Positions 1-64,000 of a DNA stretch of 64,000 nucleotides are shown one piece after another (position 1 is the first letter of the stretch; every line of letters begins with the position of its first letter). The notes under the pieces were generated by a model. It was given only the letters and a program-made list of their open reading frames with translations. It did no database searches and was not told where the DNA came from. The DNA is from Promicromonospora soli. GTDB lineage: Bacteria > Actinomycetota > Actinomycetes > Actinomycetales > Cellulomonadaceae. The stretch is taken from contig NZ_BNAS01000010.1 of NCBI RefSeq assembly GCF_014653785.1, forward strand, positions 1 through 64,000, in the 5' to 3' direction. A program made the position numbers and the translations under genes.

Positions 1-1
1 C

Positions 2-490
2 CTGTGCGTGCGCTGCAATCACGCGAAGCAGGCGCCCGGGTGGAGGCAGAAGACAGCAGAGATCGACGGCCGGCACGCGGTGGAGACGATCACGCCCACG
101 GGGCACACCTATACCTACCTCGCGCCCACACCACCCGAACCTGCCCGACCGGACCCGGCCCAACCCAAGCCCGTCCAACCGGAGCCGGTCCGACCAGAGC
201 CGGTCCGACCAGAGCCGGTCCGACCAGAGCCGGTCCGACCAGAGCCGGTCCGACCAGAGCCGGTCCGACCAGAGCCGGTCCGACCGGTGCAGGCCCGGGA
301 GGCGGTCCCGGCATGGACGCCGGCCGTCGGCGTCGGCGGACCGCGTGAGGGGCGTGTCCCGCGCAGCCGGTACTCGATCGGCTGCCACACCCCGCATCGC
401 AGCGGGACGGTCAGCTACCGGCCACCCGGCCGGCGTCGAGCACCACGGCGGAGACGACCAGCCGACCTCTCCTGGGCACATATCCGCTGA
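2..490 (+). CDS. DUF222/HNH endonuclease-like protein, 3' end only
   Basis: The reading frame enters from outside the window and stops at TGA 488-490. Its first residues, LCVRCNHAKQAPGW, match the end of the HNH nuclease domain found at the C-terminus of actinobacterial DUF222 proteins: a C-x2-C-N zinc/HNH element followed by a K-x-APGW stretch. The next block, with PTGHTY at about residues 40-45, is also usual for that family. The family is widespread in actinobacteria and its role is poorly defined; a mobile or DNA-modifying nuclease is generally assumed. The odd feature is a Pro/Arg/Glu low-complexity tail made of seven PVRPE-type pentapeptides, followed by a basic C-terminus. The N-terminal DUF222 part is not visible, so completeness cannot be judged. 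Confidence 0.72.
   Translation: MCVRCNHAKQAPGWRQKTAEIDGRHAVETITPTGHTYTYLAPTPPEPARPDPAQPKPVQPEPVRPEPVRPEPVRPEPVRPEPVRPEPVRPEPVRPVQAREAVPAWTPAVGVGGPREGRVPRSRYSIGCHTPHRSGTVSYRPPGRRRAPRRRRPADLSWAHIR
182..286 (+). repeat. 15-bp tandem repeat, 7 copies
   Basis: Seven head-to-tail copies of the 15-mer gagccggtccgacca cover this stretch; only the last base of the last copy differs. A degenerate proline-rich run (cccgtccaacc-type) precedes them. The unit length is a multiple of three, so each copy adds one PVRPE pentapeptide to the HNH protein and copy-number change keeps the frame. The perfect identity of the copies suggests recent slippage or active homogenisation. Confidence 0.95.
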
Positions 491-604
491 ACCGGGCGCC
501 GCCGCGAGCCCGTCCTCGCGGCGGCCCCCAGCATGCCCGGGACCAGATGTCCGTCCACTCCCCGGATGCAAGACTGGGCGCCTACCTAGTCCAGGAGGCG
601 TCCG

Positions 605-1840
605 ATGAACCCGTTCGTACTGGTCGGTGGCGGCCTGGCGACAGCGCGCGCCGCTGAAGCGCTACGGACCGAGGGATTCGACGGAGACGTCGTTGTCGTC
701 ACCAGCGAGCCCCACCATCCATACGAGCGGCCGCCGCTCAGCAAGGACTACCTGCGCGGCGAGGCGGAGCGTGACGCCGTCTTCCCGCTGGACGAGGCCT
801 GGTACCGCGAGCACGCCGTCTCCGTCCGCACCAACGAGACCGTGGTCGGGCTGAATCCGGCGGCGCACAGCTTGACGCTGTCCGACGGCGCCACGCTCCC
901 CTTCGCGAAGCTCCTCCTCGCGCCCGGCTCCACGCCGCGGCCGCTCGACGTCATCGGCACCGACCTCGGCGGCGTCCACTACCTGCGCACCCTCGACGAC
1001 TCCGACCGCATCTCCAGCATGCTGCTCGAAGCGTCGCTGGAGGGGGTCGGACGGGTCGCCGTCGTCGGCGACGGGTGGATCGGGCTCGAGGTGGCGGCGT
1101 CGGCCCGGTCCCTGGGGCTGGACGTCACCGTGGTGGGCCGCGGCTCCCACCCGCTGGGGCGCGTGCTCGGGCCCGAGATGGGCGACTTCTACGCGGGTAT
1201 CCACACCGAGCACGGTGTGCGGCTGCTGAGCCGCACCACTGTCACGCGGATGCGGGGCGCGGACGGCCGGGTCACCGGCGTCGACCTGTCGGACGGCACG
1301 CACGTCGGGGCGGACGTCGTCGTGATCGGCGTGGGCGCCAGCCCGAACATCGGTCTCGCGGAGGCCGCCGGGCTGGACCTGCGGCCCGCGTCGCTGGGCG
1401 GCGGGATCGCCGTGGACGGAACACTCGTGACGTCACACCCGGACATCTTCGCTGCAGGCGACGTAGCGAGCGTCCCCTCACTGCACTACGGGCGGCCGTT
1501 GCGGGTGGAGCACTGGGCGACTGCGCAGGACAGCGGCACGCATGCAGGGCGGGCGATGCTCGGTTCCACCGATCCGTACGACAAGCTGCCGTACTTCTAC
1601 AGCGACCAGTTCGAGGTCGGGATGGAGTACACCGGCTGGGTGGACGTCCCTGGTGGCTACGACGAGGTGGTCGTCTCCGGGAGCGTCGACAGCCGGGAGC
1701 TCGTGGCGTTCTGGCAGCTCGACGGGCAGGTCGTGGCCGGGATGGCCGTGAATGTGTGGGAGCAGATGGAGCGTGTGGAGGAACTGATCAGGTCCAGGAG
1801 GAAGCCGGCCCGCGAGGAGCTGGAGGCCTTCGTGAGCTGA
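605..1840 (+). CDS. NAD(P)H:ferredoxin/rubredoxin reductase-type FAD oxidoreductase
   Basis: A 411-residue pyridine-nucleotide-disulfide oxidoreductase of the ferredoxin-reductase type (BphA4/ThcD-like). It would pass electrons from NAD(P)H through FAD to a ferredoxin or rubredoxin serving an oxygenase such as a P450. The FAD Rossmann motif GGGLATARAAE lies at residues 8-18, the family signature ERPPLSK at 41-47, the NAD-binding GDGWIGLE at 155-162, and the second FAD motif FAAGDVA at 282-288. A C-terminal reductase domain follows with aromatic residues (YFYSDQFE). No ferredoxin or oxygenase gene lies in the visible neighbourhood, so its partner is unknown. A gagg-type Shine-Dalgarno sequence (aggaggcg) sits just upstream of ATG 605. 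Confidence 0.9.
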   Translation: MNPFVLVGGGLATARAAEALRTEGFDGDVVVVTSEPHHPYERPPLSKDYLRGEAERDAVFPLDEAWYREHAVSVRTNETVVGLNPAAHSLTLSDGATLPFAKLLLAPGSTPRPLDVIGTDLGGVHYLRTLDDSDRISSMLLEASLEGVGRVAVVGDGWIGLEVAASARSLGLDVTVVGRGSHPLGRVLGPEMGDFYAGIHTEHGVRLLSRTTVTRMRGADGRVTGVDLSDGTHVGADVVVIGVGASPNIGLAEAAGLDLRPASLGGGIAVDGTLVTSHPDIFAAGDVASVPSLHYGRPLRVEHWATAQDSGTHAGRAMLGSTDPYDKLPYFYSDQFEVGMEYTGWVDVPGGYDEVVVSGSVDSRELVAFWQLDGQVVAGMAVNVWEQMERVEELIRSRRKPAREELEAFVS

Positions 1841-1863
1841 CCTCCGGGTGGGACGATTCACCG

Positions 1864-3318
1864 GTGCCGCCACTGCCCCGGATCCTCGCACTCGCCGCTG
1901 CCTCTGCGCTGGCGCTCGCCGGGTGCATCCCGGCCGACGCCGCCCCGCCGGCCGAGTCCGATGCGGCCGCCGAGCTGGAGACCGCCGCCGACGCGGTGCG
2001 TGAGCTGGACGGTGTGGTCGAGGTCGCGGTCCGCCGGACCACGGTCGCCGAGCCCGTCGCCGGTAACTTCGGCGAACGACCAGCGACCACCCTCAGCAGT
2101 GTTCGCGTCGAGGTTCGGCTGGACGAGACGCTCGGCGCCGGCGCGGCGGGCGACATCGCCGGCGAAGCGCACCAACTATTGGTCGCGGGCGCTAGCCGCA
2201 TGGACGGCTACGACAACATCGCCGTCTCAGCCGAATTCTTCGCAGGCTCCGAGAAATCCGAGGACTCCGCGTCCGCCCGCCCCTGGCTCACGATCGGGGC
2301 GGGAGCTCGCGGCGTGACCGGGACTCTGACGGACTCCGTGGCCGACGCCGTCGAGGACGGCTACGAGCTGCGCGGGGCCGGCGCCGAGACCGTGAGCACC
2401 AGCCTCGGCGACGGCGACGGCACGTGGGAGGACGATCCGCTCGCCGCGACGGCCCACGTCACAGCGACGTCCCCGGACGACCTGGTGGCCCTGGCCGAAA
2501 CAGCGGTCGAGCTGGAACGTGGCGCCGGGCTCGAGGCCCCGGGTGCCCGGTACGAGGCCATGTCCCGCGTGCCCGACGTCGACGCCGTCCGGCTGCTGGT
2601 CGCCGCGGCGGCCCGGCCGGACGTGCGGGACGTGGCCTATCTGGCACAGCAACAGCAGCTCGAGATTCGGTCCGGCGCCGACTCCGGCGCAAAGAGCCTT
2701 GCAGACCTGCATCACTGGCTCGAAGCACAGGTCTTTGCCACTGCGGACAGCCCGCTGGGTTACACCGTCCTCGACGCGAGCTTCGCCGAGACGACAGGGT
2801 GGGTGTCCGGGGCCGAACCCGCGTCGCACGCGCCGCACACCCTCGACCCGTTCGGCGGGGCGGCACCCTGGCCCGACGATCCCGCGGCCCCCGCCTGCAC
2901 CGGCGAGACCCTGGAGGTCACGTTCGGCATCGTGGACTCGGCCGCGGGCACACGTGGCGGGTCGGTGCACGCCCGCAACGTGTCGGGCGGGCCATGCGCA
3001 GTCGAGAACGTGCCCGGCCTGGTCTTCCGGAACGGAGCCGGGCAGGCTCAGGCCGACATCACCATCGAACCGTACGAACCCGGTGTCGAGCCCGGCCGCG
3101 TGGTGGTGCCCGACGGCGAGTCCGTGCTCGCCCCGCTGCTGTGGCGCGCCATGTCGACGGCCAACGACCCGGACACGACCACGACGGTCGAGGTCACCGC
3201 CGTCCCGGGCGCCGATCCCGTACTGCTCGACGTGACGACGGACGGGACGCCGGCGTCGGGGCTCGACGTCCTCGACGGTGCCGAGGTACGCGTCGGACCC
3301 TGGACGCAGAGCGGCTGA
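1864..3318 (+). CDS. Putative lipoprotein with C-terminal DUF4232-like domain
   Basis: GTG 1864 opens a 484-residue protein with a lipoprotein signal: a hydrophobic segment (residues 7-19) ending in lipobox LAGC with Cys21. It should therefore be exported and lipid-anchored at the outer face of the membrane. Residues 345-484, starting at CTGETLEV, resemble the DUF4232 domain of actinobacterial secreted proteins (a Cys pair, Arg/Asn-Val-Ser-Gly, and a P-G-L-V-F strand). The middle (22-340) is Ala/Glu/Asp-rich and not recognised. It begins 23 nt after the reductase stop without a good Shine-Dalgarno, so co-transcription is possible. GACGAT lies 6 nt before the GTG and could be a weak -10 of a leaderless mRNA. 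Function unknown. Confidence 0.75.
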   Translation: MPPLPRILALAAASALALAGCIPADAAPPAESDAAAELETAADAVRELDGVVEVAVRRTTVAEPVAGNFGERPATTLSSVRVEVRLDETLGAGAAGDIAGEAHQLLVAGASRMDGYDNIAVSAEFFAGSEKSEDSASARPWLTIGAGARGVTGTLTDSVADAVEDGYELRGAGAETVSTSLGDGDGTWEDDPLAATAHVTATSPDDLVALAETAVELERGAGLEAPGARYEAMSRVPDVDAVRLLVAAAARPDVRDVAYLAQQQQLEIRSGADSGAKSLADLHHWLEAQVFATADSPLGYTVLDASFAETTGWVSGAEPASHAPHTLDPFGGAAPWPDDPAAPACTGETLEVTFGIVDSAAGTRGGSVHARNVSGGPCAVENVPGLVFRNGAGQAQADITIEPYEPGVEPGRVVVPDGESVLAPLLWRAMSTANDPDTTTTVEVTAVPGADPVLLDVTTDGTPASGLDVLDGAEVRVGPWTQSG

Positions 3319-3367
3319 CCTGCCAGCTCGGACGACGTAGCACTATCAACCTGACCGAGCCTCGGCG

Positions 3368-5086
3368 TCAGCCGCGAGCCGCGAGGTGTGCCAGCCAGCC
3401 ACCGGACGCCGTGATGTCGCGGGCCCCGTCGAGTGCCGCGGGTTCGCACAGGAAGCCGGAGACCTCGGTGTTGTCGGCCAACAGCACCTTGCCGATGGTC
3501 ATGGGCGCCGGGACCGAAGCCACGAAGTCGCCGAACCCGGCGGGCGTCAGCTCCCAGACCTCGGCCTCGATCGGGGCGCCGCCGTCGGACACGCGGACCA
3601 GACCCGGCTTCGCCGGGGTCGTGTCCAGGGCGAAGAGCCGGTACACGGGCGCGGTGGTGGTCGCAGCAACCAGGCGGCCGCCGCGGTCGACGAGCTGATG
3701 GTTGAGCGGCTGCCCGCTCAGGTGCGCGCCGACCACGGCGATCGGGACCACGACAGGCGGCGCCGATGCGGGCGGCACCGCCACGTGACCCTCGGCGAGC
3801 AGCTCGGCGACGCCCGCGAGCAGGCCGTCGCTGAATGCCGGCCCCACCAGCTGGACGCCGAACGGCAGGCCGTCCGCCTCCCCCGCCGGCACCGCGAGAG
3901 CGGACATGTCCAGGAGGTTCGCGAAGTTGGTGAACCGGCCCAGGTCGGAGTTCACGCCCACCGGGTTCGCCCCGACCTCGGCGAGGGTGGGGTGCCGCGT
4001 CGTCGTCGGGAGCAGGAGGGCGTCCGTGCCGGCGAGCGCGCTGCGCGCTGCCAGGCCCAGCTCGTCGAGCCGGGCCATGTCCGCGAAGAGCTCGTGCGCC
4101 AGGGGCGCGGCCGCCCTGCCGATGATCGCGCCGACCACGGGGTCGACGGCGTCCGGATGGCTCGCCACGAACTCCCCCACGGCGGCATACCGCTCCGCGA
4201 CGAAGGCCCCCTCGTAGAGCAGCCGCGCGGCAGCCAGCAGGGGCCCGATGTCGACCCGGCGCACGCGCGCGCCCGCACGGACCAGGCGGTCGACGGCAGC
4301 CTCGAAGGCCTCCGCCCAGCCGGGGGCGAGCGGGCCCAGCGCCTCGGGCGCAGGGACCGCGACGACGGGCGGGCCGCCGTCGGACCCGGCGCCCCGCACC
4401 GCGTGCCAGTCCGGGGGCAGGTCGCGCGCCAGGGGGTCGACGCCGTCCGGCCCGGCCAGGCTCAGCAGGGCCCGGCGCGCAGTGGCCAGGTCCCTCGCCA
4501 GCACCGTCACGCAGTCGAGCGAGCGGCACGCGGGCACGACGCCGGTCGCCGGCACCACGCCGCGCGTCGCCTTGATCCCGACGAGCCCGTGCAGCGCCGC
4601 CGGCACCCGGCCCGACCCGGCCGTGTCCGTGCCGAGCGCCACGTCGACGATTCCCAGCGCCACCGCGACGGCGGAACCGCTCGACGACCCGCCCGAGATC
4701 CGCTCCGGCGCCGTCGCATGCCGCACCGCGCCGTACGGGCTGCGCGTGCCCACCAGGCCGGTGGCGAACTGGTCGAGGTTCGTGGTGCCGAGCACCAGCG
4801 CACCGGCCGCCCGCAGGCGGGCGACCGCCGTCGCGTCCCGGTCGGGCGAGTAGGCGAATGCCGGGCACCCCGCCGTCGTCGGCAGCCCGGCGACGTCGAT
4901 GTTGCCCTTCACCGCCGCGAGCAGCCCGGCCAGCGGCAGCTCTTCCCCCGCCTCGAGCCGCCGCGTGACCTCGTCGGCGTCGGCCAAGACGTCGGCGCGC
5001 GCACGCAGGTCGATCCACACCTCCGGCCGGTCCACCTCGGCGACCCGGGCATACGCGGCCTCGACCCGCTCGACGAGCGCGTTCAC
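3368..5086 (-). CDS. atzF: Allophanate hydrolase
   Basis: A 572-residue amidase-signature enzyme with the extra C-terminal domain typical of allophanate hydrolases. It hydrolyses allophanate to ammonia and CO2 in the cytoplasm, the last step of carboxylase-dependent urea or guanidine use. Visible catalytic elements are Lys60 in VKGNID, the cis-Ser region GGSSSGS at 132-138, and the nucleophile in GTDTAGS at 152-158. The AtzF C-domain spans roughly 450-572 (SGQPLNHQL, NTEVSGFLCEP). Its ATG overlaps the carboxylase stop by 4 nt (ATGA), so it is the last gene of the operon read leftwards from 10270, and the two products presumably channel allophanate. Length is normal for the bacterial single-domain enzyme. 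Confidence 0.93.
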   Translation of the reverse strand: MNALVERVEAAYARVAEVDRPEVWIDLRARADVLADADEVTRRLEAGEELPLAGLLAAVKGNIDVAGLPTTAGCPAFAYSPDRDATAVARLRAAGALVLGTTNLDQFATGLVGTRSPYGAVRHATAPERISGGSSSGSAVAVALGIVDVALGTDTAGSGRVPAALHGLVGIKATRGVVPATGVVPACRSLDCVTVLARDLATARRALLSLAGPDGVDPLARDLPPDWHAVRGAGSDGGPPVVAVPAPEALGPLAPGWAEAFEAAVDRLVRAGARVRRVDIGPLLAAARLLYEGAFVAERYAAVGEFVASHPDAVDPVVGAIIGRAAAPLAHELFADMARLDELGLAARSALAGTDALLLPTTTRHPTLAEVGANPVGVNSDLGRFTNFANLLDMSALAVPAGEADGLPFGVQLVGPAFSDGLLAGVAELLAEGHVAVPPASAPPVVVPIAVVGAHLSGQPLNHQLVDRGGRLVAATTTAPVYRLFALDTTPAKPGLVRVSDGGAPIEAEVWELTPAGFGDFVASVPAPMTIGKVLLADNTEVSGFLCEPAALDGARDITASGGWLAHLAARG

Positions 5087-8000
5087 GCCGCCATCTCCTC
5101 AGCCACCACCACGAGCACCCGCCCCGGCCCCACCTGCTCTCCGGTCGCCACGTGCACGGAGCTGACCACGCCGTGGGCGGTCGCGGTGACTGGTGCTTCC
5201 ATCTTCATGGCCTCCAGGGTGATGAGGGTGTCGCCGGGCACCACCGCGTCGCCCGGCTCGACGTCGACCCGGAACACCGTGCCGACGAACGGCGCCTCGA
5301 CGCCGTGCGCGCCGGGCGGGACCGGCACGCCGACGGCGGCGGGCGCAGCGACCGGCTCCGGCCGCGGCTCGAACTCCCCCGCCGCCGCCCAGGCCTCGCG
5401 CTCGGCCTGGAACGCGGCGGCCTGCCGCTCGCGGAACCCCGCGATGGGCCCGGCGTTCTGCTCGAGGAACCGCTGGTACTCGGCGAGGGCGAACTCGCCG
5501 TCCTCCACCCGCAGCTCGAGACGGCCGGCGGCGGCCTGGTCACGCAGCCCCCCGAGCTCCTCGGAGGACACCGGATACCAGCGGATCCGGTCGAAGAACC
5601 GCAGCAGCCACGGGGTTCCCGGCCGGAACGAGCCGCGCTGTGCGTGCGTGGACCACACCTGCGTGGTGCGGCCCACGAACTGGTACCCGCCAGGCCCTTC
5701 CATCCCGTAGATGCACAGGTAGGCGCCGCCGATGCCCACGGCATTCTGGGGCGTCCAGGTGCGCGCCGGGTTGTACTTGGTGGTCACCAGCCGGTGGCGC
5801 GGGTCCAGCGGGGTGGCCACGGGCGCGCCGAGGTACACGTCGCCCAGGCCCAGCACCAGGTACTCGGCGTCGAAGACCGTCCGGTAGACGTCCTCCACCG
5901 TGTCCAGCCCGTTGATCCGGCGGATGAACTCGATGTTCCACGGGCACCACGGGGCGTCGTCGCGCACACCGGCCATGTACCGGCGGATGGCCTCGCGCGT
6001 GGCCGGGTCGTCCCACGACAGCGGCAGCCACACGGTGCGCGAGGGCACCACGAGCTCGGCGGTGGGCGGTAGCGCGGCGTCGACCTCCTGGACCAGGTCG
6101 AGCGTCTGCCGCAGGGTGAGTACCGCCGGGTCGAGGTGCACCTGCAGGGACCGGATGCCGGGCGTCAGGTCGAGGACTCCCGCGGCCCGCAGCGCACGGG
6201 TCACCGCCGGGTCGTACGTGCTCGCGGCGTCGCGCGGCACGCCGAGCCGTTCGTACAGGCCCTCGGCCAGCGCATGCACCCGGATGCGTGAGGCGACGTC
6301 GAGCTGCATGGGCCCGTACTCGACGAGCAGGTTGTCGTCGCCGCTGCGCCGGTACGTGACCTCGGGCGACACCTGCGTACCGCCCCGGATCACGGCCGGC
6401 ACGCGGGCGAGCACACCGCCGTCGGACACGGCGTCGCGGTCGGCGATGGCCTGCCGCAGCGGTGCGGCGCGCAGGGCGTCCGCCTGCGCCTCGCCCACGG
6501 GGACGAAGCGAACCGTGTCGCCGGGCCGGAGCTGGCCGAGCTTCCACAGGTGACCCACCGCCACGGTCGCCGGACAGGTGAAGCCGCCCAGGCTGGGCCC
6601 GTCGGGACCCAGGAGGATCGGGAGGTCGCCCGTGTAGTCGACGGCGCCCACGGCGTACGGCGTGTCGTGGATGTTCGAGGGGTGCAGGCCGGCCTCGCCG
6701 CCGTCGGACCGCGCCCAGGTGGGCCTCGGGCCCACGAGCCGCACGCCGGTGCGCGCCGAGTTGAAATGCACCTCCCAGTCCGTGGCGTAGAACTCGGCCA
6801 TGTCTTCGATCGTGAAGAACTCCGGCGCCGCGTGCGGCCCCTCCAGGGCCGCAACCTCCCACCGTTCGGGAATCTCCGGCCGCTCCTCCGGCGGCACGGG
6901 CTTCGCCTGCCCGGACCCGGAGGGGTCGCCCAGGCGGATTACGTCACCCGTGCGCAGGGGCGCGCCGGTGGTGCCGCCGATCTCGCCCAGGTCGAACGTC
7001 GCCGCCGAGCCCAGGATCTGTGGGGCGTCGATCCCACCCACCACCAGCACGTAGGTGCGCATGCCGCGGGCGGGGGCTCCGACGTCGAGCACGGCGCCCG
7101 GCCCGAGGGAGAGCGGCTCCCACTGGGCCGCGGGGACGCCGTCGACGGTCACCGGCGCCGGCGCGCCCGTGACCATGACTGTGGCGCCGGTGCGGAACCG
7201 CAGCGCCGGGCCGTGCAGCGTGCACTCCAGGCCGGGCGCACCCTCAGGGTTGCCCAGGGCCTGGTTGCCGAGGCGGAACGACAGGTCGTCCATCGGCCCC
7301 GACGGCGGGATGCCCACGTGCCACAGCCCCGTGCGGCCCGGCCAGTCCTGGATGGTGGTCAGCATGCCCGGCCGCATCACCTCGAACCGCGGCGAGGCGT
7401 CCGCGACGTGCGCCAGCGTCCCGGTGTCGTGGCGAGCAGCGACGACGTCGGGGTGGTCCGGCAGCGCGGCGAGCAGGCCCAGGTTGGTGGCCACGCCGTC
7501 GATCCGGGAGCCGTCGAGGCCACGGGCGAGCGCGGCCCAGGCCTGCTCACGGTCCTCGCCGCCGGCGATCACCTTGGCCAGCAGCGGGTCGTAGTGCGCC
7601 GAGACGGTGGTGCCGGCCTCGACCCAGGTGTCGACGCGGACGTCCGCCGGGAACGCGGCGTGCGTGACCGTCCCCGCGCTGGGGGCGTTGTCCCGGTCGG
7701 GGTTCTCGGCGTAGACGCGGGCCTCGACGGCGGCGCCGCGAGGGGCGCGCGGGGCGTCGAGCCACTCGCGCACCATGCCGCTGTCGCCGCCGGCGAGCCG
7801 CAGCATCCAGGCGACGAGGTCGACGTCGTAGACGGCCTCGGTGACGGGGTGCTCCACCTGGAGGCGCGTGTTGACCTCGAGGAACGAGGCCTCCTCGCGC
7901 TCGGCGTCGTAGACGTACTCGACTGTGCCCGCCGAGCGGTAGCCCACGGACGCGGCCAGGTCGCGGGCGGCGTCGGCGATCCGGGTGCGGACGGCGTCCG

Positions 8001-8751
8001 GGAGGTGCGGCGCGGGCGCCTCCTCGACCACCTTCTGGTTCCGGCGCTGCAGGGAGCAGTCCCGGTCGCCCAGCGTGACGACGCCGCCCGCGCCGTCGCC
8101 GAACACCTGCACCTCGATGTGGCGCGCGCGCTCGACGAGCCGTTCCAGGAAGACGTCGGCCGTGCCGAACCCCGCAGCCGCCGTCCGGCGCACGGCGTCC
8201 CAGGCGGCGACCAGCTCGTCGGCGTCCCGGCAGGCACGCATCCCGATCCCGCCGCCGCCGGCGGTGGCCTTCAGCATCACGGGGAACCCGATCCGCACGG
8301 CCTCAGCAACGGCGTGGTCGACGTCGGTGAGCAGGCCGGTCCCGGCGAGCAGGGGAACACCGGCCGCCTGCGCGGCAGCCCGCGCGGTGTGCTTGGCGCC
8401 GAACAGCTCCAGGTGCTCCGGCGTCGGCCCGGCGAAAGCAAGCCCGGCTTCCTCGACCTGGCGGGCAAAGCCCGCGTTCTCGGACAGGAAGCCGTACCCG
8501 GGGTGGATCGCGCCCGCGCCGGTTCGCAGCGCGGCCTCCACCACCAGGTCCCCGCGCAGGTAGCTCTGCGCGGCGGGGGCTGGCCCCAGCGGCACCGCCT
8601 CGTCGGCGAGGTGCACGTGCAGGGCCCCGGCGTCGGCCGCCGAGTGGACCGCGACGGTGCGCAGGCCAAGGGCGCGCGCCGTCCGGATGATTCGTACGGC
8701 GATCTCACCGCGGTTCGCGACGAGCAGCGTGTCGTAGGGCAGCCCCGTCAT
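5083..8751 (-). CDS. Biotin-dependent urea/guanidine carboxylase
   Basis: This 1222-residue protein has the full urea-carboxylase architecture. An N-terminal biotin carboxylase with ATP-grasp fold begins at TLLVANRGEIAVRI and has the glycine-rich loop TAGGGGIGM near residue 175. A KipA/KipI-like carboxyltransferase follows in the middle, and a biotinyl domain with EAMKM (modified Lys near residue 1180) closes the protein. It carboxylates an amide or guanidinium nitrogen with bicarbonate and ATP. Proteins encoded with two DUF1989 genes, as here, have been shown in other bacteria to be guanidine carboxylases; true urea carboxylases usually lack those partners. I therefore favour guanidine, but an alignment is needed. 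ATG 8751 is chosen because it overlaps the upstream stop by 4 nt; an ATG 48 nt further upstream would intrude into that gene. Confidence 0.93.
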   Translation of the reverse strand: MTGLPYDTLLVANRGEIAVRIIRTARALGLRTVAVHSAADAGALHVHLADEAVPLGPAPAAQSYLRGDLVVEAALRTGAGAIHPGYGFLSENAGFARQVEEAGLAFAGPTPEHLELFGAKHTARAAAQAAGVPLLAGTGLLTDVDHAVAEAVRIGFPVMLKATAGGGGIGMRACRDADELVAAWDAVRRTAAAGFGTADVFLERLVERARHIEVQVFGDGAGGVVTLGDRDCSLQRRNQKVVEEAPAPHLPDAVRTRIADAARDLAASVGYRSAGTVEYVYDAEREEASFLEVNTRLQVEHPVTEAVYDVDLVAWMLRLAGGDSGMVREWLDAPRAPRGAAVEARVYAENPDRDNAPSAGTVTHAAFPADVRVDTWVEAGTTVSAHYDPLLAKVIAGGEDREQAWAALARGLDGSRIDGVATNLGLLAALPDHPDVVAARHDTGTLAHVADASPRFEVMRPGMLTTIQDWPGRTGLWHVGIPPSGPMDDLSFRLGNQALGNPEGAPGLECTLHGPALRFRTGATVMVTGAPAPVTVDGVPAAQWEPLSLGPGAVLDVGAPARGMRTYVLVVGGIDAPQILGSAATFDLGEIGGTTGAPLRTGDVIRLGDPSGSGQAKPVPPEERPEIPERWEVAALEGPHAAPEFFTIEDMAEFYATDWEVHFNSARTGVRLVGPRPTWARSDGGEAGLHPSNIHDTPYAVGAVDYTGDLPILLGPDGPSLGGFTCPATVAVGHLWKLGQLRPGDTVRFVPVGEAQADALRAAPLRQAIADRDAVSDGGVLARVPAVIRGGTQVSPEVTYRRSGDDNLLVEYGPMQLDVASRIRVHALAEGLYERLGVPRDAASTYDPAVTRALRAAGVLDLTPGIRSLQVHLDPAVLTLRQTLDLVQEVDAALPPTAELVVPSRTVWLPLSWDDPATREAIRRYMAGVRDDAPWCPWNIEFIRRINGLDTVEDVYRTVFDAEYLVLGLGDVYLGAPVATPLDPRHRLVTTKYNPARTWTPQNAVGIGGAYLCIYGMEGPGGYQFVGRTTQVWSTHAQRGSFRPGTPWLLRFFDRIRWYPVSSEELGGLRDQAAAGRLELRVEDGEFALAEYQRFLEQNAGPIAGFRERQAAAFQAEREAWAAAGEFEPRPEPVAAPAAVGVPVPPGAHGVEAPFVGTVFRVDVEPGDAVVPGDTLITLEAMKMEAPVTATAHGVVSSVHVATGEQVGPGRVLVVVAEEMAA

Positions 8752-9416
8752 GGGCGCGTCACGATCACCCGGACGGGCGTCGGGTCGAACCCGTTGCACG
8801 GGTTGTTGATCTGCGGGCAGTTGGAGATCAGCACGAGCACGTCGCGCTCCGCCCGCACGGAGACGGCCAGGCCGGGGGCGGAGATGCCGTCCACGATGCC
8901 GAGCGCGCCGTCCGGGTCCACCGGCACGTTCATGAACCAGTTGATGTTGGAGACCAGGTCGCGCTTGCCGAGCCCATGCCTGGATCCGCCCAGCAGGAAG
9001 TTCTCGACGCAGGCGTGCTGGGCCCGCGTGTGGTGCCCGTAGCGCAGGGTGTTGGACTCCTTGGAGCAGGCGCCGCCCAAGGTGTCGTGACGGCCGCAGG
9101 TGTCGGCCACGACGGTCATGAGCGGGCCGTGCTCGGCGTCGCGGAGCACGCTGCCGGTCGTGAGGTAGATCGTGTCCTGGCCCTGGAGGGTGTCGGGGGC
9201 GCTGTACCGGAGCTCGGTGTCGTGCGCGTCGTAGACCAGGAAGTCGACGGCCTGGTTGCCGCCCACGTCCACCATCGTGAGCGTGTCTCCGGCGGCGATC
9301 ACCCGGGTCCAGGGGTTGCGGGCGGCCACGGTCTCGTCGTGGATCACGACGGCGTCCGTTGCGACCTCCGGGGGAACGATCGCGAGCGGGGCGGCGGTGG
9401 CTGGGGCTGTGGTCAT
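8748..9416 (-). CDS. DUF1989 protein (urea amidolyase-associated protein 2), probable carboxyguanidine deiminase subunit
   Basis: A 222-residue DUF1989-family protein of the type annotated as urea amidolyase-associated protein 2. Visible family features are GGNQAVDF near residue 50, the Cys/His-rich DTCGRHDTLGGACSKESNT block near 110-125, and NCPQINNPCNG close to the C-terminus; the Cys and His residues probably bind a metal. In characterised guanidine-using bacteria the two DUF1989 proteins form a heteromeric carboxyguanidine deiminase that makes allophanate for the hydrolase. The gene overlaps both neighbours by 4 nt (ATGA), giving tight translational coupling in the order protein 1, protein 2, carboxylase, hydrolase. 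The guanidine assignment is inferred from family and context. Confidence 0.85.
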   Translation of the reverse strand: MTTAPATAAPLAIVPPEVATDAVVIHDETVAARNPWTRVIAAGDTLTMVDVGGNQAVDFLVYDAHDTELRYSAPDTLQGQDTIYLTTGSVLRDAEHGPLMTVVADTCGRHDTLGGACSKESNTLRYGHHTRAQHACVENFLLGGSRHGLGKRDLVSNINWFMNVPVDPDGALGIVDGISAPGLAVSVRAERDVLVLISNCPQINNPCNGFDPTPVRVIVTRP

Positions 9417-10270
9417 CGGTCTGCTCCTCGCGTGCGGCGGTGGGCTGTCGAGTTCTCGTACGCGCGGCGGCCCTCTGGCGTGGCGTCCCACGCGGGGTCG
9501 CCGGGCACGGTCGGCGCCCCGGGCCAGGCCACGACGTCGAGCGGGCCGGCGGTGAACTCGGGCCTGGGGTCCAGCGGGTGGGCGGTGCTCGCGAGCAGCA
9601 CGATCAGCGGCAGCTCGGCCACGAGGGTGATGCTCGCGGGCCCGGACGAGCCGACGAAGGCGGGCCGTCCGTCGTCGGACACCGACACGCCCTCGAAGAA
9701 CGTGACGCTCGGGGGGATGTCGCGCCGCGTCAGCCCGTGCTTGGCGGCGGCGAGCGCGAAGAGCTCGCGTCCGGCGGGGCTGGGGCCGAACACGTCCCCG
9801 CTGCCGTAGCGCTCCGCGTTGCGGACCAGCGTGGAGGTGCCGAACAGGGCGTCGTGGCGCGGCGCGTCGGCACGGTTGCCGGCCGTGTCCTCGACGATCG
9901 TCGCGAGCGCGCGGCCCTGGTCGGACAGGAGGAGGTGGCCCGCGGTGAGGAAGGCCTGCCACTGGACCTTGACCGTGTCGGCAACGTTGAGGCGCTCGGT
10001 CGGCTGATCGGCGTGGAACACCAGCAGGTGGGCGCATGCGTCGCCCGTCGTGTCCCGCACGCGCACACGTGTGCCGGCGGCGACCACGAGGCTCGTGTAC
10101 CCGCCGGGCGGCACCGTCTCGGCCCAGACGAGGTCGCCCGCCGAGACGCCCGGTGACAGCTCGCCCACGTAGGCGGACGCGGGGTGAAGCACCCGGGGCA
10201 GCTCGGCTGCGGCTGCCAGCTCCTGCTCGCGGGCGTGGGCCTTCGCGCCCGTGGTGGTCGCGGTGGTCAT
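9413..10270 (-). CDS. DUF1989 protein (urea amidolyase-associated protein 1), probable carboxyguanidine deiminase subunit
   Basis: A 285-residue DUF1989-family protein, first gene of the carboxylase operon. The conserved RDTTGDACAHLLVFHADQ region near residues 75-93 and PSVTFFEGV near 200 fit urea amidolyase-associated protein 1, the presumed partner of the next gene product. I place the start at ATG 10270 because a perfect AGGAGG Shine-Dalgarno precedes it at 5-nt spacing; an in-frame ATG at 10291 has none. About 28 nt upstream of the start is the palindrome 10298-10311, and the divergent TetR gene begins at 10390. The cytoplasmic heteromer would deiminate carboxyguanidine to allophanate plus ammonia. 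Substrate remains inferred. Confidence 0.85.
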   Translation of the reverse strand: MTTATTTGAKAHAREQELAAAAELPRVLHPASAYVGELSPGVSAGDLVWAETVPPGGYTSLVVAAGTRVRVRDTTGDACAHLLVFHADQPTERLNVADTVKVQWQAFLTAGHLLLSDQGRALATIVEDTAGNRADAPRHDALFGTSTLVRNAERYGSGDVFGPSPAGRELFALAAAKHGLTRRDIPPSVTFFEGVSVSDDGRPAFVGSSGPASITLVAELPLIVLLASTAHPLDPRPEFTAGPLDVVAWPGAPTVPGDPAWDATPEGRRAYENSTAHRRTRGADR

Positions 10271-10297
10271 GGCACCTCCTGGGGTCTCCATGGGTTT

Positions 10298-10311
10298 CTG
10301 TCGAGTGACAG
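10298..10311. promoter_or_regulatory. Candidate TetR operator A, CTGTC-N4-GACAG
   Basis: A perfect 5-4-5 palindrome, CTGTCGAGTGACAG, sits between the divergent TetR and DUF1989 genes, just downstream of a plausible leftward -10 (TATTCC region). The same 10 fixed bases recur at 11093-11106 ahead of the symporter gene. Flanking TT and AA extend the symmetry partly. Binding by the adjacent TetR protein is inferred from position and repetition. Confidence 0.7.
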
Positions 10312-10389
10312 GAATAGGTTTTCGCCCGAGTGTTTCCCCCGGGCGTACAGCGAGGTAAATCCTGAGTTACACCGGGTAGCGTCAGGCGA

Positions 10390-11112
10390 GTGACCTCCTC
10401 GATCGTCGACAAGGGCGCCACGCCCACACCGCGGCGCCCCGGCCGCCCCCGCGCCGACGGCGCCTCGCCCACGGGCCGCGGCACCGAGTCGGACCTCCTG
10501 TCCGCGGCCGCGCGCCTCTTCTGCACGGTGGGCTACACGGCCACGTCGACCCGCGCGATCGCCGACGCCGCAGGCGTGCGCCAGGCGTCGATCTACCACT
10601 GGTTCGGGACCAAGTCCGCGATCCTCCAGCGGCTGCTGCTCGACTCGGTCGAGCCCTCGCTCGAGTCCGCGCGGCTGCTGCTCGCCCGGCCGGAGGCGCC
10701 GGCAGTGCGGCTCTGGGCGCTCGCGCGGCTCGACGTCGAGCTGCTCTGCTCGGGCGACCTCAACATCGGCGCGCTCTACCTGCTGCCCGAGGTCGCCGAC
10801 GACGGGTTCGCGACCTTCCGCGAGCATCGCGAGCAGCTGCGGGCCGCGTACGGCGACCTGGTCTCGGGAACTGTCGGGTCAGACGTCGGGCCCGACGATG
10901 CCACCGCCATGGTCCTGACCTTCGTGGAGAGCGTGATCCTGCGGCGCCGCGACGAGCCGGGGCTCGACGCCGCGAGGGCCGGGCAGCGCTACGCGGACCT
11001 GGTACTACGGCTGCTGGGACTGGACGACGACGCCGTCGCCCGGGCTCATGAGGCGGGCTCCGCACTGGCCGATACGGTCCGTCGCAAGAAACCTGTCGCC
11101 CGACAGAATTAA
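10390..11112 (+). CDS. TetR-family regulator of the carboxylase locus
   Basis: A 240-residue TetR-type repressor. After a flexible basic N-terminus (residues 1-30) the DNA-binding domain shows the standard helix-turn-helix TRAIADAAGVRQASIYHWFG at 54-73; the rest is the variable ligand domain. GTG 10390 is favoured because TAGCGT lies 7 nt before it, giving a leaderless mRNA, and no Shine-Dalgarno is present. The gene is flanked by two copies of CTGTC-N4-GACAG, one before the divergent operon and one overlapping its own 3' end ahead of the symporter. It therefore probably represses both and itself indirectly. TetR-type regulators of the AmtR kind control urea-carboxylase operons in other actinobacteria; whether nitrogen status or guanidine/urea is the signal here is unknown. 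Confidence 0.88.
   Translation: MTSSIVDKGATPTPRRPGRPRADGASPTGRGTESDLLSAAARLFCTVGYTATSTRAIADAAGVRQASIYHWFGTKSAILQRLLLDSVEPSLESARLLLARPEAPAVRLWALARLDVELLCSGDLNIGALYLLPEVADDGFATFREHREQLRAAYGDLVSGTVGSDVGPDDATAMVLTFVESVILRRRDEPGLDAARAGQRYADLVLRLLGLDDDAVARAHEAGSALADTVRRKKPVARQN
11093..11106. promoter_or_regulatory. Candidate TetR operator B, CTGTC-N4-GACAG
   Basis: CTGTCGCCCGACAG overlaps the last codons of the TetR gene and lies about 120 nt before the symporter start. It has the same ten fixed bases and spacing as operator A. Between it and ATG 11229 is a leader of about 120 nt holding a GC-rich stem near 11161-11184 (atgggtcc / ggaccccat). Confidence 0.68.
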
Positions 11113-11228
11113 CGCAGTCGTTCCACACGCGCGACACGGGTGTGACGCGCGGCGAGGTGAATGGGTCCTGCTACCGGACCCCATCCATTCTGCCGCGCGC
11201 CACGCGGCCCTCTTTTGAGGAGCCACCC

Positions 11229-12710
11229 ATGATCATCGCAGGAATCGGCGCGACGGTGCTCGCCGTCGTCGTCATCGGAATAGTCGTCGCCCGAAAGGTC
11301 GACGGCGACTCGGCCAACTACCTCGTCGCCGGGCGCCGCCTGGGCGTACCGCTCGTCGGGGCGTCTCTCATGGCGGCCGCCGTGGACTCCAACGCCACCG
11401 TCGGCAACACCGACCTGACGTCGCTGTTCGGCTTCTGGTCGGGGGCGTCGCTGGCCCTGGGCCTGGCGATCTGCCTGTTGCTCACGGGCCTCTTCCTGGC
11501 CAGGCGGCTCAACGGCATGGGCCTGTACACGCTCGCCGACTACTACCGGAACCGCTACGGGCGCGGTGTCGAGGTCGCGGCGTCGGTGCTGATGATCTTC
11601 GCGTTCGCGATCCTCATGGCCGGCAACCTCGTGGCGTGCGGCTTCCTCCTGGAGCACTTCGCCGGGCTGCCGTACTGGGCAGGCGTCGTGATCGCCGTGA
11701 CCCTCGTGCTGATCTACACCGTGGGCGGCGGCATGTTCTCCGACGCCTACACCGCGGCCGTCCAGATAGTCATCACGCTGGTCGCCACGGCTGCGCTCGT
11801 GATCTGGTTCGGGATGACCATCGGCTTCCAGGTGCCCGAGGGCATGGGGCCGTTCGACATGGAGCAGCTGACCTCCACCGACCTCGGCGCGCCGATCAAC
11901 TGGGCCACGCTGATCTCGCTCGGCATCGGCGACATCGTCGCCATCGACTTCATGCAGCGCGTCTTCTCGGCCCGGACGCCGCAGATCGCACGCCGCGCCT
12001 GCTTCACCGCCGCCGCCGGCACCGCCGCGATCGGCGTCGCGTTCGCGATGGTGGCGCTGGGCTCGGCGGCGATCGGCATCGACGCCACCGACGGGCCTAT
12101 GCTCTTCACGCTGCTCTCGGACCACGCGCCGGTGTGGCTCGCCGTCCTGGTGCTCTCGGGCATCGTCGCGGCGTCGTTCTCCACCGCTTCTGGCGCGATC
12201 CTGGCCACGTCCGCGGTGGCGGTGCGCAACATCCTGGGCGTGCGCCGCGTCGCTCCGGCCGACGGGACGTACGACCCGCTGCTGCGCTGGACGCGGCTCG
12301 CGATGCTGCCGATCGTCGTGGTCGGGACCGTGATCGCGCTGACCGTTGCGCAGACCGGGATCCTGCTCACCCTCGCGTTCGACCTGATGCTGGCCTGTCT
12401 CGCGGTCCCGTTCCTGCTCGGGGTGTTCTGGAAGCGCGGCGGCACCGCTGCGGCGGTCGCCGCGATGGTCACCGGCCTCGTGGTGCGGTTCGGCCTGTTC
12501 GTGCTCACGCCCACCATCTACGGGGCGCCCAACGACATCGCGTACATCCCGAACGACCTGGTCCCCGCGACGTTCGACGGCTGGCCCACGATCTACGGGG
12601 CGATCGTCTCGATCGTGGCGTACGTGGTGGTGGCGCTCGCGCGGCCGGCTTCCGAGCCTGTGGAGCCCAAGTCCGAGCCCGAGGAGGAGATGGAGCCGGC
12701 GGTGGCGTGA
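11229..12710 (+). CDS. Sodium:solute symporter (SSS family), probable urea or guanidine importer
   Basis: A 493-residue integral membrane protein of the SSS/SLC5 fold with about 13 hydrophobic segments. Family hallmarks include YLVAGRRLG near residue 34, an AVDSNATVGNTDL segment in the first core helices, and the GIVAASFSTASGAILATSA region near 310-330. The C-terminus is acidic and cytoplasmic. The SSS family includes the fungal urea transporter DUR3. Placement behind the TetR gene and the second operator copy makes uptake of the same nitrogen compound used by the carboxylase the most likely job. ATG 11229 follows a GAGGAG Shine-Dalgarno at about 8 nt; upstream in-frame starts would lie in the leader. 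Substrate is inferred only. Confidence 0.85.
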   Translation: MIIAGIGATVLAVVVIGIVVARKVDGDSANYLVAGRRLGVPLVGASLMAAAVDSNATVGNTDLTSLFGFWSGASLALGLAICLLLTGLFLARRLNGMGLYTLADYYRNRYGRGVEVAASVLMIFAFAILMAGNLVACGFLLEHFAGLPYWAGVVIAVTLVLIYTVGGGMFSDAYTAAVQIVITLVATAALVIWFGMTIGFQVPEGMGPFDMEQLTSTDLGAPINWATLISLGIGDIVAIDFMQRVFSARTPQIARRACFTAAAGTAAIGVAFAMVALGSAAIGIDATDGPMLFTLLSDHAPVWLAVLVLSGIVAASFSTASGAILATSAVAVRNILGVRRVAPADGTYDPLLRWTRLAMLPIVVVGTVIALTVAQTGILLTLAFDLMLACLAVPFLLGVFWKRGGTAAAVAAMVTGLVVRFGLFVLTPTIYGAPNDIAYIPNDLVPATFDGWPTIYGAIVSIVAYVVVALARPASEPVEPKSEPEEEMEPAVA

Positions 12711-12743
12711 GCGGTGCCGCCTCTTGGGCGGCAGAATCGTCAC

Positions 12744-13265
12744 GTGACTGACACTCCGATGACCGGCCGCTGGGTCGCAACACGTTACTCGGCCGGCCAA
12801 GCGGCGGGCGCGTTCCTCAGACTGACTCTGGTTCGGCCAGTCTGGTGGCTGTTCGTCGCCGGTATCGAGCTGGCACTTGCCCTCTTGATCGGAATTTCCT
12901 TCGACGACCGCTACGGCACACTGACCCGCGTACTGTGGGGGCCCGTCTACGCGCTCGTGCCCACGCTCGGCATCGTCGTCGTCGTTCTGGGGCTGAGCTA
13001 CCTCGTGAATCGGAGGAGGTTCCGTCAGCGGCTACGCGAGGGTGTAGTTCTCGAGGGAGGCATCGGTGCGCACTTCCTGGTCTTGCACAGCCCCTGGGCG
13101 CAGACCACGTTGTCGTTCGACGGGCTCGCATCAGTTCGATCACGCGGACAGTGGGTGTTCTTGCAGCAGATCGGGTCACCTGTGGTGAACGTCTGGCCGG
13201 CGGAGTTGTTCCCGCCTGCCGAGCTGGCCCGACTGGAACGCAGCGTCCAACCGCGCAAGTCGTAG
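12744..13265 (+). CDS. Small membrane protein, YcxB-like
   Basis: A 173-residue protein of unknown function. Two hydrophobic segments lie at about residues 29-53 and 68-92. A basic stretch (NRRRFRQRLREG) follows, then a soluble C-terminal domain with pattern LSFDGLASVRSRGQWVFL, which resembles the YcxB-like domain of small bacterial membrane proteins. GTG 12744 is preferred: CAGAAT stands 6 nt upstream, as in a leaderless promoter, and no Shine-Dalgarno is seen. It follows the symporter by 33 nt on the same strand but probably has its own promoter. It faces the next gene tail-to-tail across a hairpin at 13314-13349. Confidence 0.7.
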   Translation: MTDTPMTGRWVATRYSAGQAAGAFLRLTLVRPVWWLFVAGIELALALLIGISFDDRYGTLTRVLWGPVYALVPTLGIVVVVLGLSYLVNRRRFRQRLREGVVLEGGIGAHFLVLHSPWAQTTLSFDGLASVRSRGQWVFLQQIGSPVVNVWPAELFPPAELARLERSVQPRKS

Positions 13266-13313
13266 CCACTCGGGACGCCTCGAGAGGCTTGGCGGGGCCG
13301 CTTCGAGAATGAC

Positions 13314-13349
13314 CTCAGGTACGGATCCGAGCAGGATTCGGTACCTGAG
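13314..13349. terminator. Bidirectional terminator hairpin between convergent genes
   Basis: Arms CTCAGGTAC (13314-13322) and GTACCTGAG (13341-13349) are perfect 9-bp complements. The 18-nt interior holds a second short stem (GGATCC with GGATTC, one mismatch). It lies between the convergent genes ending at 13265 and 13376. Confidence 0.6.
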
Positions 13350-13375
13350 TTCGTTCCCGAAGCGGACTTTCGCGT

Positions 13376-14023
13376 TCAGGCATCGCATGCCTCCTGCATG
13401 GCCTTGCCAAGGCGACCGATGCCTTCCTTGCCGCTCACGTAGATCATCCCGTGGTAAGGCATGCGGACGTCGCGCTCGACACCGAGGGACCGGATCCTCA
13501 GCGGTGCGTCCGAGTAGCCATACCAGCCTCCGTCCCACAATGGCACGTCGCCCTGCGGATTGACGATCCACATGGCCGCCTCACGGTCCGGCGGAATGAC
13601 AACCCGCTCGGAGGTGTCGGCGCGGTCCGGTGCGCCTTCAGCGGGGTCGCTGACCAACGTGTAGTCGCCCCGCCAATCGTCAGCCATCGGCTCGAACCGG
13701 TATACCTCCGGATCCGTGCTGATCACCATGACGGGCCACTGCGACGGGTTGCGAACCGTCTGCACGACCACGACGTCCTCTTCTCCGCCGAACATCGCCC
13801 AGATGCTGTCGCCGGGGACGCAGTCCGGGAGAGTCGTACCAGCCCCGCTGGTACTGAACGAACCCCGTTCCACACCCGCCGTGCGTGCCGCAACCTGCCA
13901 GGCGACGACACCTGCGATCAAAGCCACGACCACCGCGGCGCCCGCGATCCGGGTGCCCCGCCAAATTCTCAGCTTCTTTGCCTCCGCGGCCTCGGCCGAC
14001 TCCACTGCCTCGACGCTGATCAT
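13376..14023 (-). CDS. Membrane-anchored protein of unknown function, paralogue 1
   Basis: A 215-residue protein with a short acidic cytoplasmic N-terminus, one transmembrane segment at about residues 26-45, and an extracytoplasmic domain of about 165 residues. It is clearly homologous along its length to the next gene (14076-14711). Shared blocks include MxSVEAV at the N-terminus, W-P-V-x-VISTDPE-x-YRFEP near the middle, AMW-x-VNPQG, and RSLGVERDV followed by an AC/VC C-terminus. No enzyme motif is visible. The ancestral gene duplicated in tandem; 52 nt separate the copies. It may be read from the upstream paralogue's promoter. Function not recognised. Confidence 0.72.
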   Translation of the reverse strand: MISVEAVESAEAAEAKKLRIWRGTRIAGAAVVVALIAGVVAWQVAARTAGVERGSFSTSGAGTTLPDCVPGDSIWAMFGGEEDVVVVQTVRNPSQWPVMVISTDPEVYRFEPMADDWRGDYTLVSDPAEGAPDRADTSERVVIPPDREAAMWIVNPQGDVPLWDGGWYGYSDAPLRIRSLGVERDVRMPYHGMIYVSGKEGIGRLGKAMQEACDA

Positions 14024-14075
14024 GCGAGGCTAGGGCCCCGGCGCGCCAGGCGTCCACGGAATGGCGGCTTGCCAC

Positions 14076-14711
14076 TCAGTCCTTGCACACGCCTTCCAGA
14101 GCATTGGTGAACTCCTCGCTGCCCCGGGAGCCGTCCACATAGAGCGTCCCGGGGTGCGGCACGAAGACATCGCGCTCGACGCCCAGCGACCGGACCCTCA
14201 GGCGTGCACCGTCGAACAAGCGCCAACCGTCTGGACCCATTTTCGTGCCGCCCTGCGGGTTGACGACCCACATGGCTACAGAGCGACCCGGCGGGACGAC
14301 GACGGCGCTCTGGGTCCCTTGGGGAACACAGCCGATGTGGCTGTCGACGAAAGAGATGTCCTGCGCCGGATCGTCGTCCAAGGGCTCGAACCGGTACGCC
14401 TCGGGATCCGTGCTGATCACTGTGACAGGCCACAGGGACGGGTTGCTCACCTCATGCGCCACCACGACGTCCTCGGTCTCGTCGAACGCCGCATAGAAGT
14501 CGCAGCGGGGCATGCAGGGCGGTCGCCCGAGACCGGAGGACATACCGGAGGAGCCCGTCTCGATCCGCCCGACGCGGGCCACGCCCTGCCATACGCCAAT
14601 GCCGACGAGCAGCGCCACGATCACCGTGACAGCAATCCGGCTCCCGCGGCGCCGGCGCGGCGACTCTGTCTCCGTGCCTTCGGCCGGGTCCACCGCTTCG
14701 ACGCTCGTCAT
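14076..14711 (-). CDS. Membrane-anchored protein of unknown function, paralogue 2
   Basis: A 211-residue paralogue of the preceding gene with the same plan: charged N-terminus (RRRRGSR), one transmembrane helix at about 27-45, and an extracytoplasmic domain. It keeps WPVTVISTDPE, AMWVVNPQGG and RSLGVERDV. It differs in a Cys pair, PCMPRC, around residues 68-73 that paralogue 1 has only as a single Cys, and in a C-terminal VCKD. ATG 14711 is supported by TAACCT six nt upstream (leaderless pattern). The Cys positions suggest an extracytoplasmic disulfide. Function unknown. Confidence 0.72.
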   Translation of the reverse strand: MTSVEAVDPAEGTETESPRRRRGSRIAVTVIVALLVGIGVWQGVARVGRIETGSSGMSSGLGRPPCMPRCDFYAAFDETEDVVVAHEVSNPSLWPVTVISTDPEAYRFEPLDDDPAQDISFVDSHIGCVPQGTQSAVVVPPGRSVAMWVVNPQGGTKMGPDGWRLFDGARLRVRSLGVERDVFVPHPGTLYVDGSRGSEEFTNALEGVCKD

Positions 14712-14776
14712 GCGCGGAGGTTATGGCCTCTGCGCGGTAACAAGCCACGAAAGTCGGCCTTCTGCTCGGCCTCGGC

Positions 14777-14813
14777 GGTCGAGCTTGTCGAACAGGACTC
14801 GGCAAGCTCGACC
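14777..14813. terminator. Perfect 11-bp inverted repeat with terminator character
   Basis: Arms GGTCGAGCTTG (14777-14787) and CAAGCTCGACC (14803-14813) enclose 15 nt. It lies downstream of the leftward DAHP synthase gene's stop (14850). The arm sequence resembles the GACAGGCTCGACC-type element at 44261-44308, so it may belong to the same intergenic repeat family. Confidence 0.6.
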
Positions 14814-14849
14814 AGCGCAGGGGCGAAGCTCAAGCAGCGCGGACCGGAC

Positions 14850-15959
14850 TCAGCCGCGCCGCTCGCGGACCGACTTGGCCAGCTCGCGGAGCAGGTCCTC
14901 GGTGGTGTCCCAGTCCATGCACTTGTCGGTGACCGACTGGCCGTAGGTGAGCTCGGACAGCGGGCCGGGCTTCTGCGCGCCGGCCTCGATGAAGCTCTCC
15001 ATCATGAGGCCCGTGATGCCGCGCTCGCCGTCGGCGATGCGGTTGGCGATCTCGTGCACGACGCCGGCCTGGCGCACGTGGTCCTTGCCCGAGTTGCCGT
15101 GGCTCGCGTCCACGATCACGCCGTTCTCGACGGCGCCGCCCAGCCCGGAGGTGCGCGCCACGCGCAGGGCCTCGGCGACGTCCTCGGTCGAGTAGTTGGG
15201 GCCGGAGCGCCCGCCGCGCAGGATCACGTGGCAGTCCGGGTTACCGGTGGTCTCGACGGCGGCGGCACGGCCCTCGCCGTCGGCACCGAAGAAGGTGTGC
15301 TCGCTCGCGGCGGTGATGCAGCCGTCCACGGCGATCTGGACGTCGCCGTCAGTCGCGTTCTTGAACCCGACGGGCATCGACAGGCCCGAGGCGAGCTGCC
15401 GGTGCACCTGCGACTCCACGTTGCGGGCACCGATCGCGCCCCAGGTCACGGCGTCGGCGATGTACTGCGGGCTGGTGGGCTCGAGGAACTCGGCCCCGGC
15501 GGGCACTCCGGCGTCGAGCACCCCCAGCAGCACCTCGCGGGCGAGGTTCAGGCCGAGCCGCACGTCGTGCGAACCGTCCAGGTGCGGGTCGTTGATGAGA
15601 CCCTTCCAGCCCACGGTGGTGCGCGGCTTCTCGAAGTACACCCGCATCACGACGACGAGGTCGTCGGACAGCTCGCGCCGGAGCGTGGCGAGCCGGGCGG
15701 CGTAGTCGAGCGCGGCGACCGGGTCGTGCACAGAGCACGGGCCGACGATCGTCAGCAGGCGGTCGTCCTCACCGGTCAGGACGTCGCGCACCTCGCGGCG
15801 GGACGTCGTGACGAGGTCGCTACGGGCGGTGCCGAGCGGCATCGACTCCAGCAGGCTGTTCGGGGCGGGCAGCGGGTCGAGAGCGCGAATGCGCAGGTCG
15901 GAGGTGCGGGTACCGAGGTCGGATACCTCGGTGCTGGGTTCCGCGGGGGTGATGCTCAT
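14850..15959 (-). CDS. aroG: 3-deoxy-7-phosphoheptulonate (DAHP) synthase, class I
   Basis: A 369-residue class I DAHP synthase, which condenses phosphoenolpyruvate with erythrose 4-phosphate as the first step of the shikimate pathway. Visible family blocks are LLTIVGPCSVHD near residue 70 (metal Cys), RVYFEKPRTTVGWKGLINDP near 106-125, VGFKNATDGD near 200, ILRGGRSGPNY near 246, and VDASHGNS near 283. Length matches the AroFGH type. The gene has a 150-nt leader containing a 21-codon peptide with clustered aromatic residues and a strong terminator hairpin (separate entries), which implies transcription attenuation by charged aromatic tRNAs. A GGAG-type Shine-Dalgarno (accaggagcc) precedes ATG 15959. 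Confidence 0.95.
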   Translation of the reverse strand: MSITPAEPSTEVSDLGTRTSDLRIRALDPLPAPNSLLESMPLGTARSDLVTTSRREVRDVLTGEDDRLLTIVGPCSVHDPVAALDYAARLATLRRELSDDLVVVMRVYFEKPRTTVGWKGLINDPHLDGSHDVRLGLNLAREVLLGVLDAGVPAGAEFLEPTSPQYIADAVTWGAIGARNVESQVHRQLASGLSMPVGFKNATDGDVQIAVDGCITAASEHTFFGADGEGRAAAVETTGNPDCHVILRGGRSGPNYSTEDVAEALRVARTSGLGGAVENGVIVDASHGNSGKDHVRQAGVVHEIANRIADGERGITGLMMESFIEAGAQKPGPLSELTYGQSVTDKCMDWDTTEDLLRELAKSVRERRG

Positions 15960-16058
15960 CGGAATCGGGGCTCCTGGTTGGCGAGGTCACTGGTTCGAGG
16001 AACCGGACGGCCCGCCACCGACTCCTGGTCCGGAGCGGCCCGTCTCGGTCAAGACGAA

Positions 16059-16088
16059 GGGCCTGGACGCGATCGGCGTCCCAGGCCC
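16059..16088 (-). terminator. Attenuator terminator in the DAHP synthase leader
   Basis: Read on the minus strand, arm GGGCCTGG(G)ACGC and arm GCGTCCAGGCCC form a 12-bp stem with one bulged G around a 5-nt loop. TTCGTCTT follows, giving an intrinsic-terminator outline about 100 nt before the aroG start. It begins 22 nt after the leader-peptide stop codon, the spacing expected for ribosome-controlled attenuation. I could not assign the competing antiterminator by eye. Confidence 0.65.
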
Positions 16089-16109
16089 TGGCTCCGGGTG
16101 GAAGGTTGG

Positions 16110-16175
16110 TCAGGCGTGCGCCCGCCGAGCTCCACCGGGAGCCGACGTAAAGCGCCAATACCAACGAATGTCCAC
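16110..16175 (-). CDS. Aromatic-residue leader peptide (attenuator uORF)
   Basis: A 22-codon reading frame, GTG 16175 to TGA 16110, encodes (M)DIRWYWRFTSAPGG followed by ARRAHA. Codons 5-9 read Trp-Tyr-Trp-Arg-Phe, so four of five are aromatic, matching the end products that control DAHP synthase. A promoter with -10 TACCGT ends 7 nt before the GTG, so the peptide is probably translated from a leaderless mRNA. Stalling at Trp/Tyr/Phe codons would stop the downstream hairpin (16059-16088) from forming. Too short for normal gene finding; supported by codon content, promoter fit and the downstream terminator. Confidence 0.7.
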   Translation of the reverse strand: MDIRWYWRFTSAPGGARRAHA

Positions 16176-16182
16176 GGCCAAG

Positions 16183-16211
16183 ACGGTAGCCGCAGGCCAG
16201 CCGCCTGTCTA
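16183..16211 (-). promoter_or_regulatory. Promoter of the aroG leader
   Basis: On the minus strand TAGACA (16211-16206) and TACCGT (16188-16183) are separated by 17 nt, a good fit to a housekeeping sigma-factor promoter. The predicted transcription start, 7 nt after the -10, coincides with the GTG of the leader peptide. Confidence 0.65.
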
Positions 16212-16270
16212 CCGGGTTCCAGGATGCGGTCGATCACACTCCGTCGCTGCCCAGCAGCCCGCAACCTGCA

Positions 16271-17002
16271 CTACCGTGCGTAACGCTCCACGAACGCCCG
16301 CAGGATGCGCATCGGCTCGGTGACCGTCACGGCGACCACCCGCTCCTGCACGAGCTCCGCCTCCTCGGGCGGAAAGTAGCCGTAGCCCCGGTAGACGACA
16401 ACCCGCTGCACCATTCCCACCATGTCCAGCTCGGGGTGGAACTGCGTGGCGTACAGGTTCTCCTTGATCCGGAACATCTGCACCGGGCAGTCGGCCGACG
16501 AGGCGAGCAGCACCGCGTTGTCGGGCAGCTTGCGCACGGCCTCCTTGTGGCCCACGTAGGCCGGGAAGGCCTGCGGCAGCCCTGCCAGCAGCGGGTCCGA
16601 CGCCGCGTCCGGCGTCAGCTCCACCATGACGGGGCCCGGCCGCTCCGCGTGCGTCCCGTCGATCACCGCCCCCTGGTGCGCGCCCAGCGTGCCGACCCCG
16701 TAGCAGGCGCCCAGGAACGGGAAGTCGCGCGCCACGATCTCGTCGAGCAGGGCCGCGAGCTCCGCCTCGACGCGCCGCTGCACGGGACCCTTCTGCTCCG
16801 GTGGGGTCGAGGAGTTGAACGGCCCACCGCCCACCATGACGCCCGAGTAGTCGTCGAGGTTCACGGGCGGCAGCGGGTCGCGCTCGAGGCGCACCCGGTG
16901 CAGCTGCTCCGGCTCGAGCCCGCCGTACTGGCAGAACGCCGTGTACTCGCCGTCCGCGGCGAGGTCCTCGGCGCGCGTCGCCAGCAACAAGAACGGCTTC
17001 AT
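16271..17002 (-). CDS. Class I glutamine amidotransferase
   Basis: A 243-residue class I (triad) glutamine amidotransferase, complete as a stand-alone domain. The nucleophile elbow is FLGACYGVG (Cys near residue 98), the oxyanion/entry loop is GVMVGGGPFN near 55-64, and the catalytic His-Glu is in QFHPELD near 190-196. It would release ammonia from glutamine, or act as a peptidase-like hydrolase. No dedicated synthase partner is adjacent, and the acceptor is unknown. Many actinobacteria keep such solo GATases annotated like GMP-synthase glutaminase domains. It lies upstream of the aroG leader on the same strand, but the strong promoter at 16183-16211 separates the two transcripts. Confidence 0.85.
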   Translation of the reverse strand: MKPFLLLATRAEDLAADGEYTAFCQYGGLEPEQLHRVRLERDPLPPVNLDDYSGVMVGGGPFNSSTPPEQKGPVQRRVEAELAALLDEIVARDFPFLGACYGVGTLGAHQGAVIDGTHAERPGPVMVELTPDAASDPLLAGLPQAFPAYVGHKEAVRKLPDNAVLLASSADCPVQMFRIKENLYATQFHPELDMVGMVQRVVVYRGYGYFPPEEAELVQERVVAVTVTEPMRILRAFVERYAR

Positions 17003-17071
17003 GACAAGAGCGTAGGTGAATTCAGGGGGTCCGGGGGCTCCAGGAGCGGGGCTCCTGATCGAATGGTGCGC

Positions 17072-17824
17072 TCAGCCGATCGTCGACCGCAGGGACACCC
17101 CGCGGTACAGGCGGTCGACGCCGAACGACGCGATCGCCACGGCCAGGACGCCACCGCCGAGACCGAGGAGCGTTCTACCGGGGCCGGCGTCGGCCAGGGT
17201 GTCCCAGCCGAAGACGTAGCCGGTGTGCACCGCCCAGTCCACGAAGATGACGAGGAACAGCAGTGCCAGGACCCAGAGGCTGCCGCCCCACGCCCCGAAC
17301 CGCTGGTAGCCCGCCGGGAGCATCGCCCCGATGAGGATGTAGGTGGCGATCACGAGGGTCTCGCTCGCGGCGGTGACCGCGAAGCTGCCCTCGGGCACCA
17401 GCCCCTGGCTGAACTGCCAGTCCCAGCCGATCGCGCCCCAGGCCAGCTCCTCGATCAGCAGCAGCACGGCCGTCACGATCCCGGTCGCGAGCCCCACGAA
17501 CACCGAGCTCCGGATCAGCCCGTCCACGAACGAGCGCCGGGTGCCCCCGGCGGCGAGGTGCATGGGCAGCGTCGTGGTGGCGAGGATCAGGCCCAACGAG
17601 AACATGAACCAGCGCGCGGAGCCGAGGGTGTACTGCAGCGTGCCGCCGTCCAGGCCGCCGAACCAGCCCTGGACCGCGGCGATCACCACGCTGGTCAGGA
17701 TGATCGTGCCCCAGAACCAGGCGCCGACGACCAGCATGCCGTTCGTGAGCACGTTCTCGGCCGCGCGCGTGGAGCGGCGTCGGGCAAGACGCCCGCGTTC
17801 CTCGAGGTTGCCGGCGACGCTCAT
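17072..17824 (-). CDS. ABC transporter membrane protein of a GntR/ABC operon
   Basis: A 250-residue integral membrane protein with about six hydrophobic segments (e.g. residues 33-55, 68-90, 105-125, 150-175, 190-208, 220-240). It has no ATPase motif. Its ATG overlaps the stop of the ABC ATPase gene by 4 nt, so it is the permease subunit of that exporter. A basic N-terminus (RGRLARRRSTR) fits the positive-inside rule. Similar GntR-YtrA/ATPase/permease operons respond to cell-envelope stress in Gram-positive bacteria; the exported substrate is unknown here. Confidence 0.8.
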   Translation of the reverse strand: MSVAGNLEERGRLARRRSTRAAENVLTNGMLVVGAWFWGTIILTSVVIAAVQGWFGGLDGGTLQYTLGSARWFMFSLGLILATTTLPMHLAAGGTRRSFVDGLIRSSVFVGLATGIVTAVLLLIEELAWGAIGWDWQFSQGLVPEGSFAVTAASETLVIATYILIGAMLPAGYQRFGAWGGSLWVLALLFLVIFVDWAVHTGYVFGWDTLADAGPGRTLLGLGGGVLAVAIASFGVDRLYRGVSLRSTIG

Positions 17825-18777
17825 CGCTCGCTCTCCTTCTGTGCGGTGGTGCTGGTGAGGTGGACGAACAGGTCCTGCAGCGGGACCGATCCGACCTGGA
17901 CGCCGGAGTCGGCGGCCTCGGCCGCCTCCTGCTCGGCGAGCGAGCCCTCGACAGTGACCATGACGGTGGGGCCCAGCTCCTGGCGGTGCAGCAGCCGGTG
18001 CCCGGCGGCAAGGTGGTCGACGGCGGTGGCGTTCCCCGTGAGGCTCGTTCCCCGGGCCCGCATGTCCTCGGCCGGCTCGGCGAGAAGCACCCGACCGCGG
18101 TCGACGACCACTACGTGCTCGAAGAGCCGCTCGGTCTCCCCCACCAGGTGGCTGGACAGGATGATCGTGCGCGGGTGCTCCGCGTAGTCCTTGAGCAGCT
18201 CGTCGTAGAACGCGTACCGCGTCGGCGCGTCCATGCCGAGGTACACCTCGTCGAAGATCGTCAGCGGGGCGCGCGACGCCAGGCCGATCGTGGCGCCGAG
18301 TGCCGACCGCTTCCCGCGCGACAGGCTCGCCGGGTTCTTCCGGGTGTCGACCTCGAACAGGTCGAGCAGCCGCTCCGCGTAGTCGGCGTCCCACTCGGGC
18401 CGCACGGCCCCGTAGTGCCTGAGCGTGACGCCGACCTTCTCGTCGGGCATGACGTCGCCGCTCTCGCGGACGACCTGCACGCCCGACACGATCGCCGGGT
18501 TCTCCCACGGGTCCCGCTCGTAGCCCTCCGGGCCCACGCGGACCGTGCCGGAGGTGGGCCGCCGGAACCCGGCCAGCAGGCCGATCATGGTCGTCTTGCC
18601 GGCGCCGTTCCGGCCGAGCAGGCCGGTGATGGCACCAGCGGGGAACGTGCACGTCGCACCGTCGAGTGCTGTGCCGCCCGTCTCCCTCGCGACGGTGCCC
18701 TGCTGCGTCATCCGCCACGATGTGGGGTAGTGCACGGCGACGGAGTCCAGCGCGGCGCCGAACGGGGCGATACTCAT
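17821..18777 (-). CDS. ABC transporter ATP-binding protein
   Basis: A 318-residue ABC ATPase. Walker A GRNGAGKTT starts near residue 54. The signature motif is altered, LSRGKRSALG near 154, and Walker B is LTIFDEVYLGMD near 172. The switch His follows in LSSHLVGE. YtrB-like exporters often show a degenerate signature and FDE in Walker B as here. About 30 residues precede the usual ABC core. The start (18777) shares one base with the GntR stop (TGATG), and the end overlaps the permease by 4 nt, so the three genes form one coupled operon. Couples ATP hydrolysis to the membrane subunit on the cytoplasmic side. Confidence 0.88.
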   Translation of the reverse strand: MSIAPFGAALDSVAVHYPTSWRMTQQGTVARETGGTALDGATCTFPAGAITGLLGRNGAGKTTMIGLLAGFRRPTSGTVRVGPEGYERDPWENPAIVSGVQVVRESGDVMPDEKVGVTLRHYGAVRPEWDADYAERLLDLFEVDTRKNPASLSRGKRSALGATIGLASRAPLTIFDEVYLGMDAPTRYAFYDELLKDYAEHPRTIILSSHLVGETERLFEHVVVVDRGRVLLAEPAEDMRARGTSLTGNATAVDHLAAGHRLLHRQELGPTVMVTVEGSLAEQEAAEAADSGVQVGSVPLQDLFVHLTSTTAQKESER

Positions 18778-19166
18778 CACTTCTCCTTCGTGGCGGCACC
18801 GCCGCCGGAGCGAGGGGTGCGGCCGAGCACGTAGTCGACGATGTCGGCGACTGGGATGTCGAGGATGTCGGCCTGGGTCAGCGCCGGGTCGAGGACCTCC
18901 TCGAAGTAGCGCTTCCGGTGGTCGGCGAGCAGCTTCTGGCGGGCCCCGGGCGCGACGAACATGCCCAGGCCGCGGCGCTTGTACAGCACGCCCTCCTCGA
19001 CCAGCCCGGAGAACGCCTTGGCGGCCGTCGCGGGGTTGATCCGGAAGGTCGTCGCGAACTGCGTGGTGGACATGACCTGCTCCTCCTCGCCGAGCTCGCC
19101 GGAGAGCACCTGGGCGCGGATCCACGTTGCGATCTGCACGTATATCGGCTCGGGTCCGTCGAACAT
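18777..19166 (-). CDS. GntR-family regulator, YtrA type
   Basis: A 129-residue short GntR regulator. The winged HTH occupies residues 8-75 (IYVQIATWIRAQVLSGEL at 8-25, RINPATAAKAFSGL recognition region near 43-56). A short dimerisation tail follows instead of a FadR or UTRA ligand domain, as in the YtrA subfamily that heads ABC operons. It is the first gene of a coupled operon with the ATPase and permease. A 24-bp imperfect palindrome 22 nt upstream of the ATG is a likely autoregulatory operator. The inducer is unknown; cell-wall antibiotics induce the Bacillus homologue. Confidence 0.88.
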   Translation of the reverse strand: MFDGPEPIYVQIATWIRAQVLSGELGEEEQVMSTTQFATTFRINPATAAKAFSGLVEEGVLYKRRGLGMFVAPGARQKLLADHRKRYFEEVLDPALTQADILDIPVADIVDYVLGRTPRSGGGAATKEK

Positions 19167-19187
19167 GTGTCGGTCCTGACGTTCAAG

Positions 19188-19211
19188 GGTTCATTACTGG
19201 ACTACTGAACC
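19188..19211. promoter_or_regulatory. Candidate YtrA/GntR operator
   Basis: Half-sites GGTTCATTACTG (19188-19199) and GACTACTGAACC (19200-19211) match at 9 of 12 positions when one is inverted, with perfect 6-bp ends GGTTCA/TGAACC. The site lies just upstream of the GntR start at 19166, where an autorepressor would act. Confidence 0.5.
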
Positions 19212-19250
19212 ACAGAGGTTCGGTGATGCGCAAGCCCTTTGCGGAACGAC

Positions 19251-19304
19251 GAGAGGGGCGGGGCAGCGTGTGCACGGATGTGCACACACTGCCCCGCCCC
19301 TCTC
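19251..19304. terminator. Very long hairpin terminator after asd
   Basis: Arms 19251-19275 and 19280-19304 pair over 25 positions with a single C/A mismatch around the 4-nt loop GGAT. The outer part is GAGAGGGGCGGGGCAG, the inner part GTGTGCAC. It begins 25 nt beyond the asd stop (leftward gene ending at 19330) and shields the GntR promoter from read-through. Confidence 0.75.
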
Positions 19305-19329
19305 GGGCGGTCCTGTCACCTCGGGCGGG

Positions 19330-21724
<2,395 letters not shown>

Positions 21725-21892
21725 GCTGCCTGCCTTCTGTAGCCGGCCTCCGTCTCTCTCAACGGCCCGCCGGGTGCTTTGGGTTTGCGGCTCGATCGTA
21801 CGACGCCGGGCGCGGGCGTGGCTGTGGCGTTCACCGTGCGGGACGAACGGCCCCCTCAGAACGGCGTCGGGCGGCAACGTCAGCCGGCGACG

Positions 21893-22663
21893 TCAGGCGA
21901 AGACGTCCCAGGCCAGGCGGGCGATCAGGGCGCCCACCACGACGACGAAGACGATGCGCACGAACTTCGAGCCCTTGGCCACCGCCATCCGCGCGCCGAT
22001 GTAGGCGCCGACCAGGTTGGCCGCGCCCAGCCCGAGGCCGAGGGCCCAGATGACGGCTCCGCTCGGGACGAAGAAGATCAGCGCGCCGAGGTTGGTCGCG
22101 AAGTTCACGATCTTGGCGATGGCCGACGCCGGGAGGAACGAGTAGCCGAGGGCGCTCACGAGGCTGATGACCAGGAACGTGCCCGTGCCCGGGCCGAGCA
22201 GCCCGTCGTAGGCGCCGATGAGCAGGCCGATCAGGGCAGCGATCCGCTTGTGCCCGTTGCCGACCCAGCGCAGGTTGTCGTGCTGGCCGACGTTCGGCTT
22301 GAGCAGCGTCCAGGTCAGCACGCCGACGAGCACCACGAGGATGATCGGCTTGAACAGCTGGTCCGGGATGTGTGAGGCGCCGATGGCGCCGCCGAACGCG
22401 CCCGCCAGGGCTGCCAGCGCCATCGGGCCCGCGGTGCGCAGGTCCGGCTGGACCCGCCGGTAGAAGGTGATCGCGCTGGTGGAGGTGCCCATGATGCTGC
22501 CGAGCTTGTTGGTCGCCAGGGCCTGCACGGGGCTGATCCCGGGGACGAGCAGCAGTGCGGGCAGCTGGATCAGGCCGCCCCCGCCGACCACGGCGTCGAC
22601 CCAGCCCGCGGCGAGGCCGGCGAGCAGGAGCAGGACGATGGTGAGGACATCGAGTTCGGGCAC
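21893..22663 (-). CDS. TSUP (TauE/SafE) family membrane permease
   Basis: A 256-residue membrane protein of the TSUP family, with about eight hydrophobic segments in two related halves. The N-terminal GWVDAVVGGGGLIQLPALLL and the mid-protein DGLLGPGTGTFL are the family's repeated glycine-rich motifs. Members move sulfite, sulfonates or other organic anions, often as exporters; the substrate here is unknown. I favour GTG 22663, since CACAAT lies 6 nt upstream (leaderless pattern). A GTG at 22690 would add nine residues. It lies between ask and the divergent recR with no clear functional link to either. Confidence 0.8.
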   Translation of the reverse strand: MPELDVLTIVLLLLAGLAAGWVDAVVGGGGLIQLPALLLVPGISPVQALATNKLGSIMGTSTSAITFYRRVQPDLRTAGPMALAALAGAFGGAIGASHIPDQLFKPIILVVLVGVLTWTLLKPNVGQHDNLRWVGNGHKRIAALIGLLIGAYDGLLGPGTGTFLVISLVSALGYSFLPASAIAKIVNFATNLGALIFFVPSGAVIWALGLGLGAANLVGAYIGARMAVAKGSKFVRIVFVVVVGALIARLAWDVFA

Positions 22664-22760
22664 GGGTGCATTGTGCCTATATCGCGGCACCGCGGGGCAC
22701 GTGCCGCCGCAGGACGCCGGACAGCCCGGGTGTCAGTGCCGACCCGTAGGCTGACCTCTT

Positions 22761-23366
22761 GTGTACGAAGGCGCGGTCCAAGACCTGATCGACGAGCTCG
22801 GCCGGCTTCCCGGCGTCGGGCCCAAGAGCGCGCAACGCATCGCGTTCCACCTGCTCGCGACCGACAACCAGGAGGTCAAGCGGCTGGTTGACGCGCTCAC
22901 CGAGGTGAAGCGGCGCGTGCGGTTCTGCGAGCTGTGCGGCAACGTGGCGGAGTCCGAGCGCTGCCGCATCTGCCTCGACCCGCGGCGCAGCGACGATGTG
23001 ATCTGCGTCGTGGAGGAGCCCAAGGACGTCGTGGCGATCGAGCGCACCCGGGAGTTCCGCGGCCGCTACCACGTGCTCGGCGGAGCCATCAATCCCATCG
23101 AGAACATCGGGCCGGACGACCTGCGGATCAGCGAGCTCCTGGCCCGGCTCGCTGACGGGACGGTGCAGGAGGTCATCCTGGCCACCGACCCCAACGTCGA
23201 GGGAGAGGCCACGGCGACCTATCTTTCCCGACTGATGGCCCACATGGGAATCACTGTCTCGCGGTTGGCCTCGGGTCTGCCGGTGGGTGGAGACTTGGAG
23301 TACGCGGACGAAGTGACGCTCGGCCGCGCGTTCGAAGGCCGTCGTGTCATCGGCAACGACAAGTAG
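22761..23366 (+). CDS. recR: Recombination mediator RecR
   Basis: A 201-residue RecR of standard length. The helix-hairpin-helix ([17 protein letters not shown]) is at residues 16-32, the C4 zinc finger at Cys56, 59, 68 and 71, and the Toprim domain after it includes [12 protein letters not shown] near 83-94. The C-terminal Walker-like region is [12 protein letters not shown]. With RecF/RecO it loads RecA at gaps in the cytoplasm. GTG 22761 is supported by TAGGCT 8 nt upstream. It is followed by a DUF5063 gene 11 nt downstream. In relatives recR often follows dnaX directly, but here dnaX lies about 15 kb away on the opposite strand. Confidence 0.96.
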
Positions 23367-23377
23367 GTGGGACCACG

Positions 23378-23947
23378 ATGAGTGAGATAACCCCCGGCTC
23401 GGACCTCAGTGAGGTCGCAGACCAGGTGTCCGCACAGGCACGCACGTTCCTGTCCACGGTGACCCAGGTGGCGTCCGGCGGGATGCCCGGGGCGGAGCTC
23501 TCGCTGCTCACTCTCGCGACGTCCGACCTGCTCGCGGCGGGGGCGCGGCTCGCCGCGATCGTGGACGTGGTGCCCAAGGAGCGCTACGAGCCCGACGCCG
23601 GCCCCGACACCGACCTCGACCCGCTGCGCGAGGCCCTGTCCAAGATGTTCGACGGGTTCGACGACTACACCGAGGTCGTGGACCCTGTGCTGGGCGAGGA
23701 CGTCGGCGCGGCGTCGCTGTCCGGCGACCTCGCGTGCGTCGCCGAGGCCATGGCCAAGGGCCTGCAGCACTACGACACCGGCCACGAGCTCGAGGCCCTG
23801 TGGTGGTGGCAGTTCTCCTACTTCTCGCTGTGGGGCGAGCGCGCGGCGTCGGCCCTGCGGGTGCTGCAGGTGCTGCTGGCGCACCTGCGCCTGGACGTGG
23901 AGGACGACGTAGCCGCCGAGGCGGAGTACGACGCCCTCCACTCCTGA
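23378..23947 (+). CDS. DUF5063 domain-containing protein
   Basis: A 189-residue acidic, mostly helical cytoplasmic protein of the DUF5063 family, which is regularly found next to recR in actinobacteria. The aromatic segment ALWWWQFSYFSLWGERAASALRVL (in part, residues about 140-162) is the clearest conserved feature. No catalytic motif is seen. It starts 11 nt after the recR stop and is surely co-transcribed. Genomic association suggests a link to recombination or to the ask-asd region, but no function is established to my knowledge. Confidence 0.85.
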   Translation: MSEITPGSDLSEVADQVSAQARTFLSTVTQVASGGMPGAELSLLTLATSDLLAAGARLAAIVDVVPKERYEPDAGPDTDLDPLREALSKMFDGFDDYTEVVDPVLGEDVGAASLSGDLACVAEAMAKGLQHYDTGHELEALWWWQFSYFSLWGERAASALRVLQVLLAHLRLDVEDDVAAEAEYDALHS

Positions 23948-23953
23948 CGCCGG

Positions 23954-25096
23954 TCAGGCGACGCGGGTGCCCTTCGGGAGCTGCGCCGTCGGGACCTTCA
24001 GACGGTTCACCGCGATGACCACGCCGCCCGCGCCGAGCAGCAGGTCGAAGCCGAGTCCCCACGGCCACACGAGCTGGTCGGTGACCTCGACGGGCTCCAC
24101 GGGCGAGTCCGTCCCGCTCTCGCCCATGTAACCGCTGCACCAGTCGAACGGCCCGGTGTCACCGGTCCGCGCGTACCGGACGCCGTACTGCAGCATCGCG
24201 AGCATGTTGCCGTCCTCGGCGAGCTGGTCCGGGTCGCCGTTGAGCGGCTGCGCGTCGGCGACCACCACGAACGGGTTCGGGGCCAGCAGCCACCAGGTGC
24301 GCTCGCTGTGCCACACCTCGTACTCCACCGTTCGCCACTCGCAGTCGGGCGCCTTGGTCTCCTCCCAGGTGTACCCGGACTCGATGTCCCACACGCGCAC
24401 GGTCTCCGTGGTGGTGGTCACCGGCACGAGCAGGCCGAACACGATCGGCAGGACCGCGGTGATCGCGCCGATGGTCAGGTAGGTCAGCACCGCCGAGCCG
24501 GAAGTCTTGCCCACCAGCGCCGAGAAGCCCAGCCCGATGGCGCACACGACGCCGAGCACCAGCGCCAGCATGAGCACCGTCGTGAGCAGCGACAGCCAGT
24601 ACACGCCGCCGCCGGCCAGCGCCCACACCAGGAACGGGATGCTCGCCACGAGGAACGCGAGCGCAGCGATCCAGGACGCGGCGAGCTTGCCGAGCACGAT
24701 CTCCGCCGGCGACAGCAGGGTGACCTGCAGCGTCGCGAGCGTGCCGGCGTTCCGGTCGCCGTTGATCGCGCCCGACGACAGGGTCGGCGCCACGAGCAGC
24801 CCGAGGAACAGCACGAAGCCGACGACGATGCTGTAGACCGTCCCGCCGAACGACTCGCCGCCCATCTCGTCGCCCGCCAGGATGCTGAACGCGCCCGTCG
24901 CGAGCAGCGTGACCAGCCCGACCACCAGGAACCACACGATCAGCGCGGCCTTCCACCGCGTCGACCGCACCCGCTGCCGCAGCTCCAGCACCGCCACGGT
25001 GCGCAGGCCGTGCCAGGACAGTGACCAGGCGCCACGCCCGGCGGGTGCTCCGCCGGCGGACGGCGCCGTCTCGACGACCTCCACGTCAACGCTCAT
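23954..25096 (-). CDS. ABC-2 type transporter permease
   Basis: A 380-residue ABC-2 permease. The first transmembrane segment is at about residues 48-68, four or five more lie between 85 and 225, and a final one is near 345-365. Between about 230 and 340 lies a large extracytoplasmic loop rich in Trp, with Cys in PDCEWRTV and DWCSGY. Motif NGDRNAGTLATLQVTLLSP near 110-128 is typical of ABC-2 exporters. Its start overlaps the ATPase stop by 4 nt (ATGA). It faces recR-DUF5063 tail-to-tail with a 6-nt gap, so the DUF5063 transcript terminates within or antisense to it. Substrate unknown. Confidence 0.87.
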   Translation of the reverse strand: MSVDVEVVETAPSAGGAPAGRGAWSLSWHGLRTVAVLELRQRVRSTRWKAALIVWFLVVGLVTLLATGAFSILAGDEMGGESFGGTVYSIVVGFVLFLGLLVAPTLSSGAINGDRNAGTLATLQVTLLSPAEIVLGKLAASWIAALAFLVASIPFLVWALAGGGVYWLSLLTTVLMLALVLGVVCAIGLGFSALVGKTSGSAVLTYLTIGAITAVLPIVFGLLVPVTTTTETVRVWDIESGYTWEETKAPDCEWRTVEYEVWHSERTWWLLAPNPFVVVADAQPLNGDPDQLAEDGNMLAMLQYGVRYARTGDTGPFDWCSGYMGESGTDSPVEPVEVTDQLVWPWGLGFDLLLGAGGVVIAVNRLKVPTAQLPKGTRVA

Positions 25097-26013
25097 CGTC
25101 GCTCCTCCTCCAGGGCCAGGTAGGCCTGCTCCAGCACGCCGCCCGCGGGGGCGATGCTCGACACGTCGATACCGGCCTCGATCGCGGACCGCAGCAGCGC
25201 CGCGGCCGCGGCGTCGCCGGTCAGCTCGACGAGCATGCCGGGGCCGTCGGCCTCCTTGCGGTGGGGCGTGCCGTTCTCGGCCAGCCAGGCCGCGAGGGCC
25301 TCGGGGTCCAGCCCGGTCAGGCGCCACTCGCGCGGCCGGTCGCCGTCGGCCACGGACCGCGTGGCGACAGTGCGCCCGCGCGAGATGAACACCGCGTCGT
25401 CGGCCATCTCGTCGAGCTCGGTGAGCACGTGCGAGGAGACCAGGATCGTCTTGCCCTCGGCCGCGAGCCGGCGGACCAGCACGCGCAGGTCCACGCGCGA
25501 GCGCGGGTCCAGGCCGGAGGCGGGCTCGTCGAGGAGCAGCACGTCGGGGTCGTGCACCAGCGCGCGCGCCAGGCCGAGGCGCTGCTTCTGCCCGCGGGAC
25601 AGGACGTGCGCGGGCTGGTCGGCGAGCTCGGACAGGTGCACGAGCTCGAGCAGCTCGCTCGCGCGGGCCCGCCCGCCCGCCGCGTCGATCCGGTACGCCG
25701 CCGCGACCGTGGTCAGCACCTCGCGCGCCGTGAGGGAGTCCCACGTGCCGAACACGTCCGGCATCCAGCCGGTCCGCGAGCGCGCCACGTAGTTCTGGGC
25801 CACCGGGTCCGCCCCGGCGATGCGAATGACGCCCGCGTCGGGCGTCAGGAGCCCCGCGAGCATGAGCAGGAGGGTCGTCTTGCCCGACCCGTTGGGCCCG
25901 ATGAGCGCAGTGACTCGACCTGGCGCGGCGACCAGGTCGACGTCGGCCACGGCGTGCACCGGCCCGAACGAACGCCGCACGCCCTGCGCACGGATACCAC
26001 CGTCTGGTGTCAT
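25093..26013 (-). CDS. ABC transporter ATP-binding protein
   Basis: A 306-residue ABC ATPase of the CcmA/NatA exporter type. Walker A GPNGSGKTT lies near residues 39-47, signature LSRGQKQRLGLARAL near 138-152, Walker B DVLLLDEPASGLDP near 158-171, and the switch His in VSSHVL. The C-terminal 100 residues form the extra domain common in drug/lipid exporters. ATG 26013 opens the operon; the permease follows with a 4-nt overlap. It powers the adjacent ABC-2 permease. Nothing in the surroundings indicates the substrate. Confidence 0.92.
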   Translation of the reverse strand: MTPDGGIRAQGVRRSFGPVHAVADVDLVAAPGRVTALIGPNGSGKTTLLLMLAGLLTPDAGVIRIAGADPVAQNYVARSRTGWMPDVFGTWDSLTAREVLTTVAAAYRIDAAGGRARASELLELVHLSELADQPAHVLSRGQKQRLGLARALVHDPDVLLLDEPASGLDPRSRVDLRVLVRRLAAEGKTILVSSHVLTELDEMADDAVFISRGRTVATRSVADGDRPREWRLTGLDPEALAAWLAENGTPHRKEADGPGMLVELTGDAAAAALLRSAIEAGIDVSSIAPAGGVLEQAYLALEEERR

Positions 26014-26098
26014 GCCCGGGACACTAGCGCGACTGACCGACCTGAACCCTCGACCCAGGGGATGAACCCGGCGTACGACCAGGGGATGACGCCGGAGG

Positions 26099-27553
26099 TC
26101 AGCCTCGGCGCGCCTTGCCCGTGACGTCCAGCAGGCCGCGCTCGCCGAAGGCCACGTTCTGGTCGATCAGCACCGCCACCTCGTCGCCGTCGCCGGAGAA
26201 CCGCAGCGCCACGCGCCACTCGAACGGCGTGCCGAGAAACACCATCCGGCCGCGCAGCGTCGACTCGTCGGTCCAGGCCGCGGCGGTCGCGACGTCGGCC
26301 GGAGCGCCCATGAGCGAGCAGCTGCCCTGGCTCCACTCCCCGTGCCCGAACCGCACGAAGTGGTCCAGCCCGCCGATCGTGAACGCCACCTCGGTCCGGC
26401 CGTGCACGTCGCGGCCCAGGGTCAGGGCGCTGACGTCGCACTGGCTCGGCTCGAGCTCGTAGGTCACGCCCCGCAGCGACTCCTCGATCGGCGTCGACGC
26501 CGCCCCCGCCGGCGTGCGCAGCGCCGGCTCGAACGGGATGGCGGTGTCCGCCCGGCCGAGCATCGGCGCCTCGGCGGCGCCCGGGGCGACCCAGGCGTCG
26601 TCGGGCAGCAGCGAGTCCCACACCACGTCCAGCACCGACTGCAGGTCGGAGAGGCCCGACGTCATGGTGATCACCAGGTCCTTCTCGGGCCAGACGACTA
26701 TGTACTGCCCGAACGCACCGTCGGCCCGGTAGGCGCCGTGCCGGCACTGCCAGAACTGGTAGCCATAGCCCTGGTTCCAGTCGGACGAGTCGTCCGTGCC
26801 GTTCGGCACCTGCTTCGCCGTCGCCGCCGCCACCCATTCCGCGGGGACCAGCTGCTGACCCTCCCACAGGCCGCCCTGCAGGTAGAGCTGGCCGAACGCC
26901 GCCATCTCCTCAGTGGTGATCGACAGCCCGAAACCGCCCACGTCGATGCCGTCCGGGTCCTGCTCCCACGCGGCGTGCGTGATGCCGAGCGGCTCCAGCA
27001 GGCGAGGCGTCAGGTAGTCGAGCAGCCGCTGCCCCGTCCGCCGGTGCAGGATCGCGGACAGCAGGTACGTCGCGCCCGTGTTGTAGACGAACTGCGTGCC
27101 CGGCTCGTGCTCCACGGGCTCCGCCAGGATTGCGCGCGCCCAGCCCGAGCCGGGCAGGGAGATCGTCCGGTCGATGCCCTCCATGGTGGAGGCGCTGTGG
27201 CCCGTCGTCATGGTCAGCAGGTCGCGCACGCGCATCGCGCGGAGATGGTCGCTCGGGTCGGCGGGGGCGTCGTCCGGCAGGAGGTCGACGACGTGGTCGT
27301 CCAGAGCGATGAGCCCCTCGTGGACCGCTATGCCGACCGCCGTCGACGTGAAGCTCTTGCTGACCGAGAACATGGTGTGCGGACGACCGGCCGTGTGCGG
27401 GTACCACCAGGTCTCGGCGATCACGCTGCCGTGCCGCACCACCATCACGCTGTGCACGTCCTCGAGACGGTCCAGGTGGTCGACGAGACGCCGCACCGCT
27501 GCGGGATCGACCCCCTCGGCCTGGGGGGTGGAGCGGGTCAGGATCCGCGACAT
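26099..27553 (-). CDS. Serine hydrolase of the class C beta-lactamase family
   Basis: A 484-residue serine beta-lactamase-fold protein. The catalytic SxxK is S63-V-S-K66 in MFSVSKSFTS, the YxN element is in QFVYNTGATY near residue 155, and a late GQYIVVWPEKDLV strand fits the KTG region position without a canonical KTG. No signal peptide is seen, so it may act in the cytoplasm as an esterase or peptidase instead of an antibiotic-hydrolysing enzyme. About 120 residues after the catalytic domain (from 370) resemble the C-terminal extension of similar actinobacterial hydrolases. Single gene, with a GAGAGGA purine stretch 11 nt before the ATG. Exact substrate unknown. Confidence 0.85.
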   Translation of the reverse strand: MSRILTRSTPQAEGVDPAAVRRLVDHLDRLEDVHSVMVVRHGSVIAETWWYPHTAGRPHTMFSVSKSFTSTAVGIAVHEGLIALDDHVVDLLPDDAPADPSDHLRAMRVRDLLTMTTGHSASTMEGIDRTISLPGSGWARAILAEPVEHEPGTQFVYNTGATYLLSAILHRRTGQRLLDYLTPRLLEPLGITHAAWEQDPDGIDVGGFGLSITTEEMAAFGQLYLQGGLWEGQQLVPAEWVAAATAKQVPNGTDDSSDWNQGYGYQFWQCRHGAYRADGAFGQYIVVWPEKDLVITMTSGLSDLQSVLDVVWDSLLPDDAWVAPGAAEAPMLGRADTAIPFEPALRTPAGAASTPIEESLRGVTYELEPSQCDVSALTLGRDVHGRTEVAFTIGGLDHFVRFGHGEWSQGSCSLMGAPADVATAAAWTDESTLRGRMVFLGTPFEWRVALRFSGDGDEVAVLIDQNVAFGERGLLDVTGKARRG

Positions 27554-27617
27554 GCTCGGGCACGTCCTCTCGCTCGGCGACGCGACATTGTTTCTCACCT
27601 GGTCCGGCGCCGAAACC

Positions 27618-27643
27618 GGAGCCCGTAATGCGGTCGGGGCTCC
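27618..27643 (-). terminator. Terminator after the APH-family kinase gene
   Basis: Arms GGAGCCC (27618-27624) and GGGCTCC (27637-27643) enclose 12 nt; on the minus strand GGTTTCGG follows. It lies just past the leftward kinase gene's stop at 27658. Confidence 0.45.
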
Positions 27644-27657
27644 CTCGGTTGTCGGGG

Positions 27658-28770
27658 TCAGTCCAGCAGCCAGGTCGGGTTGCGGAGATAGGACTCGGCC
27701 ACGGCGAGCGTGCCGGGCACCTGCGCGGACCAGAGGTCCGGCGGCAGGGCGTCGGCGCGGTGGGTCGTGGTCCAGCCGAGCATCTGCAGGCGTCGCACCA
27801 TCGACAGGGCGCACCCGAGCTCGACGGCGTCCCGCGCCAGCGGCCGCACAGAGGTGTACCCCGCCAGCCACTCCAGGGCCATCGTGGGCGCCTCCGGCGT
27901 GTGCTCCAGGAAGCTCAGCGCGGCCGCGAAGTCGTACTGGAACCAGGTGTGGCCGCAGTCGTCGAAGTCGATGACGGTCAGCGACTCCCCCTGGATCATG
28001 ATGTTCGACGGCCGCAGGTCCGCATGTACCAGCCCCCAGGCGGCCGCGTCGCGCGGGGCCCGGCCGACGGTCGCGAGCGCCGCCGCCTGGGCCTCCTCCA
28101 GCAGGCTGCGCTCCGCGCCGTCGACGGCGTCCTCCCAGCGTCCCCAGCGCGCCGTCGGACCGAGCATGTCCGGGACGTCCCACGAGTGGCGGGCGAACCC
28201 CGCGGGCGGGGCCCAGGTGAGCGCGTGCTCGTGCAGCCGGGCGTTGATGGCGCCGATCTCGCGGTAGTACGACGTCGGGTCGGCGGCGCCCGCACCCGCG
28301 GCGGAGTCGCTGAAGAGGTCCTCCAGGATGCGCCCGGTGACGTAGCCGTAGGCGACGCACCACCAGTCGGTACCGGCCTCGTCGGCCAGGGCCGCGCAGA
28401 ACGTGCCGGACCCGGTTCGCAGCGCGGCCGGCACCTGGCAGACGCCGTCGGCGGCGAGCGCCGCCACCCAGGCGACCTCCGACTCGAACGCGTCCGCCCC
28501 GGCCAGGTATCCGGGACGGGCGACCCGCACGACGGCGACCGGGTCGCCGTCGGCTGTCACCAGGAACGTCGCGTTCTCCGAGACGGTGATGAGGCGCATG
28601 GCGACGTCGCCGCCGGCGGCCGACCCGAACTGCCAGGACGCGGCCACGCCGTCGCGGAGCCAGCCGGGTGCCTGGTCCCCGGGGACCAGCGCGTCGAACG
28701 CGGCGAGCGAGGCCGACGGCGTGGGTGGCTGCGGACCGGATGCGGACTGCGCTGCGGCGGTGACGGGCAT
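27658..28770 (-). CDS. APH-family small-molecule kinase, predicted ethanolamine/amino-alcohol kinase
   Basis: A 370-residue phosphotransferase of the aminoglycoside/choline/hydroxylysine kinase fold. The catalytic loop HADLRPSN is at residues 249-256 and the metal-binding VIDFDDCGHTW near 265-275, as in homoserine-kinase-II and hydroxylysine-kinase relatives. The N-lobe shows TFLVTADGDPVAVVRVARPG. It is divergent from a class III PLP protein of the ethanolamine-phosphate phospho-lyase group and an ethanolamine-permease-like transporter. I therefore infer that it phosphorylates ethanolamine or a similar amino alcohol for that lyase. The shared 277-nt intergenic region would let both transcripts respond to one signal. 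Drug resistance is a less likely alternative. Confidence 0.72.
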   Translation of the reverse strand: MPVTAAAQSASGPQPPTPSASLAAFDALVPGDQAPGWLRDGVAASWQFGSAAGGDVAMRLITVSENATFLVTADGDPVAVVRVARPGYLAGADAFESEVAWVAALAADGVCQVPAALRTGSGTFCAALADEAGTDWWCVAYGYVTGRILEDLFSDSAAGAGAADPTSYYREIGAINARLHEHALTWAPPAGFARHSWDVPDMLGPTARWGRWEDAVDGAERSLLEEAQAAALATVGRAPRDAAAWGLVHADLRPSNIMIQGESLTVIDFDDCGHTWFQYDFAAALSFLEHTPEAPTMALEWLAGYTSVRPLARDAVELGCALSMVRRLQMLGWTTTHRADALPPDLWSAQVPGTLAVAESYLRNPTWLLD

Positions 28771-29047
28771 GTCGATGCTCCTCAGGCTGGGAGCGGAGGC
28801 GGGCGGCCGCTGCCATGGTGCGCCGCGGGGGACGTGGACACAAGGGACGCAACGGGAAATTCACGCAAGTCACCGGCGCGAAATAAGCCGGGTGGGTATC
28901 CCGCCGAACGGTTACCAGACCGTCATCGCCAGGCTGTGCCGGGGGTTACACGCCGCCGTCACTATGGGACCGTCCTGCGGACGGCCGGGCGGCCGTGGAT
29001 CCCTCCCTGGGACGCGAGGTGGGACGCGAGCGTGAGGAGCACTGCCC

Positions 29048-30403
29048 GTGGTTACCCGTTCGACGATCATGGACACCAATGCCTTCCGGCCCGGTGACCC
29101 CACCGGCGGCCTGCCGCCGCGGACCGCAGAGCTGGTGGACCGCCGGTCGGGCGTTCTCGGCTCCGCCTACCGACTCTTCTACCGCGAGCCCGTGCACCTG
29201 GTGCGCGGCAGCGGCGCCCACGTCTTCGACGCGGACGGCAACGACTACCTCGACGTGTACAACAACGTGGCCTCGGTGGGCCACGCCCACCCGCGCGTCG
29301 TGGCGGCGATCGCGGAGCAGGCCGCGGCCCTCAACACGCACACGCGGTACCTGCACGAGCGGATAGTCGACTACTCCGAGGCGCTCCTGGGCACGATGCC
29401 GGACGAGGTGGACCGGGTCATGTACCTGTGCACCGGGTCGGAGGCCAACGACCTGGCCGTCCGCGTCGCCCGCGCGCACACGGGCGGCACCGGCGTCATC
29501 GTCAGCGCCGAGGCCTACCACGGCAACACCGAGCTGACGTCGGCGCTGTCGCCCGCCCTGGGCTCCGCGCAGGAGCTGGCGCTCGACGTGCGGACCGTCC
29601 CGGCACCGGACCCGTACCGGACGCCCGTCGCCGCCGAGGACCTGGGGCGGTGGTTCGCCGAGCAGGTGGCCCAGCAGGTGGCCGACCTCGAGCGGCGCGG
29701 CGTGCGCGTGGCCGCGTTCCTCGCCGACTCGATCTTCTCGTCCGACGGCGTGTTCCCCGACCCAGCGGGCGCAGCAGGTTTTCTCGCGCCCGCCATCGAG
29801 GTGGTGCGCCGCGCCGGCGGCGTGTTCATCGCCGACGAGGTGCAGCCGGGCTTCGGCCGCACGGGCGACGCGATGTGGGGGTTCGCCCGCCACGGCGTCG
29901 TGCCCGAGATCGTGACCCTGGGCAAGCCGATGGCCGCGGGTATCCCCGTCAGCGCGCTGGCCGCGCAGACCGACGTTCTGGCCTCGTTCGGCGACCACAT
30001 CCCGTACTTCAACACCTACGGCGGCAACCCCGTGTCGATGGCGGCAGCGCAGGCCGTGCTGGACGTGCTGCAGGAGGACAAGCTCCAGGATCACGCCGCC
30101 GACGTCGGCGCCCGGATGCTCGCCGCCCTGCGCGAGGCCGCCGCGGACCACCCGCGTGTGGGCGACGTGCGCGGCGCGGGGCTCTACGTCGGCGTCGACA
30201 TGGTGGCGGACCCGGAGACCAAGGCGCCCGACGTCGCCGCCGCCCTCGACGTCGTCGAGGCGCTGCGGGAGCGCCGGATCCTCACCTCGGTCTGCGGACC
30301 CGGCAACGTGCTCAAGCTGCGCCCGCCCCTCGTGTTCGACGACCAGGACCTCGACCGCCTGATCGACGGCTTCACCGACGCGCTCACGGCGCTCGGCCAC
30401 TGA
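29048..30403 (+). CDS. Class III PLP enzyme, predicted ethanolamine-phosphate phospho-lyase
   Basis: A 451-residue class III aminotransferase-fold protein. PLP Lys293 is in TLGKPMAAG, with GSEANDLAVR at 130-139 and FIADEVQPGFGRTG at 260-273. The segments YNNVASVGHAHP (71-82) and LNTHTRYLHERIVDYSE (95-111) closely resemble vertebrate ethanolamine-phosphate and phosphohydroxylysine phospho-lyases (AGXT2L group) and differ from ordinary omega-aminotransferases. Such enzymes convert phosphoethanolamine to acetaldehyde, ammonia and phosphate. GTG 29048 has a GAGGAG Shine-Dalgarno 8 nt upstream; ATG 29069 has none. The permease gene follows by 17 nt. A plain aminotransferase is the main alternative. 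Confidence 0.78.
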   Translation: MVTRSTIMDTNAFRPGDPTGGLPPRTAELVDRRSGVLGSAYRLFYREPVHLVRGSGAHVFDADGNDYLDVYNNVASVGHAHPRVVAAIAEQAAALNTHTRYLHERIVDYSEALLGTMPDEVDRVMYLCTGSEANDLAVRVARAHTGGTGVIVSAEAYHGNTELTSALSPALGSAQELALDVRTVPAPDPYRTPVAAEDLGRWFAEQVAQQVADLERRGVRVAAFLADSIFSSDGVFPDPAGAAGFLAPAIEVVRRAGGVFIADEVQPGFGRTGDAMWGFARHGVVPEIVTLGKPMAAGIPVSALAAQTDVLASFGDHIPYFNTYGGNPVSMAAAQAVLDVLQEDKLQDHAADVGARMLAALREAAADHPRVGDVRGAGLYVGVDMVADPETKAPDVAAALDVVEALRERRILTSVCGPGNVLKLRPPLVFDDQDLDRLIDGFTDALTALGH

Positions 30404-30420
30404 ACTCACTGGAGGACCGA

Positions 30421-32010
30421 ATGGCAACAACCGGAACGGCGCCCGGCGCCGCGGGCGTCACCTACACCCAGGCCGACGGCCAGTACTTCGAGAAGCGGCA
30501 GCTGCGGCGCAGCGCCGGATTCTGGGGCCTGTGGGGCATCGGGATCGCCGCGGTGATCTCCGGCCAGTTCTCGGGCTGGAACGTGGGCCTCGGCACCACG
30601 GGCTGGGTCCCGATGCTCATCGCCATGGTGTTCGTGACGATCATGTACTTCACGATGATCTTCTCGATCGGCGAGATGTCCGCGGCCATGCCGCACACCG
30701 GCGGCGCGTACTCGTTCGCGCGGGCCGCGATGGGGCCGTGGGGCGGGTTCGTCACCGGGTTCGCCGAGACCATCGAATACGTCGTGACCACCGCCGTCGT
30801 CGTCTGGTTCTCCGGTGTCTACGCGGACTCCGCGCTGAGCGCCTTCACCGGCCAGTCGCTGCCGCAGTGGGTGTGGTGGATCGTGCTGTACGTGGCCTTC
30901 GTGGCGATCAACGCCCTCGGGGCGAGCGTGGGTTTCCGGCTGGCCCTGGTGGTCGCCGTCATCTCGCTCGTGGTGCTGGCGTTCTTCGCGGTGGCCGCCC
31001 TCGCGTCCGGGGCGGTCGACTTCTCCCGCCTGAACGACGTGGTGCCGGCCGACGGCGGTACCGAGCTCATGCCGTTCGGCACGATCGGCATCCTCTACGC
31101 CCTGCCGTTCGCCATCTGGTTCTTCCTCGGGATCGAGGAGCTGCCGCTCGCCGCCGAGGAGGCGCACGACCCGGCCCGCGACATCCCCCGGGCCTCCGTG
31201 TGGGGCGTCGTCACCCTCGCGATCTTCGGGGTGGCCGTGCTGTTCCTCAACCCCGCGGTGACGGGCACCGCCGCCATCACCGTGTCACCCGGCGACGGCG
31301 ACGAGCCGCTGCTGGCCGGCTTCCGCGCGTTCCTCCCGGAGGAGGCGGCCGGCGTGCTGGCCCTGCTCGCGCTGGTGGCGCTGTTCGCCTCGCTCCAGGG
31401 CATCCTGTTCGCCGCCGGGCGCAACATGTACTCGCTCTCCAGGGCCGGCTACTACCCCACGTTCCTGTCGCTCACCGGCGCCAAGCACAAGACGCCGTGG
31501 GTGTCGCTGGTCGCGACCGCGGTGATCGGATTCGTGATCCTCACGCTGGTGCTCCTCGTGGTCCCGGCGGTCAGCCCTGACGCAGCGGGGGCGGCGTCGG
31601 GCGTGATCCTCTTCATCGCGGTGTTCGGCGCGGTGATCGCGTACGTGATGCAGATGGTGTCGTTCGTGATCCTGCGCCGTAAGTTCCCCGACGCCGTGCG
31701 CCCCTACAAGAGCCCCACGGGCGTCTGGGGCGCGGTGGTCGCAGGTGTGATCTCGGTAGCTGCACTCCTCGGGATCCTGCTGAACAGCGCGTTCCAGGTT
31801 GCGGTGGTGACGTTCCTGGTCGTCTTCGTGGTGGGGCTGGCGCTGTTCGCGCTGGTGGGACGCACGCGCCTGGTGCTGTCGCCCGAGGAGGAGTACGCGA
31901 TGTCGGGAGGACTCTCGGCGGGTTCCAGTGCCGACGTGGCCGGCGAGCCGGTCGCCGTGACGGAGCCCGGGCCCGACGCCGCTGAACCGCTGGAGAAGGC
32001 CGACGCCTGA
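30421..32010 (+). CDS. APC-superfamily permease, ethanolamine permease-like
   Basis: A 529-residue amino acid/polyamine/organocation permease with about 12 transmembrane segments. The N-terminus (YFEKRQLRRSAGFWGLWGIG near 22-41), SIGEMSAAMPHTGGAYSFARAAMGPWGGF near 80-105 and AETIEYV match the ethanolamine-permease (Eat) branch well. An acidic cytoplasmic tail of about 50 residues follows the last helix. Preceded by GGAGG 5 nt before the ATG and 17 nt behind the phospho-lyase gene, so the two are co-transcribed. Together with the divergent kinase this gives import, phosphorylation and elimination of an amino alcohol. Substrate is inferred. Confidence 0.82.
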   Translation: MATTGTAPGAAGVTYTQADGQYFEKRQLRRSAGFWGLWGIGIAAVISGQFSGWNVGLGTTGWVPMLIAMVFVTIMYFTMIFSIGEMSAAMPHTGGAYSFARAAMGPWGGFVTGFAETIEYVVTTAVVVWFSGVYADSALSAFTGQSLPQWVWWIVLYVAFVAINALGASVGFRLALVVAVISLVVLAFFAVAALASGAVDFSRLNDVVPADGGTELMPFGTIGILYALPFAIWFFLGIEELPLAAEEAHDPARDIPRASVWGVVTLAIFGVAVLFLNPAVTGTAAITVSPGDGDEPLLAGFRAFLPEEAAGVLALLALVALFASLQGILFAAGRNMYSLSRAGYYPTFLSLTGAKHKTPWVSLVATAVIGFVILTLVLLVVPAVSPDAAGAASGVILFIAVFGAVIAYVMQMVSFVILRRKFPDAVRPYKSPTGVWGAVVAGVISVAALLGILLNSAFQVAVVTFLVVFVVGLALFALVGRTRLVLSPEEEYAMSGGLSAGSSADVAGEPVAVTEPGPDAAEPLEKADA

Positions 32011-32061
32011 CGGCTGACGTTGCAGGTGGTGTGGCCGGCAGCCGTTGCCGGTGGCAGGTGG

Positions 32062-32096
32062 CGCGGGGCATGCCAGACTCCCTGGCATGCCCCGCG
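32062..32096. repeat. Perfect 15-bp inverted repeat over the start codon of the ADA-like gene
   Basis: CGCGGGGCATGCCAG (32062-32076) and CTGGCATGCCCCGCG (32082-32096) are exact complements around a 5-nt centre. ATG 32087 lies inside the right arm, and CAGACT at 32074-32079 could be the -10 of a leaderless promoter. It could act as a DNA operator covering -10 and start, or as an RNA hairpin hiding the start codon. It also lies 52 nt after the permease stop, so a terminator role is possible. Confidence 0.7.
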
Positions 32097-33052
32097 ACCT
32101 GCGCGCGCTGCCCAAGGCGAACCTGCACCTGCACCTGACGGGGTCGATGCGGCCCTCGACCGCTGCCGAGCTCGCCGCGTACTACGGTCTCCCGCTGCTT
32201 CCCGCCGTGCCGATCGCGCCCGGCGTCGTGCACGGCTGGGACGCGTTCCAGGCGCGGTACGACACGGCGCGCGAGGCGGTGCGCTCCGCTGAGGACATCG
32301 CGCGGGTGGTCCGCGAGGCGGTGGAGCAGGACGCCGCCGACGGCGTCGGCTGGACCGAGCTGCAGGTGGACCCGACGTCGTACGCGAGATGGTTCGGATC
32401 GCTCGAAGCTGTGGTCGAGGCCCTGCTCGACGCCGCGCGCGGCCGGCCGGCGGGCGTGGTCCTCGCCGCGAGCTGGGGCGCGGACCCGCAGCACGCGGAA
32501 CGCATCGCCGGGCTCGCGGTGAGGTACGCGCCGGACGGCGTCGTGGGCTTCGGGCTCTCGAACGACGAGCGGCGCGGACGCGTCAGCGACTTCGTCCCGG
32601 CATTCAGGCTGGTGGCGGACGCCGGGCTGGCGCGCGTGCCGCATGCCGGGTTCTACGAGGGCGCGTGGCACGTGCGCGAGTGTGTCGAGCTGCTGAGCGC
32701 CACGCGGATCGGGCACGGGCTGACGGCGCTCCAGGATCCGACGGTGGTCGCGCTCCTGGCGGAGCGCCAGATCGTGCTCGAGGTCTGCCCGACGTCGTAC
32801 CCGCCGTTCGGCGTCACGCCTGCCCTGGACGCGGTGCCGGCGTTGCTGGCCGACGGCGTCCCGGTCGCCCTTGCGACCGACGACCCGCTGCTGTTCGGGG
32901 TAGGGATGGTGGGCCAGTACGAGATCGCGCGGCAAGCGTGCGCCGAACCGGAGCTCGCAACGATCGCGGCGACATCGGTCGCGGCGTCACACGCGCCGGC
33001 CGCGCTGAAGCGGGAGATGCTCGACGGGATCCAGGCCTGGCTGGGCGGTTAG
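32087..33052 (+). CDS. Adenosine-deaminase-family protein with altered HAGE motif
   Basis: A 321-residue amidohydrolase of the adenosine deaminase family. The first metal-binding pair is in KANLHLHLTGSM (His14, His16). GHGL and CPTSY motifs follow near residues 208 and 234, and the catalytic TDDPLLFG near 264-271 is intact. In classical enzymes HAGE supplies the proton-donating Glu. Here the segment is HAGFYEGAW (from residue 186), with Phe at the Glu position and a Glu two residues later. It may have another substrate, use the shifted Glu, or be impaired. The start sits inside a perfect palindrome. The gene meets the next one tail-to-tail with overlapping stops. Confidence 0.8.
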   Translation: MPRDLRALPKANLHLHLTGSMRPSTAAELAAYYGLPLLPAVPIAPGVVHGWDAFQARYDTAREAVRSAEDIARVVREAVEQDAADGVGWTELQVDPTSYARWFGSLEAVVEALLDAARGRPAGVVLAASWGADPQHAERIAGLAVRYAPDGVVGFGLSNDERRGRVSDFVPAFRLVADAGLARVPHAGFYEGAWHVRECVELLSATRIGHGLTALQDPTVVALLAERQIVLEVCPTSYPPFGVTPALDAVPALLADGVPVALATDDPLLFGVGMVGQYEIARQACAEPELATIAATSVAASHAPAALKREMLDGIQAWLGG

Positions 33053-33498
33053 AGCAGCAGCTCTCCCACCACCTCGCCGAACAGGATGTTCCCGGTCTTG
33101 CGGAAGCCGCAGCGCAGGTAGAACTCTTCCGGCCCGTCGGTGCCCGGGACCCACAGGACGGTGATGCGGTCGAGCCCGCGCCGTCGGGCCTCCTCGGCGA
33201 CCTGCTCCACGGCAAACCTGCCCACCCCGCGCATGCGCGCGTCGCGTGCCACGTTCAGACGCCAGATCCCGGCCCGGAACTCCGGGATCTCCTCGTCCGG
33301 GTTCCAGTTCGCCATGATGAAGCCGACCACTTCGTCGCCGTCAAGGACAACCCGGGGCCACGCGGTGGGATTGACGTACGCCTCGGCGACCGACCAGGCG
33401 ACCGGTGCCACGGGTTCCTCGTCGCCTGCCTGGGGCGGCAGCTGGATAGCCGCAAAGAGGTTGTCCGGGGTGAGCTTCGCGAGCTGCAGGTTCGCCAT
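33049..33498 (-). CDS. GNAT-family N-acetyltransferase
   Basis: A 149-residue GNAT acetyltransferase. The central beta strand and acetyl-CoA loop appear as GIWRLNVARDARMRGVGRFAVE (residues about 80-101; R-x2-G-V/x-G variant R-M-R-G-V-G). It is followed by FYLRCGFRKTG near 128-138, the usual C-terminal GNAT motif. ATG 33498 is preferred over the longer frame because CAGAGT lies 7 nt upstream and homology begins there. Its stop codon overlaps that of the convergent ADA-like gene, so neither has a separate terminator. The acceptor substrate is unknown. Confidence 0.85.
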   Translation of the reverse strand: MANLQLAKLTPDNLFAAIQLPPQAGDEEPVAPVAWSVAEAYVNPTAWPRVVLDGDEVVGFIMANWNPDEEIPEFRAGIWRLNVARDARMRGVGRFAVEQVAEEARRRGLDRITVLWVPGTDGPEEFYLRCGFRKTGNILFGEVVGELLL

Positions 33499-33583
33499 GG
33501 GCTCGACTCTGCCACGAGACACTGACACCCGACGTCGAGCGAGGCAGCGCGGCCGATCAGCCCGCTGTCTGGTCACCCACAGG

Positions 33584-34408
33584 CTAGCGAGCGCCCGACG
33601 AGTCACCAATCAGCCGCCGGAACGCCTCCTCCGCAAGGGTCCAAGCACGTTCACGGGCTTCGCCTGTTCCCGGCGACCTCAAGTCTGACAGCATCGCCTC
33701 CGCCGTCCGCAGCTCCGTCTCGACGAAGTCCAGGAGGACGTCTTGCACAACGATCGAGCTCATCTCTCTTGTGCGCGCCTTGCGACCGATCAGCTCGTCG
33801 ACAACCGCTCTGAGGCTTTCGGGAAGCGCGGCTTCCGCTACGAGTGTCGGCAGATCCATCGGGGGCGGTGCCGTGGTCTCGCGCAATCGCATCCAGCGCA
33901 GCGTGACGGCCGGACGCAACGCGTAAAAGAACTTCTTTGCCACACCGCTCGATGCCAGCAGAGCCAGGTTGTTCCTGGCCACGTGCACGTGGTGCCTCCT
34001 CAACGCGTCCCGGTCCACGATGTCTTCGGCCAGAGCCAGCAGCTCGTCGCGAAAAGCCACATCACCGCGGTACACGATCGGCGAGCGCAGCCACTCCCCC
34101 ACCGTCGCATTTCCCTTGACCATCAGTCCGAGGGCCTTGCGGACATCCCAGCCGTTGACGTCGAAGACCTTGTCGAGGGGTGTCTCGATCACGTCACGCC
34201 GCGCACGCAGGCTCAGGTAGTCCCCGACGCGGCGCACATAGAGAAAGCGACAGTCGTAGTCCGAGTCCGGCGACGGGAATCCCCAGGCGCGGCTGCCACT
34301 CTCGATCGCCCACAGCACTTTGATGTCGTGCTCCTCCTCGAGACGGTCGAGGCGCGCGTCGATGGCACGGACAACGTCCGGATTCATTGAGCCGGGGATT
34401 GTGCGCAT
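33584..34408 (-). CDS. RlaP-type nucleotidyltransferase
   Basis: A 274-residue protein of the nucleotidyltransferase superfamily, in the subgroup described as RNA-repair-associated DNA polymerase beta-like proteins (RlaP, PF10127). The active-site pattern is IESGSRAWGFPSPDSDYD: Gly38-Ser39 followed by Asp50 and Asp52, all present. The helical C-terminal half (RRHHVHVARNNL, KKFFYALRPAVTLRWM) matches the family. Its nucleic-acid or protein target is unknown. ATG 34408 is supported by TACGTT six nt upstream; ATG 34387 is a weaker alternative. It is the gene following a NADAR gene on the same strand, about 80 nt downstream. Confidence 0.83.
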   Translation of the reverse strand: MRTIPGSMNPDVVRAIDARLDRLEEEHDIKVLWAIESGSRAWGFPSPDSDYDCRFLYVRRVGDYLSLRARRDVIETPLDKVFDVNGWDVRKALGLMVKGNATVGEWLRSPIVYRGDVAFRDELLALAEDIVDRDALRRHHVHVARNNLALLASSGVAKKFFYALRPAVTLRWMRLRETTAPPPMDLPTLVAEAALPESLRAVVDELIGRKARTREMSSIVVQDVLLDFVETELRTAEAMLSDLRSPGTGEARERAWTLAEEAFRRLIGDSSGAR

Positions 34409-34489
34409 CCACGGAACGTAGCGGCAGGACGACGGCGGAGTCGCGATCTTTTCCGCCCGAGGCCAGTCGCCCGTCCGTCGTCCAGCAGC

Positions 34490-35068
34490 TCAGCCCCGAA
34501 GCCGCTCTCGGGCCTCCATCAAAGCGAAGCCCAGCAGGTTGAGGCCACGCCAAGCAGCCGGGTTCTCGGCGTTCTCGTTCTTCGCGCCCATCCCGATACC
34601 CCAGACGCGGTCTCGCGGGCTTGCCTCCACGAGCACTCGCGACCCGGTGCGTAGCAGGAACTCACGCATGTCGGGGTGCGCCCCAAACTTATGGGTGTTG
34701 CCGCGCACCACGATCTCGAACCGTTCGCGGTCCCACACGGCGTCGTCGAATTCGCGGACGGTACGCCCGGCGGCCTTGGCGAGCGCGGGATTCGCGGCGT
34801 CGATCGCCGCTCGCTCCGCCTCCTGGTCCCCGAACAGGCGTGCCTTCTCCGCCATCATCCAGTGCTCAGCGGTGCGGTATCGGACGCCGTCCACGACGAA
34901 CGGCGCCTCGAACCACTGGCTGAGGCTGCCCCTGCCGGGGGTCCCGTCAGGCTCGGGCTGGTGCCCCCAGAAGTGCAGGTACTTGACGGTGGCTCCAGCC
35001 TCAACGAGCATCCGCAGCTCCTCCACGGAGCGGGCGGAGGCGGTCCGGAGGGTGGTGTTGTGGGGCAT
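34490..35068 (-). CDS. NADAR family protein (YbiA-like)
   Basis: A 192-residue NADAR protein, longer than the minimal domain by about 35 N-terminal residues. Family elements are LSQWFEAPFVVDG near 48-60, YRTAEHWMMAEKARLFGD near 64-81, and FGAHPDMREFLLRTG near 127-141. The end has WGIGMGAKNENAENP, close to the YbiA pattern. NADAR proteins cleave N-glycosidic bonds of riboflavin-pathway intermediates or remove ADP-ribose, depending on subgroup; some are linked to anti-phage systems. CACACT lies 6 nt before the ATG. Next to it on the same strand is the RlaP-like nucleotidyltransferase. Confidence 0.85.
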   Translation of the reverse strand: MPHNTTLRTASARSVEELRMLVEAGATVKYLHFWGHQPEPDGTPGRGSLSQWFEAPFVVDGVRYRTAEHWMMAEKARLFGDQEAERAAIDAANPALAKAAGRTVREFDDAVWDRERFEIVVRGNTHKFGAHPDMREFLLRTGSRVLVEASPRDRVWGIGMGAKNENAENPAAWRGLNLLGFALMEARERLRG

Positions 35069-35114
35069 GCACGAAGTGTGCCAGGAGCCTCTGACACGCC
35101 TCCCGATCAGTCGG

Positions 35115-35618
35115 CTACGGGGCGGCAGCCGCGATGACCTGGGTGAGGCTCTTGTGGAGCACCTTGAGCTCCTCGACGGACAGGCCTAGGCGCCCCATGA
35201 TCGCGGGCGGCACGAGCAGCGCCTGCGCACGCAGGGCGCGGCCCTCCTCCGTGAGCTCCACGGCGAGCGCCCGCTCGTCGCGCTCGTCTCGGCGCCGCGT
35301 CAGGTAGCCGATCGCCTCGAGGCGCTTGAGCAGCGGGGACAGGGTGGCCGGGTCGAGCCGCAGCAGTCCGCTGAGCTGCTTGACCGAGAGCGGCGACTGC
35401 TCCCACAGGGCAAGCATGACCAGGTACTGCGGGTGCGTGAGTCCCATCGGTTCGAGCAGCGGCCGGTACAGCGCGATGACGCTGCGCGAGGCGACGGCAA
35501 GGGCAAAGCAGACCTGACGGTCGAGCGCCAGAAGATCCTCGGGGTCGGGCGCGCCGCCGTCGGCGAGCTCTTCGGCGGGGACGGACGACGCCGCGGCGGC
35601 CCCGGGTGTGACAGTCAT
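35115..35618 (-). CDS. MarR-family regulator, OhrR-like
   Basis: A 167-residue MarR regulator. The OhrR signature is visible: a sensing Cys37 in RQVCFALAVASR, then YRPLLEPMGLTHPQYLVMLALWE and the winged HTH SVKQLSGLLRLDPATLSPLLKRLE with a D-x-R-D-E-R wing. OhrR proteins are inactivated by organic hydroperoxides at that Cys and derepress a peroxidase gene. No ohr/osmC peroxidase gene is visible nearby. Instead a divergent 58-codon gene shares a 77-bp region with a perfect palindrome. The N-terminal 30 residues are an acidic extension. Self-regulation through that palindrome is likely. Confidence 0.87.
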   Translation of the reverse strand: MTVTPGAAAASSVPAEELADGGAPDPEDLLALDRQVCFALAVASRSVIALYRPLLEPMGLTHPQYLVMLALWEQSPLSVKQLSGLLRLDPATLSPLLKRLEAIGYLTRRRDERDERALAVELTEEGRALRAQALLVPPAIMGRLGLSVEELKVLHKSLTQVIAAAAP

Positions 35619-35649
35619 GTGGCTCCTCTCGGACGTTGGCCAGATTATC

Positions 35650-35665
35650 AGTTAGTGTGCTAACT
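35650..35665. promoter_or_regulatory. Candidate OhrR/MarR operator
   Basis: AGTTAGTGTGCTAACT is a perfect 6-4-6 palindrome in an AT-rich patch unlike its GC-rich surroundings, midway between the divergent OhrR gene and the small gene at 35696. TTAGTGTGCTA and ATTAGTACAC repeats next to it may extend the site. Confidence 0.65.
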
Positions 35666-35695
35666 ATTAGTACACCAAGCGAATGGAGGCTGGGC

Positions 35696-35872
35696 ATGCC
35701 CAACCGCGACGGTCTGACCCTGGGCTACCGCTTCATGTGGCGACTCAACTGGCTGCTCCTGCACGTGGCCGGACCCGCCGAGCAGTCGGAGAACAGAGAC
35801 CCCCGACGCCGGATGGAGCGCGAGCGCGCCGAGCGTGTGGCCCGGTATCGGGCGGAGGGCGCCGAACACTGA
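35696..35872 (+). CDS. Small basic protein of unknown function, divergent from OhrR
   Basis: A 58-codon gene starting at ATG 35696 with GGAGG 6 nt upstream. The N-terminal half contains an amphipathic aromatic stretch (YRFMWRLNWLLLHVAGPA, residues 11-28) that might associate with membranes. The C-terminal half is strongly charged and helical (RRRMERERAERVARYRAE). I do not recognise the family. Its promoter region contains the palindrome 35650-35665, so OhrR-type control is likely, and the product may be part of an oxidative-stress response. A longer frame from 35636 would overlap the operator and is less likely. Confidence 0.6.
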   Translation: MPNRDGLTLGYRFMWRLNWLLLHVAGPAEQSENRDPRRRMERERAERVARYRAEGAEH

Positions 35873-35914
35873 GGCGTTCTCCGGGCTCGTCAAGACGGCC
35901 GTCGATGGCGCCGC

Positions 35915-36334
35915 TCAGTGCCCCGCCGCGACCAGCAGATCGCGGGACAGCGGCGCCAGGGGGTAGTTCGCGACCGGGTCGGCCGGGTCGATCCAGACGA
36001 GCTCCTCGAGCTCGGCCTGGACCGCGATCTCCGTACCGGGACGCAGCCGCACCCGGTAGGCGTGCGCGTCGACGACGTGGTCGGGCTCGTTCGCAGCGGG
36101 CGCAACGAACCGGCCGAGGCTCTCGATGTCTGCCGGGTCGAGCCGCAGCCCGACCTCTTCCTCGAACTCCCGCACCAGCGCGGCGAGCGGCTCCTCACCC
36201 GGCTCGATCTTGCCGCCCACCTGCATGAACGCCTGCGTGCCCCGCTTGCGGACGAGCAGGTGCCGACCGTCGGAACGCTCCACGACGGCCGCGACGATCC
36301 TTAGCGTGGTGATCGGGCCGATGGCGCCGCTCAC
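35915..36334 (-). CDS. Nudix hydrolase
   Basis: A 139-residue Nudix enzyme. The complete Nudix box runs from GKIEPGEEPLAALVREFEEE to VGL at residues 41-63, with the G-x5-E-x7-R-E-x2-E-E-x-G residues all present. Such enzymes hydrolyse nucleoside diphosphates linked to another group with Mg2+, for example oxidised nucleotides or sugar nucleotides. Specificity cannot be read from the sequence. It starts 10 nt after the dnaX stop on the same strand and is therefore probably the last gene of a dnaX transcript, which would fit nucleotide-pool cleaning. Confidence 0.9.
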   Translation of the reverse strand: MSGAIGPITTLRIVAAVVERSDGRHLLVRKRGTQAFMQVGGKIEPGEEPLAALVREFEEEVGLRLDPADIESLGRFVAPAANEPDHVVDAHAYRVRLRPGTEIAVQAELEELVWIDPADPVANYPLAPLSRDLLVAAGH

Positions 36335-36344
36335 GCCTCCTCGC

Positions 36345-38927
36345 TCACGCCTGCTCCACGATCTCGTCGATCACCGTTCCGCCCAGCACCTGGACCACGA
36401 GCGGCACGCCGGTAAGCCCGGCCGACGTGATGTCCGGGTCGTCGGCGGACGGCTCGTCGTAGAAGTCCGGCCCGTCATCCGATGGCGCCGGCCTGGGCGC
36501 TGAGCTCGCCGGAGCCCCGACGCGCGGTTCGATGGACGGGCCGTTCGCCGCACGTGCCCGACGTTCGGTCGCCTGTCGCAGGGCCTCCCGCGCGCCGCCC
36601 GCACCCGACATCGGGGCCTTCGCCGGTGGCGGGGCTTGCTCCTCGTAGACCGGCTCGGGCTCCGGCATGTCGTAGTCCGAGGGGGGCTCGGTCGCGCTGG
36701 CGCCCGAGAGCCAGGCCTCGTCGGCCGCGCTCGCCGCCGACGGCCGGGCGGCGGGACGCGACGGCACCGGGCGGCCCGCCTCGGGCCCCGTGGGCTCGGG
36801 CCGGGACGGTTCGGGGCGAGACGGCTCGGGGCGGTCGGCGACCGCGACTCTCCCCTGGGCCGGTGCCGTGGCGAGCCCCACCTGCGCGCCCGACGTCGCG
36901 ACCGCCTGGGCCGCGGGCGCGGACACAGTGGCGCCGCCACCGCCGGGCGCGGGCACGTCGGGCCAGTCGGGCTCCGGAGCAGCAGCGGGCGCTGGGGCCT
37001 CGCGCCGCGGCTCGCCCGACGACGCCGAGCCCCCGCCGCCCGACGGGCCGCCACCGGAAGTACCACCGCCGGGCGCACCGCCACCTCCGGGCGGGCCCTC
37101 GTCGAGCGTCGCCTCGACCCGTACCCGGATGCCCAGCGTCTGATAGACCGCCTCTTCCACGGCACTCGTGTGCCGCGCGTTCGAGAACGCGCGGGCCAGT
37201 CCGGGGGCCGCGAAGCCAAGCTTCAGCGTGCCTCCCTCAAGCGCAGCGACCTGGGCGTTGGGCCCGACGAGCGACCACGTCACGCGTGCGGCGGCGAGTG
37301 CTCCGAGCACCTCCGGCCAGCGCCGTCGGACGGTCTCCGTGGTGACTCCCGGTTCGGCGCCAGGCGGTGCGGCCGGAGTGGCCGACGGCTCGGGTGTGGG
37401 CCGAGCAGAGGCGGACGGGGTGGGGGCCGATTCCGGCTCCGGAGCAACGGGTTCCCGCTTGACAGGCGCCTCAGGCTCAGGAAGGGCCTCGGCCGTCGGC
37501 CCGGGCTCTGGCACAACGGCCGATACCACCGGAGCCGCTGCCACCGGAGCAGGTTCCGGCCCTGGCAAGGCAGTGGGGGCGGCAGGCCGGGCCACAGGCG
37601 CCGGCTGCTCGGACTCCCCGCGCTTCTTGCGCGCATCGAGCACGGCCCGCGCGGCGGCAGACCCGGCGAGCCCGCCCGGCGTCGGCTCCTGGGCCGGCGT
37701 GCGGTCTGCGGCAGACGCACTGCCCGGGCTGGAAGCTGCCGGTGCTCCGGAAGCGACGATGCCGCCCCGTTCGAGCCGGTCGATGCGTGCGGCGAGTCCC
37801 GCCGCGCCGTCGTCGGCACCCGGCAGGAGCAGACGCGCGCACAGGAGCTCCAGGTGCAGGCGTGGCGACGTGGCGCCGGTCATCTCGGTGAGGGCCGCGT
37901 TCACGAGGTCCGCCGCCCGGGACAGCTCCGCCACCCCGAGCCGGCCGGCCTGGGTGCGCATGCGCTCGAGCTGGTCGGTGGGAATGCCGCGCAGCACGGC
38001 GCTGGCGGCGTCGCCCGAGACGCCGATGACGATGAGGTCGCGCAGGCGTTCCAGGACGTCCTCGACGAACCGGCGGGGCTCGTGCCCCGTCGCGATGATC
38101 TGGTCCACGACCCGGAAGATCGAGCCGCCGTCGCGCGCGGCGAGCGCGTCCACGACGTCGTCCAGGAGGGTCGCGTGGGTGAAGCCGAGCAGGCCCACGG
38201 CGAGGTCGTAGTCCACGACGCCGCCGGTCGCGCCTGCGATGAGCTGGTCCATCACCGAGAGGGAGTCGCGCACCGAGCCGCCGCCTGCCCGGGTGACCAG
38301 CGGGAGCACGCCGCTGCCCACCTCGATCCCCTCGGCGGCGCAGAGCTGCTCGAGGTATGGGGACAGGACGTCCGGCGGCACGAGCCGGAACGGGTAGTGG
38401 TGCGTACGCGACCGGATGGTACCGATCACCTTGTCCGGCTCCGTGGTCGCGAAGATGAACTTGATGTGCGGGGGTGGCTCCTCGACGATCTTCAGCAGCG
38501 CGTTGAAGCCCTGCGGCGTCACCATGTGCGCCTCGTCGAGGATGAAGATCTTGTACCGGTCGCGAGCCGGGGCGAACGTGGCGCGCTCGCGCAGGTCACG
38601 CGCGTCGTCGACACCGTTGTGCGACGCCGCGTCGATCTCCACCACGTCGAGCGACCCGCTCCCGCCGCGCGCCAGCTCGACGCACGAGGCGCACTCGCCG
38701 CAGGGGGTGTCGATCGGCGACTCGGGCGTGTTCTTCGCGCAGTTCAGCGTGCGCGCGAGGATGCGCGCCGACGTCGTCTTGCCACAGCCCCGCGGACCGC
38801 TGAAGAGATAGGCGTGACTCACCCGGCCGCTGCGCAAGGCCTGCATGAGGGGGCCCGTGACGTGGTCCTGGCCGATCACCTCGGCGAACGTCTCGGGCCT
38901 GTAGCGGCGGTAAAGGGCGGTGCTCAC
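36345..38927 (-). CDS. dnaX: DNA polymerase III gamma/tau subunit
   Basis: An 860-residue clamp-loader subunit. The AAA+ module has Walker A GPRGCGKT at 44-51, zinc-binding Cys63, 76, 79 and 82, Walker B FILDEAHM near 118-125, and sensor-1 FIFATTEPDKV near 150-160. The clamp-loader helical domain ends near residue 365. The remaining 500 residues form a long Pro/Ala/Glu-rich linker with PEPSRPEPSRPE-type repeats around a tau-specific domain (RRRWPEVLGALAAARVTWSLVG), typical of actinobacterial tau. GTG 38927 starts the conserved STALYRRYRP and has TATCGT 7 nt upstream (leaderless). No slippery sequence for a gamma product was noted. Confidence 0.95.
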   Translation of the reverse strand: MSTALYRRYRPETFAEVIGQDHVTGPLMQALRSGRVSHAYLFSGPRGCGKTTSARILARTLNCAKNTPESPIDTPCGECASCVELARGGSGSLDVVEIDAASHNGVDDARDLRERATFAPARDRYKIFILDEAHMVTPQGFNALLKIVEEPPPHIKFIFATTEPDKVIGTIRSRTHHYPFRLVPPDVLSPYLEQLCAAEGIEVGSGVLPLVTRAGGGSVRDSLSVMDQLIAGATGGVVDYDLAVGLLGFTHATLLDDVVDALAARDGGSIFRVVDQIIATGHEPRRFVEDVLERLRDLIVIGVSGDAASAVLRGIPTDQLERMRTQAGRLGVAELSRAADLVNAALTEMTGATSPRLHLELLCARLLLPGADDGAAGLAARIDRLERGGIVASGAPAASSPGSASAADRTPAQEPTPGGLAGSAAARAVLDARKKRGESEQPAPVARPAAPTALPGPEPAPVAAAPVVSAVVPEPGPTAEALPEPEAPVKREPVAPEPESAPTPSASARPTPEPSATPAAPPGAEPGVTTETVRRRWPEVLGALAAARVTWSLVGPNAQVAALEGGTLKLGFAAPGLARAFSNARHTSAVEEAVYQTLGIRVRVEATLDEGPPGGGGAPGGGTSGGGPSGGGGSASSGEPRREAPAPAAAPEPDWPDVPAPGGGGATVSAPAAQAVATSGAQVGLATAPAQGRVAVADRPEPSRPEPSRPEPTGPEAGRPVPSRPAARPSAASAADEAWLSGASATEPPSDYDMPEPEPVYEEQAPPPAKAPMSGAGGAREALRQATERRARAANGPSIEPRVGAPASSAPRPAPSDDGPDFYDEPSADDPDITSAGLTGVPLVVQVLGGTVIDEIVEQA

Positions 38928-39036
38928 CCCCGCAACGATAGACGGCCTCACCGACACTCGGGGGACGGCCATCCACACCACTCCTTCGGCGCGCAAGACC
39001 GAGTCGCCGGCACCGTCAAATTCCACCCTCGCCCTT

Positions 39037-39064
39037 GTTCGTACGTGGCGCTATCGTGTTCGTA
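39037..39064. promoter_or_regulatory. Direct repeats GTTCGTA at the AbrB-fic promoter
   Basis: GTTCGTA occurs at 39037-39043 and 39058-39064, a 21-bp period (two helical turns). TATCGT at 39052-39057, between them, fits a -10 six nt before ATG 39064. The repeats flank the promoter core and may be the operator of the AbrB-type antitoxin. Confidence 0.4.
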
Positions 39065-39270
39065 TGCGGAAGAAGATTGTCACCATCGGCAACTCTGCCG
39101 GCGTCACGATCAGCCCTGCCGACCTGCAGGAGCTGGGCATCGGCGTCGGCGACCCCGTCGAGGTCACGGTCCGCGGCGGCGTCCTCGAGCTTCGTGCCGT
39201 CAACAAGTACGAGGGCATGAACCTCGACGAGCTCTCCGCGATCCTGGACAAGCGGCGGATCCGCCGATGA
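39064..39270 (+). CDS. AbrB/MazE-type DNA-binding antitoxin
   Basis: A 68-residue swapped-hairpin AbrB/SpoVT-type protein. KKIVTIGNSAGVTISPADLQELGIGVGDPVEV (in part, residues 3-33) is the canonical domain, with a polar C-terminal tail DELSAILDKRRIRR. Its stop overlaps the ATG of the fic gene by 4 nt (ATGA), the arrangement expected for an antitoxin made just before its toxin. It probably dimerises and represses its own promoter through the GTTCGTA repeats. The mRNA appears leaderless. Whether the tail binds the Fic protein is inference. Confidence 0.85.
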   Translation: MRKKIVTIGNSAGVTISPADLQELGIGVGDPVEVTVRGGVLELRAVNKYEGMNLDELSAILDKRRIRR

Positions 39271-39992
39271 CCTTGGACCACGCGAGGTTCCACGACGAGG
39301 TCCAGGCCACCGGCGTCTTCGACCCGGCCTACGCGGACGACGTCCTCGCCCGCCTGGCGTACAACTCGTCCGCGATCGAGGGCAACACGCTCACTCTCGC
39401 TGACACGATCACCCTCCTCGTCGACGAGCTGACCCCGAGGGCAGGGACACCACTACGCGAGCTCTACGAGGTGTCGAACCATCGCGACGCGCTCGCTCGA
39501 GTACTTCGCGCTGTCGCGGTCGACGAGCCGCTCACCGGTCGCCTGGTCACGGACCTGCACGGCGTGCTCATGGATCATCTGGCTCACGACCATGGGCGGT
39601 ACAGATCGTCGAGCAACCGCACCACCGGGGCTGCCGGGCGCCCGGCAGCACCCTCCCAGGTCCCGCAGCTCATGCAACGGTGGATCGACCAGACCGAGTG
39701 GCAGACCGCGAACCTCGACGGCCCTCCGCTCCTGGAGGCATTCGCGCAGAGCCACATCGCGTTCGAACGCATCCAGCCGTTCAGCGACGGCAACGGCCGG
39801 ACCGGTCGGGCGCTCATCGCCTATCAGACCGTTCGGAAGTACGGCTTTCCGGCCATCGTTCGCGTCGACCAGCGGTCCAGCTACCGCACAATGCTCGACG
39901 CCGAGGACGTGTCCGGGCTGGCCGTCCTTCTCGCGACCAACCTCACTGCCGAGGCCGACCGCAGCCTCGCCCCGACGTCGTCGGACACCTGA
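39267..39992 (+). CDS. Fic-family protein with Gln in place of the catalytic His
   Basis: A 241-residue Fic-domain protein. An N-terminal inhibitory-helix motif [S/T]xxxE[G/N] is present at Ser34-Glu38-Gly39 (NSSAIEGN). The FIC loop reads QPFSDGNGRTGR at 170-181: everything after the first position is canonical, but the catalytic His is Gln170 (codon CAG). Normal Fic proteins AMPylate targets using that His. This one may be inactive for AMP transfer, use another chemistry, or serve as a decoy or regulator. The helices before the loop (SHIAFERI) are well preserved and there is no frameshift, so the gene is under some constraint. Coupled to the upstream AbrB gene. Confidence 0.85.
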   Translation: MTLDHARFHDEVQATGVFDPAYADDVLARLAYNSSAIEGNTLTLADTITLLVDELTPRAGTPLRELYEVSNHRDALARVLRAVAVDEPLTGRLVTDLHGVLMDHLAHDHGRYRSSSNRTTGAAGRPAAPSQVPQLMQRWIDQTEWQTANLDGPPLLEAFAQSHIAFERIQPFSDGNGRTGRALIAYQTVRKYGFPAIVRVDQRSSYRTMLDAEDVSGLAVLLATNLTAEADRSLAPTSSDT

Positions 39993-39998
39993 GCCCCG

Positions 39999-40655
39999 TC
40001 ACCGCCGCAGCGCACGCCTCGCCAGGGCGTTCCCCAGCCACTGCACCGCCTGGACGATCAGCACGATCAGCACCACCACGACGGCGGTCACCGCCCAGTC
40101 GTACTGCCGGTAGCCCTGCACGATCGCGAAGTCGCCCAGCCCGCCGGCACCCAGGTACCCGCCGATGGCGGACATGTCGAGCACGCCGACGAACAGGAAC
40201 GTGTACCCGAGAATCAGGGGCGCGAGCGCCTCCGGGACCAGCACCGTGCGCACGATGCGCAGCGGCGACGCGCCCATCGCCCGGGCGGCCTCGACCACGC
40301 CGGGGTCGATGGAGACGAGGTTCTGCTCCACGAGCCGCGCGAAGACGAACGTCGCCATGAAGCACATCGCGAACGTGAACGCCTCGATGCCGATCGTCTT
40401 GCCGATGACCGTGCGGGTCAGCGGACCGAGCGCCACCAGGAAGATGATGAACGGCACGGGGCGCACCACGTTCACGCCGAGGTTCAGCACGGCGAACACG
40501 AGCCGGTTGCCCAGCAGGTTCCCGGGCCGCGCCAGGTACAGCCCGAGTCCGAGGGCCAGGCCGAGGAAGCCGCCCACCAGCAGGGTGATCAGCACCATGT
40601 ACGCCGTCTGCCCCGCGGCCTCCCAGAGCAGCGGTGTCAGCATGTCCCAGCTCAT
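39999..40655 (-). CDS. metI: Methionine ABC transporter permease MetI
   Basis: A 218-residue MetI-type permease with five to six transmembrane helices. The EAA loop, VVEAARAMGASPLRIVRTVLVPEALAPLI (in part, residues about 120-148), contacts the ATPase. RPVPFIIFLVALGPLTR near 65-81 is characteristic of methionine permeases. Its ATG overlaps the metN stop by 4 nt. With MetN and MetQ it imports D/L-methionine. Six nt separate its stop from the convergent fic stop. Confidence 0.93.
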   Translation of the reverse strand: MSWDMLTPLLWEAAGQTAYMVLITLLVGGFLGLALGLGLYLARPGNLLGNRLVFAVLNLGVNVVRPVPFIIFLVALGPLTRTVIGKTIGIEAFTFAMCFMATFVFARLVEQNLVSIDPGVVEAARAMGASPLRIVRTVLVPEALAPLILGYTFLFVGVLDMSAIGGYLGAGGLGDFAIVQGYRQYDWAVTAVVVVLIVLIVQAVQWLGNALARRALRR

Positions 40656-41704
40656 GCGGCGGCCCTCCCGTGGTCGTCCAACCAGGTGACGTCGCGCAGC
40701 GCCGCCACGGCGGCGTCCACCGCGGCAGGATCACCGACGAGCTCCACGGTCAGGGACCCGTACGGCCGCTCAGCGACCTCCGTGATGCCGCCGAACACAA
40801 CCGTCCCGTCGACGCCGTGCTCCCGCAGCGTGCGCGTCAGCACCGCCGACGACCCGGCTGCCTCGTCCACACCGACGGTCACGATGTGCCCGGCGTGCCG
40901 CGTGCGCAGGCGCGCCAGAACCTCGGGCGACGGCCGGTCGCGCAGCGCGGTGGCCACGAACCGCCGGGTCACGTCGTGCGAGGGCACGCTGAAGACCTGG
41001 TAGGACTCGCCCACCTCGACGACACGCCCGCTGTCCATCACGGCTACGCGATGACAGATGGAGCGGACGACGTCCATCTCGTGCGTGATCACGACGACCG
41101 TGACGCCGAGCTCGCGGTTGACGCGCTGGAGCAGGTCCAGCACGCCGCGCGTGGTCTCGGGGTCGAGGGCCGACGTCGCCTCGTCGGCCAGCAGGATCCG
41201 CGGGTTGGTGGCGAGCGCCCGGGCGATTCCGACGCGCTGCTTCTGGCCTCCCGACAGCGCGGAGGGGTGCACGCCCGCCTTCTCCGACAGGCCGACGAAG
41301 TCGAGCAGCTCGGTCACGCGGGCATCGCGCCGGGCTCGCGGCCAGCCGGCCACCTCGAGCGGGTAGGCGACATTCCCTGCCACCGTGCGCGAGGCGAGCA
41401 GGTTGAACTGCTGGAACACCATCCCGATCCCGGCCCGCACCGGGCGCAGGCGCGCCTCGTTCAGGGCGCCGAGCGAGACGCCGTCGACCACGACGTCGCC
41501 ACCCGTGGTGCGCTCGAGCGCGTTGATCAGGCGGACGAGCGTGGACTTGCCGGCGCCCGACTGCCCGATGACGCCGAAGATCTCGCCCTCGTGGATGTCG
41601 AGGGTGACCCCGTCGACGGCGCGTACCTCCCCGCCGCGCCCGTTGCCGGGGAACACCTTGGAGGCGCCCTCGAACCGCACGATGCTGCCGGTCGCGGTCG
41701 TCAT
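40652..41704 (-). CDS. metN: Methionine ABC transporter ATP-binding protein MetN
   Basis: A 350-residue ABC ATPase. Walker A GQSGAGKST is near 47-55, Q-loop FQQFNLL near 96, signature LSGGQKQRVGIARAL near 148-162, and Walker B ILLADEATSALDP near 168-180. A C-terminal domain of about 90 residues (from 255) is the NIL/ACT-like domain through which methionine feedback-inhibits transport in MetN proteins (SLTVELVGDPAAVDAA). Coupled by ATGA overlaps to metQ upstream and metI downstream. The domain order and length are normal for the family. Confidence 0.95.
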   Translation of the reverse strand: MTTATGSIVRFEGASKVFPGNGRGGEVRAVDGVTLDIHEGEIFGVIGQSGAGKSTLVRLINALERTTGGDVVVDGVSLGALNEARLRPVRAGIGMVFQQFNLLASRTVAGNVAYPLEVAGWPRARRDARVTELLDFVGLSEKAGVHPSALSGGQKQRVGIARALATNPRILLADEATSALDPETTRGVLDLLQRVNRELGVTVVVITHEMDVVRSICHRVAVMDSGRVVEVGESYQVFSVPSHDVTRRFVATALRDRPSPEVLARLRTRHAGHIVTVGVDEAAGSSAVLTRTLREHGVDGTVVFGGITEVAERPYGSLTVELVGDPAAVDAAVAALRDVTWLDDHGRAAA

Positions 41705-42588
41705 CGTGTGGCGTCCTCCTCGATGCCTGCCAGGATCTCCTGGAGCTCGCCGGACGGGTTGTCCTTGATGACGCCGGTGTCGCCCGAGGCCTCCAGCACG
41801 CCCTTCTCGACCTCCGGGGAGTGGTAGATCTCGACGAGCTGCTGGAACACCTCGTTGTCGGCGTCGTCCGCGCGGGCGACCCACACGTTGATGTACGGGG
41901 CCGCGGCGTCGGAGTCGGGATCGTCCGAGAAGATCGCGTCCTCCGAGGTCAGGCCGGCGTCGCCCACGAAGTCGTTGTTGATGATCGAGGCGTCGACGTC
42001 CTGCAGGGCGAGTGCCGTCTGGGCGGCGTCGACCGGGGTCACGGTCACGCGCGACTCGTCCTCGAGCACGTCGGCGGGCGTGGAGAACGCGCTCCCGCCG
42101 TCGCGCAGCGCGACCAGCCCTGCCTCCTGCAGGACGAGCAGCGCGCGGGCCTGGTTGCTGTCGTCGTTCGGGATGGCGACCTCGCCGCCCTCGGGGATGT
42201 CCTCGACGCTGTCGTGCTGCTGCGAGTAGAGACCCAGCGGGTAGACGGCGGTGGCGCCGATCGGGGTGAGGTCCTCCTCGGAGGCGGTGTTGTAGCCCGC
42301 GAGGAACTGCAGGTGCTGGAACTGGTTCAGGTCGAGGTCGCCGTCGGTCAGGCCCTGGTTGGGCAGCTGGTAGTCGCTGAAGTTCACCAGCTCGACGCTG
42401 ATGCCCACCTCCTCGGCCAGGTCGGCGAAGGTGTTCCAGTAGTCGTCGCCGGAGTTGACGACACCGATCCGGACGGGGTCGTCGGTGGTGCCGGCGGCGG
42501 CCGTGACCTCCGTGGCTCCGCAGCCGCTCAGGGCGAAGGTGGCGGCGACGGCGAGACCGGTGGACAGCACAGCGGTGAAGCGAGACAT
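41701..42588 (-). CDS. metQ: Methionine-binding lipoprotein MetQ
   Basis: A 295-residue NLPA-type substrate-binding protein. The lipoprotein signal peptide ends in LSGC with Cys23. The mature part has family segments VELVNFSDYQLPNQGL near 65-80, LDLNQFQHLQFL near 86-97, and PNDDSNQARALLVLQEAGLV near 140-159. It captures methionine at the outer membrane face for MetNI. First gene of the operon, with a gagagga Shine-Dalgarno. The 380-nt upstream region has no S-box that I can recognise. Confidence 0.94.
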   Translation of the reverse strand: MSRFTAVLSTGLAVAATFALSGCGATEVTAAAGTTDDPVRIGVVNSGDDYWNTFADLAEEVGISVELVNFSDYQLPNQGLTDGDLDLNQFQHLQFLAGYNTASEEDLTPIGATAVYPLGLYSQQHDSVEDIPEGGEVAIPNDDSNQARALLVLQEAGLVALRDGGSAFSTPADVLEDESRVTVTPVDAAQTALALQDVDASIINNDFVGDAGLTSEDAIFSDDPDSDAAAPYINVWVARADDADNEVFQQLVEIYHSPEVEKGVLEASGDTGVIKDNPSGELQEILAGIEEDATR

Positions 42589-42971
42589 GGGTGGTCCTCT
42601 CGGGGCGCACGGGCGCGGGTATGCCTGTGCTCAGGAAGCGGGGGGCCGGCGCCTGGCGCAGGCCGGGGTGCAACGGCGGCGGGCCACGGCCATCAGCAAC
42701 GTGGCGAGCTCGCGGGACTGTGCGGAGCGGCCCTCAGGGAGCCGCGGGAACGTGCGGCGCTCTCAGCGCTCGCACATTCGCCCGCCGCGCACGCGGCCGC
42801 TACACATGGCGTCGCGGCAGATGCGCGACGTCGTGGCGACGGTCCAGGTGCGGGTCACGCGGACATCGTGCGTCACTGGACGACGTCGGGGCGAATTTCC
42901 GGGGGGCAAATCCCACGATGCGGACGAAAGAGCGTCCACATGCTGGCGGAGCCGCCAGAAGACGGGGAAAT
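42589..42971. other. 383-nt leader/intergenic region between metQ and SRP RNA
   Basis: No supported protein gene. On the minus strand a 14-codon frame, ATG 42807 to TGA 42763, encodes MCSGRVRGGRMCER, with two Cys; it could be a leader peptide for a sulfur-responsive attenuator but has no other support. A GC-rich stem-like region (ccggcctgcgcc / ggcgccgg, near 42646-42670) lies between it and metQ. I looked for a SAM riboswitch and did not recognise one. The distal end carries the 3' flank of the SRP RNA gene. Confidence 0.4.
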
Positions 42972-42972
42972 A

Positions 42973-43066
42973 GGCGACCCCTCGCACACCCACCAGAGCT
43001 CACTTACCCTTGCTGCCTTCCGGCCCTGGGGGAGTTCGGCGAGGTGGTGCCGCACGAGGGGTCTAC
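42973..43066 (-). ncRNA. ffs: Signal recognition particle RNA (small bacterial 4.5S type)
   Basis: On the minus strand the region folds into one long hairpin closed by GACCCCTCG (ending at 43063) and CGAGGGGTC (starting at 42975). The apical part reads CAGGGCCGGAAGGCAGCAAGGG, given here as two pieces: CAGGGCCGGAAGG and CAGCAAGGG. This is the conserved GGAA tetraloop with the asymmetric SRP54-binding loop. Length of about 95 nt fits the small type. It guides Ffh to membrane-protein signal sequences. Exact ends are uncertain by a few nt. In many relatives it lies directly before dnaX. Confidence 0.9.
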
Positions 43067-43240
43067 CGCAAGCCTAACCGATCTCGGCGGCCCGGCCGAA
43101 CCGAGGTGGAGCCCGCTGTACGCGACCTCACAGCCTGGCACCGAATTCCGATTCGTTGTCCGAGCACGGCGTCCGGTATCCTCGTCAGGCCGCGCCAGAC
43201 TCCGGTCCGTGGCCCGCGCGCCCGCCCTGGTGGAGCGCGA

Positions 43241-43325
43241 GGAGGATTCGCCTAGTGGCCTATGGCGCACGCTTGGAAAGCGTGTTGGGTTAACGCCCTC
43301 GGGGGTTCGAATCCCCCATCCTCCG
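43241..43325 (+). tRNA. tRNA-Ser (anticodon GGA)
   Basis: An 85-nt class II tRNA. The acceptor arms GGAGGAT and ATCCTCC pair, and G is the discriminator, as required for seryl-tRNA synthetase. The anticodon stem CACGC/GCGTG encloses TTGGAAA, with anticodon GGA at 43275-43277 reading UCC/UCU. A long variable arm (tgttgggttaacgccctc region) and T-loop GGTTCGAATCC follow. The CCA end is not encoded. A terminator follows at 43333. Confidence 0.96.
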
Positions 43326-43332
43326 CAGTCAG

Positions 43333-43362
43333 AAGGGCTCGTACCATTCGGTGCGAGCCCTT
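43333..43362 (+). terminator. Terminator of tRNA-Ser
   Basis: AAGGGCTCG (43333-43341) and CGAGCCCTT (43354-43362) pair perfectly with a few further inner pairs, and TTCGTCATT follows. It starts 8 nt after the tRNA. Confidence 0.8.
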
Positions 43363-43412
43363 CGTCATTCGGGCGATCAGACAGCCGGGCAGGTCGCCCG
43401 GGAGGAGAGCCC

Positions 43413-44228
43413 ATGTCCAGCATCATCGGCCCCGCACGCGGCGACCTGCTGCACGCCATGAGCTTCAACATCCGCTACGACGACGGCGAGACGCAGCCTG
43501 GCGAGCCCGACCACTGGCCGGAGCGCGCCCCACTCACCACGGAGTTCCTGCGGCGGGAGCAGCCGACCATCCTGGGGGTCCAGGAGGCGCTCTTCCACCA
43601 GCTCTCCGCGGTCGAGGCCGGGCTCGGCCAGGCCTACAAGATGGTGGGCTTCGGACGCGACGGCGGCGCCGGCGGGGAGCACTCCTGCATCTTCTACGAC
43701 GCGCGCCGGCTGACCGTGAAGTGGTGGGACCAGTTCTGGCTGTCCGACACCCCGGACCTGATTGCCTCCGCCACCTGGGGCAACACCGTGACCCGCATCG
43801 TCACCTGGGCCGAGCTGCACGACAACGTGACGGGGCGCGACTTCCTGCACATCAACTCGCACTTCGACCACGAGTCGGAGAACGCGCAGGTGCGCAGTGC
43901 CCAGGTGGTCCGCGACCAGGTGGCGGAGGCAGGCCTCCCCGTCGTGTTCACCGCCGACTGCAACGCCGCGGCCGAGGGCTCGGCGCCGTACGAGGTCCTG
44001 GTCACCCAGGGCGGGCTACAGGACACCTGGCTCGCCGCCGACCGCCGGCTCACCCCGTACATGGACACGTTCCACGACTACGAGACGCCGAACCCCGACG
44101 GGGTGCGGATCGACTGGATCCTCGCCACGCCCGGCATCGAGGTGCTGGCGGCTGCGATCAACACCTGGAACCGGGGTGGCCGCTACCCGAGCGACCACAC
44201 CCCGGTCCAGGCCCTGCTGAAGATCTGA
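43413..44228 (+). CDS. Endonuclease/exonuclease/phosphatase family protein
   Basis: A 271-residue EEP-fold hydrolase. Visible active-site elements are SFNIRYD near residues 17-23, the metal-binding Glu in LGVQEALFHQL near 50-60, HINSHFDH near 146-153, FTADCNA near 178-184, RIDWIL near 238, and the final SDHTPV with catalytic His near 262. Without a signal peptide it should act in the cytoplasm. The family cleaves phosphodiester or phosphomonoester bonds in nucleic acids, inositol phosphates or sphingomyelin; the closest kinds are annotated only by fold. GGAGGAG 5 nt before ATG 43413 fixes the start. Confidence 0.88.
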   Translation: MSSIIGPARGDLLHAMSFNIRYDDGETQPGEPDHWPERAPLTTEFLRREQPTILGVQEALFHQLSAVEAGLGQAYKMVGFGRDGGAGGEHSCIFYDARRLTVKWWDQFWLSDTPDLIASATWGNTVTRIVTWAELHDNVTGRDFLHINSHFDHESENAQVRSAQVVRDQVAEAGLPVVFTADCNAAAEGSAPYEVLVTQGGLQDTWLAADRRLTPYMDTFHDYETPNPDGVRIDWILATPGIEVLAAAINTWNRGGRYPSDHTPVQALLKI

Positions 44229-44236
44229 CGGATACA

Positions 44237-44313
44237 GGTCTCGCCAGGCCCGAGCACCGACGACAGGCTCGACCACCGGAACGGACCACCCGGTGGTCAA
44301 GCCTGTCGAGACC
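44237..44313. repeat. Nested inverted repeat (intergenic palindrome family)
   Basis: Inner arms CGACAGGCTCGACCACCGG (44261-44279) and CCGGTGGTCAAGCCTGTCG (44290-44308) pair with one mismatch in 19. Outer arms GGTCTCG (44237-44243) and CGAGACC (44307-44313) add a second, overlapping pairing. It lies between convergent genes and can terminate both. The core GACAGGCTCGACCACC recalls an intergenic repeat common in Micrococcales genomes (memory, not checked). Confidence 0.75.
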
Positions 44314-44326
44314 CGTCCGCGAGGCG

Positions 44327-45049
44327 TCAGGAACGACGGCGGGTGAACAGCACCGCGCCGATCCCCGCGGCGCCGACCACGATGCCGGCCGCGCCGAGCC
44401 AGCGACCCACGGGGTCGACGGCGCCCGCGGCCAAGGTTTCACCGGCCACCGTGGCGGAGTCGTCCGACTCCGCGGCGGCGCCGTGGTGTCCCTCCCCCGC
44501 CTCGGCGGCGGTGGTCGTGAACACGGGCGCGGGAGCCTCCGGCTCCTCGCCGTCGCCCGTGACCAGGTCGTCCCAGTCGACGACGGTGCCGTCGGTGTAC
44601 GTCTGGTGGGCGGGGAGCACCACATCGGTGCCCGCCTCGGGCAGGGCGCCGACCCGGACGGCGAACTCCTGGTACTCGTGCGGCGGTACCTCGTTGCCCT
44701 TCTCGGCGGTCCAGGTGACGCGCGAGGGCGCTTCGGAGACGGTCGCACCCTCGACCTCGTACGGCTCGTCGAGCTTGCTGACCTCGACCTCGACGTCCCA
44801 GCCGGGCAGGGTGCGCGGCGTGACGCTGAGGAACGGGGTGTCCGCGGGCAGGTCCACGACGAGCTTCTCCGTCGACTCGGTGTCCGACTCCGTCGGTACG
44901 CGGAACACGAGGCTCGCGTAGCTCTCGGCGGCGGTCGAGTCGGGGTTCACGGTGACGTGCGCGTACGCGGATGTGGGGAGCAGCACCAGAGCTGCCGTGG
45001 CGGGGACGGCCGCGAGGGCGCGCCGGGTGGGCATGCTGAAGCGAGTCAT
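44327..45049 (-). CDS. YcnI family copper-associated membrane-anchored protein (DUF1775)
   Basis: A 240-residue YcnI/DUF1775 protein. A Sec signal peptide ends at AYA so that the mature protein would begin with His31 (HVTVNPDS), the residue that forms the copper-binding histidine brace in characterised YcnI proteins. The domain continues with FRVPTESDTESTEKLVV, a conserved Trp in LPGWDVEV, and VTWTAE. An acidic His-containing linker follows, and a C-terminal transmembrane anchor (about 210-235, RRRS end). It probably binds copper outside the cell. The next gene upstream on the same strand encodes a membrane protein that may be a partner. Confidence 0.9.
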   Translation of the reverse strand: MTRFSMPTRRALAAVPATAALVLLPTSAYAHVTVNPDSTAAESYASLVFRVPTESDTESTEKLVVDLPADTPFLSVTPRTLPGWDVEVEVSKLDEPYEVEGATVSEAPSRVTWTAEKGNEVPPHEYQEFAVRVGALPEAGTDVVLPAHQTYTDGTVVDWDDLVTGDGEEPEAPAPVFTTTAAEAGEGHHGAAAESDDSATVAGETLAAGAVDPVGRWLGAAGIVVGAAGIGAVLFTRRRS

Positions 45050-45168
45050 GTACTTGGGATCCTTCGGTCTTGGTGGGTGAGGGTGGCGCACGGCGACGCA
45101 CCTCCCGCCCGACTCCCCGGCTCGAAGCGCCGCAGCGGAGCGAAGACGCTTCACGGGGTGGGGTTCCG

Positions 45169-45798
45169 TCAGGCCGCGAGGTACATCGCCCAGACCGACG
45201 ACGGCGGCCCTCGCCCCGGCGCGACGTCCACGTCCACGGAACCCGACGGCGTCTCGAGCGCCACGAGCGCGGGGGCGCGCCGGGTCACGGGGACCCACAG
45301 CGGCTCCACCAGGAGCGGCCGGACCAGCCAGGACGCGAGCAGCCAGACACCGCGCTCTACGCCAACGAGCAGCCCTACGGACACGACGGTCGCCAGGGCG
45401 TGCCACACGAACATCCCCGGGCCGATCGCCGTGGGCCCGGCCCCGATGCACTCCCCGAGCGTGCCCGCGGCAGAGCCGGCCAGGTGCGCATGCGCCCCGG
45501 AGGACGCCCCGCCGTCGGGCAGCGTGGACGGCGCGCAGGCGCCGCCGAGGAACGAGAAGACCTGGTGCAGGCCGTACTGGCCGATGCCCGCGAGGGCGAG
45601 GCCGCCCGGCCAGCGGATCTGCCGCCGCACCGCCACCGATGTCACCGCGAGGAGGAGCGCGCCGAGCAGCGCTATCGCCTCGGCCGGCGGGACGTGGCCA
45701 CCCGCCTCGAGGTGGGCGGTCAGGGCGAGCCCGAGCACCACCGCCGCCCACAGGAGCGCGCGGCCGAAGCCCACGGCTCCCGAGGACGGCGTCAGCAC
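45169..45798 (-). CDS. Integral membrane protein of unknown function upstream of ycnI
   Basis: A 209-residue protein with five or so hydrophobic segments (about 12-28, 40-57, 65-85, 125-145, 150-170). Between segments 3 and 4 is an extracytoplasmic loop with Cys and His (GACAPST, GAHAHLAG, LGECIGAG) that could bind a metal. I do not recognise the family. Position between a LytR_C gene and ycnI on one strand suggests copper handling at the membrane. The 120-nt gap to ycnI leaves room for a separate promoter. Confidence 0.65.
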   Translation of the reverse strand: MLTPSSGAVGFGRALLWAAVVLGLALTAHLEAGGHVPPAEAIALLGALLLAVTSVAVRRQIRWPGGLALAGIGQYGLHQVFSFLGGACAPSTLPDGGASSGAHAHLAGSAAGTLGECIGAGPTAIGPGMFVWHALATVVSVGLLVGVERGVWLLASWLVRPLLVEPLWVPVTRRAPALVALETPSGSVDVDVAPGRGPPSSVWAMYLAA

Positions 45799-45818
45799 AG
45801 CACAGACCCTAACCGCCG

Positions 45819-46481
45819 TTACTTCGCCGGCTGCGCCTCGTTGTCGTCCTTGGCCGGCAAGATCCGTTCCACAGGATCGATCGAGTCCGCCGGCACGCAG
45901 TCCTCAGCGTTCCGCAGCGGCTGGTCGGCCGTCAGCTGGACGTCCTCCACGTCGAGTGGCGGCACGTAGTCCTCGCCGATGAGCAGGTCGATCTTGCGAT
46001 CGACCCGGTCGTCCAGGACCAGCCGGATCTCCGGGAACTGCGCGGCGAGCGTGTACGCCTGCACGATCGCCTTCCGGCCGAACCGGATCTCCGACTCCTG
46101 GAGCAGCACCGGCACGTTGCCCTTGCCCACGATGTTGAACCCGCGGTCCGCCAGGACGGACTCGTGCGCGGTGGCCAGACCCGACTCGCCGGAGGCGTTG
46201 AGCACGCGGACCTGAGTGTCCGAGTATGCGGACGGGAGGGCGCCGTCGGGCTGCCCGGAGGCCTCCGGCACGCACGGCACCGGGTAGGTCTCCTGCTCCG
46301 TCACGCCCACCGTCGTGAACGGCCGGTTGAACGGCGAGCTGATGGCGCCCGAATAGACCGCGAGAGCGAAGATGCCGCAGACCGCCAGGAACGCGATGAG
46401 CACGCCGAAGACCACGGCCTGGCGCTCGTGCTCTCGGCGACGGCGCTCCACACGCGCCTGGTCGTACCCGGGGGATGTCAC
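45819..46481 (-). CDS. LytR C-terminal domain protein
   Basis: A 220-residue membrane-anchored protein. Its basic cytoplasmic N-terminus (RVERRRREHERQ) is followed by one transmembrane helix at about 23-45 and an extracytoplasmic LytR_C domain. The latter begins at TQVRVLNASGESGLATAHESVLADRGFNI (in part, about residues 90-117) and ends near 170. The catalytic LCP domain is absent, so it is an accessory or regulator of cell-wall ligation. GTG 46481 is supported by TAGGTT 7 nt upstream. It follows a conserved small gene by 19 nt and probably forms an operon with it. Confidence 0.88.
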   Translation of the reverse strand: MTSPGYDQARVERRRREHERQAVVFGVLIAFLAVCGIFALAVYSGAISSPFNRPFTTVGVTEQETYPVPCVPEASGQPDGALPSAYSDTQVRVLNASGESGLATAHESVLADRGFNIVGKGNVPVLLQESEIRFGRKAIVQAYTLAAQFPEIRLVLDDRVDRKIDLLIGEDYVPPLDVEDVQLTADQPLRNAEDCVPADSIDPVERILPAKDDNEAQPAK

Positions 46482-46500
46482 GCGATGAAACCTACCTGAG

Positions 46501-46797
46501 TCAGCGGAGGATGAGCACGCGAGCGTGCAGGACAGGACGTTGCTGGAGTGCGGCGCGCACCGCGCGGTGCAGGCCGTCCTCCAGGTACATGGTCCCCTCG
46601 TACTCGACGACATGCGCGAAAAGATCGCCGTAGAACGTGGAGTCCTCCGCCAGGAGGGTGTCGAGATCGAGCGTGCGCTTGGTGGTCACCAGCTCGTCGA
46701 GCCGCACTTGGCGCGGCGGCACGTCCACCCAGTCGCGGGTCTGCGAGCGCCCGTGCTCAGGGTACGGGCGGCCGTCTCCTACGGCCTTGAAGATCAT
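46501..46797 (-). CDS. Conserved small actinobacterial protein
   Basis: A 98-residue protein that is highly conserved among actinobacteria. Typical segments are MIFKAVGDGRPYPEHG, PPRQVRLDELVTTKRTLDLD, and EDSTFYGDLFAHVVEYEG. The C-terminal GLHRAVRAALQQRPVLHARV resembles ParB/sulfiredoxin-type folds that bind a catalytic or nucleotide group. Some databases call it a VapB-type antitoxin, which I cannot support: no toxin gene is adjacent. It sits 19 nt before the LytR_C gene, a pairing I recall from other Micrococcales. Function unknown. Confidence 0.8.
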   Translation of the reverse strand: MIFKAVGDGRPYPEHGRSQTRDWVDVPPRQVRLDELVTTKRTLDLDTLLAEDSTFYGDLFAHVVEYEGTMYLEDGLHRAVRAALQQRPVLHARVLILR

Positions 46798-46945
46798 CGG
46801 TCCATCCTCACTGGACTCGGCGGGGCACGGTCCGGGAGTGGCGGTGAGAAAACCTGCCTGCTGACGCCGGACGGCGTCCCGCACCCTACCGGAACGCGCG
46901 TGCCGACAACAGCCGGAAGGGTGCGGGCCTGGCGGTGGACGGCGG

Positions 46946-48601
46946 TCAGACGCTCGGCAGGTCACGCCGCCGGAAGCCCATGAAGGCCAGCAGGAACAGC
47001 AGGGCGGCGACACCGGAGAGGCCCCACATGTGAGACGCCTCGACACCCTCCAGCATCGGGTCGCCCACCCACCAGAACGGCGAGATCCCGCGCGCCCAGT
47101 CGGGCAGGTCGAACAAGTCCGCGAACAGGCCGACCACGAACATGTAGCCGAACAGCACCCATGCGATCCCGGTCGCCTTCGGCACCCACGCGTAGAGCGC
47201 GGCGGCGAGGCCGACCATCACCGCGAGAGCAGGCAGGTACGCGAGGGCCAGCTCGAGGTAGTCGAGGAAGCCGGGCTCCTCCACGCCGGAGGAGATCGCG
47301 CCGGCCCACAGGGTAAGCACCCCGCTCACCTGCACGACAACGGTGCCGAACGCCGCCCAGAACAGACCGGAGGCGAGCCACCGCGCGCGTCCCACTGGCT
47401 TGGCGAGCGCCAGCTCGGTGCGGCCGCTCTCCTCCTCGCCCTTGGCCCGGAGCGTCATCGCCACCGCGAACGCCGCGGAACCCAGCCCCACGTACAGGCC
47501 GAACACCCCGAGGAAGGTGCGGACCAGGTCCTCGCTCTGGCCCAGGATCGCCGCGTACACCGGGTTGTCCGCCACGGACTCGGCCATCTCGGGTACGGCC
47601 TCGACCACGCTTCCTGTGGCGAACCACATGAGTCCGAGCCCGAGCGCTGTCCACATCAGGCCCATGCGCTGCTGGGTAAAGACAAGGGCGAGCGGTCCGG
47701 TCAGGGTGGGCGCGGCGTCTGCCCGGCCGCCGCGCACCGCGACGAGCCCGGCACCGAAGTCGCGGCGCGAGCCCAGGACCGTGGCGAGCGCGATGAGCAG
47801 CAGGATCGCGACTGCGCAGAGGCCGAGCGGCCACCAGCGCATGTCCACGAACACCCGGGTCTGCTGCACCCACGCGATCGGGGACAGCCAGGACAGTGCG
47901 CTGCCGTGCTCCTCCTGGATGTCGCCGATGGTCCGGATCGCGTAGGCGGCACCGAGCACCGCGAGCGAGGCCCCGGTCGCGCCGCGCCCGTGCTCCATGG
48001 CCTGCGCGGCGACGAGTGCGATGGCGCCGAACACGAGCGCGCCGAGGGCTATCGAGAACGTCATGGTGAACGACTCGGCCGCGTCGAACTCGTAGGCGAC
48101 CAGCACGAGGCCCGAGACCGTGGCGACGATCACGTTGGCGATCAGCACCTGCAGCAGCGCCGCGACCGACGGCGCTTGCCGCCCCACAGCGCCGGCGCGC
48201 ATCAGCTCGGACCGGCTGCTCTCCTCCTCGGCGCGCGTGTGGCGCACAACCTGGAGGATGCTCATCACGGCTAGCGTGAGCAGTATCCACAGGATGAGCT
48301 CGTTGGCCGCAGCGGCTCCGGCCGTGTAGTTGTCGACGCCGTACCCCGGGCCGGCCATGGCGATCATCGCGGGCGTGGTCATGAGGGCTGCCCGCACCGC
48401 CATCGCCTCCGGGTCGTCCCCGAGGATCACGTACTCGCCGAGGCTGCCCGCGTACAGCAGGGCGATACCTAGCGGCCAGATGAGGAGCCGCAGCCGGTCC
48501 CGGCGCAGCATGAAGCGCAGCAGGCGCCCCGTGCCGGTGAGCGTGGACCCGAAGGCCGGCCCGCGCACGGCGACCGGTGGGGTCGCGACGGCGGCGGTCA
48601 T
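46946..48601 (-). CDS. ABC exporter permease (two fused halves)
   Basis: A 551-residue membrane protein with 12 hydrophobic segments arranged as two similar halves: about 30-260, and 300-545 after a loop. Each half contains a cytoplasmic HTRAEEESSRSELMRAGAVGR / LRAKGEEESGRTELALAKPVGR motif, which are related and mark an internal duplication. This is the exporter architecture of polyketide/antibiotic efflux permeases in actinobacteria. The start overlaps the ATPase stop by 4 nt. The TetR gene upstream probably controls both. Substrate unknown. Confidence 0.87.
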   Translation of the reverse strand: MTAAVATPPVAVRGPAFGSTLTGTGRLLRFMLRRDRLRLLIWPLGIALLYAGSLGEYVILGDDPEAMAVRAALMTTPAMIAMAGPGYGVDNYTAGAAAANELILWILLTLAVMSILQVVRHTRAEEESSRSELMRAGAVGRQAPSVAALLQVLIANVIVATVSGLVLVAYEFDAAESFTMTFSIALGALVFGAIALVAAQAMEHGRGATGASLAVLGAAYAIRTIGDIQEEHGSALSWLSPIAWVQQTRVFVDMRWWPLGLCAVAILLLIALATVLGSRRDFGAGLVAVRGGRADAAPTLTGPLALVFTQQRMGLMWTALGLGLMWFATGSVVEAVPEMAESVADNPVYAAILGQSEDLVRTFLGVFGLYVGLGSAAFAVAMTLRAKGEEESGRTELALAKPVGRARWLASGLFWAAFGTVVVQVSGVLTLWAGAISSGVEEPGFLDYLELALAYLPALAVMVGLAAALYAWVPKATGIAWVLFGYMFVVGLFADLFDLPDWARGISPFWWVGDPMLEGVEASHMWGLSGVAALLFLLAFMGFRRRDLPSV

Positions 48602-49593
48602 CGCGCACCGGCCTTGCGGCTCGCCGCCGGCGATCCATCGGCGGCCGAGGCGGCCCCGGCGGCTGCGTCGGAGGAGTCCAGCACGTCGCCGTAGTGGCGC
48701 ATGAACAGGTCCTCCAGGGACGGCGGGGTCGCGGTGAAGCTGTGCACGTCGAGCGCGGTGACGGCGGACAGGACGGCGCCGATCTCGGCGTTGTCGGCGT
48801 CGAACGTGACCCGCGTGGCGCCGTCGGCCGGCGTGGTGACCAGGTCGTGGACACCCGGCAGCCGCTCGACGGACGACGGGTCGGCGCCCACCACCGCGGT
48901 CACGCTGGTGCGGGTGAGGTGGCGCAGCTCGTCCAGCGTCCCGGACTCGACATCGGTGCCGTTGCGGATGATCGTGACGGTGTCGCACACCTTCTCGACC
49001 TCGGACAGGATGTGGCTGCTCAGCAGCACGGACCGGCCAACGGACCTGGCCTCGCGGATGTACTCGGTGAACACGGCCTCCATGAGGGGGTCCAGGCCGG
49101 AGGTCGGCTCGTCGAGCACGTACAGCTCCGCATCCGTCAGGAAGGCCGCGACCAGAGCGACCTTCTGCCGGTTGCCCTTGGAGTACGTGCGCGCCTTCTT
49201 GTGCGGGTCCAGCTCGAACCGCTCCAGCAGCTCGGCCTTGCGGGCCCTGAGCCGCGCCTTGTCCGTGCGCCCGCTGAGCCGGGCGAGGTAGTCGATGCAC
49301 TCGCCGCCGGTCAGGTTGGGCCACAGGCTCACGTCGCCGGGCACGTACGTGATGCGCTTGTGCAGCTCGACGGCGTCTCGCCACACGTCGCCACCGAACA
49401 GCCGCGCGGAGCCCGAGTCGGCCCGCAGCAGGCCGAGCAGGACTCGGATGGCGGTGGACTTGCCGGCCCCGTTGGGACCAAGGAAGCCGCGGATCTCTCC
49501 GGGCTGGACGGCCAGGTCCAGGCCGGCGAGGGCCTGCACGCTGCCGAAGGACTTGTACAGGTCGTGAATCTCGATCGCTGGTGTCGCGGTCAT
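48598..49593 (-). CDS. ABC exporter ATP-binding protein
   Basis: A 331-residue ABC ATPase of the drug-resistance (DrrA-like) class. Walker A GPNGAGKST is near 39-47, the signature is modified to YSKGNRQKVALVAAFL near 137-152, and Walker B AELYVLDEPTSGLDP follows near 155-169 with LSSHILSEV after it. The C-terminal 100 residues form the usual exporter extension and end in an Ala/Ser-rich tail. Coupled to the permease by an ATGA overlap. It lies 71 nt downstream of a TetR gene on the same strand. Confidence 0.92.
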   Translation of the reverse strand: MTATPAIEIHDLYKSFGSVQALAGLDLAVQPGEIRGFLGPNGAGKSTAIRVLLGLLRADSGSARLFGGDVWRDAVELHKRITYVPGDVSLWPNLTGGECIDYLARLSGRTDKARLRARKAELLERFELDPHKKARTYSKGNRQKVALVAAFLTDAELYVLDEPTSGLDPLMEAVFTEYIREARSVGRSVLLSSHILSEVEKVCDTVTIIRNGTDVESGTLDELRHLTRTSVTAVVGADPSSVERLPGVHDLVTTPADGATRVTFDADNAEIGAVLSAVTALDVHSFTATPPSLEDLFMRHYGDVLDSSDAAAGAASAADGSPAASRKAGAR

Positions 49594-49664
49594 GGCTCGC
49601 TCGCTCTCTGACGTCGGTACGGGGACGTGTCAGGGGTGGCGCTCGTGCGACCGGCGGGCGCCGG

Positions 49665-50396
49665 TCAGCCAGGGGTCGCGGGCGCTCCCCCACCCGGCGA
49701 CGGCGGGTCCGGCACGTACATGAGGTACTCGTCGAGCATGCGCCGGGACGTGAGGAAACCCTCGGTGAACAGCTCCATCATCGGCAGGTAGCTGTTCGCG
49801 AAGTAGTCGCGGACTATGGCCCCGAGGTCGCCCGGGTCGGACGGCGGGCTGAGCGTCACCTCGAGCAGCAGCGCACCGAGCGAGGAGAGCGTGAGGTAGC
49901 GCGCCCGCGCGGCCTCGTCCCGGCTGGGCACGATCACGCCGGCAGCGACACCATCCCGGGTGTAGCCCACCGCGTCGGCGACCATGTGGTCGATGAACTC
50001 CCGGGCCAGCGGGCTGCCGTCCTGCATGGACCGCAGGACGTACCCGACGATGGGCGCGTTCTCCTCGACGGCCGCGAACTTGTGCAGGAAGCTCTGGCCC
50101 GCAGCGGCCTCGGCGACGTTCTCGCGCTTGAGCCGGCGGATAGTGGCCAGCATGTGTGCGTCGACCTCGGTGCGGAGCTTCTCCTTGGAGCCGAAGTGGT
50201 GCATCACGAGTCCGGCACTCACACCCGCGTCCTTGGCTATCGCGCGCACCGATGCGCCGAACCCCTCCACTGCGAACCGGCGGACCGCCGCGTCGCGGAT
50301 CCGGGCGCGCGCGGTGCGGTCGACGTCGGCGGGCACACCGTTGCCCGACGGCGGGGTGGTCCCCCCGCGCCCCTCGACAGTCTCGACTGAACGCAT
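49665..50396 (-). CDS. TetR-family regulator of the adjacent ABC exporter
   Basis: A 243-residue TetR repressor. The HTH is ASVRAIAKDAGVSAGLVMHHF near residues 48-68, after an N-terminal arm of about 30 residues, and the ligand domain has aromatic patches (YFANSYLPMMELF). ATG 50396 is chosen because TATAAG (50411-50406) lies 9 nt upstream, suggesting a leaderless mRNA. An ATG at 50405 would abut the -10 and is unlikely. An inverted repeat covers this promoter (next entry). The order regulator-ATPase-permease implies ligand-induced efflux. Confidence 0.88.
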   Translation of the reverse strand: MRSVETVEGRGGTTPPSGNGVPADVDRTARARIRDAAVRRFAVEGFGASVRAIAKDAGVSAGLVMHHFGSKEKLRTEVDAHMLATIRRLKRENVAEAAAGQSFLHKFAAVEENAPIVGYVLRSMQDGSPLAREFIDHMVADAVGYTRDGVAAGVIVPSRDEAARARYLTLSSLGALLLEVTLSPPSDPGDLGAIVRDYFANSYLPMMELFTEGFLTSRRMLDEYLMYVPDPPSPGGGAPATPG

Positions 50397-50422
50397 GTTT
50401 AACATCTTATACACGCGTTCAG
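50387..50422. promoter_or_regulatory. Candidate TetR operator over the exporter-operon promoter
   Basis: CTGAACGC (50387-50394) and GCGTTCAG (50415-50422) are perfect inverted copies 20 nt apart. They enclose an 11-bp palindrome ATGTTTAACAT (50395-50405) and the -10 TATAAG on the minus strand (50406-50411). Repressor binding here would block the leaderless tetR transcript. Confidence 0.6.
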
Positions 50423-50543
50423 CCGGTGCGGCGACCCGCCTCGTGATTGGATTGCGATCCCCGGACATATCGGTACAAGACATTGCCGTCCAGCGTGGCG
50501 GCGCTCGTAGCCGAGCTCCCACCCCAGAAAGGGACACAACTAC

Positions 50544-51083
50544 ATGAGAACCATCTCCCGCTTCACCGCTGCCGTCGCCAGTGTCGGCGTCGCTGCCGCC
50601 CTTGCGGTCGCAGCTCCCGCACAGGCCAGCGATACCTCCGACATCGCGGCAGCCCCGACCTCCGCCTCGCAGATGGCCCCGACCGAGGCGGTGTACTACC
50701 GCTCCTGCGTTCCCGCGCTCCACGAGCCTGCCCAGGTCCGCAGCTGCGTCTACCTGCACAAGGACGGGCCACAGTTCCTCGGCGAGGCGCACGTCACGGA
50801 CGTCGTCGGCGGCCGGAACTACAACGTCATGGTCCTGGACCTGAAGATCCAGGGATACCTGGGCGGCCAGTGGCGCCCCGTCTCCAACACCTGGAAGGCC
50901 GACAGGGACGGCTGGTTTGAGAAGCGCGACACCGTGCAGCACACGAACTGGGGCACCTGCTCCGGCGCGGGCGAGACGATCCCGCTGCGCACCGCCGTCA
51001 CGGTCCGCTACCAGCACGTGAGCGGCGGCACGACGACGACGGTGACGCGGTACTCGCCGTCGGCCCTCTTCCGGTGCCCGTGA
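50544..51083 (+). CDS. Secreted protein of unknown function
   Basis: A 179-residue exported protein. The Sec signal peptide (RTISRF then a hydrophobic core) ends at AQA near residue 28. The mature domain has four Cys (55, 68, 139, 178), likely two disulfides, and a beta-rich appearance (YNVMVLDLKIQGYLGGQWRP). No catalytic motif is seen. It resembles small secreted actinobacterial proteins without assigned function. AAAGGGA is a weak Shine-Dalgarno 10 nt before ATG 50544. It is divergent from the TetR gene and followed by a strong hairpin. Confidence 0.8.
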   Translation: MRTISRFTAAVASVGVAAALAVAAPAQASDTSDIAAAPTSASQMAPTEAVYYRSCVPALHEPAQVRSCVYLHKDGPQFLGEAHVTDVVGGRNYNVMVLDLKIQGYLGGQWRPVSNTWKADRDGWFEKRDTVQHTNWGTCSGAGETIPLRTAVTVRYQHVSGGTTTTVTRYSPSALFRCP

Positions 51084-51118
51084 CCCGCTGAGGGTCTCGG
51101 CCCGTAGCTCGTCCCGGT

Positions 51119-51151
51119 CGGTCGGCCACGCGGTCTTCGCGTGGCCGGCCG
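51119..51151. terminator. Terminator hairpin between convergent genes
   Basis: GGCCACGCG (51124-51132) and CGCGTGGCC (51138-51146) pair perfectly around the loop GTCTT, with the stem extended by about five more pairs including one G-U. It separates the secreted-protein gene from the leftward oxidoreductase gene. Confidence 0.75.
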
Positions 51152-51165
51152 ATCGTGGCCGTGGA

Positions 51166-52092
51166 TCAGCCGAGCTGCGGACGCACCTCGCGCGCGATCA
51201 CGTCGAGGTGGTCGAGGTCCGCCAGGTCGAGCACCTGCAGGTAGACCCGCTGGACACCGTCGGCCTCGAGAGCCTTGAGCCGGTCCACCACCTCGGCGAC
51301 GGTCCCGGCGATGCCGTGCTCGCGCACCTCGGCCGGCTCACGACCGATCGCCGCGGCACGCCTGGCGAACTCGGCCTCGTCCTGCCCGACGGCGACGACG
51401 AGCGCCACCGACTGGACCATCGACTCGGGCGCGCGCCCGGCGTCGGCCAGCGCCTTGTTGATGACCTCGATCCGCGGGCCGATCGCGTCGATCTCCGGGA
51501 AGGACTGGTTGTACTCGTCGGCGTACTTGGCCGCGAGCGCGGGCGTGCGGCGGGGGCCGCCGCCGCCGATGAGTACCGGGATCTTCGGCTGGATGGGCTT
51601 CGGCAGGGCCGGCGAGTCCGTGAGCTGGTAGTGCTCGCCGGAGAACGAGAACTTCTCCCCGACGGTGGTGCCCCACAGGCCGGTGATGATCGCGAGCTGC
51701 TCCTCGAGGATGCCGAACCGCTTGTCGGGGAACGGGATGCCGTAGGCGCTGTGCTCGCGTGCGAACCAGCCGGTGCCGAGGCCGAGCTCCGCGCGGCCGC
51801 CGGACATCTGGTCCACCTGCGCCACCTGGATGGCGAGGACGCCTGGATGCCGGAACGTCGCGGACGACACCAGCGTGCCGAGCCGGACGGTGGAGGTGTC
51901 GCGGGCGAGGCCGGCGAGCGTCGTCCACGCGTCGGTGGGGCCGGGCAGGCCGTCACCGCTCATCGCGAGGTAGTGGTCGGAGCGGAAGAACGCGCTGAAC
52001 CCGAGCCGCTCGGTCGCCTGGGCGACGGCAAGCTGGTCGTCGTACGTCGCGCCCTGCTGGGGCTCGGTGAAGATTCGCAGATCGAGAGTCAC
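51166..52092 (-). CDS. LLM-class F420-dependent oxidoreductase
   Basis: A 308-residue luciferase-like TIM-barrel protein of the actinobacterial LLM class that generally uses F420H2 or FMN. Family segments include FFRSDHYLAMSG near 36-47, VRLGTLVSSATFRHPGVLA near 70-88, GRAELGLGTGWF near 100-111, and IPVLIGGGGPRRT near 172-184. The start is GTG 52092, since homology begins at TLDLRIFTEPQ. CATTGT lies 7 nt upstream. Substrate unknown. It follows the mycothiol nitroreductase homologue on the same strand, separated by a long palindrome. Confidence 0.88.
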   Translation of the reverse strand: MTLDLRIFTEPQQGATYDDQLAVAQATERLGFSAFFRSDHYLAMSGDGLPGPTDAWTTLAGLARDTSTVRLGTLVSSATFRHPGVLAIQVAQVDQMSGGRAELGLGTGWFAREHSAYGIPFPDKRFGILEEQLAIITGLWGTTVGEKFSFSGEHYQLTDSPALPKPIQPKIPVLIGGGGPRRTPALAAKYADEYNQSFPEIDAIGPRIEVINKALADAGRAPESMVQSVALVVAVGQDEAEFARRAAAIGREPAEVREHGIAGTVAEVVDRLKALEADGVQRVYLQVLDLADLDHLDVIAREVRPQLG

Positions 52093-52123
52093 GGCCTCAA
52101 CAATGCCACGCCACTCCGACGTC

Positions 52124-52186
52124 GGCTGTGGGCGTGATCGTTGCGACTTCGCGCCCCTTTTAGGCGCAATGATCACCCCCACAGCC
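52124..52186. repeat. Long imperfect palindrome downstream of the nitroreductase gene
   Basis: GGCTGTGGGCGTGATCGTTGCG is given here in two parts, GGCTGTGGGCGTGATC and GTTGCG (52124-52145). It pairs with CGCAATGATCAC plus CCCCACAGCC at the right end (to 52186), with three mismatches over about 22 bp, around an interior of about 19 nt. It is 7 nt past the nitroreductase stop and so probably terminates it. Its size suggests membership of a dispersed palindrome family. Confidence 0.65.
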
Positions 52187-52192
52187 AAGGGG

Positions 52193-52810
52193 CTAGTCGA
52201 ACTCCGGGGACGTCGTGCGGGAGCGCTTGATCTCGTAGAAGTACGGGTACCGCGCCAGCGTCACGGAGGCGTCGAACAGGGCTGCCGCCTCCTCGCCGCG
52301 CGGGATGCGCGTGAGCACGGGGCCGAAGAAGGCGACGCCGTCGACGTGGATGGTGGGCGTGCCGACGTCGTCCCCGACGGGCTTCATGCCGGCCTCGTGG
52401 GAGGCCGCGAGCTCCACGTCGTAGCCTTCGGACGCCGCCGCCTCCGCGAGGGCGGCGGGCAGCCCGGCCTCGGCGAGCGCCGCTACCGTCACGGCGTCGA
52501 AGTCCTTGTCCCGCTGGTTGTGGATGCGCGTCCCGGCCGCGGTGTAGAACGCGGAGAACGCCTCGGGGCCGTGATCCGTCTGGACCGCCGCGGCGACGCG
52601 GCCGATGCCGCGCGACAGCTCGATGCGGGCCCGGTAGTCGGCCGGGATGTCCCGGTCCTTGTTCAGCAGGTACAGGCTCATCAGCTTGAAGGTCAGCTCG
52701 ACGTCGCGGAGCTGGGCCACCTCGAGGGCCCAGCGGGACGTGATCCAGGCGAACGGGCACAGGGGGTCGACATATACGTCGACGACGGGCTTGGTAGCGG
52801 TCTCAGTCAC
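52193..52810 (-). CDS. Mycothiol-dependent nitroreductase homologue (Rv2466c family), single-Cys variant
   Basis: A 205-residue DsbA-fold protein of the Rv2466c family, closely similar along its length to the mycobacterial enzyme (WITSRWALEVAQLRDVE, NQRDKDFDAVT, GTPTIHVDGVAFFGPVL). The known enzyme uses mycothiol and has a CPWC active site. Here residues 18-21 read CPFA, so the second (resolving) Cys is Ala. The first Cys, which forms the mixed disulfide with mycothiol, remains, so a monothiol mechanism is still possible. GTG 52810 has TAGTCT 7 nt upstream. It is divergent from a small membrane-protein gene with a 23-nt intergenic space. Confidence 0.88.
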   Translation of the reverse strand: MTETATKPVVDVYVDPLCPFAWITSRWALEVAQLRDVELTFKLMSLYLLNKDRDIPADYRARIELSRGIGRVAAAVQTDHGPEAFSAFYTAAGTRIHNQRDKDFDAVTVAALAEAGLPAALAEAAASEGYDVELAASHEAGMKPVGDDVGTPTIHVDGVAFFGPVLTRIPRGEEAAALFDASVTLARYPYFYEIKRSRTTSPEFD

Positions 52811-52817
52811 GCGCAGG

Positions 52818-52827
52818 AGACTACGCT
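52818..52827. promoter_or_regulatory. Overlapping divergent -10 elements
   Basis: AGACTACGCT contains TACGCT on the plus strand (52822-52827, 6 nt before GTG 52834) and TAGTCT on the minus strand (52823-52818, 7 nt before GTG 52810). The two -10 boxes share the central TA. Both mRNAs would be leaderless, and polymerase binding on one side should exclude the other. Confidence 0.5.
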
Positions 52828-52833
52828 CACTGC

Positions 52834-53049
52834 GTGACCGGGATCCGTTGGGGAAGTCTCGCCACCGTCGTCGGCGGCGGGGTGATCTCTCTGGTGTGTC
52901 TCGTGGGCGTCGTGCTCGGTCATCCTTGGTCTGCGGTGCCCGGTGTGCTCGGTCTCTTGATGGCCGTGCGCGAGGTGCGTTACCTGCGCAGACTGCGGTC
53001 CGGGAAGATCTCCGCCATTCGGGAAAATTCGAGCCATGAACACCATTGA
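52834..53049 (+). CDS. Small two-helix membrane protein
   Basis: A 71-codon gene with GTG start 52834, favoured by TACGCT 6 nt upstream. The product has two hydrophobic segments (about residues 8-28 and 33-48) and a basic C-terminal tail (REVRYLRRLRSGK) ending in HEHH. Similar small membrane proteins are common and unannotated in actinobacteria. It is divergent from the nitroreductase gene and shares its promoter core. No function recognised. Confidence 0.6.
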   Translation: MTGIRWGSLATVVGGGVISLVCLVGVVLGHPWSAVPGVLGLLMAVREVRYLRRLRSGKISAIRENSSHEHH

Positions 53050-53101
53050 TCGCTCAAAGAGTCTTCACGCTGCCCCTGGGGCACGAGGTAGCCTGCCTGG
53101 C

Positions 53102-53851
53102 ATGACCGCCGTTCGTACCCACACGCACGCGCAGGCAGTCGACGTTGCGGTGGACCTGTTCACCCGGCAGGGGTACGAGGGAACCACCGTCGAGGAGATC
53201 GCCGACGCGGCCAAGGTCAGCCGCGCGACGTTCTTCCGCCGGTTCCGCTCGAAGGAGGACGTGGTCTTCGCCGACCACGAGCTGTTGCTCGAGGAGGTAG
53301 TGGTCATGCTGGCCGCCACCCGGCCCGACGCCCGCACCAGCGAGGAGTCCGGGCACGACCTCGGCCGCGCGTGGGACCCCGACGTCGACCCGTACCTCGA
53401 GGTGTGCCGCGCGGCACGGATGGTCTTCGACCACCACGTGGGCCAGCGCGAGACGTCGCTCGCCCGGTACGCACTGCTGCAGCAGGTGCCCGCCCTGCGC
53501 GACCGCGAGCTCATCACCACGCACCGCTACGAGCGCGCGTTCACGCACTACCTGCGGGACACGCTGCCGCCCGATCGGTCGACCTCCACGGCGTCGATAG
53601 CGTTCGCGGCCTCCGTGGTCGCGGTCCACAACTCGATCCTGCGGCGCTGGCTGCGCACCCCGTCGCTGGACCTGCGGCCTGAGCTCGAGGAGGCATTCGC
53701 CGACTTGCGGCGGGCCGCCGTCCTCGGCACCGCGGCCAGCAGCATGTCCGCCGACGGCGTCCCGCCCACCCGCCGGGTGGTCGTCGCCGTCGTCGAGGGC
53801 CTGGCCGGGCCCGACGAGGTGGCCCGCGCCGTCCGGGACGCGCTCGTCTGA
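53102..53851 (+). CDS. TetR-family regulator
   Basis: A 249-residue TetR regulator. The HTH is TTVEEIADAAKVSRATFFRRFRS (in part, residues 28-49), and the ligand domain follows. ATG 53102 is supported by TAGCCT 7 nt upstream and by the start of family similarity at TAVRTHTHAQAVDVA. An upstream in-frame ATG (53036) lacks such a signal. It lies between a small membrane-protein gene and the FMN riboswitch, with the acyl-CoA dehydrogenase gene 1.1 kb further on. Its target is unknown; a fatty-acid or acyl-CoA link is possible only by proximity. Confidence 0.87.
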   Translation: MTAVRTHTHAQAVDVAVDLFTRQGYEGTTVEEIADAAKVSRATFFRRFRSKEDVVFADHELLLEEVVVMLAATRPDARTSEESGHDLGRAWDPDVDPYLEVCRAARMVFDHHVGQRETSLARYALLQQVPALRDRELITTHRYERAFTHYLRDTLPPDRSTSTASIAFAASVVAVHNSILRRWLRTPSLDLRPELEEAFADLRRAAVLGTAASSMSADGVPPTRRVVVAVVEGLAGPDEVARAVRDALV

Positions 53852-53937
53852 GTCTGCAGTCAGACACTCCGGGGTGTTCCGGGCGGGAATGAGCCCATGG
53901 CATCCTGTGTTCCGCTAGACATCGTGCAGCAGATGCA

Positions 53938-54071
53938 CACGTGCTCCGGGGTCGGTGAAATTCCGAGCCGGCGGTCATAGTCCGCGACCCGGGCCTCCCT
54001 GAAGGAAGGCCCGGTTGACCTGGTGAGATTCCAGGACCGACGGTCAAAGTCCGGATGGGAGGAAGCACGTG
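53938..54071 (+). ncRNA. FMN riboswitch (RFN element)
   Basis: The conserved RFN consensus is read directly. P1 arms are CACGTGCT (53938-53945) and AGCACGTG (54064-54071), with GGGGTCGGTGAAATTCCGAG, CCGGCGGTCATAGTCCGCGA, TGGTGAGATTCCAG, ACCGACGGTCAAAGTCCGGA and TGGGAGGAAG in order. A GGGCCTC.../GAAGGAAGGCCC stem forms the variable arm. It precedes pnuX by 116 nt. The 54072-54187 stretch is very GC-rich and can form alternative stems near the Shine-Dalgarno, so translational control by FMN is likely. Confidence 0.97.
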
Positions 54072-54187
54072 CGGCGCGCGCCGTCGCCCCCTCCGGGCCA
54101 CGTCTCCGCGCCGTCGTCGGCGCCCTCGTGGCGCGCCGGCCCTCACCCCGGAGTCCCCGTGTGCGGACATTCGGAGAGGGAAGAGAC

Positions 54188-54871
54188 ATGGACTGGTTCC
54201 GCGCCGCCTACGACGCGACGTTCCTGGTCGGCGACCAGCAGATCTACTGGCGTGAGGTCATCGGCAACCTGTTCGGGCTGGCGTCCGCGCTGGGTGGGCT
54301 GCGCCGCAAGGTGTGGGCGTGGCCGGTGGGCATCGTCGGCAACATCCTGCTCTTCACCGTCTTCATGGGCTCCTGGTTCGGCGAGACGACGCGGGCCGAC
54401 ATGCTGGGCCAGGCCGGCCGCCAGATCATGTTCATCGCGGTCTCGATCTACGGCTGGTACCGCTGGCGGCAGACCGAGCGGCTGGGCGGCGTCGGAACCG
54501 TGGCGGTGCACCCCCGCTGGGCCTCGTGGCGGGCCCGCGTCGGCCTCCTGACCGGGATGTTCGCCGGCACGCTGCTCCTCACCCCGCTCTTCCGGACCCT
54601 CGGCTCGTACGAGCCGGTCTGGGCCGACGCCTGGATCTTCATGGGCTCCGTGCTCGCCACCTACGGCATGGCCAAGGGCTGGGTCGAGTTCTGGCTGATC
54701 TGGGTGGCCGTCGACCTCGTCGGCGTTCCCCTGCTGTTCTCCGCCGGCTACTGGGCGACCGCCCTGATGTACGTGTTCTACGGCCTGTTCACGCTGTTCG
54801 GGTTCTTCGCGTGGTGGCGCATCAGCCGCCAGGAGAGCGCCGACCCGGACAACGTAGTGGTGACGGCCTGA
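54188..54871 (+). CDS. pnuX: Riboflavin transporter PnuX/RibM (PnuC family)
   Basis: A 227-residue PnuC-family membrane protein with about seven hydrophobic segments. The motif WPVGIVGNILLFTVFMGSWF near 45-64 and YGWYRWRQ near 93-100 are family marks. FMN-riboswitch-controlled PnuC homologues in corynebacteria and streptomycetes (PnuX/RibM) take up riboflavin by facilitated diffusion. The riboswitch directly upstream makes that role far more likely than nicotinamide riboside transport. ATG 54188 follows gagagggaaga at good spacing. Single-gene transcript; flavin excess should switch it off. Confidence 0.94.
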   Translation: MDWFRAAYDATFLVGDQQIYWREVIGNLFGLASALGGLRRKVWAWPVGIVGNILLFTVFMGSWFGETTRADMLGQAGRQIMFIAVSIYGWYRWRQTERLGGVGTVAVHPRWASWRARVGLLTGMFAGTLLLTPLFRTLGSYEPVWADAWIFMGSVLATYGMAKGWVEFWLIWVAVDLVGVPLLFSAGYWATALMYVFYGLFTLFGFFAWWRISRQESADPDNVVVTA

Positions 54872-54956
54872 TCGCGTACCGTCGGCCGACGCGCCTGGGC
54901 CCACGGGCGTGTCTGCCGCCACGCCGACGACACACTCGGGTGAGACGTAGTCTCGC

Positions 54957-54985
54957 TTGACCTGATACCCGGTTCCCCGCACCAT
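54957..54985 (+). promoter_or_regulatory. Candidate leaderless promoter of the acyl-CoA dehydrogenase gene
   Basis: TTGACC (54957-54962), a 17-nt spacer, CACCAT (54980-54985), then 6 nt to ATG 54992. Just upstream, GAGACGTAGTCTC (54942-54954) is a perfect 5-3-5 palindrome that may be an operator. Confidence 0.5.
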
Positions 54986-54991
54986 GGACGC

Positions 54992-56212
54992 ATGACTCAG
55001 ACTCCCGGGGTGACGGCGCCCGACTACGACCTCACGCAGCCGCTCGACATCGACTTCGCCGGCGCCTTCGCCGACGTCACCGAGGAGGAGCGGGCGCACC
55101 AGCTCGCCGTCCGTCAGTTCGTGCAGGACGAGGTCCTGCCCGTCATCGACGGCTACTGGGAGCGGTACGAGGTCCCGATGGACCTGGTCAAGCGCATGGC
55201 CGAGCTGGACTTCCTGCGCGACGGCGTGGACGTGCCCGGCCTCCCGAGGATCTCCAAGATGGCATCGGGCCTGGCCGCGATGGAGATGTCGCGCGGCGAC
55301 GGCTCGGTGACCACCATCGGCGGCGTGCAGGGCGGCCTCGCGCTGCGCTCGATAGTGATGCTCGGGTCGGACGAGCAGATCGAGAAGTACGCCGGCCCGA
55401 TGGCCCGCGGCGAGGTCCTCGGCGCGTTCGCGCTGACCGAGCCCACGCACGGCTCGGACTCGGTTGGCCTGGAGACCTCCGCTGTCAAGGAGACGCGGGA
55501 CGGCGTCGAGGGCTACGTCATCAACGGCGAGAAGAAGTGGATCGGCTTCGGCTCGATCGGCGACATCTCTGTGGTGTGGGCCCGCGGCGAGGACGGCCAG
55601 GTCCACGGCTACATCGTGCCGCAGGACACCCCCGGGTACGTCGCGAAGACCATCGAGGGCAAGATCTCGCTGCGCGCCATCCACCAGGCGCACATCGTGC
55701 TGACCGACGTGTTCGTCCCGGCCGACAGCCTCCTGCCGAAGGCCCGCTCCTTCAAGGACACGGGCCGCGTCCTGTTCGCGACCCGGCTCGGCGTCGCGTG
55801 GGGCGCAGTCGGGCAGGCCATCGCCTGCTACGAGGCAGCGGTGGCCTACTCCAAGCAGCGTTCGCAGTTCGGCAGGCCGCTGGCGGCGAGCCAGATGGTG
55901 CAGGAGCGCCTCACCAAGATGCTGTCGATCCTCACCCAGATGCAGCTACTCGTGAAGCAGATGACGCGCCTCGACGAGGCCGGCGGGCTCAGCGGACCGC
56001 AGGCCTCGCTCGCCAAGTACACCTGCACGCGGGGCGCGCGCGAGATCGCGGCGATCGCCCGCGACCTGCTCGGCGGCAACGGCATCCTGCTGGAGAACCG
56101 CGTGGCCCGGCACTTCACCGACATCGAGGCCCTGCACACCTACGAGGGCACGGAGAGCATGCAGGCTCTGATCATCGGCCGGGAGATCACGGGCACCAGC
56201 GCGTTCGCCTAG
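54992..56212 (+). CDS. Acyl-CoA dehydrogenase (glutaryl-CoA dehydrogenase-like)
   Basis: A 406-residue flavin enzyme that dehydrogenates an acyl-CoA thioester, passing electrons to ETF. Family segments are FALTEPTHGSDSVGLETSA near 148-166 (FAD/substrate loop), NGEKKWIGFGSIGD near 180-193, QFGRPLAASQMVQERL near 295-310, and ARDLLGGNGI near 355. The catalytic Glu is probably the one in HTYEGTESMQALIIGR near 385. The pattern resembles glutaryl-CoA dehydrogenases, but substrate cannot be fixed by eye. No other beta-oxidation gene is adjacent. A palindrome and a leaderless promoter precede it, pointing to regulated single-gene expression. Confidence 0.9.
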   Translation: MTQTPGVTAPDYDLTQPLDIDFAGAFADVTEEERAHQLAVRQFVQDEVLPVIDGYWERYEVPMDLVKRMAELDFLRDGVDVPGLPRISKMASGLAAMEMSRGDGSVTTIGGVQGGLALRSIVMLGSDEQIEKYAGPMARGEVLGAFALTEPTHGSDSVGLETSAVKETRDGVEGYVINGEKKWIGFGSIGDISVVWARGEDGQVHGYIVPQDTPGYVAKTIEGKISLRAIHQAHIVLTDVFVPADSLLPKARSFKDTGRVLFATRLGVAWGAVGQAIACYEAAVAYSKQRSQFGRPLAASQMVQERLTKMLSILTQMQLLVKQMTRLDEAGGLSGPQASLAKYTCTRGAREIAAIARDLLGGNGILLENRVARHFTDIEALHTYEGTESMQALIIGREITGTSAFA

Positions 56213-56309
56213 CCCCCCGCCGGGGTAGGGCGGGGTAGGGGAAACCCCACCCTCACCCCGTGGGGCCACAGCATGTCGCGCGCGCATCGGTCGGCCTAGT
56301 GTCATTTCC

Positions 56310-57707
56310 ATGACCAGCGATGACGGCCCGGCACCGGTGCCTCAGCCCCGCACCCTCGAGGACCACGTCGCGCCCGCGCTCGTCTCTGGCGACGCGTTCT
56401 TCCGGGCGCCGTATCACCCCGCCACCTGGCGCGCCTACGCCGCGCTCGGCGTCGGCTGGATCTGGCACCTGACGGCCGGCCTGACCCTGTGGATACTCGT
56501 CCTGGTGTCGGCCGGCGTCGTGCCCGCGCTCGGCGTCGGCCTGCCGCTCCTCGCCGTCTGCCTCGTCGCCGCGCGCTGGTTCGGCGCGGCCGAACGGGCC
56601 CGCATCGCCATCCAGACCGGGGTAACGATCCCCGCCCCGTACCCGGTGCCCGTGGCCCGGAGTCTTTGGTCGAGGCTGTGGGCTCCGATCCGCGACAGCC
56701 GGGCCTGGGCGGCCACGCTCTACGCCTTCCTGGCGATGTTCGTCAGCATCGCGTTCTTCACGATCGCCACGGCCTTGGCCGCGGCGGCGATCGCCGCGGT
56801 AGCCTTCGTGGCGGTGGGCCGGAGCAGCGCCCTCGCCGAGTGGTCCGGCCTGTCGTGGCCGGCCACGGTGGTCGGCGCTCTCGCCGGCGCCGTCGTGCTC
56901 GTATGGGCGGCGTCCGCCCTCGCGCAGTACGGGTCCTATCTCATGGTGCGCCTCGCGACGATCCTGCTCGGCCCGTCCGCCGCCGACGTCGCCCACGCCC
57001 GGGCCGCCGCGGCCGAGCAGGAGACGCGCGTCGCCGAGGCCGCCGCGCACACCGCCCGGGAACGCGCGGTGGTCCTCACCGAGTCGCGCACGGCGGCAGT
57101 CTCGGCCGCCGACACCGAGCGCCGCCGCATCGAACGCGACCTGCACGACGGCGCCCAGCAGCGCCTCGTCGCCCTCGGCGTCGAGCTCGGCGTGGCCCGC
57201 CGCCTGGCCGACAAGGACCCCGAGCACGCGGTCGCCGCCCTGGAGCTCGCGCACCGCGAGATCAAGGAGACCCTCGCCGAGCTGCGCGACCTGGTGCGCG
57301 GCATCCACCCCGCCGTCCTCTCCGACCGCGGGCTCGACGCCGCGCTCTCCGCGCTCGCCGGCCGCAGCCCGGTCCCCGTCCGCGTGGAGGTGGTCGGGGA
57401 CCTCGCGCCCGCCGGCTCGGCCGCGCAGGCCGCCGCGTACTTCGTGGTCGCCGAGGCCCTGACCAACGTCGCCAAGCACGCCGGCGCCGACTCGGTCTGG
57501 GTACGGGCGAGCCTGGTCCCCGACGACCATCCGCTGCGCCTGCGCGTCGCGGTGTGCGACGACGGCCGGGGCGGCGCCGAGCCGTCCCCCGGCAGCGGGC
57601 TCGAGGGCCTGCGCGGCCGCGTCGCGGCCCTGGACGGCACGTTCGAGCTCGACAGCCCGCCCGGCAAGGGCACCCGCCTGACCGTGGAGGTCCCGTGCGC
57701 ATCGTGA
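56310..57707 (+). CDS. Sensor histidine kinase (NarX/DesK type)
   Basis: A 465-residue two-component sensor kinase. Two pairs of hydrophobic segments lie at about 45-90 and 135-210 with little extracytoplasmic sequence, so it probably senses a membrane or intramembrane signal. The HisKA_3 phosphoacceptor is RDLHDGAQQRL with His279. The ATPase domain shows NVAKHAGA near 388-395 and CDDGRGG near 418, and ends with GLEGLRGRV. ATG 56310 has TAGTGT 7 nt upstream. Its last 13 nt overlap the response-regulator start, so the two are coupled. Confidence 0.93.
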   Translation: MTSDDGPAPVPQPRTLEDHVAPALVSGDAFFRAPYHPATWRAYAALGVGWIWHLTAGLTLWILVLVSAGVVPALGVGLPLLAVCLVAARWFGAAERARIAIQTGVTIPAPYPVPVARSLWSRLWAPIRDSRAWAATLYAFLAMFVSIAFFTIATALAAAAIAAVAFVAVGRSSALAEWSGLSWPATVVGALAGAVVLVWAASALAQYGSYLMVRLATILLGPSAADVAHARAAAAEQETRVAEAAAHTARERAVVLTESRTAAVSAADTERRRIERDLHDGAQQRLVALGVELGVARRLADKDPEHAVAALELAHREIKETLAELRDLVRGIHPAVLSDRGLDAALSALAGRSPVPVRVEVVGDLAPAGSAAQAAAYFVVAEALTNVAKHAGADSVWVRASLVPDDHPLRLRVAVCDDGRGGAEPSPGSGLEGLRGRVAALDGTFELDSPPGKGTRLTVEVPCAS

Positions 57708-58354
57708 TCGCGGAGGACTCGGTCCTCCTCCTGGACGGCCTCACCCGGCTGCTCGCCGCCGAGGGCCACACCGTGACGGGCCACGGCACCGCGGACAGCC
57801 TGGTCCGGGCGCTCTCGACGTCCGACGCCGAGCTGCCCGACCTGCTCGTCACCGACGTCCGGATGCCGCCGTCGCACACCGACGAAGGGCTGCGCGCAGC
57901 GGTGCACCTGCGCAGCCTCCACCCGGACCTGCCCGTCCTCGTGCTCTCGCAGTACGTGGAGCAGAGCTACGCGACCGAGCTGTTCGCGCGCGGCGCGCGC
58001 GGCCTGGGCTACGTGCTCAAGGACCGCGTGGCCGACGTCGACGAGTTCCTCGACGCCGTAGCCCGGGTGTCCGGTGGCGGGACCGTCGTGGACCCCGAGG
58101 TGGTCACCCAGATCATCGCGCGGCACCCCGGCTCCGACCTCGACGTCCTGACCCGGCGCGAGCGCGAGGTGCTCGAGCTCATGGCCGAGGGGCGTTCCAA
58201 CGCCGCCATCGCGGACCGCCTCGTCGTGGGGCTGGCCGCCGTGGAGAAGCATGTCACCAACATCCTGAACAAGCTCGGCCTCCCGCCGGCCCCCGACGAC
58301 CACCGCCGTGTGCTCGCCGTGCTGCGCTGGCTCGACCAGAACGGATCCCGATGA
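57695..58354 (+). CDS. LuxR/NarL-type response regulator
   Basis: A 219-residue response regulator. The receiver has acidic residues at AEDS (7-8), phosphoacceptor Asp54 in VTDVRMPP, and Lys109 in VLKDRV. The C-terminal LuxR HTH runs from LTRREREVLELMAEGRSNAA (about 148-167) through AIADRL and ends in EKHVTNILNKLGL. Partner of the kinase encoded just upstream. GTG 57695 lies inside the kinase gene. The next gene starts 4 nt before its stop, so the DUF4097 protein is made from the same mRNA and may be target or sensor. Confidence 0.94.
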   Translation: MRIVIAEDSVLLLDGLTRLLAAEGHTVTGHGTADSLVRALSTSDAELPDLLVTDVRMPPSHTDEGLRAAVHLRSLHPDLPVLVLSQYVEQSYATELFARGARGLGYVLKDRVADVDEFLDAVARVSGGGTVVDPEVVTQIIARHPGSDLDVLTRREREVLELMAEGRSNAAIADRLVVGLAAVEKHVTNILNKLGLPPAPDDHRRVLAVLRWLDQNGSR

Positions 58355-59328
58355 TGAACCAGCCCAGTCCCGAGAATCACCCCGTCCCCGCGGACGCCGT
58401 CGGGCCGCCCGGGCCGTACGCCCAGCAGGGGCCGTACGCGCAGGACGACGGCGCGTACCCGCCCGGGCCGCCGCGTCGCAGCGCGACCGGCCGGGTCCTG
58501 GGGGCGGCCGGCGCGGTCCTCGCCCTCGCGGTGGTCGCCTTCGGCGCGCTGTTCCTCGTCGACCTGGCGATGTCCGAGACCACCACGACCAGCCATTCCT
58601 ACGACGCCGTGGACTCCGTCGAGCTGGTGGCCGACGGCGACGTGACGGTGACTGCCGCCGAGGGCGACATCGAGGTGGACGCCATCGCGCACAGCGGGAT
58701 GCGGGAGCCCACCTACTCGGAGGACGTGTCCGGCAGCAGGCTCGAGATAACGCACCGGTGCGGGTGGTCCATCTTCCTGCCCCGCTGCTCAGGCGAGCTC
58801 GACGTGACCCTGCCCGCAGGCACGGAGGTGGTCATCCGCACGGAGAACGGCGACGTCGTCGCGACCGGCCTGGCCGGCGAGGTGTCCCTGAACACGAGCA
58901 ACGGCCGGGTCGAGGCCGGCGACATCGGCGGCCGGCTCCTCGCGGACTCCAGCAACGGCGACATCGACGTCACGGACTCCGGGGCCGACGTCGTGGCCTC
59001 CACCTCGAACGGCGAGATCTCCATCCTCGGCGTCGACGGCACCGTCACCGCCGACACGAGCAACGGCCGGATCACCATCGACTCGGTGACCGGCGACGCC
59101 TCGGCGACGACCAGCAACGGGTCGGTCGAGGTCTCGGCGGTGGACGGTGACGTCTACGGCGAGACCAGCAACGGCGGGATCACCGTGATCGGCAACGGCG
59201 AGCCCGTGGCCCTGACGCTGGAGACCTCGAACGGCGACGAGATCATCGAGGGCCCGACCGACCCGGATGCCGAGCGCACCGTCGAGATCCGCAGCTCGAA
59301 CGGTGACGTCGCCTATCTCAACCAGTAG
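58351..59328 (+). CDS. DUF4097-type beta-helix surface protein
   Basis: A 325-residue membrane-anchored protein. The proline-rich cytoplasmic N-terminus is followed by one transmembrane helix at about 48-70. Residues 80-325 form an extracytoplasmic right-handed beta-helix of the DUF4097 type. At least eight turns carry the motif (T/S)SNG-x-(I/V), such as LNTSNGRVE, ADSSNGDID, ASTSNGEIS, ADTSNGRIT and ATTSNGSVE, spaced 17-19 residues. Two Cys (HRCGWSIFLPRCSG) probably form a disulfide cap. The start overlaps the response-regulator stop by 4 nt. Such proteins accompany two-component systems but their role is not known. Confidence 0.85.
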   Translation: MMNQPSPENHPVPADAVGPPGPYAQQGPYAQDDGAYPPGPPRRSATGRVLGAAGAVLALAVVAFGALFLVDLAMSETTTTSHSYDAVDSVELVADGDVTVTAAEGDIEVDAIAHSGMREPTYSEDVSGSRLEITHRCGWSIFLPRCSGELDVTLPAGTEVVIRTENGDVVATGLAGEVSLNTSNGRVEAGDIGGRLLADSSNGDIDVTDSGADVVASTSNGEISILGVDGTVTADTSNGRITIDSVTGDASATTSNGSVEVSAVDGDVYGETSNGGITVIGNGEPVALTLETSNGDEIIEGPTDPDAERTVEIRSSNGDVAYLNQ

Positions 59329-59348
59329 ACAGGCGCCCTTGCCGAAGT

Positions 59349-59389
59349 AGTCGTGTGGCGAGGTAGTAGTACTACCTCGCCACACGACT
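59349..59389. terminator. Perfect 41-bp palindrome
   Basis: AGTCGTGTGGCGAGGTAGTA (59349-59368), one central G, and its exact complement TACTACCTCGCCACACGACT (59370-59389). It lies 20 nt after the DUF4097 stop and 29 nt before the next start; as RNA it would be a strong terminator. A perfect 20-bp arm is more than a terminator needs. Confidence 0.8.
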
Positions 59390-59418
59390 TCTCCAACGCC
59401 GGCCCGATCAGTGCAAGG

Positions 59419-60735
59419 ATGTGGCCCGTGCCGAGCTCGTCAGACCTGTCGACAACGCCCGAGGCCGCGGGCAACGATGTCCTGCGGTCAGCCATCCGTG
59501 TGCTCTCGTCGTGGCCTGCCCTGTGGGTCGCGTTCGCGCTGGCCCACGGCTGGATCATCCTGCAGGCCTGGGTCTTCGAGGCCCAGATCCTCGGCGACGT
59601 GCACCTGTACGAGTGGTGGGTCCGCAACGGCGTGAACGCCGACTGGTGGCCGGTCTTCAACTACGACTGGGTGTACCCGCTCGGTGCCCTGGCACCCATG
59701 GCGATCCCAGCGCTGGTCACCGAGTCCACTCCGGCCTACGACTGGGTGTGGATGGCCATGGTGACGGTCGCCAACGCCTGCGCAGTCGTGGTGCTCGGCC
59801 GCGCCCGCCCGCGCGGCCGGGCCGCCGTCTGGTTCTGGCTCGCCTTCCTCGTGGCGCTCGGCCCCATCTGGATCGGCCGGCTCGACGGCCTGCTCGCACC
59901 GATCATCCTCGTCGCCCTCCTCGTCGCGGCCCGGCGCCCCGCGCTCGCGATGACGCTGGCCACCATCGGGGCCTGGATCAAGATCGCCCCGGGTGCGGTG
60001 GCCCTGGCCCTGGCCGCGACGGCGTCGAGCGCCAAGGAGTTCCTCCGGAACGTCGTGCTGCCGGGCGCTGCGGTGTCCGCCGTCGTCATCGGCGTCGCCT
60101 TCGCTGGCGGCGGGCAGGACAACGTGCTAGACGTGTTCGGCGAGCAGGGCGACCGCCAGCTCCAGGTCGAGGCCGTCGGCGCGACGCCGTTCACCGTGGC
60201 TCGCCTCTGGGACCCCTCGATCCAGGTCGAGTACGACAAGGTCATCTACACCTACGAGGTCCAGGGCGCAGGTGCCGACGCCGTCGCGCAGGCGCTCGAC
60301 GTCGCGCTCCCGGTCGCCGCGGTCCTGATCGCGGCCCTCATGTGGTGGGCCGCCCGACGCCGGCCGGACCGCGTCGGGGACATCGTGCTGCTCGGCGCCG
60401 CCGCCGAGCTGCTGGCCCTCATCGTCTTCAACAAGGTGGGCTCGCCGCAGTTCATCGCGTGGATCGGACCGCCCATCGCGGCGGCGATCGCGCTCGGCAG
60501 CCGCGCCCAGGGCACGCGCCGCACGTGGTTCCTGCCCGCGCTCGGCACCCTGGTCGTCGCGCGCCTGACCATGGAGATCTACCCGCTCCAGTACGGCCAG
60601 TTCCTCGGCGGCTGGCCGCTGGCCACGAGCGTCGGCGCTCTGCGCAACCTGCTTCTCGTGGCGCTGCTGGTCGGAGCGGTGGTCCGGCTGGTCCAGCTCG
60701 CCGTTGCCCGCCAGGTAACGTCCAGGGCACGTTGA
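59419..60735 (+). CDS. GT87-like integral membrane glycosyltransferase (DUF2029)
   Basis: A 438-residue polytopic membrane protein with about 11-12 hydrophobic segments. Early acidic residues after the first helix (LGDVHLYEWWV near 50-60) match the catalytic-loop pattern of GT-C mannosyltransferases. IKIAPGAVALALAA near 192-205 resembles the GT87/DUF2029 family that includes the polyprenyl-phosphomannose-dependent mannosyltransferase PimE. It would act on the outer face of the membrane on a lipid-linked glycan. ATG 59419 has a weak aagg. Two GT4 genes follow, supporting a glycolipid pathway. Donor and acceptor are inferred. Confidence 0.75.
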   Translation: MWPVPSSSDLSTTPEAAGNDVLRSAIRVLSSWPALWVAFALAHGWIILQAWVFEAQILGDVHLYEWWVRNGVNADWWPVFNYDWVYPLGALAPMAIPALVTESTPAYDWVWMAMVTVANACAVVVLGRARPRGRAAVWFWLAFLVALGPIWIGRLDGLLAPIILVALLVAARRPALAMTLATIGAWIKIAPGAVALALAATASSAKEFLRNVVLPGAAVSAVVIGVAFAGGGQDNVLDVFGEQGDRQLQVEAVGATPFTVARLWDPSIQVEYDKVIYTYEVQGAGADAVAQALDVALPVAAVLIAALMWWAARRRPDRVGDIVLLGAAAELLALIVFNKVGSPQFIAWIGPPIAAAIALGSRAQGTRRTWFLPALGTLVVARLTMEIYPLQYGQFLGGWPLATSVGALRNLLLVALLVGAVVRLVQLAVARQVTSRAR

Positions 60736-60895
60736 GGGCCCGTTCACGGTGTTCCCCATGCCGGGTGCATGGAGGCTCCGCTACGGTCAGGTTCGTGAAT
60801 TTCGTGTGTAGCGGTAACCGTCTCGACGTCACCCGTTCCCCGACTCGCCGCACGGAAGACTTCGTCCGGACATCGACGACCGGCAGGTTCGTAGC

Positions 60896-62041
60896 GTGCG
60901 AGTAGCAATCGTTGCGGAGAGTTTTCTCCCGCAGGTCAACGGGGTCACGAATTCCGTCCTGCGGGTCCTCGAGCACCTGCAGGCGAGGGGGGACCAGGCG
61001 ATGGTCCTCGCGCCCGACGCCGATGCCTCGATCGGCCACGTCCCGCCCTTCGTCAGCGGTGCCCCGGTGGTCGAGCTCGGCTCGATCGGGTTCCCCGGGT
61101 ACCCGGACGTGCGGCTCGTCGTCGGCAAGAAGTGGCGCACCGAGCGCACGCTTGCCACGTTCGCGCCCGACGTCGTCCACCTCGCGTCACCGTTCATCCT
61201 CGGCTGGCGCGGCATCCTCGCAGCCGAGCGCCTGCGCCTGCCGAGCGTCGCCGTCTACCAGACCGAGGTGCCCGGCTACGCGGCGCGCTACGGCCTGGGC
61301 GGCTTCGAACCGCTGCTCTGGAAGCGCGTCAAGGACATCCACGAGCGCGCGACGATGACGCTCGCGCCGTCGACGGCGACCATGCGGCAGCTCGAGAACC
61401 ACGGCATCCCCAACCTCCGCCTGTGGGGGCGGGGCGTCGACACGCAGGCGTTCCACCCGCGGTTCCGGGACGAGGCATGGCGCCGCAAGGTCGGCGCCGG
61501 CCGCGAGATCCTCGTGGGCTACGTGGGCCGGCTCGCGGCCGAGAAGCAGGTCGAGGCGCTGCGCGTGGTGCAGAACCTGCCGGGCGTGCGCCTCGTGATC
61601 GTCGGCGACGGGCCCGAGCGGGAGGACCTGCAGCAGATCCTGCCCGCCGCCCACTTCACCGGGCTGCTGCGCGGGGCCGAGCTGTCGCGGGCGATGGCGA
61701 GCCTCGACGTGTTCGTGCACCCGGGTGAGCTCGAGACCTTCGGCCAGACGCTCCAGGAGGCGCACGCCAGCGGCGTCCCGGTGGTCGCACCCGCCGCGGG
61801 TGGCCCGCTGGACATCGTGCGTCACTCCCACGACGGCTGGCTGTACCCTCCAGGTGACCACGAGGCGCTTCGCACCCGCGTCGTCGACCTGGTGGGCGAC
61901 GAGCGCAAGCGGCGGGCCTTCGGAACCTCGGCACGCGAACGCGCCGAGGGCCGCACGTGGCACGACATCTGCTCCGAGCTCATGGGGCACTACGACGACG
62001 CGATCCGGGTGCACGCGAGAGCCGGCTCAGCGGAGGTATAA
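60896..62041 (+). CDS. GT4 glycosyltransferase (MgtA-like mannosyltransferase)
   Basis: A 381-residue retaining GT-B glycosyltransferase of family 4. The N-terminal VAIVAESFLPQVNGVTNSV near 3-20 and GRGVDTQAFHP near 181-191 match GDP-mannose-dependent alpha-mannosyltransferases of the MgtA type. The donor-binding E-x7-E is in ELETFGQTLQEA near 278-289, with VGDGPER near 235. It is cytoplasmic or membrane-associated and probably mannosylates a glycolipid anchor (lipomannan-type). GTG 60896 is supported only by similarity. The upstream 160 nt contain CCGCTAC/GTAGCGG arms at 60778-60784 and 60808-60814. The next GT follows after 1 nt. Confidence 0.87.
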   Translation: MRVAIVAESFLPQVNGVTNSVLRVLEHLQARGDQAMVLAPDADASIGHVPPFVSGAPVVELGSIGFPGYPDVRLVVGKKWRTERTLATFAPDVVHLASPFILGWRGILAAERLRLPSVAVYQTEVPGYAARYGLGGFEPLLWKRVKDIHERATMTLAPSTATMRQLENHGIPNLRLWGRGVDTQAFHPRFRDEAWRRKVGAGREILVGYVGRLAAEKQVEALRVVQNLPGVRLVIVGDGPEREDLQQILPAAHFTGLLRGAELSRAMASLDVFVHPGELETFGQTLQEAHASGVPVVAPAAGGPLDIVRHSHDGWLYPPGDHEALRTRVVDLVGDERKRRAFGTSARERAEGRTWHDICSELMGHYDDAIRVHARAGSAEV

Positions 62042-62042
62042 C

Positions 62043-63308
62043 TTGCGAATCGTCCACGTCGCGAACTTCTACAGCCCCCGCTCAGGGGGTATCCGGACCG
62101 CGATGCACGCCATGGCCGGGCAGTATCTGTCCCGGGGGCACGAACCAGTGCTCGTCGTGCCCGGCAAGCGGGACGGGGTATCGCACGTGGACGGTGTCCG
62201 GGTCGTCACCCTGGCGGCGCCGCGCGTGCCGTTCTCCGGCGGCTACCGCGCCGTCGTGCGGCCCGGCAAGATGCGCGGCCTGCTCGAGACGCTCGCGCCC
62301 GACCGCCTCGAGGTGAGCGACCGCACCACTCTCGCCGGCCTGGGCGACTGGGCCCGCGAGTCCGGCATCCCGTCGCTGATGATGCTGCACGAGCGGGTCG
62401 ACGGCGTGCTGCGGTCCTGGATCCCCGGTGCCGCCGAGGGCGGTCCTGCGGCGGCTTTCGGCGCCGCGGCGACGCCCGCCCTCGCCGACCGGTACAACCT
62501 CGCCACGCTCACCCGGTTCGACCGCCTCGTGGCCACCACCCAGTTCGCCGCGGGCGAGGTGGAGCGGCTGGCCGAACGCGTACGCAGCGCCGCGCTCCCG
62601 CCGCTGTACCGGGTGCCGCTGGGAGTGGACCTGGAGCGGTTCCGGCCCGACCGGTACTCGGACGACGCGCGCGCCCAGTACGCGTCGCCGGGCACCGCGC
62701 TGATCGTGCTCGCCAGCCGCCAGTCCACCGAGAAGCGGCCCGACCTCGCGATCGACGCCGCGGCCCAGCTCATGCGGGACGGGCGCCGGGTGCGGCTCGT
62801 CGTCGCCGGCGCGGGGCCGCTCCTGGCAAAGATGCGACGCCGGGCGGAGGCGGCCGGGCTGCCGCACCGGTTCCTCTCGTTCATCCCGGACCGCGACCGA
62901 CTCGCAACCCTCCTGACCTGCGCCGACGTCGTCATCGCGCCGGGGCCGATCGAGACGTTCGGGCTCGCCGCGCTGGAGGCTCTGGCCTCCGGGACGCCTG
63001 TCGTGTGCAGCTCGTCGAGCGCGCTCCCCGAGGTGGTCGGCACCGCCGGTGCAGCGGCCGCGCCGGACGCGGCGGCGCTCGCCCTCGCACTGCACGAGGT
63101 CCTGGACCGCGACGTGGGCGAGCGGCGCAAGGCCGCCCGCGCCCGCGCCGAGCTCTTCCCGTGGAGCGCCACGGGGGACGCGATGCTCGAGCTGCACTCC
63201 CGCAAAGCCTTCGACCTGACACCGGACCCGGTGGTCCCCGAGCTGGCGCGTCTCGAGAGAGCGCAGACCGAGCCGGTAGTCCCGGGCCCGGTAGTCCCGA
63301 TCCGGTAG
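62043..63308 (+). CDS. GT4 glycosyltransferase, TTG start
   Basis: A 421-residue GT-B family 4 glycosyltransferase. N-terminal RIVHVANFYSPRSGGIRTA near 2-20 and VPLGVDLERFRP near 197-208 match a group of actinobacterial glycosyltransferases commonly paired with MgtA-like enzymes. The donor-site E-x7-E is in IETFGLAALEALASG near 302-316. The rare TTG 62043 is chosen because a perfect GGAGGT lies 5 nt upstream and the previous stop ends at 62041; no ATG or GTG fits. The C-terminal tail repeats VVP (three near-identical ccggtagtccc units at DNA level, 63270-63311), probably a slippage product. Acceptor unknown. Confidence 0.87.
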   Translation: MRIVHVANFYSPRSGGIRTAMHAMAGQYLSRGHEPVLVVPGKRDGVSHVDGVRVVTLAAPRVPFSGGYRAVVRPGKMRGLLETLAPDRLEVSDRTTLAGLGDWARESGIPSLMMLHERVDGVLRSWIPGAAEGGPAAAFGAAATPALADRYNLATLTRFDRLVATTQFAAGEVERLAERVRSAALPPLYRVPLGVDLERFRPDRYSDDARAQYASPGTALIVLASRQSTEKRPDLAIDAAAQLMRDGRRVRLVVAGAGPLLAKMRRRAEAAGLPHRFLSFIPDRDRLATLLTCADVVIAPGPIETFGLAALEALASGTPVVCSSSSALPEVVGTAGAAAAPDAAALALALHEVLDRDVGERRKAARARAELFPWSATGDAMLELHSRKAFDLTPDPVVPELARLERAQTEPVVPGPVVPIR

Positions 63309-63354
63309 TCCCCGATCTAGGGCCGCGAGCTGGGCGTCGTGAGCCCGCTGGCGA

Positions 63355-64000
63355 TCACGCTGACGGAACCGCACCCCCGTCCTGCGGCCGCATGGCGTCG
63401 ATGATCCGGGTCCAGTTGTCGCCCCCGTGACCGTGCTCGCGGGCCCAGGTGTAGTACGCCTGGACCGCCGCCGGCAGCCCGAGGTCGATGCCGCCCGCGG
63501 CGCTGGCGGCGACTACGTGGTCCGCGGTCGCGCCCATCATGGCGATCGTGCTCAGGTGGCCCGGATGCTCGCCGGCCTCGATCTCCGCGCCGGGATTCCC
63601 GCCCGCGTCCAGGATCTCCGAGATGCCAGCCAGGGTCAGCATCAGCTCGGGCATCGCCTCCGTGGCCTTGACCCCGCCGGACTCCAGCAGTGCGGTCGCG
63701 TGCAGGAGCGACGCGAGCGAGGTGAGGAACACGTCGAGGTTGGCCTGGTACATGAGCTGCGCCAGCCCCAGGTCCTCCCCGAGGTAACGCGGCGCGCCGA
63801 TCGTGGCCAGCGTCTCGCGGCTGGCCTCCATCACCCCGGCCGGGCCGCTGTAGTAGACGTACGCGGCCTCGGTGCCCACCATCGGGGCCGGCGTCATCAC
63901 CCCGCCGGTCAGGAAGCGGGCGCCGTGCTCCGCCGCCCACGCGGCGCCCTCGCGCGTGCGGTCCGGTGAGTCCGAGCTGAGGTTCACGACGGTGCGGCCC
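63355..64000 (-). CDS. NAD(P)-dependent beta-hydroxyacid dehydrogenase/imine reductase-like protein, 5' end missing
   Basis: The gene enters from beyond the right edge. At least 215 residues are visible, beginning GRTVVNLSSDSPDRTREGA, the end of the NAD-binding Rossmann domain. The helical C-terminal domain follows: FLTGGVMTPAPMVGTEAAYVYYSG matches the substrate-side region of the 6-phosphogluconate/3-hydroxyisobutyrate dehydrogenase superfamily. GEDLGLAQLMYQANLDVF is close to actinobacterial imine-reductase-like members. The conserved Lys of hydroxyacid dehydrogenases is replaced at the LAQLMYQA position by a non-Lys residue, as in imine reductases. Substrate unknown. It is convergent with the GT gene. 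Confidence 0.8.
   Translation of the reverse strand, partial: GRTVVNLSSDSPDRTREGAAWAAEHGARFLTGGVMTPAPMVGTEAAYVYYSGPAGVMEASRETLATIGAPRYLGEDLGLAQLMYQANLDVFLTSLASLLHATALLESGGVKATEAMPELMLTLAGISEILDAGGNPGAEIEAGEHPGHLSTIAMMGATADHVVAASAAGGIDLGLPAAVQAYYTWAREHGHGGDNWTRIIDAMRPQDGGAVPSA

Follow-up and report, generated by a model that had tools for sequence, protein, structure and literature searches.

An AmtR-type repressor and its putative paired operators at a predicted guanidine utilization locus of Promicromonospora soli

A stretch of 64,000 nucleotides from Promicromonospora soli, referred to below as the window, carries an amtR-type tetR gene flanked by two copies of the same palindrome. Our main reading, to which a probability of about three in four is given, is that this AmtR acts on two operators of the TTTCTRTC-N4-GACAGAAA type and keeps off a carboxylase operon and a symporter gene whose substrate is most likely guanidine, thus taking the place of a riboswitch. 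In the mechanism that we infer, an AmtR dimer would bind operators 1 and 2 and, while bound, would keep the transcripts of both operon and symporter off. Upon release of AmtR the substrate would be imported and carboxylated, the product deiminated by UAAP1 and UAAP2, and the resulting allophanate hydrolyzed to ammonia and CO2. The repressor may also regulate its own gene, because operator 1 is located in the gap common to UAAP1 and amtR. A preliminary description of this DNA had anticipated a compact regulon of uptake and catabolism under one repressor, and as a prediction this is supported, like the shared operator; amtR is located between the UAAP operon and the SSS symporter gene.

The amtR gene (10390-11112, plus strand, GTG start) encodes a protein of 240 residues displaying a Pfam TetR_N domain and matching AmtR in sequence and fold. 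It is followed on the plus strand by the gene of an SSS-family sodium/solute symporter of 493 residues (11229-12710), a predicted importer that matches Pfam SSF, remains below the cut-off of the NCBIfam model sss and whose substrate we infer. The minus strand holds the predicted guanidine carboxylase pathway set as an operon, all four products scoring above the NCBIfam cut-offs: UAAP1 (9413-10270, TIGR03425, DUF1989), UAAP2 (8748-9416, TIGR03424), a biotin-dependent carboxylase annotated for urea and predicted here to act on guanidine (5083-8751, TIGR02712, with the Asp705 discussed below) and allophanate hydrolase (3368-5086, TIGR02713). Two ATG starts are possible for UAAP1, one at 10270 and the other at 10291, the mechanical ORF start; a perfect AGGAGG precedes 10270, the likely start, and operator 1 therefore falls outside the UAAP1 gene. 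Positions 1-24000 of the window gave no match at the Rfam gathering score, and control of the operon by an RNA switch of a known kind was therefore rejected. A scan of 10150-11300 for consensus sigma-70 sequences found no promoter. The inverted repeat CGCCCG/CGGGCG at 10323-10345 was dropped as a part, its left arm being altered in one of three congeners. At positions 4-490 of the window, overlapping frames encode PEPVR-type repeats in a short tandem repeat region.

The motif CTGTC-N4-GACAG matches the window at two positions only, CTGTCGAGTGACAG at 10298-10311 and CTGTCGCCCGACAG at 11093-11106. The preliminary description had reported these palindromes, with identical half-sites and spacing, on either side of the TetR gene, and both are present with amtR between them. 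It had also placed one at each promoter; the flanking is correct, but the second site lies inside the last amtR codons and not in free intergenic DNA. The rarity it had claimed holds in the window, where the mean of dinucleotide shuffles is 0.10 and two copies arise in one of 100 shuffles, but is overstated for the genome. The whole-genome scan that it had proposed identified eight places in 5.38 Mb; about 8.4 are expected when the window rate is extrapolated, and the ten bases alone are therefore at chance level genome-wide. Ten congeners display one to six places each and three to six for the backwards control, which matches the P. soli genome itself at one place. With the count near chance and the congeners similar to the control, the ten-base core was rejected as informative by itself at genome scale. 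The closeness of the pair did stand out, the window pair being the only one spaced by less than 1 kb among the eight places. The informative features are thus the close pair around one tetR gene and a longer palindrome, the ten-base core being weak evidence. Two observations speak for the palindromes being chance matches or the sites of another factor, namely this genome-wide core count and the location of site 2 within a coding frame, so that selection on codons preserves it as well; the counts that bear against such an origin come from the longer palindrome and are given below.

The conserved unit extends beyond the core and reads TTTCTRTC-N4-GACAGAAA. Sites were given an extended score, which counts how many of the 16 fixed positions in TTTCTGTC-N4-GACAGAAA they match. 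Putative operator 1 (10295-10314, core 10298-10311) reads TTTCTGTC-GAGT-GACAGGAA and matches 15 of the 16 bases. It occupies the gap that separates UAAP1 from the divergently oriented amtR, and the likely UAAP1 start is 24 bp downstream of it. Putative operator 2 (11090-11109, core 11093-11106) reads AACCTGTC-GCCC-GACAGAAT, occupies the last amtR codons ahead of the stop at 11110-11112, upstream of the symporter and 122 bp before its ATG at 11229, and matches 12 of 16. The remaining six core places of the genome score 10, 10, 10, 11, 11 and 12; since one of them equals site 2, the latter is not outstanding by sequence. What makes it a candidate is where it lies, together with the equivalent site that relatives have ahead of the SSS gene, AACCTGTC-N4-GACAGAAA. 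A terminator-like element noted at operator 2 on the minus strand was taken as a by-product of the palindrome. With up to three mismatches allowed, the longer pattern is found at two places of the genome, site 1 (one mismatch) and an unrelated place (three mismatches), in a scan that weaker sites such as site 2 escape. The backwards control yields four places under the same conditions, and only the one-mismatch match is therefore informative.

By sequence and fold, the TetR protein is an AmtR. Its closest solved relative is M. smegmatis AmtR (MSMEG_4300, PDB 5e57, E 2.3e-38), the regulator of the msmeg_2184-2189 regulon, followed by C. glutamicum AmtR, and none of the NCBIfam models reached its cut-off for this protein. 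When the AlphaFold model (39 sequences, mean pLDDT 87.8) was submitted to fold comparison, M. smegmatis and C. glutamicum AmtR entries occupied ranks 1 to 14. M. smegmatis AmtR is reportedly the subject of a 2016 study by Petridis that may contain the M. smegmatis operator. The likeness to AmtR suggested in the preliminary description is thereby borne out by sequence and fold, as well as by the position and spacing of the operator half-sites. The C. glutamicum AmtR box, tttCTATN6AtAGat/aA, has its half-sites at the same position and with the same six-base spacing, and differs in the third half-site base, CTAT-N6-ATAG as opposed to the CTGT-N6-ACAG of both sites here (PMC2723105); relatives show CTRT. 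The conserved C8/G13 of the CTGT/CTRTC half-sites and Arg55 are found here, whereas C. glutamicum AmtR has His43. The C. glutamicum contacts Gln53, Ser55 and Tyr57 align with Gln65, Ser67 and Tyr69 of our regulator, while Tyr58 is replaced by His70 and His59 by Trp71, two differences that argue against the binding being simply homologous. Mutation of His59 to Ala strongly affected DNA binding by C. glutamicum AmtR (PMC2723105); position 71 is His in 68 of 70 operon-linked relatives, drawn from the best 80 of at least 571, and Trp in two. C. glutamicum AmtR has at least 35 target genes, whereas two sites were found here, and no broad nitrogen regulon of the C. glutamicum kind emerged from the three-mismatch scan, which returned site 1 and one three-mismatch place and passes over weak sites.

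A scan of genome contigs provided at least 571 AmtR relatives, the best 80 of which constitute the locus set; 70 of these 80 loci carry UAAP1. Of the 70 UAAP1-bearing loci in this best-80 set, 63 have a best extended score of 13 or more, 67 one of 12 or more and 24 the full 16, while locally shuffled loci (n=30) reach 11 at most. An operator scoring 13/16 or better lies no farther than 1 kb from amtR in 63 out of the 70 operon-bearing loci. The seven loci below 13 comprise three below 12 (L109, L111, L112), two with 12 near amtR (L057, L120) and two with 12 at more than 1 kb from it (L096, L107). Two of the ten loci of the best-80 set without UAAP1 reach 13 (L064 and L104, both short contigs). 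Two sites of at least 13 are present in 17, and an SSS match in 23, of the 70 UAAP1-bearing loci from the best 80. As in P. soli, amtR is located between the operon and the SSS gene in 12 Cellulomonas loci, with two operators, one per promoter, and in these AACCTGTC-N4-GACAGAAA stands 57-92 bp before the SSS match. An APC permease is the transporter at L070 and L078, the two loci examined among those with no SSS match, and at L202 from the class sample described below. The L202 locus (3459-5132 and 12689) displays one operator at the 5' end of the APC permease gene and a second one 9 kb away, before UAAP1; in its genus, g73, each of ten genomes has two extended-pattern places with at most one mismatch. 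Closer to P. soli, three of 12 congeners have an AmtR orthologue and all three keep both sites, the changes in the operator 20-mers being confined to the central four bases; these footprints are modest evidence, because good conservation within the genus extends over the entire gap. Among six more distant loci the paired core is present in L013-L015, and the ten-base core is missing from L016-L018, that is from three of the nine AmtR loci of related genomes.

The association was also evaluated in 394 genomes of the class, 42 of which encode UAAP2. AmtR (E up to 1e-25) is found in 36 of these 42 versus 6 of the 352 others. The pattern TTTCTRTC-N4-GAYAGAAA, with at most one mismatch, occurs in 32 genomes (26 with UAAP2, 28 with AmtR), compared to five of 394 for the backwards control. 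Its 43 places are mostly close to these genes, 34 being within 15 kb of UAAP2 and 37 within 15 kb of AmtR, with four near neither. Fisher tests give p 2e-38 for the co-occurrence of AmtR and UAAP2 and p 3e-28 for that of AmtR and the pattern, both on the assumption that the genomes are independent, which they are not. The pattern is missing from 14 of the 42 AmtR genomes, ten of which have UAAP2, hence from 10 of the 36 genomes with both proteins. Among the 42 genomes with UAAP2, only three gave a guanidine-I riboswitch match over the cut-off, in each case at about 3 kb or less from the UAAP2 gene. AmtR is missing from all three, as is the operator pattern (Fisher p 0.0017 and 0.049, the genomes again not being independent). 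Three more UAAP2 genomes show sub-threshold guanidine-I matches far from UAAP2, and three (G167, G223, G245) have neither AmtR nor such a riboswitch. No Rfam guanidine riboswitch was found at 27 AmtR-linked loci, 24 of them from the best 80 of at least 571. AmtR in Actinomycetes seems to hold the place of the guanidine riboswitches present elsewhere. Riboswitch operons such as those of Rhizobium etli p42e and Pantoea agglomerans pFC61912-B_A share with this locus the genes for UAAP1 and UAAP2 and for a carboxylase, which is full-length and has the same Asp. They feature riboswitches of the guanidine-I and guanidine-II classes, and their importer is of the ABC type, where P. soli has a protein repressor and an SSS symporter. 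The AmtR operator is not confined to guanidine genes: genome G060 has, at a distance of 400 kb from UAAP2, a second AmtR relative with a perfect TTTCTGTCGTGTGACAGAAA operator next to an ABC transporter gene of the oligopeptide type (L203, 1041-3946), and G104 and G339 have AmtR with an adjoining operator and no UAAP2.

Operator and protein also vary together. Deviations at C8/G13 affect none of 136 half-sites with Arg55 and 4 of 14 with His55 (p 5e-5, best 80 of at least 571); the score used for this comparison ignores the C8/G13 positions, and 13 of the 80 loci without such a site drop out. Four His55 loci carry variant sites, and since the His55 loci are this few (four), the covariation is treated as a lead. 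Residue 55 of AmtR is a likely specificity residue. C. glutamicum AmtR has His43 at the equivalent position together with a non-conserved base, while TetR combines Arg with a conserved one (PMC2723105). That Arg55 is sufficient for the operator was not upheld, seven of 70 Arg55 loci having no site by the covariation score. A group of AmtR paralogues from Cellulomonas and Cellulosimicrobium (L061, L066, L067, L076, L086, L094) has Tyr55 instead of Arg or His; neither operon nor operator was found in the fetched stretch of these six, three of which are on short contigs. The variation with residue 55, the company that the extended site keeps with AmtR across the 394 genomes and its presence beside amtR in 63 of 70 loci from the best 80 of at least 571 all argue against chance matches or another factor's sites, which are considered very improbable.

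The carboxylase has Asp705 (codon 6637-6639) where K. lactis urea amidolyase has Asn1330. This column is presumably the diagnostic Asp/Asn position of the carboxylases, which is supported by the Asp found there in three full-length riboswitch-operon enzymes (L205, L206, L209). Asp marks guanidine carboxylases and Asn urea carboxylases (PMC12186494). The guanidine-type Asp is present in 69 of 69 loci with a readable segment, out of the best 80 of at least 571, and in six further pathway loci. Speaking against the marker, three actinomycete guanidine-I riboswitch operons (L198, L199, L200, from G072, G140, G079) have Met at this position; their carboxylase is a divergent form, the match starting only at the carboxyltransferase part. 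UAAP1 and UAAP2 are taken here to be the subunits of carboxyguanidine deiminase. A guanidine pathway including such a deiminase has been described (PMC11410670). Database names and the M. smegmatis literature speak of urea metabolism (PMC4222082, PMC10704036), according to which the operon would degrade urea and AmtR control urea use; the Asp of all 69 readable linked enzymes and the presence of both UAAP proteins make this improbable and, for the same two reasons, guanidine appears to be the more likely substrate. Guanidine had been named, beside urea and ammonium, among the growth conditions of interest in the preliminary description.

The signal that releases the repressor was considered separately. 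With the same repressor and operators, nitrogen status, which the preliminary description had suggested as the signal, could be sensed without any small molecule, adenylylated GlnK (PII) stripping AmtR from DNA. GlnK has this effect on C. glutamicum AmtR (PMC4617892), neither urea nor amino acids release M. smegmatis AmtR (PMC4222082), and the P. soli genome encodes one P-II protein. P-II is nearly universal, however (13 of 14 control genomes), and D115, E134 and E180 are invariant in 80 of 80 relatives (the best of at least 571) and in M. smegmatis AmtR, the C. glutamicum protein having E, I and M at these positions. Release by GlnK is judged less likely than not. The invariance pattern of these three residues is the sole basis of a tentative proposal, that Actinomycete AmtR proteins are sensors of guanidine (or carboxyguanidine), with D115, E134 and E180 holding the guanidinium and the protein switch replacing the riboswitch in this lineage. 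If this is true, the C. glutamicum protein would be derived, having lost the pocket and become subject to GlnK, and the regulon published for AmtR would be wrongly assigned to urea.

AmtR control of such operons is already known from a 2013 publication, where it is described as urea metabolism (PMC4222082). According to that account, the targets of repression by M. smegmatis AmtR are the genes of a permease, a 'urea carboxylase' and an amidase along with two unknown frames; the homologous genes rise in an amtR mutant, AmtR shifts a permease promoter fragment, and ten Actinobacteria have amtR together with urf1/urf2 and the genes for carboxylase, amidase and permease. The statements of that source used here make no mention of guanidine (PMC4222082). 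M. smegmatis has amtR away from the operon and a permease of the amino acid type, whereas here amtR is located between the operon and an SSS symporter gene, with an operator on each side. What is new is that the AmtR-linked carboxylases carry the guanidine-type Asp, from which AmtR may be read as a repressor of guanidine use in Actinomycetes, in place of a riboswitch. A literature search linking AmtR and guanidine, with subscription journals mostly outside its scope, returned two insect papers only; one on guanidine, carboxyguanidine deiminase and Actinobacteria regulators, of similar scope, gave none on AmtR by title among the matches listed. Guanidine riboswitches are described in a 2025 review as the only known guanidine receptors besides transporters and enzymes, and guanidine-binding regulatory proteins may yet be found (PMC12186494). 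This locus and its relatives provide a candidate family of guanidine regulators together with the operator of that family, a residue that likely governs specificity and residues that may contact the ligand, and the proposal can therefore be tested with one purified protein and short DNA. If our reading holds, the assignment of the AmtR regulon to urea in the literature would be corrected, and the protein described here would most likely do what an RNA switch does in many other bacteria.
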